From: a bacterium
GTDB taxonomy: Bacteria > Blakebacterota > Blakebacteria > Blakebacterales > Blakebacteraceae
Length of the DNA: 16,960 bases
NCBI GenBank assembly: GCA_025774615.1
Contig: JALGVQ010000049.1
Location: 1 to 16,960, forward strand
Direction: 5' to 3'
A program made the translations under genes and the position numbers. The first letter of the stretch is position 1, and each line of letters starts with the position of its first letter. The notes under the pieces are model-generated. The model had not been told where the DNA came from and did not search any database. It saw only the letters and a program-made list of their open reading frames with translations. Below, in pieces: positions 1 to 16,960 of this stretch.

Positions 1-10
1 CGGTGCCGTG

Positions 11-2140
11 CTACCACGACCGTTCGAGTGAGATCACCCACTCGCGCGGGGGCGTGAGATTGCGCTCGATATCAGTCCAGGAATATTCGGTCAGATTACG
101 CCCTTGCACAATCAGACGCTGACCGAGGAACTCGATCGTCAGCCGCCCGTCGAGACGGTACATCGGAATCCGTCGTTCATATTGATAGATGGCGGTTCGC
201 GTGACAGCGGCACCGTAGAGACAATCGGCCGCAAGGCTCCACCAGCTGCCCACGACCTCCATGGTAACATTCCCGCTTCTCGGCCGTCGATAGGCAAGCG
301 GAACACCCGCGTCATCCTCGGCGAGAAGCCAGAGATATGAAAATCCTCCACGCAGCCACCCCGCCGGGATCGAAGCGAGTATTCCGAGTTCCACTCCTCG
401 CAGGACAGCGCTGTTGACGTTCTGGAACTGCAGGTTGCCATCCTGTCGCGCCACTCCTTCGATCATCGAGGAGTAACGGTTGTGGAAGATCGATGCCTCG
501 ATCCTCACGACCGGCAGGGGCCTCCAGCTTCCACCTATCTCACCACCCCACACGGTCTCAGGCACGAGTTCGAGATTGGGAATGACCGTGTATCCGCTGG
601 TAACCAGCGCGGCGAACATCTCGGCCACACTCGGAGCGCGGAATCCTTTTCCCGCGGTCATGCGCAGGGTCACCTCCGGAGTGGGTGTGCAAACCAGTGC
701 CGCCTTTGGACTGACCACTGCCCTGGTGGGAGTCGCTTCGGTGTCGTGGAGATCGAGTCTGCTCCCTGCGCTGAAGCGCCACGACCGGGAAAGTTCCACC
801 TCGTGCTGCAGATAACCCGCTCCCTCCCATACCCGCGGCTTGCCGTACATCGGCGACTCTATACCGGTCGTGCCCACCATCCCCCCGATGGTTACCGTCC
901 CGGTACCAAGGGACATGACCGCCTGCACGTCCACTGCGGTTTTCAGTATCCGGGCGTCATCATCATTGTCGCGGAAATGGTTCCGCCACTGCTGGCCGAA
1001 GATGTGCGGCTGAACCTGGAGGTAGGCCCCTTTGCTCAGCAGGCGGCGCCAACTCGACATGAGCATGAGTTTGGTTGAGCGTATCCAGTCACCCTGGACG
1101 ATCGCATCGACCTCATACGGCTCGTTGACCCCCTTCCATTCGATGAAGTGCCCCCGCTCCTGATGCGCAAGTATGCCGGTGGTGCTCCAGACGTCACGTC
1201 CACCCTGCGGGCCTTCCACCTTCATCATGAGATGGGTGTTATCCGCCCAGCCGTTCTGCCTGTACCCGTCGGATGTCTCATACCCTCCCGAGAGCAGGAG
1301 CCCGAGAGATCCGATCGGTCGGATCAGCGTGCCCTCCGCACCACGTGTCCATGATCTCTCTTCCTGGTAGCGGTATTCATCGAACCAGGGCTGATCCCAC
1401 GTGCCGAGCCGCAGGCGCGCATACGTCGAAGGTCCATCATGGGCTGAACGGGTCAGCACGTTCACCACACCACCCATTGCGGCGGAACCGTAGAGCGCGC
1501 TGGCGGCTCCTTTCACCACCTCCACCTGTCTTACCGCTTCGGCCGGCAGAGTGTCCCAGCGGACGTTGCCAGTATCGCCACCGAGCGCGGGTACCCCGTC
1601 GAGCAGCACCAGGACCCGCCCACCCGCTCCACGGTTGTAACCTGTTGACCCGCGTATCCCCAGCTGATCATCCATCATGGTGACGCCAGGTACGAGGGGA
1701 AGGACGGAATCGAGGCGGGGCGCAGCTCTGGCCCGCAGGTCCCGTGAGTCGAGGAACGCCACGGCCGAGGCGGCCTCCTCAACCCGCTGCTGGGATCGCG
1801 CCGCGGTCACGACCACATCCTGCAGCCGCAGTACCGTGGGGTCGAGCGCAACGTCGATCTGTTGCGATCCACCCGCCGTGACAGTGACCTCCCGCACCTC
1901 CACCTGATATCCCATGACCGAGAATGTGATCTGCTGTACCCCCTCGGGTACGTTGAGCAGGCGGTATTCACCCTCGCGACCAGTCGCCGTACCGATGAGG
2001 GTGCCGGTAACCATGATGTTCGCCATGAGGAGCGGGGCGTCTGTGGTCGCGTCGGTCACCTGGCCGAAGATGGTGCCGGATCCTCCCTGGTCAGCGGGAG
2101 AAGTAGTCTGCAGCAGACAGAGGATGAGGAGCGTATTCAT
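11..2140 (-). CDS. TonB-dependent outer-membrane receptor with N-terminal carboxypeptidase-regulatory-like domain
   Basis: Outer-membrane active-transport receptor expected to import a ligand using TonB/ExbBD energy. The ligand cannot be told from the sequence; iron chelates, cobamides and glycans are all possible. Visible parts: a short hydrophobic leader (residues 1-17) that oddly has no Arg or Lys; a CarboxypepD_reg-like domain at about 22-105 (GQVTDATTDAPL...GEYRLLNVPEG); a TonB-box-like stretch LQDVVVTA (106-113); a plug domain at about 118-231 with VLVLLDGVP and GAASALYGSAAMGGVVNVLT; then a 22-strand-type barrel ending in a C-terminal Trp, as outer-membrane proteins usually do. The FRAPSVAEMF motif and a following N-x-x-L-x-PE pattern are typical of receptor barrels. 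The length (709) suits the BtuB/CirA-like class. The start overlaps the upstream lipoprotein's stop in an ATGA, with GGAG 8 bases upstream. An in-frame TGA at 2156-2158 rules out a longer leader. It is the last gene of a four-gene minus-strand run. Confidence 0.95.
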   Translation of the reverse strand: MNTLLILCLLQTTSPADQGGSGTIFGQVTDATTDAPLLMANIMVTGTLIGTATGREGEYRLLNVPEGVQQITFSVMGYQVEVREVTVTAGGSQQIDVALDPTVLRLQDVVVTAARSQQRVEEAASAVAFLDSRDLRARAAPRLDSVLPLVPGVTMMDDQLGIRGSTGYNRGAGGRVLVLLDGVPALGGDTGNVRWDTLPAEAVRQVEVVKGAASALYGSAAMGGVVNVLTRSAHDGPSTYARLRLGTWDQPWFDEYRYQEERSWTRGAEGTLIRPIGSLGLLLSGGYETSDGYRQNGWADNTHLMMKVEGPQGGRDVWSTTGILAHQERGHFIEWKGVNEPYEVDAIVQGDWIRSTKLMLMSSWRRLLSKGAYLQVQPHIFGQQWRNHFRDNDDDARILKTAVDVQAVMSLGTGTVTIGGMVGTTGIESPMYGKPRVWEGAGYLQHEVELSRSWRFSAGSRLDLHDTEATPTRAVVSPKAALVCTPTPEVTLRMTAGKGFRAPSVAEMFAALVTSGYTVIPNLELVPETVWGGEIGGSWRPLPVVRIEASIFHNRYSSMIEGVARQDGNLQFQNVNSAVLRGVELGILASIPAGWLRGGFSYLWLLAEDDAGVPLAYRRPRSGNVTMEVVGSWWSLAADCLYGAAVTRTAIYQYERRIPMYRLDGRLTIEFLGQRLIVQGRNLTEYSWTDIERNLTPPREWVISLERSW

Positions 2141-2622
2141 CGCGACGACTCCGCATCAGGTGGCACGGGTGGTATCCGTGAGAAATCACCGATGAGGTCG
2201 ATGGTTCGCAGGGCGCCGGGGGACACCAGGACCGGTTGGGCCTCGAAAGGTCGGCCGGGATGAGAATGAAGGCCGATGATCACCCACGAGGATATATCGA
2301 AGATATTCGCTCCTTCGCGCATCCACGCGACCACCAGATACCCGTATTCACCTGCCGTGATATCCCACAGGTAGTCAAATGAAGTGCTGTCAAGTTCAGG
2401 AGCTTCGGTAAAAATGACAGGGAGATCGCTCTGATTCGAGGTGGGCTCTTCGACGAAGAGGGCGACCGCAACGACACCTGTGTCAGAGGGCCATTCACCC
2501 TGCAGGGTGACCCGCCCCCCCAGCCCGGTCGAACCCGGGCCAACCGGTTCGAGGCCATGGCCGCACCCCATGAAGAGGAGTGCGAAGAGCAGTATCCGGG
2601 GGCGGTTCAGTCTCTGTCTCGT
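2137..2622 (-). CDS. Small lipoprotein next to the TonB receptor, probable ACG start
   Basis: Function not recognised. The body has a beta-sandwich look: VTLQGEWPSD, a central repeat of hydrophobic strands, and a closing RTIDLIGDFSRIPP. The only ATG (2571) falls just before Gly-Cys and would give a protein with no leader. The open frame continues upstream and encodes RQRLNRPR then ILLFALLFMGC, a textbook lipoprotein signal with basic n-region, hydrophobic core and lipobox-like FMGC (Cys at residue 20). In this extension there is no ATG, GTG or TTG. An ACG at 2622-2620 lies 6 bases after a perfect GGAGG (2633-2629), which itself starts 3 bases beyond the stop of the upstream gene. I therefore place the start at that ACG; a CTG at 2610 is an alternative with worse spacing. 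The gene overlaps the receptor by 4 bases (ATGA), implying coupled translation. A lipoprotein paired with a TonB receptor suggests a surface-ligand or receptor-partner role, which is inference. Confidence 0.75.
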   Translation of the reverse strand, partial: TRQRLNRPRILLFALLFMGCGHGLEPVGPGSTGLGGRVTLQGEWPSDTGVVAVALFVEEPTSNQSDLPVIFTEAPELDSTSFDYLWDITAGEYGYLVVAWMREGANIFDISSWVIIGLHSHPGRPFEAQPVLVSPGALRTIDLIGDFSRIPPVPPDAESSR

Positions 2623-2628
2623 GGCGAG

Positions 2629-2633
2629 CCTCC
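2629..2633 (-). promoter_or_regulatory. Shine-Dalgarno GGAGG that decides the lipoprotein start
   Basis: A perfect GGAGG on the minus strand sits directly after the stop codon (TAA, 2639-2637) of the upstream gene and 6 bases before an in-frame ACG. No other ribosome binding site with usable spacing precedes the internal ATG at 2571, so this site points to initiation upstream of that ATG. Confidence 0.6.
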
Positions 2634-2636
2634 GAA

Positions 2637-3332
2637 TTATTTGATCGCCAGGAACGTGGAAATCTGGAATTCACTCAACAGTATATTCCTCAGCGAACGG
2701 GGCAGATTTCCTGCCAGCGTCGCGACTTTATAGCGGGCTTCAACCATAAGAAATGTGGTCTCGCTGAGTTCTGCAATCTTCCGCGCGACATTGACGTGCA
2801 TACCGAACCCCATGTGGAGAAAGGGATCACGCAGGAAGAATTCCCCTTGAGCCAGCATCGAGCCGGACCGGTCGGGGTCATGATTCAACAGGTAGAAACC
2901 AAATCCTCCTCCGAAGAGCATCTTTCGTTCATCTGTCGCATAGAGAACACCAGCCGTGAGAGAGACACCGGCCTGTACGATTTTCTCCACCGTGTGCAGT
3001 TCGTTGGTAAACGGTTCAGCCCACACTCCCGCGGTCGACGCCGTACTCACCTCGATCTCCGTCATCAGGAACCATTTCTCCCCTGTCACAGGAATGGCGT
3101 ACCCAAGGCGCGCGTGCAGCACCGGCACTGTGGCATCCAGTTCCGGCCAGGCCGCGTTCGAATAATCGCCGATATTCATGACCGTGGCACCGAATCCCAG
3201 GTGCATCTGTCCTTCTGATTGTTTGCGCTGGGAGCTGAAGCGGGGAGTGAACTGGGCCCGGACAGGTTCGGATATTCCGCCAAGAAACATGACGATCAGG
3301 AGAGTAAGAGGTATCAGGCGTCGGGCGATCAT
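2637..3332 (-). CDS. Exported, probably outer-membrane beta-barrel-like protein, unknown function
   Basis: Not assignable to a named family by eye. Residues 1-26 form a clear Sec signal peptide (MIARR, a hydrophobic core, then VRA-Q cleavage). The mature part of about 205 residues alternates polar and hydrophobic residues, is rich in Gly and aromatics (GFGATVMNIGDYS, LFGGGFGFYLLNH, MGFGMHVNVA) and ends in a strand (FQISTFLAIK). This pattern fits a small outer-membrane barrel of the OMP_b-brl type or an outer-membrane-associated beta protein. The start is well supported: AAAGGAGT lies 5 bases before the ATG. It sits between the BamE-like gene (52-base gap) and the lipoprotein gene (about 14 bases to its ACG), so it is probably co-transcribed with both and with the TonB receptor. 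A small hairpin (3351-3367) lies in its leader. Confidence 0.75.
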   Translation of the reverse strand: MIARRLIPLTLLIVMFLGGISEPVRAQFTPRFSSQRKQSEGQMHLGFGATVMNIGDYSNAAWPELDATVPVLHARLGYAIPVTGEKWFLMTEIEVSTASTAGVWAEPFTNELHTVEKIVQAGVSLTAGVLYATDERKMLFGGGFGFYLLNHDPDRSGSMLAQGEFFLRDPFLHMGFGMHVNVARKIAELSETTFLMVEARYKVATLAGNLPRSLRNILLSEFQISTFLAIK

Positions 3333-3350
3333 GCGTACTCCTTTTCAGTG

Positions 3351-3367
3351 ATCTCCATCCTGGAGAT
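3351..3367. repeat. Perfect 7-bp hairpin between BamE-like and barrel-like genes
   Basis: ATCTCCA (3351-3357) and TGGAGAT (3361-3367) are exact reverse complements around a 3-base loop. On the minus strand it lies after the stop of the BamE-like gene and ends about 10 bases before the ribosome binding site of the next gene. No T-run follows, so it is not a canonical rho-independent terminator; an mRNA processing or translation-setting hairpin is possible. Confidence 0.45.
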
Positions 3368-3384
3368 GTCATCCGGCTCGCCGG

Positions 3385-3768
3385 CTAACGATCCGGGGGA
3401 ATGGCTCCGGGCTGGATTTGCTTGTGGTCTGTCAGATTGCCTCGATCGAAACGGGATATCCATACTCCCTTGTAGTTCGTTGTATCCGAATAGAACCACA
3501 GTTCAGTCAGTTCCCCCTGCCCTCGAATGGAATCGGGGGGGCCCAGAGTTGCCCTGACCACGCCCCGGCTCATTCCCTCGACAAGGAGTTCCTGGTCCAT
3601 CGCCTCGGCCATCTGCTCTTCCCATTGACGACGTAACTCGGACTCTCTTTGTTCAGAAAAAACGTGATAGCGGCTCCAGAGTGCAAGCCCCACCGCAACG
3701 ACAGCAACACTGGCCAGTGCCACTATCACTGCACGGAGCACCTTCTTCTCTATTATCTCCAGCTTCAT
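3385..3768 (-). CDS. Membrane-anchored protein with BamE/SmpA-like domain
   Basis: Single-pass membrane protein of 127 residues. There is a short basic N-terminus (MKLEIIEKKVLR), one transmembrane helix at about 11-31, a charged helix at about 38-59 that could be coiled coil (EQRESELRRQWEEQMAEAM), then a small domain at about 62-115. The pattern GMSRGVVRATLGPPD followed by ELTELWFY matches the BamE/SmpA fold signature (G-M/T-x-x-x-V-x-x-x-LG-x-P, then W-x-Y). BamE itself is a lipoprotein of the outer-membrane assembly machine. This protein has a helix anchor instead and no lipobox, so it is a BamE-like domain protein rather than BamE. The ATG at 3768 was chosen because GAAAGG lies 10 bases upstream; an ATG at 3777 would add MQG but leaves only 1 base of spacing. 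It is the first gene of the minus-strand run. Confidence 0.75.
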   Translation of the reverse strand: MKLEIIEKKVLRAVIVALASVAVVAVGLALWSRYHVFSEQRESELRRQWEEQMAEAMDQELLVEGMSRGVVRATLGPPDSIRGQGELTELWFYSDTTNYKGVWISRFDRGNLTDHKQIQPGAIPPDR

Positions 3769-3777
3769 CCCCTGCAT

Positions 3778-3889
3778 GCCTTTCGCGCTTGATATTACGA
3801 CCTCTACACGTTAGACGTCGAGGAGCGCGTTGTCCTTGTGGCGTGTTCGTGCCACACAGGAAGATCGACCGACAGGAGGATAGCAGGTG
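3778..3889. other. Divergent intergenic region with inverted repeat
   Basis: This 112-base spacer separates two divergent transcription units. It holds an exact inverted repeat, TGTGGC (3837-3842) and GCCACA (3851-3856), with an 8-base centre. It also holds a weak minus-strand promoter candidate, TCGACG (3821-3816) and TAATAT (3797-3792) with 18-base spacing, which would give a very short leader. The plus-strand gene has AGGAGG at 3874-3879. No convincing plus-strand -10/-35 pair was found. Confidence 0.35.
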
Positions 3890-4669
3890 ATGCGGACAGA
3901 ATCATTCACCCCGATCAGATACCGGGTGCTCAATCGGATCCCCGGTGCCGTTCCGGGACTCACCCTCCTGATCCTCCTTGCACCCCTCCAGTACGGATCG
4001 ATCCCGATAGATACCGATCTCATCCCGACCGGATCATGGACCTATCGGGTCACGATCGACGGGAACCACGTCGGGGAGTTCACGAGCGACATCCGGCGTA
4101 CAGACGGTCAGATAGTATCTACCGGCGACCTGACCGGATCATTCATCCAACGGGGAAGTGTGACGGTTCTGGAAGAAAGTCTGCAGCCTGTCAGATCATC
4201 GACCTTCCTCTACAAACCGGGTGAGGGCTCAACGACCGCGCGTCTCAGGTACAGCAGCTCAGGAGACAGCCTCACGGTCAAAGGGAATGTGACGTGGGGG
4301 GGGCTCGCCCGTCCACCCGCTCCGGTTGACATCGATCGCACGATCCCGTCCGACGCGCTCTTCGACAACCAGTCGCTCGACATCCTCCTCGCCTCCCTTC
4401 ATCTGGAAGAGGGCAGCGCATGGCGGGTCAATATCTTCGAACCGACTTCATGGGACCGAACGATCCCGGTCACCATCGATATCAGGGGCGCGACCCGGAT
4501 TACGACACCGGCGGGCCAATTTGATGTCTGGAGGGTTGAGGTCCGCGGGTTCAGCGATCGCATTGAATACTTCTTCGACCGGGAAACCCGGGTTCTGATA
4601 GCCCAGTATGTACATGGACAGGAACTGAGACTCGAACTGGTGAGTGAGCCGGAGCCCGGTAGAGACTGA
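3890..4669 (+). CDS. Exported DUF3108-like protein
   Basis: Extracytoplasmic protein of unknown function resembling the DUF3108 family. A hydrophobic segment at about 20-34 after a basic N-terminus acts as a signal peptide or anchor. The mature part is all-beta in style. It begins LIPTGSWTYRVTIDGNHVGEFTSD, close to the DUF3108 opening (G-E-x-x-x-Y-x-V-x-x-x-G-x-x-x-G), and later has ITTPAGQFDVWRVEV followed by a tyrosine/phenylalanine-rich strand and RVLIAQYVHG. That matches the family's 'T-P-A-G-x-F-x-x-x-x-V' and closing 'fd-x-e-x-R-x-l' parts. Family members are exported, and some are found in polysaccharide or outer-membrane loci. The ATG at 3890 follows AGGAGG with 10 bases; a GTG at 3887 with 7-base spacing would add one residue. 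It is a lone gene, convergent with the channel gene 22 bases downstream. An 8-G run (4296-4303) lies inside it. Confidence 0.8.
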   Translation: MRTESFTPIRYRVLNRIPGAVPGLTLLILLAPLQYGSIPIDTDLIPTGSWTYRVTIDGNHVGEFTSDIRRTDGQIVSTGDLTGSFIQRGSVTVLEESLQPVRSSTFLYKPGEGSTTARLRYSSSGDSLTVKGNVTWGGLARPPAPVDIDRTIPSDALFDNQSLDILLASLHLEEGSAWRVNIFEPTSWDRTIPVTIDIRGATRITTPAGQFDVWRVEVRGFSDRIEYFFDRETRVLIAQYVHGQELRLELVSEPEPGRD

Positions 4670-4691
4670 AGAGGCAGACCCGGGATCACGA

Positions 4692-5693
4692 TCAGGCGGA
4701 CGCGCACACCTCATCGAGTTCCCGCAGGTTCCCGGGCTCACCGATGGCGATAAGGATGTCTCCCCCCTCGATCAGAAGGTCGGGGGGCGGATTGAGGGTC
4801 ATCGTTCCATCGGTCTTCTTCACCGTAATGACCATCAGACCGTATCTGCTCCGGATCTCTGAATCTCTCAGCATGACCCCGGCGAGCCGGCTTCCCTCCT
4901 CGACTCTGATCTCCTCCATGGTGAGATCCAGATGGTCACGGTGAGTGGCGAGTTCGATGAAATCGACGAAGGCTGGTCTCAGGATGGAATGTGCCAGACG
5001 CATCGCCCCGAGACGATAGGGATCAACGACCTTGTCGGCCCCTGCCAGAAGCAGTTTCCCTTCACTCCTCTCGTCATAGGCGCGAGCCATGATGAAGAGG
5101 TCTGGATTCATTCCCCGCGCGGTCAGTGTTATGAAGAGGTTGTCAGCATCCGAGGCAACAGCGCTGATCAGTCCTTTCGCGCTCTTGATATTGGCGGCTT
5201 CCAGCACGTTCTCGGTCGTGGCGTCCCCCTCCACGAAGAGGTGGTCGGATGTCATCAAACGCTGTAGCGCATCACTCTCCTGTTCTACAACGACGGCAGG
5301 AACCTTTTCCTGTGCGAGCTGTCCGGCCAGCACACTTCCCATCCTGCCATAGCCACAGATGATATAGTGGTCTTTGAGTTTCTCTATCTGCCGTTTCACG
5401 TAACGCCTCCCGAAGATCTTGCGGATCTGTCCTTCAACCACGATCCCGCCGATCATGTAGATCGAAAAGGTAACCGCCCCTACTCCGAAAGTGATAAGGA
5501 TGATCGTGAATGCCTGCCCCTTGTGACTCAGGGGTACGACCTCCCGGTACCCTATCGACGCGAGGGTGATGACCGTCATATAAAGCGCATCGAGAAAATT
5601 CGCCCCCTCGATGACCATGTAACCTACCGTCCCTCCCACCAGCGGCAGGAGGATCAGCAGGAGGAGGAGAATGAGTTTCCGGACGGGGCTCAT
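4692..5693 (-). CDS. Potassium-channel-like protein with RCK (TrkA-N/TrkA-C) domains
   Basis: Inner-membrane two-helix ion-channel subunit fused to a cytosolic ligand-sensing module, expected to assemble as a tetramer. Helix 1 is at about 6-27, a pore helix at about 32-45, and helix 2 at about 60-88. A TrkA-N Rossmann domain starts at HYIICGYGRMGSVLAGQL (109-126, GxGxxG with an acidic strand end at VVVE) and runs to about 225. A TrkA-C domain spans about 253-333 (EIRVEEGSRLAGVMLRDSEIR, then GGDILIAIG). The architecture and 333-residue length match bacterial Kch/MthK-like channels. The filter is unusual: where TVGYG(D) is expected the sequence reads S46-I-G-Y-R50-E51, so the last filter glycine is arginine. 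Potassium selectivity is therefore inference from family only. Its start overlaps the upstream gene's stop by 4 bases (ATGA). It is the last gene of a three-gene unit. Confidence 0.9.
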   Translation of the reverse strand: MSPVRKLILLLLLILLPLVGGTVGYMVIEGANFLDALYMTVITLASIGYREVVPLSHKGQAFTIILITFGVGAVTFSIYMIGGIVVEGQIRKIFGRRYVKRQIEKLKDHYIICGYGRMGSVLAGQLAQEKVPAVVVEQESDALQRLMTSDHLFVEGDATTENVLEAANIKSAKGLISAVASDADNLFITLTARGMNPDLFIMARAYDERSEGKLLLAGADKVVDPYRLGAMRLAHSILRPAFVDFIELATHRDHLDLTMEEIRVEEGSRLAGVMLRDSEIRSRYGLMVITVKKTDGTMTLNPPPDLLIEGGDILIAIGEPGNLRELDEVCASA

Positions 5694-6181
5694 TCAGGGA
5701 ATTCCGTTTTCCCGTCGGTATCCGATGTTCCGGAGTCGGCAATCATGATCTCTTCATCAGCGCGGATCCTGCCCACCGGGTAACGCTGATCGAGAACCAG
5801 CGCCAGGGGCAGCAGGAAGATCACCACCACGATGCCCCATATCAGGTTCATCACTGTCTGCCGCCAGATCGTCTGACTCATGAAATATGAGATCCGGAGT
5901 CTCTCCAGGTGGTCCATGGTCGCACGGTACTTCCGACGGAATTCGACCGCGTCGATCGTCTGGACACCGAGGGCATCGAAGGTGTCGATCATGGCCCTCA
6001 TGCTGGAAAGCATCTCGATCTCACCCTCCAGGCGCATGTCCTCAGCCGAGAGTCCCTGTCCCACTTCTTCCGGAGTGTCGATCTGGTTCAGGACGAGCTT
6101 CTGGCCGTACTCGTTGCTGGTATAATTGATGGCCAGGAAACCGAGCAGTGCCACGGCCAGCGCAGCCAGGCGGAAGCGCAT
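5690..6181 (-). CDS. Two-helix membrane protein, channel operon partner, unknown function
   Basis: Not recognised. The 163 residues start with an uncleaved-looking hydrophobic helix (about 5-20) and have a second helix at about 110-130 (LIWGIVVVIFLLPLALVL). Between them lies a charged, probably helical segment of about 85 residues rich in Glu, Arg, Met and Leu (GEIEMLSSMRAMIDTF, FRRKYRATMDHLERLR). The C-terminal tail is short and acidic. With both ends inside, the middle segment would be periplasmic. The start is supported by GGAGG 6 bases upstream. It overlaps the lipoprotein gene by 1 base and the channel gene by 4 bases, so the three are very probably translated together. A role as an accessory subunit or sensor for the channel is inference from this context. 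Confidence 0.75.
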   Translation of the reverse strand: MRFRLAALAVALLGFLAINYTSNEYGQKLVLNQIDTPEEVGQGLSAEDMRLEGEIEMLSSMRAMIDTFDALGVQTIDAVEFRRKYRATMDHLERLRISYFMSQTIWRQTVMNLIWGIVVVIFLLPLALVLDQRYPVGRIRADEEIMIADSGTSDTDGKTEFPE

Positions 6182-6591
6182 CAGGCCCCTCCCTTCAGGA
6201 GTTCAACGACATCGGCCTTGACGGTCTGATAGGCGGGTTCAGTCGGGTATGTCCTTTGTGTAAGGGAAATCCCATCCGTCCTTATCTCGATAAGACCGAA
6301 AGATCCGTCCTCCAGACGATCGAGGTAATAATTGTACTGATGCACACCATCCTTGAGGATCACGAACTGATATCGACGGTTATTGGTACCCGACAGTTCG
6401 ATCATGAACGACCGCACCTCAAGATCGAGTTCATTGATCATGAATGTCTCGGTACGCATCTCACTCGAGACCGCCATTGCACTGCCGGGAGGAAGACCGG
6501 GAGCGTCCCAGACACGTTTGACACAACCGGACATCGACACTCCGGACACGAGAACGGCCGGGATGAGTGCCGGAAAAATCAGACGGCGCAT
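6181..6591 (-). CDS. Small lipoprotein heading the channel operon
   Basis: Lipoprotein of 136 residues with no recognised family. The signal is MRRLIFPALIPAVLVSGVSMSGC, with Arg2-Arg3, a hydrophobic core and a SMSGC lipobox giving lipidated Cys23. The mature domain is of alternating beta type (ETFMINELDLEVRSFMIELS, RYQFVILKDGVHQYNYYLDR) and closes with a helix (VKADVVELLKGG). The start at 6591 is preferred over the ATG at 6636. AAGGAGG lies 6 bases before 6591, the lipoprotein signal begins there, and the longer frame would run through a hairpin. It is the first gene of the lipoprotein / two-helix / channel unit, whose joints are 1-base and 4-base overlaps. Confidence 0.8.
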   Translation of the reverse strand: MRRLIFPALIPAVLVSGVSMSGCVKRVWDAPGLPPGSAMAVSSEMRTETFMINELDLEVRSFMIELSGTNNRRYQFVILKDGVHQYNYYLDRLEDGSFGLIEIRTDGISLTQRTYPTEPAYQTVKADVVELLKGGA

Positions 6592-6611
6592 TGATACCCT
6601 CCTTGCCGGAT

Positions 6612-6628
6612 CATCCCCTGCGGGGATG
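6612..6628. repeat. Perfect GC-rich 7-bp hairpin in the leader of the lipoprotein gene
   Basis: CATCCCC (6612-6618) and GGGGATG (6622-6628) pair exactly around a 3-base loop, with a possible extra T-G pair. On the minus strand it ends about 8 bases before the AAGGAGG ribosome binding site of the lipoprotein gene. No T-run follows on either strand. A stabilising or translation-affecting leader hairpin is the simplest reading. Confidence 0.5.
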
Positions 6629-6664
6629 GCACACACTCAAAAGAAAAGGGAGTATGACGACATC

Positions 6665-6693
6665 AGTCTCCCCACCCCGCCTTCTACTGTCAA
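6665..6693 (-). promoter_or_regulatory. Candidate promoter for the lipoprotein/channel operon
   Basis: On the minus strand a perfect TTGACA (6693-6688) is followed after 17 bases by GAGACT (6670-6665), a weak -10 with 3 of 6 consensus bases. It lies about 75 bases upstream of the start codon and points away from the bioY promoter's TTGACA, as expected for divergent promoters. Confidence 0.25.
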
Positions 6694-6712
6694 GTTCGCC
6701 GCCGCGATGTCG

Positions 6713-6742
6713 TTGACACCCCCGAGTATGAAAATGTAGGTT
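6713..6742 (+). promoter_or_regulatory. Candidate bioY promoter
   Basis: A perfect TTGACA (6713-6718) and TAGGTT (6737-6742; TA...T only) are separated by 18 bases. Transcription would start near 6749-6750, about 33 bases before the bioY ATG. The -10 lies inside the left arm of the possible BirA site at 6734-6766, which would suit repression by operator occlusion. Confidence 0.35.
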
Positions 6743-6766
6743 TGATTCGAATGGAACAGTGTACAA
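6734..6766 (+). promoter_or_regulatory. Weak BirA-type biotin operator candidate
   Basis: The known BirA site in many bacteria is TTGTAAACC, 14-16 bases, then GGTTTACAA. Here ATGTAGGTT (6734-6742) and AGTGTACAA (6758-6766) are spaced by 15 bases. The left arm matches 4 of 9 positions and the right arm 7 of 9, with exact TGTA/TACA symmetry about position 6750. The match is partial; position next to bioY and over its -10 is the main argument. Confidence 0.3.
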
Positions 6767-6782
6767 AGGCACAGGAGGACCG

Positions 6783-7349
6783 ATGCAGACCGGAACCTTG
6801 ACAGACATCGCGACCCGTCCGCTGATCAGGAGCCGCACTCTCCAGCTGACCATGTGGGTCCTGGCGTTCACGATCGCCACCGCGCTCAGTGCCCAGGTCC
6901 GGATCCCCCTTCCCTTCACTCCCGTGCCGGTCACCCTGCAGACCTTTTTCGTTCTCCTGGCGGGAATCGTACTCGGCCCGGGTCTCGCGGCCCTCTCGAT
7001 GGGACTCTATCTGGCCCTGGGTGCCATCGGAATGCCGGTCTACATGGGAGGAGGATTCGGCATCGCCTACCTGAGCGGGATCACTGCCGGCTACCTCCTT
7101 GCCTTCCCCCCCGCGGCCTATCTCGCGGGTATGCTGAGCGGACACGAACTCAGCCGGAGACGCGCTTACGCCGCGCTCCTGGCGGCCGGGATCCTCATCA
7201 TGGCGGCGGGAACCTCATGGATGGCGCTCATTTCCGGAAGCAGCCTGTGGCAGGCGTCATTGCTGGGATTCTGGCCATTCGTCATCGGTGACATCGTCAA
7301 GACAATCGCCGCGGTCGAGATCGGTCTCCGCGTCGGGCGCCGGAGCTGA
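6783..7349 (+). CDS. bioY: BioY biotin transporter substrate-binding membrane subunit
   Basis: Integral inner-membrane protein that binds and takes up biotin, either alone or as the S component of an ECF transporter. At 188 residues it has the usual BioY length and six hydrophobic segments. Family hallmarks visible: TALSAQVRIPLPFTPVPVTLQTF (residues 33-55), LGPGLAALSMGLYLALGAIGMPVY (64-87), the GG/GITAGYLLAF segment at 89-108 (the family's PTGGYL is here SGITAGYL), and FVIGDIVK at 166-173 with the conserved Asp and Lys. The ATG at 6783 was chosen over an in-frame GTG at 6759 because AGGAGG (6773-6778) lies just before it and the GTG would sit inside the candidate operator. No bioM/bioN genes are in the window, so any ECF ATPase must be elsewhere. 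The next gene starts 11 bases after its stop. Confidence 0.95.
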   Translation: MQTGTLTDIATRPLIRSRTLQLTMWVLAFTIATALSAQVRIPLPFTPVPVTLQTFFVLLAGIVLGPGLAALSMGLYLALGAIGMPVYMGGGFGIAYLSGITAGYLLAFPPAAYLAGMLSGHELSRRRAYAALLAAGILIMAAGTSWMALISGSSLWQASLLGFWPFVIGDIVKTIAAVEIGLRVGRRS

Positions 7350-7360
7350 TCAGAGGGCTT

Positions 7361-8698
7361 ATGAGAAGGTACCGGGCACTGGCCCCGGGGATCGTGTTAC
7401 TCCTCACAGGCCTCACATTGCCAGCCAGCGGTCAACAGATGCAGAGAGGCGCACACCGCACACCTGATGGTTTACCCCACGTCGATCGTTCCCGGCTGGA
7501 ACACAATCTCCTGACCCTGGGAGAAATTGGACGTGACCCCGTCACCGGAGGGATTGAGCGCGTCGCGTTCTCGGCCGCCGATCTCGAGGCCCGCCGCTGG
7601 TTCATCACCCGTCTGGAAGAAGCCGGCCTCTCGGTACGGATCGACGAAATAGCGAACATCATCGGCACACTCCCCGGTCAGAACCCGGAAGCAGAAGCGA
7701 TCGTACTCGGCTCTCACCTCGACAGCGTGCCACAGGGAGGACGGTTCGACGGCGCGCTCGGCCTGATGATCGCCCTGGAACTCGTCGAGGCCATGCGCGA
7801 TCTCAACATCCTCCTCTCCCACCCTCTCGAGATCGTCTCCTTCAGTGATGAGGAGGGTGGCCTGCTTGGCAGCCGGGGCTGGATCGGCACCCTGACCGGT
7901 GAAGATCTTGAAGAGGAATACCACGGCCGGCCCCTGACAGCCATACTCCGCGACCTGGGGCTCGACCCCGAGACATTTTCGCAAGCCCGGAGGTCCCCCG
8001 ATGAGATCGCCGCCTATCTCGAAGTGCACATCGAGCAGGGCCGCGTCCTCGAACGGGAGGGTCTGCAGATCGGTATCGTGGAAGGGATCGTGGCCCTCGA
8101 CGAGTATGAGATCACCGTTCACGGAACGGCTAACCACGCCGGAACCACCCGGATGTCCGACCGTGAAGATCCGATGGCGGCGGCAGCACGGATGGTCGTT
8201 TCGATCAGAGAGGAAGTGGAGGCACAGGGAGGAGACCTGGTCGCGACAGTCGGCAGGATAGCAGTTGAGCCGGGCGCGCCGAATGTCATCCCGTCAGTGG
8301 CCCGATTCACGATCGATATCCGCGATCCGAGCAGGATCATCCTCGACCGCGCCATCACCAACCTCATCGACCGGTTCGACTCCATCGCCCGGGAGGAGGG
8401 AGTGATGGTCGGATGGGAAACGCTGGTGCAGATTCCCGCGGCCCCAGCCGATCAGATGGTGATCGATACCCTGCTTGAAGCGGCAGCACTCTACGGTTAT
8501 CCCCACCGTGTCATGCCTTCGGGCGCCGGTCACGACGCCCAGTCGATCGCCCGCCTGGCACCGATGGGTATGCTCTTTGCTCCCAGCGTGGGGGGGTTGA
8601 GCCACTCACCTGCGGAATTCACCCGCACCGAAGACGCCGTTGCCTGTGCCGACGTCCTCCTGCGGGCGGTCATGCTCCTCGATCAGAAACTGCCGTAA
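7361..8698 (+). CDS. Exported M20-family Zn amidohydrolase (N-carbamoyl-amino-acid hydrolase / allantoate amidohydrolase type)
   Basis: Dinuclear zinc amidohydrolase of the group that includes N-carbamoyl-L-amino-acid hydrolase, beta-ureidopropionase and allantoate amidohydrolase; the true substrate is not known. All expected metal and catalytic positions are visible: His119 in GSHLDSVPQGGRFDG, Asp130, Glu164-Glu165 in DEEGG, His223 in HIEQG and His391 in GAGHDA, plus the late GGLSHSPAE motif. The lid/dimerisation domain spans about 240-355 (HGTANHAGTTRM, the usual substrate-contact region). The family is normally cytoplasmic, but this protein begins with a clear signal peptide (MRRYRALAPG, a hydrophobic core, then PASG-QQ), so it probably works in the periplasm. 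It follows bioY by 11 bases with a weak AGAGGG site, so it is likely in the same transcript. Length 445 includes about 25 leader residues. Confidence 0.9.
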   Translation: MRRYRALAPGIVLLLTGLTLPASGQQMQRGAHRTPDGLPHVDRSRLEHNLLTLGEIGRDPVTGGIERVAFSAADLEARRWFITRLEEAGLSVRIDEIANIIGTLPGQNPEAEAIVLGSHLDSVPQGGRFDGALGLMIALELVEAMRDLNILLSHPLEIVSFSDEEGGLLGSRGWIGTLTGEDLEEEYHGRPLTAILRDLGLDPETFSQARRSPDEIAAYLEVHIEQGRVLEREGLQIGIVEGIVALDEYEITVHGTANHAGTTRMSDREDPMAAAARMVVSIREEVEAQGGDLVATVGRIAVEPGAPNVIPSVARFTIDIRDPSRIILDRAITNLIDRFDSIAREEGVMVGWETLVQIPAAPADQMVIDTLLEAAALYGYPHRVMPSGAGHDAQSIARLAPMGMLFAPSVGGLSHSPAEFTRTEDAVACADVLLRAVMLLDQKLP

Positions 8699-8714
8699 CC
8701 CTCACTGACGTATC

Positions 8715-8753
8715 GTGGCGATCTCAGGCGCTTATTGTGGCGGCCTCAGACGC
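8715..8753. repeat. Imperfect 17-base direct repeat across the convergent junction
   Basis: Two copies, 8715-8731 and 8737-8753, match at 14 of 17 positions (GTGGCGNNCTCAGRCGC) with a 22-base period. One copy encodes the last codons of the penicillin-acylase-family gene and the other lies just past its stop codon. This looks like a small tandem duplication of the gene's 3' end. Confidence 0.45.
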
Positions 8754-11278
8754 ATCGTTCTGACCGCTCCGGCCATGACCTCATCCCAGGTGGTCGCCGA
8801 TGGGCGCGTGCGACCTTCGGCCCACTCTTCGAGCAGATCAGCATAGTGCGGTGAGAGCGGGTGTCCCGCATTGCCGACCGGCAGGATCGATCGGGCTGAA
8901 ACAGGTGCCGAGAGATCCACGATATGTCTCCACGATGAAGAGACTGTTATCCCGTACGGATCATTGTAGGAACTGCCGGTGTTGAAGATGGTGTCGTTGT
9001 CGCCCGACAGGCCGATCGGTCCCCGGTTCATCAGGGAGGTAAGAGGCCAGAACCTGGCCATCGGATGACGGAGTACAAGCTGGTGCAGTTCTCCCCATTC
9101 CCAGCTGTCCGGATCAGGACCGAACAGGCCGGTCGCTTCCTGCCAGACCCGCTCCCATATCCGTTCCACGATCTCCGAGGGTCCTTCTGCTGCGGCGCTC
9201 CTTACATCATCCCACCAGGGAGCATCCGGAGTATCGAGCAGTCTCACGATCACCGGAATCCGCCCCTCGTAGAATTCGAGCAGCACCCGGTAATCCTTCA
9301 GGCCCCGCTCGCCCAGTTCATCGAGCAGCACCTCATCGAAAAACCGGGCGATGAACATCTCGTACAGGACACCCGGGCCCCGGCGTGACAGCTGACCATC
9401 CCACTTGAGGAGCGCGGTCATCGCCTGAACGGTCCGTGTACCCGGATCCGACAGGTTCGTAAGAGTGCCGACCACCTCAAGCGCTGCCAGCGAGCGAACA
9501 TCCCGTTGTATCGCCTCGAATGTCTCCACTGTGTGATCGGAGGTACCTGCCAGTCGAATCACTATCTGGCGGGCACGCCAGGGAGGGATCCACCACCGTC
9601 CCAGGAAGAGCTCCGATCCGAGGGGAAGCGGCCGGTGGTTGGCTGTCACGATGAGCCCGGAGCCAGGATCTTCGGCATGCGGCAGGTCGGCGAACGGCAC
9701 ATACCCATCCCATTCATATTGACCGGTCCACCCGGGAACCGGCAGGGAGCCATCCCATCCGCGGCGGACCGGGATCGCTCCGGTGAATTGCCAGGCGATC
9801 GATCCGGTCGTATCGGCGTAGACGATGTTCTGGCCGGGACTGAGAAACGTACTGAAGAGCTGCCGAATATCGTGCCAGTCACGCGCCTCCAGGATCCGGG
9901 CGAGACTGATCAGCTCACCCCCACCCTCCAGTGTCACCCACCTGAGGGTGATCGGCGGGGAATCCTTCACCCAGTCATCCACGTTCTGCCTGCTCACCTG
10001 AGTGGATCCCCCTGACCCGCCGCCCTCGATGGCATCGACCACCTCTTCGGTGCCATGCAGCATCCGGGTCAGAACGTCATTGATGACCGGCCCGTGCAGG
10101 GTCGAGCGGACCGTCAGTGTTTCCGGCTCCGCTCTCCTCACCTGGATGATCTCACGCCGGACCTCGAAGGGAATCTGCCGGTCCATGAACCAGTAGCTGT
10201 CCGGATCATCTTCAACCGGCCGCTCGAGGTAGAGGTCCTGATTGTCGGCCATGGTGTTGGTGAATCCCCACGCGAAGGCATTGGTCCTGCCGATGATCAC
10301 CGACGGGAGGCCGGGCAGTGACACGCCGACAAGGTCACGGCCGGGAATGTGCAGTCCTCCAGATATCCACAGGGTGGGTATCTGGACGCCGAGGTGGGGA
10401 TCGTTCGCCAGCAGCGGCTTACCCGATCTGGTATGGTCTCCACTGACCGCCCATGCATTGCTGCCGACACCACCTGTCGGCAGGCCGAGAAACTCCCGCA
10501 GGGAGGAGATACCACCGGCCACGAGAGCCCACTGCTTCGGCGTGGTATGGATGTCCGGCAGGGCATCGCCTCTGTCGATTTCATCCGGGGCAGTGCCGTC
10601 CGCAATGAATGCTTCTTTATCAAAGTCGGGCAGCAACAGCTCAACGTCATCTGCGCTGAACCGGGCTTCGAGTGAGGCCCTGACCGCTTCCTGTGCCCAG
10701 TTGGACGACAGCGTCAATCCCATGAGACCTACCTGGATCGCGGAGTCCTCGAGGCTCCACGGCTCGGGCTCCCATCCCAACACTACCAGTTCGAGGGGCA
10801 ACCGGCACGATTTCGATATCAGCCAGGCACTCACTCCGTCGGCATAGGCCTGCAATCTCTCTCTGACGTCCTGGGGGAGTCCCGCCACCTGCTTCTCTGC
10901 GGCCCGATCGAGACCGAGGGTGCGCATGACCCTGTCGGCAGGCAGGGCGAGTGCTCCGAAGAGTTCGGAGAGCCTCCCCCTCCCCGCCAGTCTGCCCAGT
11001 TCCATCTGCCACATTCTCTCGCGGGCGTGCATCCACCCCTGGGCTCTGAGTACATCCTCCCAGTTCTCCCCCCGGATATGCCAGGTGCCCGCCCCATCCC
11101 GGACCACTTCGACTTCTGCCTCGAGACCGGGCAGGTCATCGAGAGCCGGTGGCTCCCGATATGCCATTCTCTCAGCGGTATTGAGCAGGAGGAGCACCAG
11201 AAGCAGGCAGACCGTCCCTATCAGAAAAAGGAAGGTGCCCGTCCTGTTGACTATCGACGCATTACCGGACGTTTTCAC
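8732..11278 (-). CDS. Membrane-anchored penicillin-acylase-family Ntn hydrolase
   Basis: Self-cleaving amide hydrolase of the penicillin acylase family (peptidase family S45), whose members cut acyl-amide bonds in beta-lactams, acyl-homoserine lactones or lipopeptides. The substrate here is unknown. After one N-terminal helix (about 14-33, no lipobox, so probably an anchor) comes the alpha part with DGAGTWHIRGENWEDVLRAQG (61-81) and the family's ARERMWQMELGRLAGRGRLSE (85-105). Autocleavage is expected before Ser273 in GSNAWAVSG, giving a beta chain of 576 residues. His295 in NDPHL falls at beta position 23, as in the cephalosporin-acylase/PvdQ-like members. Later come GRTNAFAWGFTN and, near the end, GLSGDNDTIFNTGSS. 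Translation starts at GTG with GGAGG 7 bases upstream. The 848-residue length is normal for the precursor. It converges with the M20 gene, leaving 33 bases between them. Confidence 0.93.
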   Translation of the reverse strand: MKTSGNASIVNRTGTFLFLIGTVCLLLVLLLLNTAERMAYREPPALDDLPGLEAEVEVVRDGAGTWHIRGENWEDVLRAQGWMHARERMWQMELGRLAGRGRLSELFGALALPADRVMRTLGLDRAAEKQVAGLPQDVRERLQAYADGVSAWLISKSCRLPLELVVLGWEPEPWSLEDSAIQVGLMGLTLSSNWAQEAVRASLEARFSADDVELLLPDFDKEAFIADGTAPDEIDRGDALPDIHTTPKQWALVAGGISSLREFLGLPTGGVGSNAWAVSGDHTRSGKPLLANDPHLGVQIPTLWISGGLHIPGRDLVGVSLPGLPSVIIGRTNAFAWGFTNTMADNQDLYLERPVEDDPDSYWFMDRQIPFEVRREIIQVRRAEPETLTVRSTLHGPVINDVLTRMLHGTEEVVDAIEGGGSGGSTQVSRQNVDDWVKDSPPITLRWVTLEGGGELISLARILEARDWHDIRQLFSTFLSPGQNIVYADTTGSIAWQFTGAIPVRRGWDGSLPVPGWTGQYEWDGYVPFADLPHAEDPGSGLIVTANHRPLPLGSELFLGRWWIPPWRARQIVIRLAGTSDHTVETFEAIQRDVRSLAALEVVGTLTNLSDPGTRTVQAMTALLKWDGQLSRRGPGVLYEMFIARFFDEVLLDELGERGLKDYRVLLEFYEGRIPVIVRLLDTPDAPWWDDVRSAAAEGPSEIVERIWERVWQEATGLFGPDPDSWEWGELHQLVLRHPMARFWPLTSLMNRGPIGLSGDNDTIFNTGSSYNDPYGITVSSSWRHIVDLSAPVSARSILPVGNAGHPLSPHYADLLEEWAEGRTRPSATTWDEVMAGAVRTMRLRPPQ

Positions 11279-11506
11279 TCAGTCACCTCCAGTCGGCATG
11301 ATCCATACGGTAGCCATCCTGCCATCTCCACCACCTCAGGTGAAGTAAATAGAACCTGCCATCGACCCGTCTTCCGGTAGAAGATCAGGTAGATGTAAGA
11401 AATTCTCATCTCTGTCGCACTGACAGGACTGAAAGAGAAACCTGTTATTCCATTCGACCATTGTCGTACACTCCGGGCACCAACAGGTGAGGAAGCAGCA
11501 GCGATT
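11279..11506. other. Divergent 228-base intergenic region
   Basis: This is the longest non-coding stretch in the window. It holds the ribosome binding site of the acylase gene on the minus strand and a candidate plus-strand promoter at 11420-11448. It also holds a minor 5-bp hairpin (TCTTC at 11370-11374, GAAGA at 11380-11384). No small gene or RNA was recognised in it. Confidence 0.5.
11420..11448 (+). promoter_or_regulatory. Candidate promoter for the protease-propeller-barrel gene
   Basis: CTGACA (11420-11425, 5 of 6 consensus bases) and TGTTAT (11443-11448, 4 of 6) are separated by exactly 17 bases. The predicted start near 11455 would leave a leader of about 52 bases before the ATG at 11507. 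Sigma-70-like consensus is assumed; the organism's own consensus is unknown. Confidence 0.35.
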
Positions 11507-14500
11507 ATGCATACCGAACAGGGAAAAAGACCAGGACGAGCCGCTGACGCGCCGGTGATCCTTACCCTCATCGTTGCGTTCCTCGTGATCGTTCCGGGCC
11601 CCTGGCTGGAAACAGCTTCGGCTCAGGTTGCCGCTTCCGGGGGCCCTGTCACTGTCAGCTTCCGAACCCAGCCCCGGACACTCGATGACCGGTGGCCGCT
11701 CATGTTCACCTGGAACAGAAACAAGGTGAACTGGTGGGATTTTTCCTGGCGGTCTGTTGATCTCCCCAGAACAACACTTTACTACTACGCCGATGCCGAA
11801 CCGATCGCGCGGATGACCGTGCCACTGGTCCTTGAGAGCGACCAGGCCCTGCAGGACGCTTTCAGCTATGACCTGCAGACTTTTACAGCAAACAAGACAA
11901 TCCCGAAGATCATCTACACCAGCCATCACACGTTCGAACAGACCAATACCATCGAGCAGGTCGTTCCCGAGGGTGTACTCGGTTTCACCGAGTTCATCAA
12001 GGGACGGGTTGTGTTCCCTTACACCGGCGGCAACTATGAGTTCCGTCACGTGCTCGAGCATGAGAATACCCACATACACATGATCCACAAGCTGAAGCAC
12101 GTCTTCAAAGCCAATGGGATATTCGATACCTCAAAACTGCTTCCGACACTGTGGTTCAGTGAGGGACTGGCCGAGTTCGAATCGGCCGGACGTGACCCGG
12201 TCACCGACCAGCGGCGGATGGACCCCGAGACCGAGATGTATGTGCGTGACGCGCTGATCAACGACACTCTGCCGACCATCCGGGAGATGCGGATCTTTCC
12301 TGACTGGCGACTGGTCTACAAGTTCGGCCACGCTCTCGTACAATATTTCGGAGCCCGCTACAGCACGGACCGCGTGCACACCATGCTGTCACAGTGGCAC
12401 CACCTCTTCCCCAACCGGAGAAGCTATAATTACCTGAAGAGACGGCAGGAGGATTCCTGGGACCTGCTCAATCCCGGAGTCGAATTCATCGAACCGCGGT
12501 TCATACGGATCGGTGAAGCCGATATTCCGGTATCCGAAACAGCCACCGGCTGGATGGCGGGACTCACTGATGGCCTGGTCGATTCCATTGACGGAGTGCC
12601 TGTCAGTGAACTGGTGGCCGGTTCAGAGAACCTCCAGGTCGATGAACAATGGTACCGGGTCATTCAGCTCCCTTCCGGTGAGAAGGCTCTCTACCGTCCC
12701 GACAGTGGTCTCCATATCTATCTGAACGGTGATCAGGTCACCCGGATCGTCCAGCGGGCCCGACTCGATTATGAAAAGAGGGCGTACCGGCTCATGTCAT
12801 TCGAGAATCTCCTCGAATGGTGGTTCGACACCGATCTGAAGCTCTTCACATCCGAGTGGCACGAGGACATCGGCGACTACTATCGTCCATGGCTCGAAGG
12901 ACGGGAAAGCGTAACCGACTATCCATCGATCGGAGAAACCGCGCCCGAACTGTGGCCGACCGCCTCTGACGATGGAAGGATCATCTTCTACAAGGCGTAT
13001 CACGACGATTATGTCTTTACAGCGGTCGCTCTCGATATCGAGACCGGTCAGACTGTTCAACTGGCCGAGGAGACCGGACCCGAAGTGGAGAGCATCCACA
13101 TTCTGTCCGAGGGGGGTGATGTGCGGCGTCTCGCTGATGACCGTTATCTGGCCCTCTTCACGGCTCAACGCCGATCTCGTGATGTTGTCTATACCCAGGA
13201 GATCCAGAGACTGCCCGACGGCAGCCTCGAACGGACAGGACCACGGTCACTCCGCTTCGATCCCGGAGAGAGCGGCCTGACTGGCATCACCGGTGTGAGA
13301 TTCGCCGGAGGCACCGACCGGATACTCCTCTCCGGACTCGGACTCGACGGATATCAGGATCTTTATCTGGTCGATCTCGTAACGGGCATGATCGAACGTC
13401 GCCTGACGAACGACCTCGCCAGCGACCGCATGCCGATTCTCTGGAACGGGGACGTGGTGTTCGCCTCCGACCGGGCCAGTCCGGTGACGACCTTCGCCTA
13501 TCATCTCTTCAGTTTCGATCTGGAAACCGGTGGGATCACACAACTCACCGACGGATCGGGTAACGAGATGAACCCGGCGGTCTCCCCTGATGGTGAGCGA
13601 CTCTTCTTTCAATCAGATGCAACCGGTGTGACGAATATCTACATCTGGAATGAGGGGGGAACTCCCTTCAGGGTGACCGATGTGACCACAGGGGTGTTCG
13701 TACCGGCTCCCATCTCCGCCGACACCATCATCGTGTCAGGATTCCACGACCGGAAGTTCCTCCTCTACCAGGTGGCTGTGCCCGATACTCCCGCTGGTGT
13801 CGAGAATGCTCCGGATGCCACTGTTGCAATCGGGGCTCTGCCAGAACAGAACGCGAGTCTCGTTACCATGAGGCGGGAATGGGCGCGGGACAGCGTCACA
13901 TCGGCCGACCGTCTGGCATCAGAGCCTCTGCAGTCCCGGGAATACAAGCCGGTCTTCTCTCTTGATAATCTTTATGCATCCAGCCAGTTCGGCGGATACA
14001 GCGCCTATAATGCCGCGGTCTTCGGCACGGGGGTCCGGTTCAGCGATATCCTGGGGAACCATCACCTGAGCGGGGCACTGTGGAATGGCGCGCGCAGGGG
14101 CATCGAGGATGTCTCATGGGTCGTGAGTTATCTGAACCAGGCGAAACGGGTAAAGATGGGTGCCTCGATCTTCAAGACGAGCGGTGTGTATTACAACTTC
14201 CCGCGCCAGGCATTCTACTACCGCGATAGGGCAGGATTGGCGGGCCAGTTCAACATTCCATTCAATGCCTTCAGCAATATTGATATGTACGTAGCCGTCG
14301 CCACCGAACGAAGGAGTCTTGGAACGATCACCGGTTCGATTGAATTCGACCTGCTCGAGCTCGGTATCGGGTACACCCGTGACGTTTCTGTCTGGACTTC
14401 CCAGGGGCCGCATTCCGGCTGGGTTTTCAGTGCCTATTACGATTACATGCTGAATGTCTCGGATGATTTCGACGTCTTCTCCCGATATCTTATCGCGGAT

Positions 14501-14932
14501 GTCAGAGGATACCTGCCGCTGCATCGGCATATCGTAGCTGCTGCGCGGGTGGCGGGCGGGCACAGCACCGGCACGGAACCGGAGTTCTTCTTCCTCGGAG
14601 GCGGTTTCTTCCTCAGAGGATACTGGGACCTCTACTCTATCTACGGCACCTCTTACAGCCTGATCAATTCGGAGCTGAGGATCCAGGCACTCGAACTCCT
14701 GCAGATCAAACCACCCCGGATGTTCGAACAGGGCGGCTGGCCAATACAGCTTGTCCTGTTCGGAGACTGGGCACGTACCCTCTGGAGGGATTCAGTCCAG
14801 GGACCAAAGGGCGCGGGTGGCGTAAGCATCAGGCTGACGATGGCATTACCATTCATCATCGAATATGCCTGGTACCGGAAGAATATGTGGGATAGCGCCA
14901 GCGGTGATCACCCGAGGATGTACAGGAGGTAG
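11507..14932 (+). CDS. Fusion of gluzincin-type metallopeptidase domain, beta-propeller and Omp85-like outer-membrane barrel
   Basis: Very large envelope protein of 1141 residues, function unknown. The signal peptide spans residues 1-39, with cleavage at ASA-Q. A Peptidase_MA-like domain (about 100-330) has a complete zinc site: HENTH at 185-189 (HExxH) and Glu219 in WFSEGLAEF 30 residues later, so it should be catalytically competent. About 330-460 is an uncharacterised linker with a DSIDGVPVSELV stretch faintly like PDZ. About 470-765 holds TolB/PD40-like propeller blades (NEMNPAVSPDGERLFFQSD near 686 is the clearest). About 815-1141 is a beta-barrel with a FFLGGGFFLRGYWDL segment (Arg1037), matching the L6 'RGY/RGF' signature of BamA/Omp85 surface-antigen barrels. 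A likely arrangement is a barrel in the outer membrane with propeller and protease in the periplasm. The ribosome binding site (GAGGA, 14 bases away) is weak. The gene's end overlaps the antiporter gene by 25 bases on the other strand. Confidence 0.85.
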   Translation: MHTEQGKRPGRAADAPVILTLIVAFLVIVPGPWLETASAQVAASGGPVTVSFRTQPRTLDDRWPLMFTWNRNKVNWWDFSWRSVDLPRTTLYYYADAEPIARMTVPLVLESDQALQDAFSYDLQTFTANKTIPKIIYTSHHTFEQTNTIEQVVPEGVLGFTEFIKGRVVFPYTGGNYEFRHVLEHENTHIHMIHKLKHVFKANGIFDTSKLLPTLWFSEGLAEFESAGRDPVTDQRRMDPETEMYVRDALINDTLPTIREMRIFPDWRLVYKFGHALVQYFGARYSTDRVHTMLSQWHHLFPNRRSYNYLKRRQEDSWDLLNPGVEFIEPRFIRIGEADIPVSETATGWMAGLTDGLVDSIDGVPVSELVAGSENLQVDEQWYRVIQLPSGEKALYRPDSGLHIYLNGDQVTRIVQRARLDYEKRAYRLMSFENLLEWWFDTDLKLFTSEWHEDIGDYYRPWLEGRESVTDYPSIGETAPELWPTASDDGRIIFYKAYHDDYVFTAVALDIETGQTVQLAEETGPEVESIHILSEGGDVRRLADDRYLALFTAQRRSRDVVYTQEIQRLPDGSLERTGPRSLRFDPGESGLTGITGVRFAGGTDRILLSGLGLDGYQDLYLVDLVTGMIERRLTNDLASDRMPILWNGDVVFASDRASPVTTFAYHLFSFDLETGGITQLTDGSGNEMNPAVSPDGERLFFQSDATGVTNIYIWNEGGTPFRVTDVTTGVFVPAPISADTIIVSGFHDRKFLLYQVAVPDTPAGVENAPDATVAIGALPEQNASLVTMRREWARDSVTSADRLASEPLQSREYKPVFSLDNLYASSQFGGYSAYNAAVFGTGVRFSDILGNHHLSGALWNGARRGIEDVSWVVSYLNQAKRVKMGASIFKTSGVYYNFPRQAFYYRDRAGLAGQFNIPFNAFSNIDMYVAVATERRSLGTITGSIEFDLLELGIGYTRDVSVWTSQGPHSGWVFSAYYDYMLNVSDDFDVFSRYLIADVRGYLPLHRHIVAAARVAGGHSTGTEPEFFFLGGGFFLRGYWDLYSIYGTSYSLINSELRIQALELLQIKPPRMFEQGGWPIQLVLFGDWARTLWRDSVQGPKGAGGVSIRLTMALPFIIEYAWYRKNMWDSASGDHPRMYRR

Positions 14933-15840
14933 AGGCCGAAGAGAAGCAGCAGCACTCCCCCCCCCCACCGATCCAACTTCTTCCCGATCGCAAGCAGGAG
15001 AAGGGCGATGACCCCGAATCCCGTCATGATCAGTATATCGGGTGTCGCTGTTCCCGGATCGACTCCGATGGGGCGCACCAGCGCGGTGAGACCGAGGATC
15101 GCGAGTACATTGAAGACGCTCGATCCGACCAGGTTCCCAAGAACCAGATCACTCTCATGCTTCGCGGCAGCGACAACACAGCTCGCCAGTTCCGGCAGAC
15201 TCGTACCCAGAGCCACCACGGTCAGTCCGATGATCCGCTCCGAGATACCGAGCGAGGTCGCGATATCGATCGCACCGATCACCAGCCACCTGGCGCCGAT
15301 GACCAGCACCGCGATACCCGCGGCGATCTCCAGAAGCGATCGCATGACCCGCCCCGCGACTTTCTCTTCATTCAACCGTCGATCTTCCGCGGCCGCTTCT
15401 GTCCTGCGGTTCTGATAGATGGCCACCAGATAGACACCGAGCAGCATAATGAGGAAGAGACCTTCCAGCCGGTCGATCTCTCCGTCGGGCACCAGGAGAA
15501 GGAGCAGCGCGCAGACCGCGATCATGAAGGGAAGTTCGCGCTTGAGGAAGGATCGCGTCGTCGTGATGGCATGGATGAGAGCGACGATGCCGAGGACGGC
15601 ACCGATATTGAGAATGTTCGATCCGATGACATTCCCCATCACCACACCGGGGGCGTCCTTCAGGGCCGCGACGAGGGATGCGGCCAGTTCAGGGGCAGAG
15701 GTACCGAACGCCACCACGGTCAGTCCGACCACGATCTGCCGTATCCCCAGCACACGGGAAAAACGCACCGCGCCGCGTACGAGGAATTCACCTCCGATAT
15801 ACAGACCGATGATGCCGCCGATAATGGTGAGGATCTGCAT
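14908..15840 (-). CDS. Ca2+/Na+:cation antiporter (CaCA family, YrbG-like)
   Basis: Inner-membrane antiporter expected to expel Ca2+ in exchange for Na+ or H+. About ten hydrophobic segments are arranged in two inverted halves. The two ion-binding alpha repeats are intact: GLTVVAFGTSAPELAASLVAA followed by GNVIGSNILNIG in the first half, and GLTVVALGTSLPELASCVVAA followed by GNLVGSSVFNVLAILG in the second. A charged cytoplasmic loop (NRRTEAAAEDRRLNEEK) separates the halves. I chose the ATG at 15840 (310 residues, MQILTIIGG...). A TTG at 15876 would add 12 hydrophilic residues but falls in the loop of a strong hairpin and has no ribosome binding site. It lies about 100 bases after the MacB-type permease gene and may be co-transcribed with it. 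A 10-base G run is present near its 3' end. Confidence 0.92.
   Translation of the reverse strand: MQILTIIGGIIGLYIGGEFLVRGAVRFSRVLGIRQIVVGLTVVAFGTSAPELAASLVAALKDAPGVVMGNVIGSNILNIGAVLGIVALIHAITTTRSFLKRELPFMIAVCALLLLLVPDGEIDRLEGLFLIMLLGVYLVAIYQNRRTEAAAEDRRLNEEKVAGRVMRSLLEIAAGIAVLVIGARWLVIGAIDIATSLGISERIIGLTVVALGTSLPELASCVVAAAKHESDLVLGNLVGSSVFNVLAILGLTALVRPIGVDPGTATPDILIMTGFGVIALLLLAIGKKLDRWGGGVLLLLFGLYLLYILG
14957..14966. repeat. Ten-base homopolymer C/G tract inside the antiporter gene
   Basis: Ten consecutive C on the plus strand (G on the coding strand) encode the Trp-Gly-Gly-Gly of the antiporter's last loop. It is the longest homopolymer in the window; other G/C runs in coding regions reach 7-8. 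The frame is intact as given, but such tracts slip during replication and are error-prone in sequencing. Confidence 0.8.
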
Positions 15841-15863
15841 CCTGCTGATCTGTCCCCCTGGCA

Positions 15864-15889
15864 CACCGTTCCGCAATCACGGAGCGGTG
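15864..15889. repeat. 10-bp hairpin between permease and antiporter genes
   Basis: CACCGTTCCG (15864-15873) and CGGAGCGGTG (15880-15889) pair at 9 of 10 positions, the tenth pairing as G-T wobble in RNA, around a 6-base loop. It lies on the minus-strand transcript after the permease stop and 23 bases before the antiporter ATG. There is no T-run on either side, so a simple terminator is unlikely; a leader or mRNA-processing hairpin fits better. Confidence 0.55.
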
Positions 15890-15939
15890 CACATTGTCGA
15901 GTGATGCCGAGTGGATCGCTTCAGCAGGATACGGCGGGA

Positions 15940-16960
15940 TTATTCGTAGCGCAACGCATCCACAGGATCGAGGCGGGATGCCCTCCGTGCGGGATAGACA
16001 CCGAAGAAGATCCCGATGAGGGCGGAGAAGGCGATGGCGCCACCTGCGACCTGCAGGTTCACGACAGCGATGAACGGTTCACCGGAGAGGTTCGATATCA
16101 GCAGGGCAAGTCCCTGACCGAGCACCCACCCTCCTACCAGTCCCAGGGCTCCCCCCACAACCGAAAGGACGATCGCTTCCAGAAGGAACTGGATCATGAT
16201 GTCTGACCGGCGCGCTCCGACCGCCTTGCGGATACCCACTTCCCTGGTACGCTCAGTCACCGAGACCAGCATGATGTTCATGATCCCTATCCCGCCGACC
16301 AGCAGTGAGATGCCGGCGATCCCGCCAAAGACCAGCTTCATGATAAGGATCACCTGGTTGATCTCTTCCATCGCCTGGTCAGCGGTCTCGATCGCAAAGT
16401 CCTTCCCGTAGCGATGATAGCGCCGCATCGTCTTGCGGACACCGGCGACAACCGTCTGGGTGTCGACGCCCAGTTCGGCGCGGATCTGGAGCAGATCTAA
16501 CCGGTCGCGACCGGTCATCCGCTTCTGCAGTGTTGTGATCGGCACCACGGCCATGTCGTCGAAGTCTTCATCCATGATCCGTTTCGACTCCATCACACCG
16601 ATCACATCGTATCGCTGCCTGTTGATCTTCACCTCCTGGCCGACCGGATTCTCTTCCCCGAAGAGATCGGTGGCGAGGTCGGGTCCCAGGATGACAACTT
16701 TACGCCAGCGAGACATGTCGGCCTCGTTGATCCATCGTCCCCTGTCGATATGCCAGTCCATCGCCTCATTGAAGGTAAGCGTGGCTCCCGTGATCTGGCT
16801 GTTTGTTGAGACTTTGCCCCTGCGGAATCCTGCGCCTGTACGCGCGTGCGGGATCACACTCCTCACATCGGGAACTTCTTCAAGGATCCGATCGATATCC
16901 TCCATGACCAGGTGATCGTCGTGAAGGCGGCGGATCCAGCGGCCCTCGTCATCCCGGTAA
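15940..16960 (-). CDS. MacB/FtsX-type ABC transporter permease, C-terminal part (cut by window edge)
   Basis: Inner-membrane permease of the MacB type, which works with a separate or fused ATPase in mechanotransmission-type export of substrates across the envelope. The window holds part of the MacB_PCD periplasmic domain (TGATLTFNEAMDWHIDRGRW..., VGQEVKINRQRYDVIGVM), then three transmembrane helices. The signature stretch VGGIGIMNIMLVSVTERTREVGIRKAVGARRSDI and the closing PARRASRLDPVDALRYE are diagnostic of this family. The frame is open through 16960 (upstream residues include DDEGRWIRRLHDDHLV), so the ATG at 16905 is internal, not the true start. The first helix and the N-terminal periplasmic part lie beyond the right edge, and so presumably do any ATPase and membrane-fusion partner. 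Confidence 0.92.
   Translation of the reverse strand, partial: YRDDEGRWIRRLHDDHLVMEDIDRILEEVPDVRSVIPHARTGAGFRRGKVSTNSQITGATLTFNEAMDWHIDRGRWINEADMSRWRKVVILGPDLATDLFGEENPVGQEVKINRQRYDVIGVMESKRIMDEDFDDMAVVPITTLQKRMTGRDRLDLLQIRAELGVDTQTVVAGVRKTMRRYHRYGKDFAIETADQAMEEINQVILIMKLVFGGIAGISLLVGGIGIMNIMLVSVTERTREVGIRKAVGARRSDIMIQFLLEAIVLSVVGGALGLVGGWVLGQGLALLISNLSGEPFIAVVNLQVAGGAIAFSALIGIFFGVYPARRASRLDPVDALRYE

Follow-up and report, generated by a model that had tools for sequence, protein, structure and literature searches.

A predicted outer-membrane protein family joining a zinc protease, a TolB-like propeller and a BamA-like barrel in one chain

Described Omp85 proteins and related systems

Most of what is known about outer-membrane assembly comes from proteobacteria, with the BAM of one Bacteroidota member added in 2025. 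According to the accessible text of PMC4104836 (Heinz & Lithgow, 2014), the Omp85 superfamily is defined by its barrel, which has 16 strands, a (V/L)RG(F/Y) motif in loop L6 between strands 11 and 12, and an Asp in strand 13; some relatives, such as FhaC and TpsB, translocate proteins. That text also recognises a WD40-Omp85 subfamily, in which a TolB-like propeller lies N-terminal to the Omp85 barrel with no POTRA domain and function given as unknown, and likens it to a fusion of BamA and BamB. Here we analysed a stretch of 16,960 nucleotides (the window; contig JALGVQ010000049.1 of assembly GCA_025774615.1) from a member of the Blakebacteraceae that encodes a protein of this type, with a propeller immediately ahead of an Omp85 barrel according to both the structure model and the fold matches. 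The accessible part of PMC4104836 describes neither a peptidase domain nor a BamB-like partner gene for the WD40-Omp85 proteins, and its 'Metallo' class corresponds to PF00149, a domain unlike the peptidase found here. The propeller-barrel class is thus already known, and what is added here is the intact peptidase and the linkage to a BamB-like gene.

Several other described systems resemble parts of this protein. BamA shares the barrel fold and the RGY-type motif of loop L6, and a further likeness to BAM is the BamB-like lipoprotein gene found near the type I genes defined below. The family differs from BamA and TamA in lacking POTRA domains and in carrying a peptidase and a propeller within the chain, and the genome under study has a separate bamA-like locus. 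The 2025 paper on the BAM of F. johnsoniae (PMC12611786) makes no mention of BamB, a propeller or a peptidase in its main text. BepA of E. coli, a BAM-binding zinc metallopeptidase by which stalled LptD and BamA are degraded (PMC8423444), is similar in having HExxH plus a Glu and in its work at outer-membrane protein assembly, as proposed for the present family, but the resemblance is one of proposed role only: BepA is a soluble M48 enzyme with a TPR domain, whereas the family here has an M9/M30-like fold fused to a barrel. In PlpD and the patatin-Omp85 proteins an enzyme domain likewise precedes an Omp85 barrel, but there it is a patatin lipase with one POTRA domain instead of a zinc peptidase with a propeller; the enzyme domain of PlpD stays periplasmic and its barrel has no shown insertase role (PMC11116518). 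The M9 collagenases and M30 lugdulysin have the gluzincin fold, the HExxH...EGxAE arrangement and the conserved Tyr in common with the peptidase domain, but they are secreted, lack propeller and barrel, and show only 9-15% identity to it. Finally, BamB (YfgL), whose origin a 2026 review places within the proteobacteria (PMC13067283), resembles the lipoprotein encoded beside the type I genes, which has a PQQ/BamB propeller and a lipobox. The literature searched, mostly outside subscription journals, contained no paper that links Omp85 to Peptidase MA, PD40 or gluzincin, and no description of the peptidase in these proteins or of the adjoining BamB-like gene.

Architecture and predicted fold of the window protein

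The features of the gene are listed in Table 1. Searched on its own against Pfam, the window protein gave a clear match to PD40, a match to Peptidase_M9 slightly under the cut-off, and none to Omp85 (PF01103), M48 or TPR. Because these matches were weak, the proposed architecture was tested through relatives and folds. In several diverse full-length relatives Peptidase_MA_2 (PF13485), PD40 and Omp85 all scored above gathering, the last of these in 6 of the 8 relatives scanned. No POTRA domain was detected by Pfam in the window protein or the scanned relatives, nor was one seen in the structure model, in line with the earlier suggestion that POTRA is replaced in this chain.

Table 1. Features of the window gene (positions in the window)
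Feature	Position	Strand	Residues	Basis or remark
Whole gene	11507..14932	+	1141 aa	signal peptide, gluzincin peptidase, insert, TolB-like propeller, Omp85-type barrel
Signal peptide	11507..11626	+	1-40	ASAQ at end, no lipobox; sequence
Gluzincin-type peptidase core	11705..12406	+	67-300	PF13485 in relatives and M9/M30 fold
HENTH (HExxH zinc site)	12059..12073	+	185-189	H/E/H invariant in 58 + 22 proteins
Predicted third zinc ligand (EGLAE)	12161..12163	+	E219	invariant; aligns with EGxAE of M9 collagenases
Predicted transition-state tyrosine	12317..12319	+	Y271	invariant; putative catalytic role
Lineage-specific insert	12407..12790	+	301-428	virtually absent from relatives
TolB-like propeller	12911..13777	+	469-757	PD40 and fold match
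Omp85/BamA-type barrel	13955..14929	+	817-1141	predicted fold; PF01103 in relatives
LRGY motif of inward loop L6	14612..14623	+	1036-1039	R1037 invariant
FxDxGxxW-type motif of strand 13	14765..14767	+	D1087	invariant
Atypical C-terminus	14885..14932	+		no last barrel strand or terminal aromatic; overlaps convergent exchanger gene

We modelled the whole protein with AlphaFold2 using 57 relatives (pLDDT 74.5, pTM 0.77). The model contained 15 long barrel strands between residues 817 and 1125, with LRGY between strands 11 and 12, which is the position of L6 in BamA, and with the conserved Asp in strand 13. The barrel region matched BamA (8xnb, Z 23.2; 4k3b, Z 22.1; F. johnsoniae 9n2f, Z 22.0) and Sam50 (7btw, Z 21.3) over about 280-298 residues. 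The propeller was closest to TolB (2ojh, Z 24.2; 1crz, Z 24.1), a likeness of fold alone, with a score of 48.4 bits against the cut-off of 343 for the TolB equivalog TIGR02800. For the peptidase part, which was also modelled alone (pLDDT 75.6), the best matches were an M9 collagenase (4ar1, Z 16.6) and M30 lugdulysin (7bb8, Z 16.0), ahead of M1 enzymes; M48 enzymes of the BepA type were absent among the fold matches listed for this domain, which alone excludes nothing. In profile alignments with M9 collagenases their EGxAE fell on E219, which sits within LWFSEGLAEF in the window protein, the Tyr of IYRWG in the Vibrio collagenase 7esi aligned with Y271, and the HExxH was additionally aligned in the case of ColG. 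A preliminary description of the gene, made from its letters, had joined a zinc-protease site, PD40-like blades and an Omp85-like barrel with an LRGY motif, and had expected a structure prediction to give a gluzincin fold and a barrel of 14-16 strands with an inward L6 loop; the predicted folds agree with this. We conclude that this is a real kind of outer-membrane protein with a predicted zinc protease, TolB-like propeller and BamA-like barrel in one chain.

The window copy has several peculiarities. Its insert, about 128 residues long, was nearly without a match in the 57 relatives and was modelled with a pLDDT <50 over residues 318-382, but was present also in the orthologue (L013) of a congeneric genome, G001. 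A PDZ-like reading of the insert was a guess that gained no support. The protein ends in GDHPRMYRR, in place of the last strand and terminal aromatic residue seen as FFFGWDF-type endings in the relatives and as GLLVTLMF in the G001 orthologue, all of which keep the additional C-terminal strand. There it shares 25 bases with the convergent exchanger gene (14908-15876, minus strand). The window DNA near the 3' end offers no alternative frame that would restore the missing strand, the loss of which may be either natural or an effect of assembly.

Substitution frequencies were calculated by the NG86 method against the G001 orthologue. They yielded a dN of 0.159 and a dS of 1.158 for the whole gene (dN/dS about 0.14), 0.078 and 1.19 for the peptidase (about 0.07) and 0.116 and 1.81 for the barrel. 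The window gene is under purifying selection, which together with the conservation of residues in the sets of 58 and 22 proteins rules out a chance reading frame or motif. Its neighbours in the window include genes for an M20 peptidase and a penicillin acylase, and the M20, penicillin acylase and window-type genes adjoin in the same order in another genome, G002, while short contigs of G001 and G003 agree with this order as far as they extend. An assembly chimera of the locus is therefore unlikely.

Family distribution and the BamB-like neighbour

The genome of the window, which is 82% complete, encodes two further proteins with this architecture (contigs C177 and C133), and orthologues with the HENTH site were present in all three other genomes examined from the family-level lineage. 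When reference genomes were scanned with a 6-sequence profile, at least 462 matching places were obtained, mostly in FCB phyla, so that the family spans a broad set of environmental bacteria. The labels of the best 80 of these were mostly Ignavibacteria, Bacteroidetes (including Rhodothermales), Calditrichota, Zixibacteria, Latescibacterota, Gemmatimonadota, KSB1, Neomarinimicrobiota and Kryptonia. The expectation that similar fusions exist in FCB-type genomes was thus borne out, but not the suggestion that they are unnamed, since the propeller-plus-Omp85 class was recognised as WD40-Omp85 in 2014; it is the peptidase alone that goes unremarked in the accessible text of PMC4104836. Many genomes contained 3-10 family matches. 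All 53 genomes of one phylum carried the family (49 of 49 high-quality genomes), and in 43 of the 53 a copy reached 345 bits or more. In a second phylum 8 of 8 genomes had it, and this presence in every sampled genome of two phyla suggests a core envelope function.

Residues H185, E186, H189, E219, Y271, R1037 and D1087, as well as Q40 at the end of the signal peptide, were invariant in an alignment of 58 proteins, and the first five also in a separate, E-value-based set of 22 proteins. Neither of the two patterns used in the scan held the HExxH, so its conservation is not a sampling effect. One pattern held the EGLAE glutamate, yet the conservation of this residue was seen independently in the E-value-based set. 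The zinc-protease site, which the preliminary description had considered intact and had staked on the conservation of H185, E186, H189 and E219 among close homologues, is accordingly kept throughout both sets.

We clustered the open reading frames around the 80 best-scoring of the at least 462 relatives; 72 of these loci had room downstream. The dominant partner, present at 65 of these 72 loci under about ten phylum-level labels, was a lipoprotein of about 390 amino acids with a PQQ/BamB-type propeller. Its gene directly adjoined the family gene downstream in 63 of the 65 and shared its strand in 64. Each locus had one member in the compared flanks, which puts the background there at about zero; because the 80 loci are those with the highest scores, the frequency could be different among the remaining members of the family. 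Most start codons of the lipoprotein genes lay within or just past the end of the upstream gene, suggestive of an operon. The lipobox Cys was invariant in 37 of 37 aligned members, all of which matched BamB models, and the lipoprotein profile matched solved BamB with an E of about 1e-54. The representative L082 scored above gathering for PF13360 (PQQ_2) but reached only 128 bits against the BamB equivalog cut-off of 285 (TIGR03300), so we limit the label to BamB-like. Other neighbours of the family genes were conserved only within smaller groups.

A tree of 79 rows, inferred by a quick method with SH-aLRT support alone, split into type I (62 rows, most with the BamB-like neighbour) and type II (17 rows without it). 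The C133 and C177 paralogues belong to type II. The window protein fell on the type I side (support 97), but its place is uncertain due to a very long branch of 1.96 changes per column, and no BamB-like gene lies beside it. It is an odd, divergent member, and the family with its BamB-like partner gene is of more interest than this copy. The same genome also encodes a BamB-like lipoprotein (C209) that does not adjoin an Omp85 gene. As judged from translated starts and gene order, its 8 Omp85 matches include a patatin-Omp85 and one gene followed by Skp-like and Lpx-type genes, the order expected for a canonical bamA. Given this separate bamA-skp-lpx-type locus, the window protein is probably an accessory Omp85.

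Possible functions

The BamB-like lipoprotein gene that usually adjoins the family gene suggests a part in the construction or surveillance of the outer membrane. We favour, as plausible rather than probable, an accessory, BAM-like factor for outer-membrane assembly or quality control with its own periplasm-facing protease, by analogy with the action of BepA on BAM (PMC8423444) and with the periplasmic enzyme domain of PlpD (PMC11116518). The protein, exported by the signal peptide seen in its sequence, would be inserted into the outer membrane through the BamA-like barrel, as the predicted fold and conserved motifs suggest. Lying ahead of the first barrel strand, peptidase and propeller would face the periplasm by analogy with other Omp85 proteins, with the propeller perhaps acting as a docking platform like TolB and BamB. 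In most relatives the BamB-like lipoprotein encoded by the adjoining gene would probably be part of the same complex. Barrel and propellers might then receive proteins bound for the outer membrane, and the zinc peptidase may cut those that are stalled or misfolded, or trim a specific substrate. Such a BAM-like factor with a built-in BepA-like protease would be additional to the standard BamA. On the side against a BAM-like reading, the window copy lacks both the BamB-like neighbour and strand 16, and type II lacks that neighbour as a whole. PQQ-type propeller lipoproteins are also common in general, and the neighbour examined scored far below the BamB equivalog cut-off.

A role in lipid handling or secretion is also possible for an Omp85 protein, PlpD being one that acts on lipids. 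The preliminary description had suggested a device that processes or gates proteins at the periplasmic face. In a dedicated form of this, certain secreted or surface proteins would be exported or anchored by the barrel and trimmed on their way by the peptidase. The precedent of FhaC and TpsB (PMC4104836), the several paralogues per genome, which would suit different substrates, and the predicted metallopeptidase gene that follows a type II copy both in the genome of the window and in G001 all fit a translocase with a maturation protease; we nevertheless consider it rather unlikely, as no substrate-like gene is constant beside type I or type II copies, where the constant neighbour is the BamB-like lipoprotein, and the POTRA domain is absent. 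That the barrel merely anchors the peptidase at the inner face, as in a PlpD-like homeostasis enzyme without insertase function acting on lipoproteins, peptidoglycan-linked proteins or periplasmic peptides, would agree with what is known of PlpD (PMC11116518), with the penicillin acylase and M20 peptidase genes next to the window gene, and with the hint of contact with Pal-type lipoproteins given by the TolB-like propeller. This, too, is unlikely in view of the BamB-like neighbour in type I and of the invariant L6 arginine and strand-13 aspartate, which indicate that features of the barrel beyond simple anchoring are conserved.

Decay of the window copy into a non-functional paralogue could account for its long branch, missing last strand and lack of a BamB-like neighbour, but is very improbable given the low dN/dS in peptidase and barrel relative to the congeneric orthologue, the retention of the catalytic residues in each of the four genomes from the family-level lineage, and a locus order that is unchanged in them wherever the contigs extend far enough. 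Least probable of all, and hardly credible, is an extracellular peptidase, surface-exposed or released, with a digestive or collagenase-like function: although the nearest solved folds are those of the secreted M9 collagenases and M30 lugdulysin, placement ahead of an Omp85 barrel implies the periplasm, a comparable proposal for PlpD has been overturned (PMC11116518), and presence in every genome of a phylum misfits an optional digestive enzyme.

If the BAM-like reading holds, it may extend to a wider proposal, which we regard as possible but doubtful: that FCB bacteria have a second, protease-bearing assembly machine with its own BamB-like lipoprotein, in which insertion and destruction of outer-membrane proteins would be coupled and a BamB-type subunit would occur outside the proteobacteria. 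This would give these bacteria a built-in device for quality control or processing and would extend BamB-type partners beyond the proteobacteria, with the protease-barrel protein and the BamB-like lipoprotein forming a concrete two-gene system to test.

Gene surroundings of the window copy

Divergent from the family gene lies a penicillin acylase-type hydrolase gene; the M20, acylase and family gene order is retained in G002, a genome of the same family-level lineage, and is matched by partial contigs of two others, G001 and G003. The last barrel strand is absent from the window copy, at the overlap with a convergent Na/Ca exchanger gene. Another protein encoded in the window is of the two-helix potassium-channel type and carries both TrkA-N and TrkA-C domains.

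Features in the window and at related loci
Feature	Position (strand)	Note
Potassium-channel type gene	4692-5693 (-)	
Acylase-type gene	8732-11278 (-)	
Missing strand	14885-14932	
Exchanger gene	14908-15876	
Second downstream gene	L081:11859-12599	~260 aa
Predicted zinc metallopeptidase gene	L009:7226-8686 (G000, the window's genome, contig C177); also L066	HEFQH...EGLAEY
Patatin-Omp85	L170:3178-5940 (-)	921 aa

Related proteins in the same lineage

The type II paralogue is followed by the predicted zinc metallopeptidase gene in two lineage genomes. The window organism also encodes a PlpD-like protein, judged to be a patatin-Omp85 from its GGGSRG start and Omp85 match.

Neighbours of type I members

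Among the best-scoring 80 loci (L070-L149), a BamB-like propeller lipoprotein gene adjoins type I members in 65 of 72 usable loci, in 63 as the immediate downstream neighbour. The second downstream gene, kept in 24 loci, encodes a product with a weakly PEGA-like N-terminus and a hydrophobic segment at the C-terminal end. L094 and L098, on contigs labelled SAR202 and Gemmatimonadetes, grouped tightly in the tree with Neomarinimicrobiota and Latescibacterota copies and are probably mislabelled or misbinned. The pairing of type I members with the BamB-like gene spans many FCB phyla within this set.
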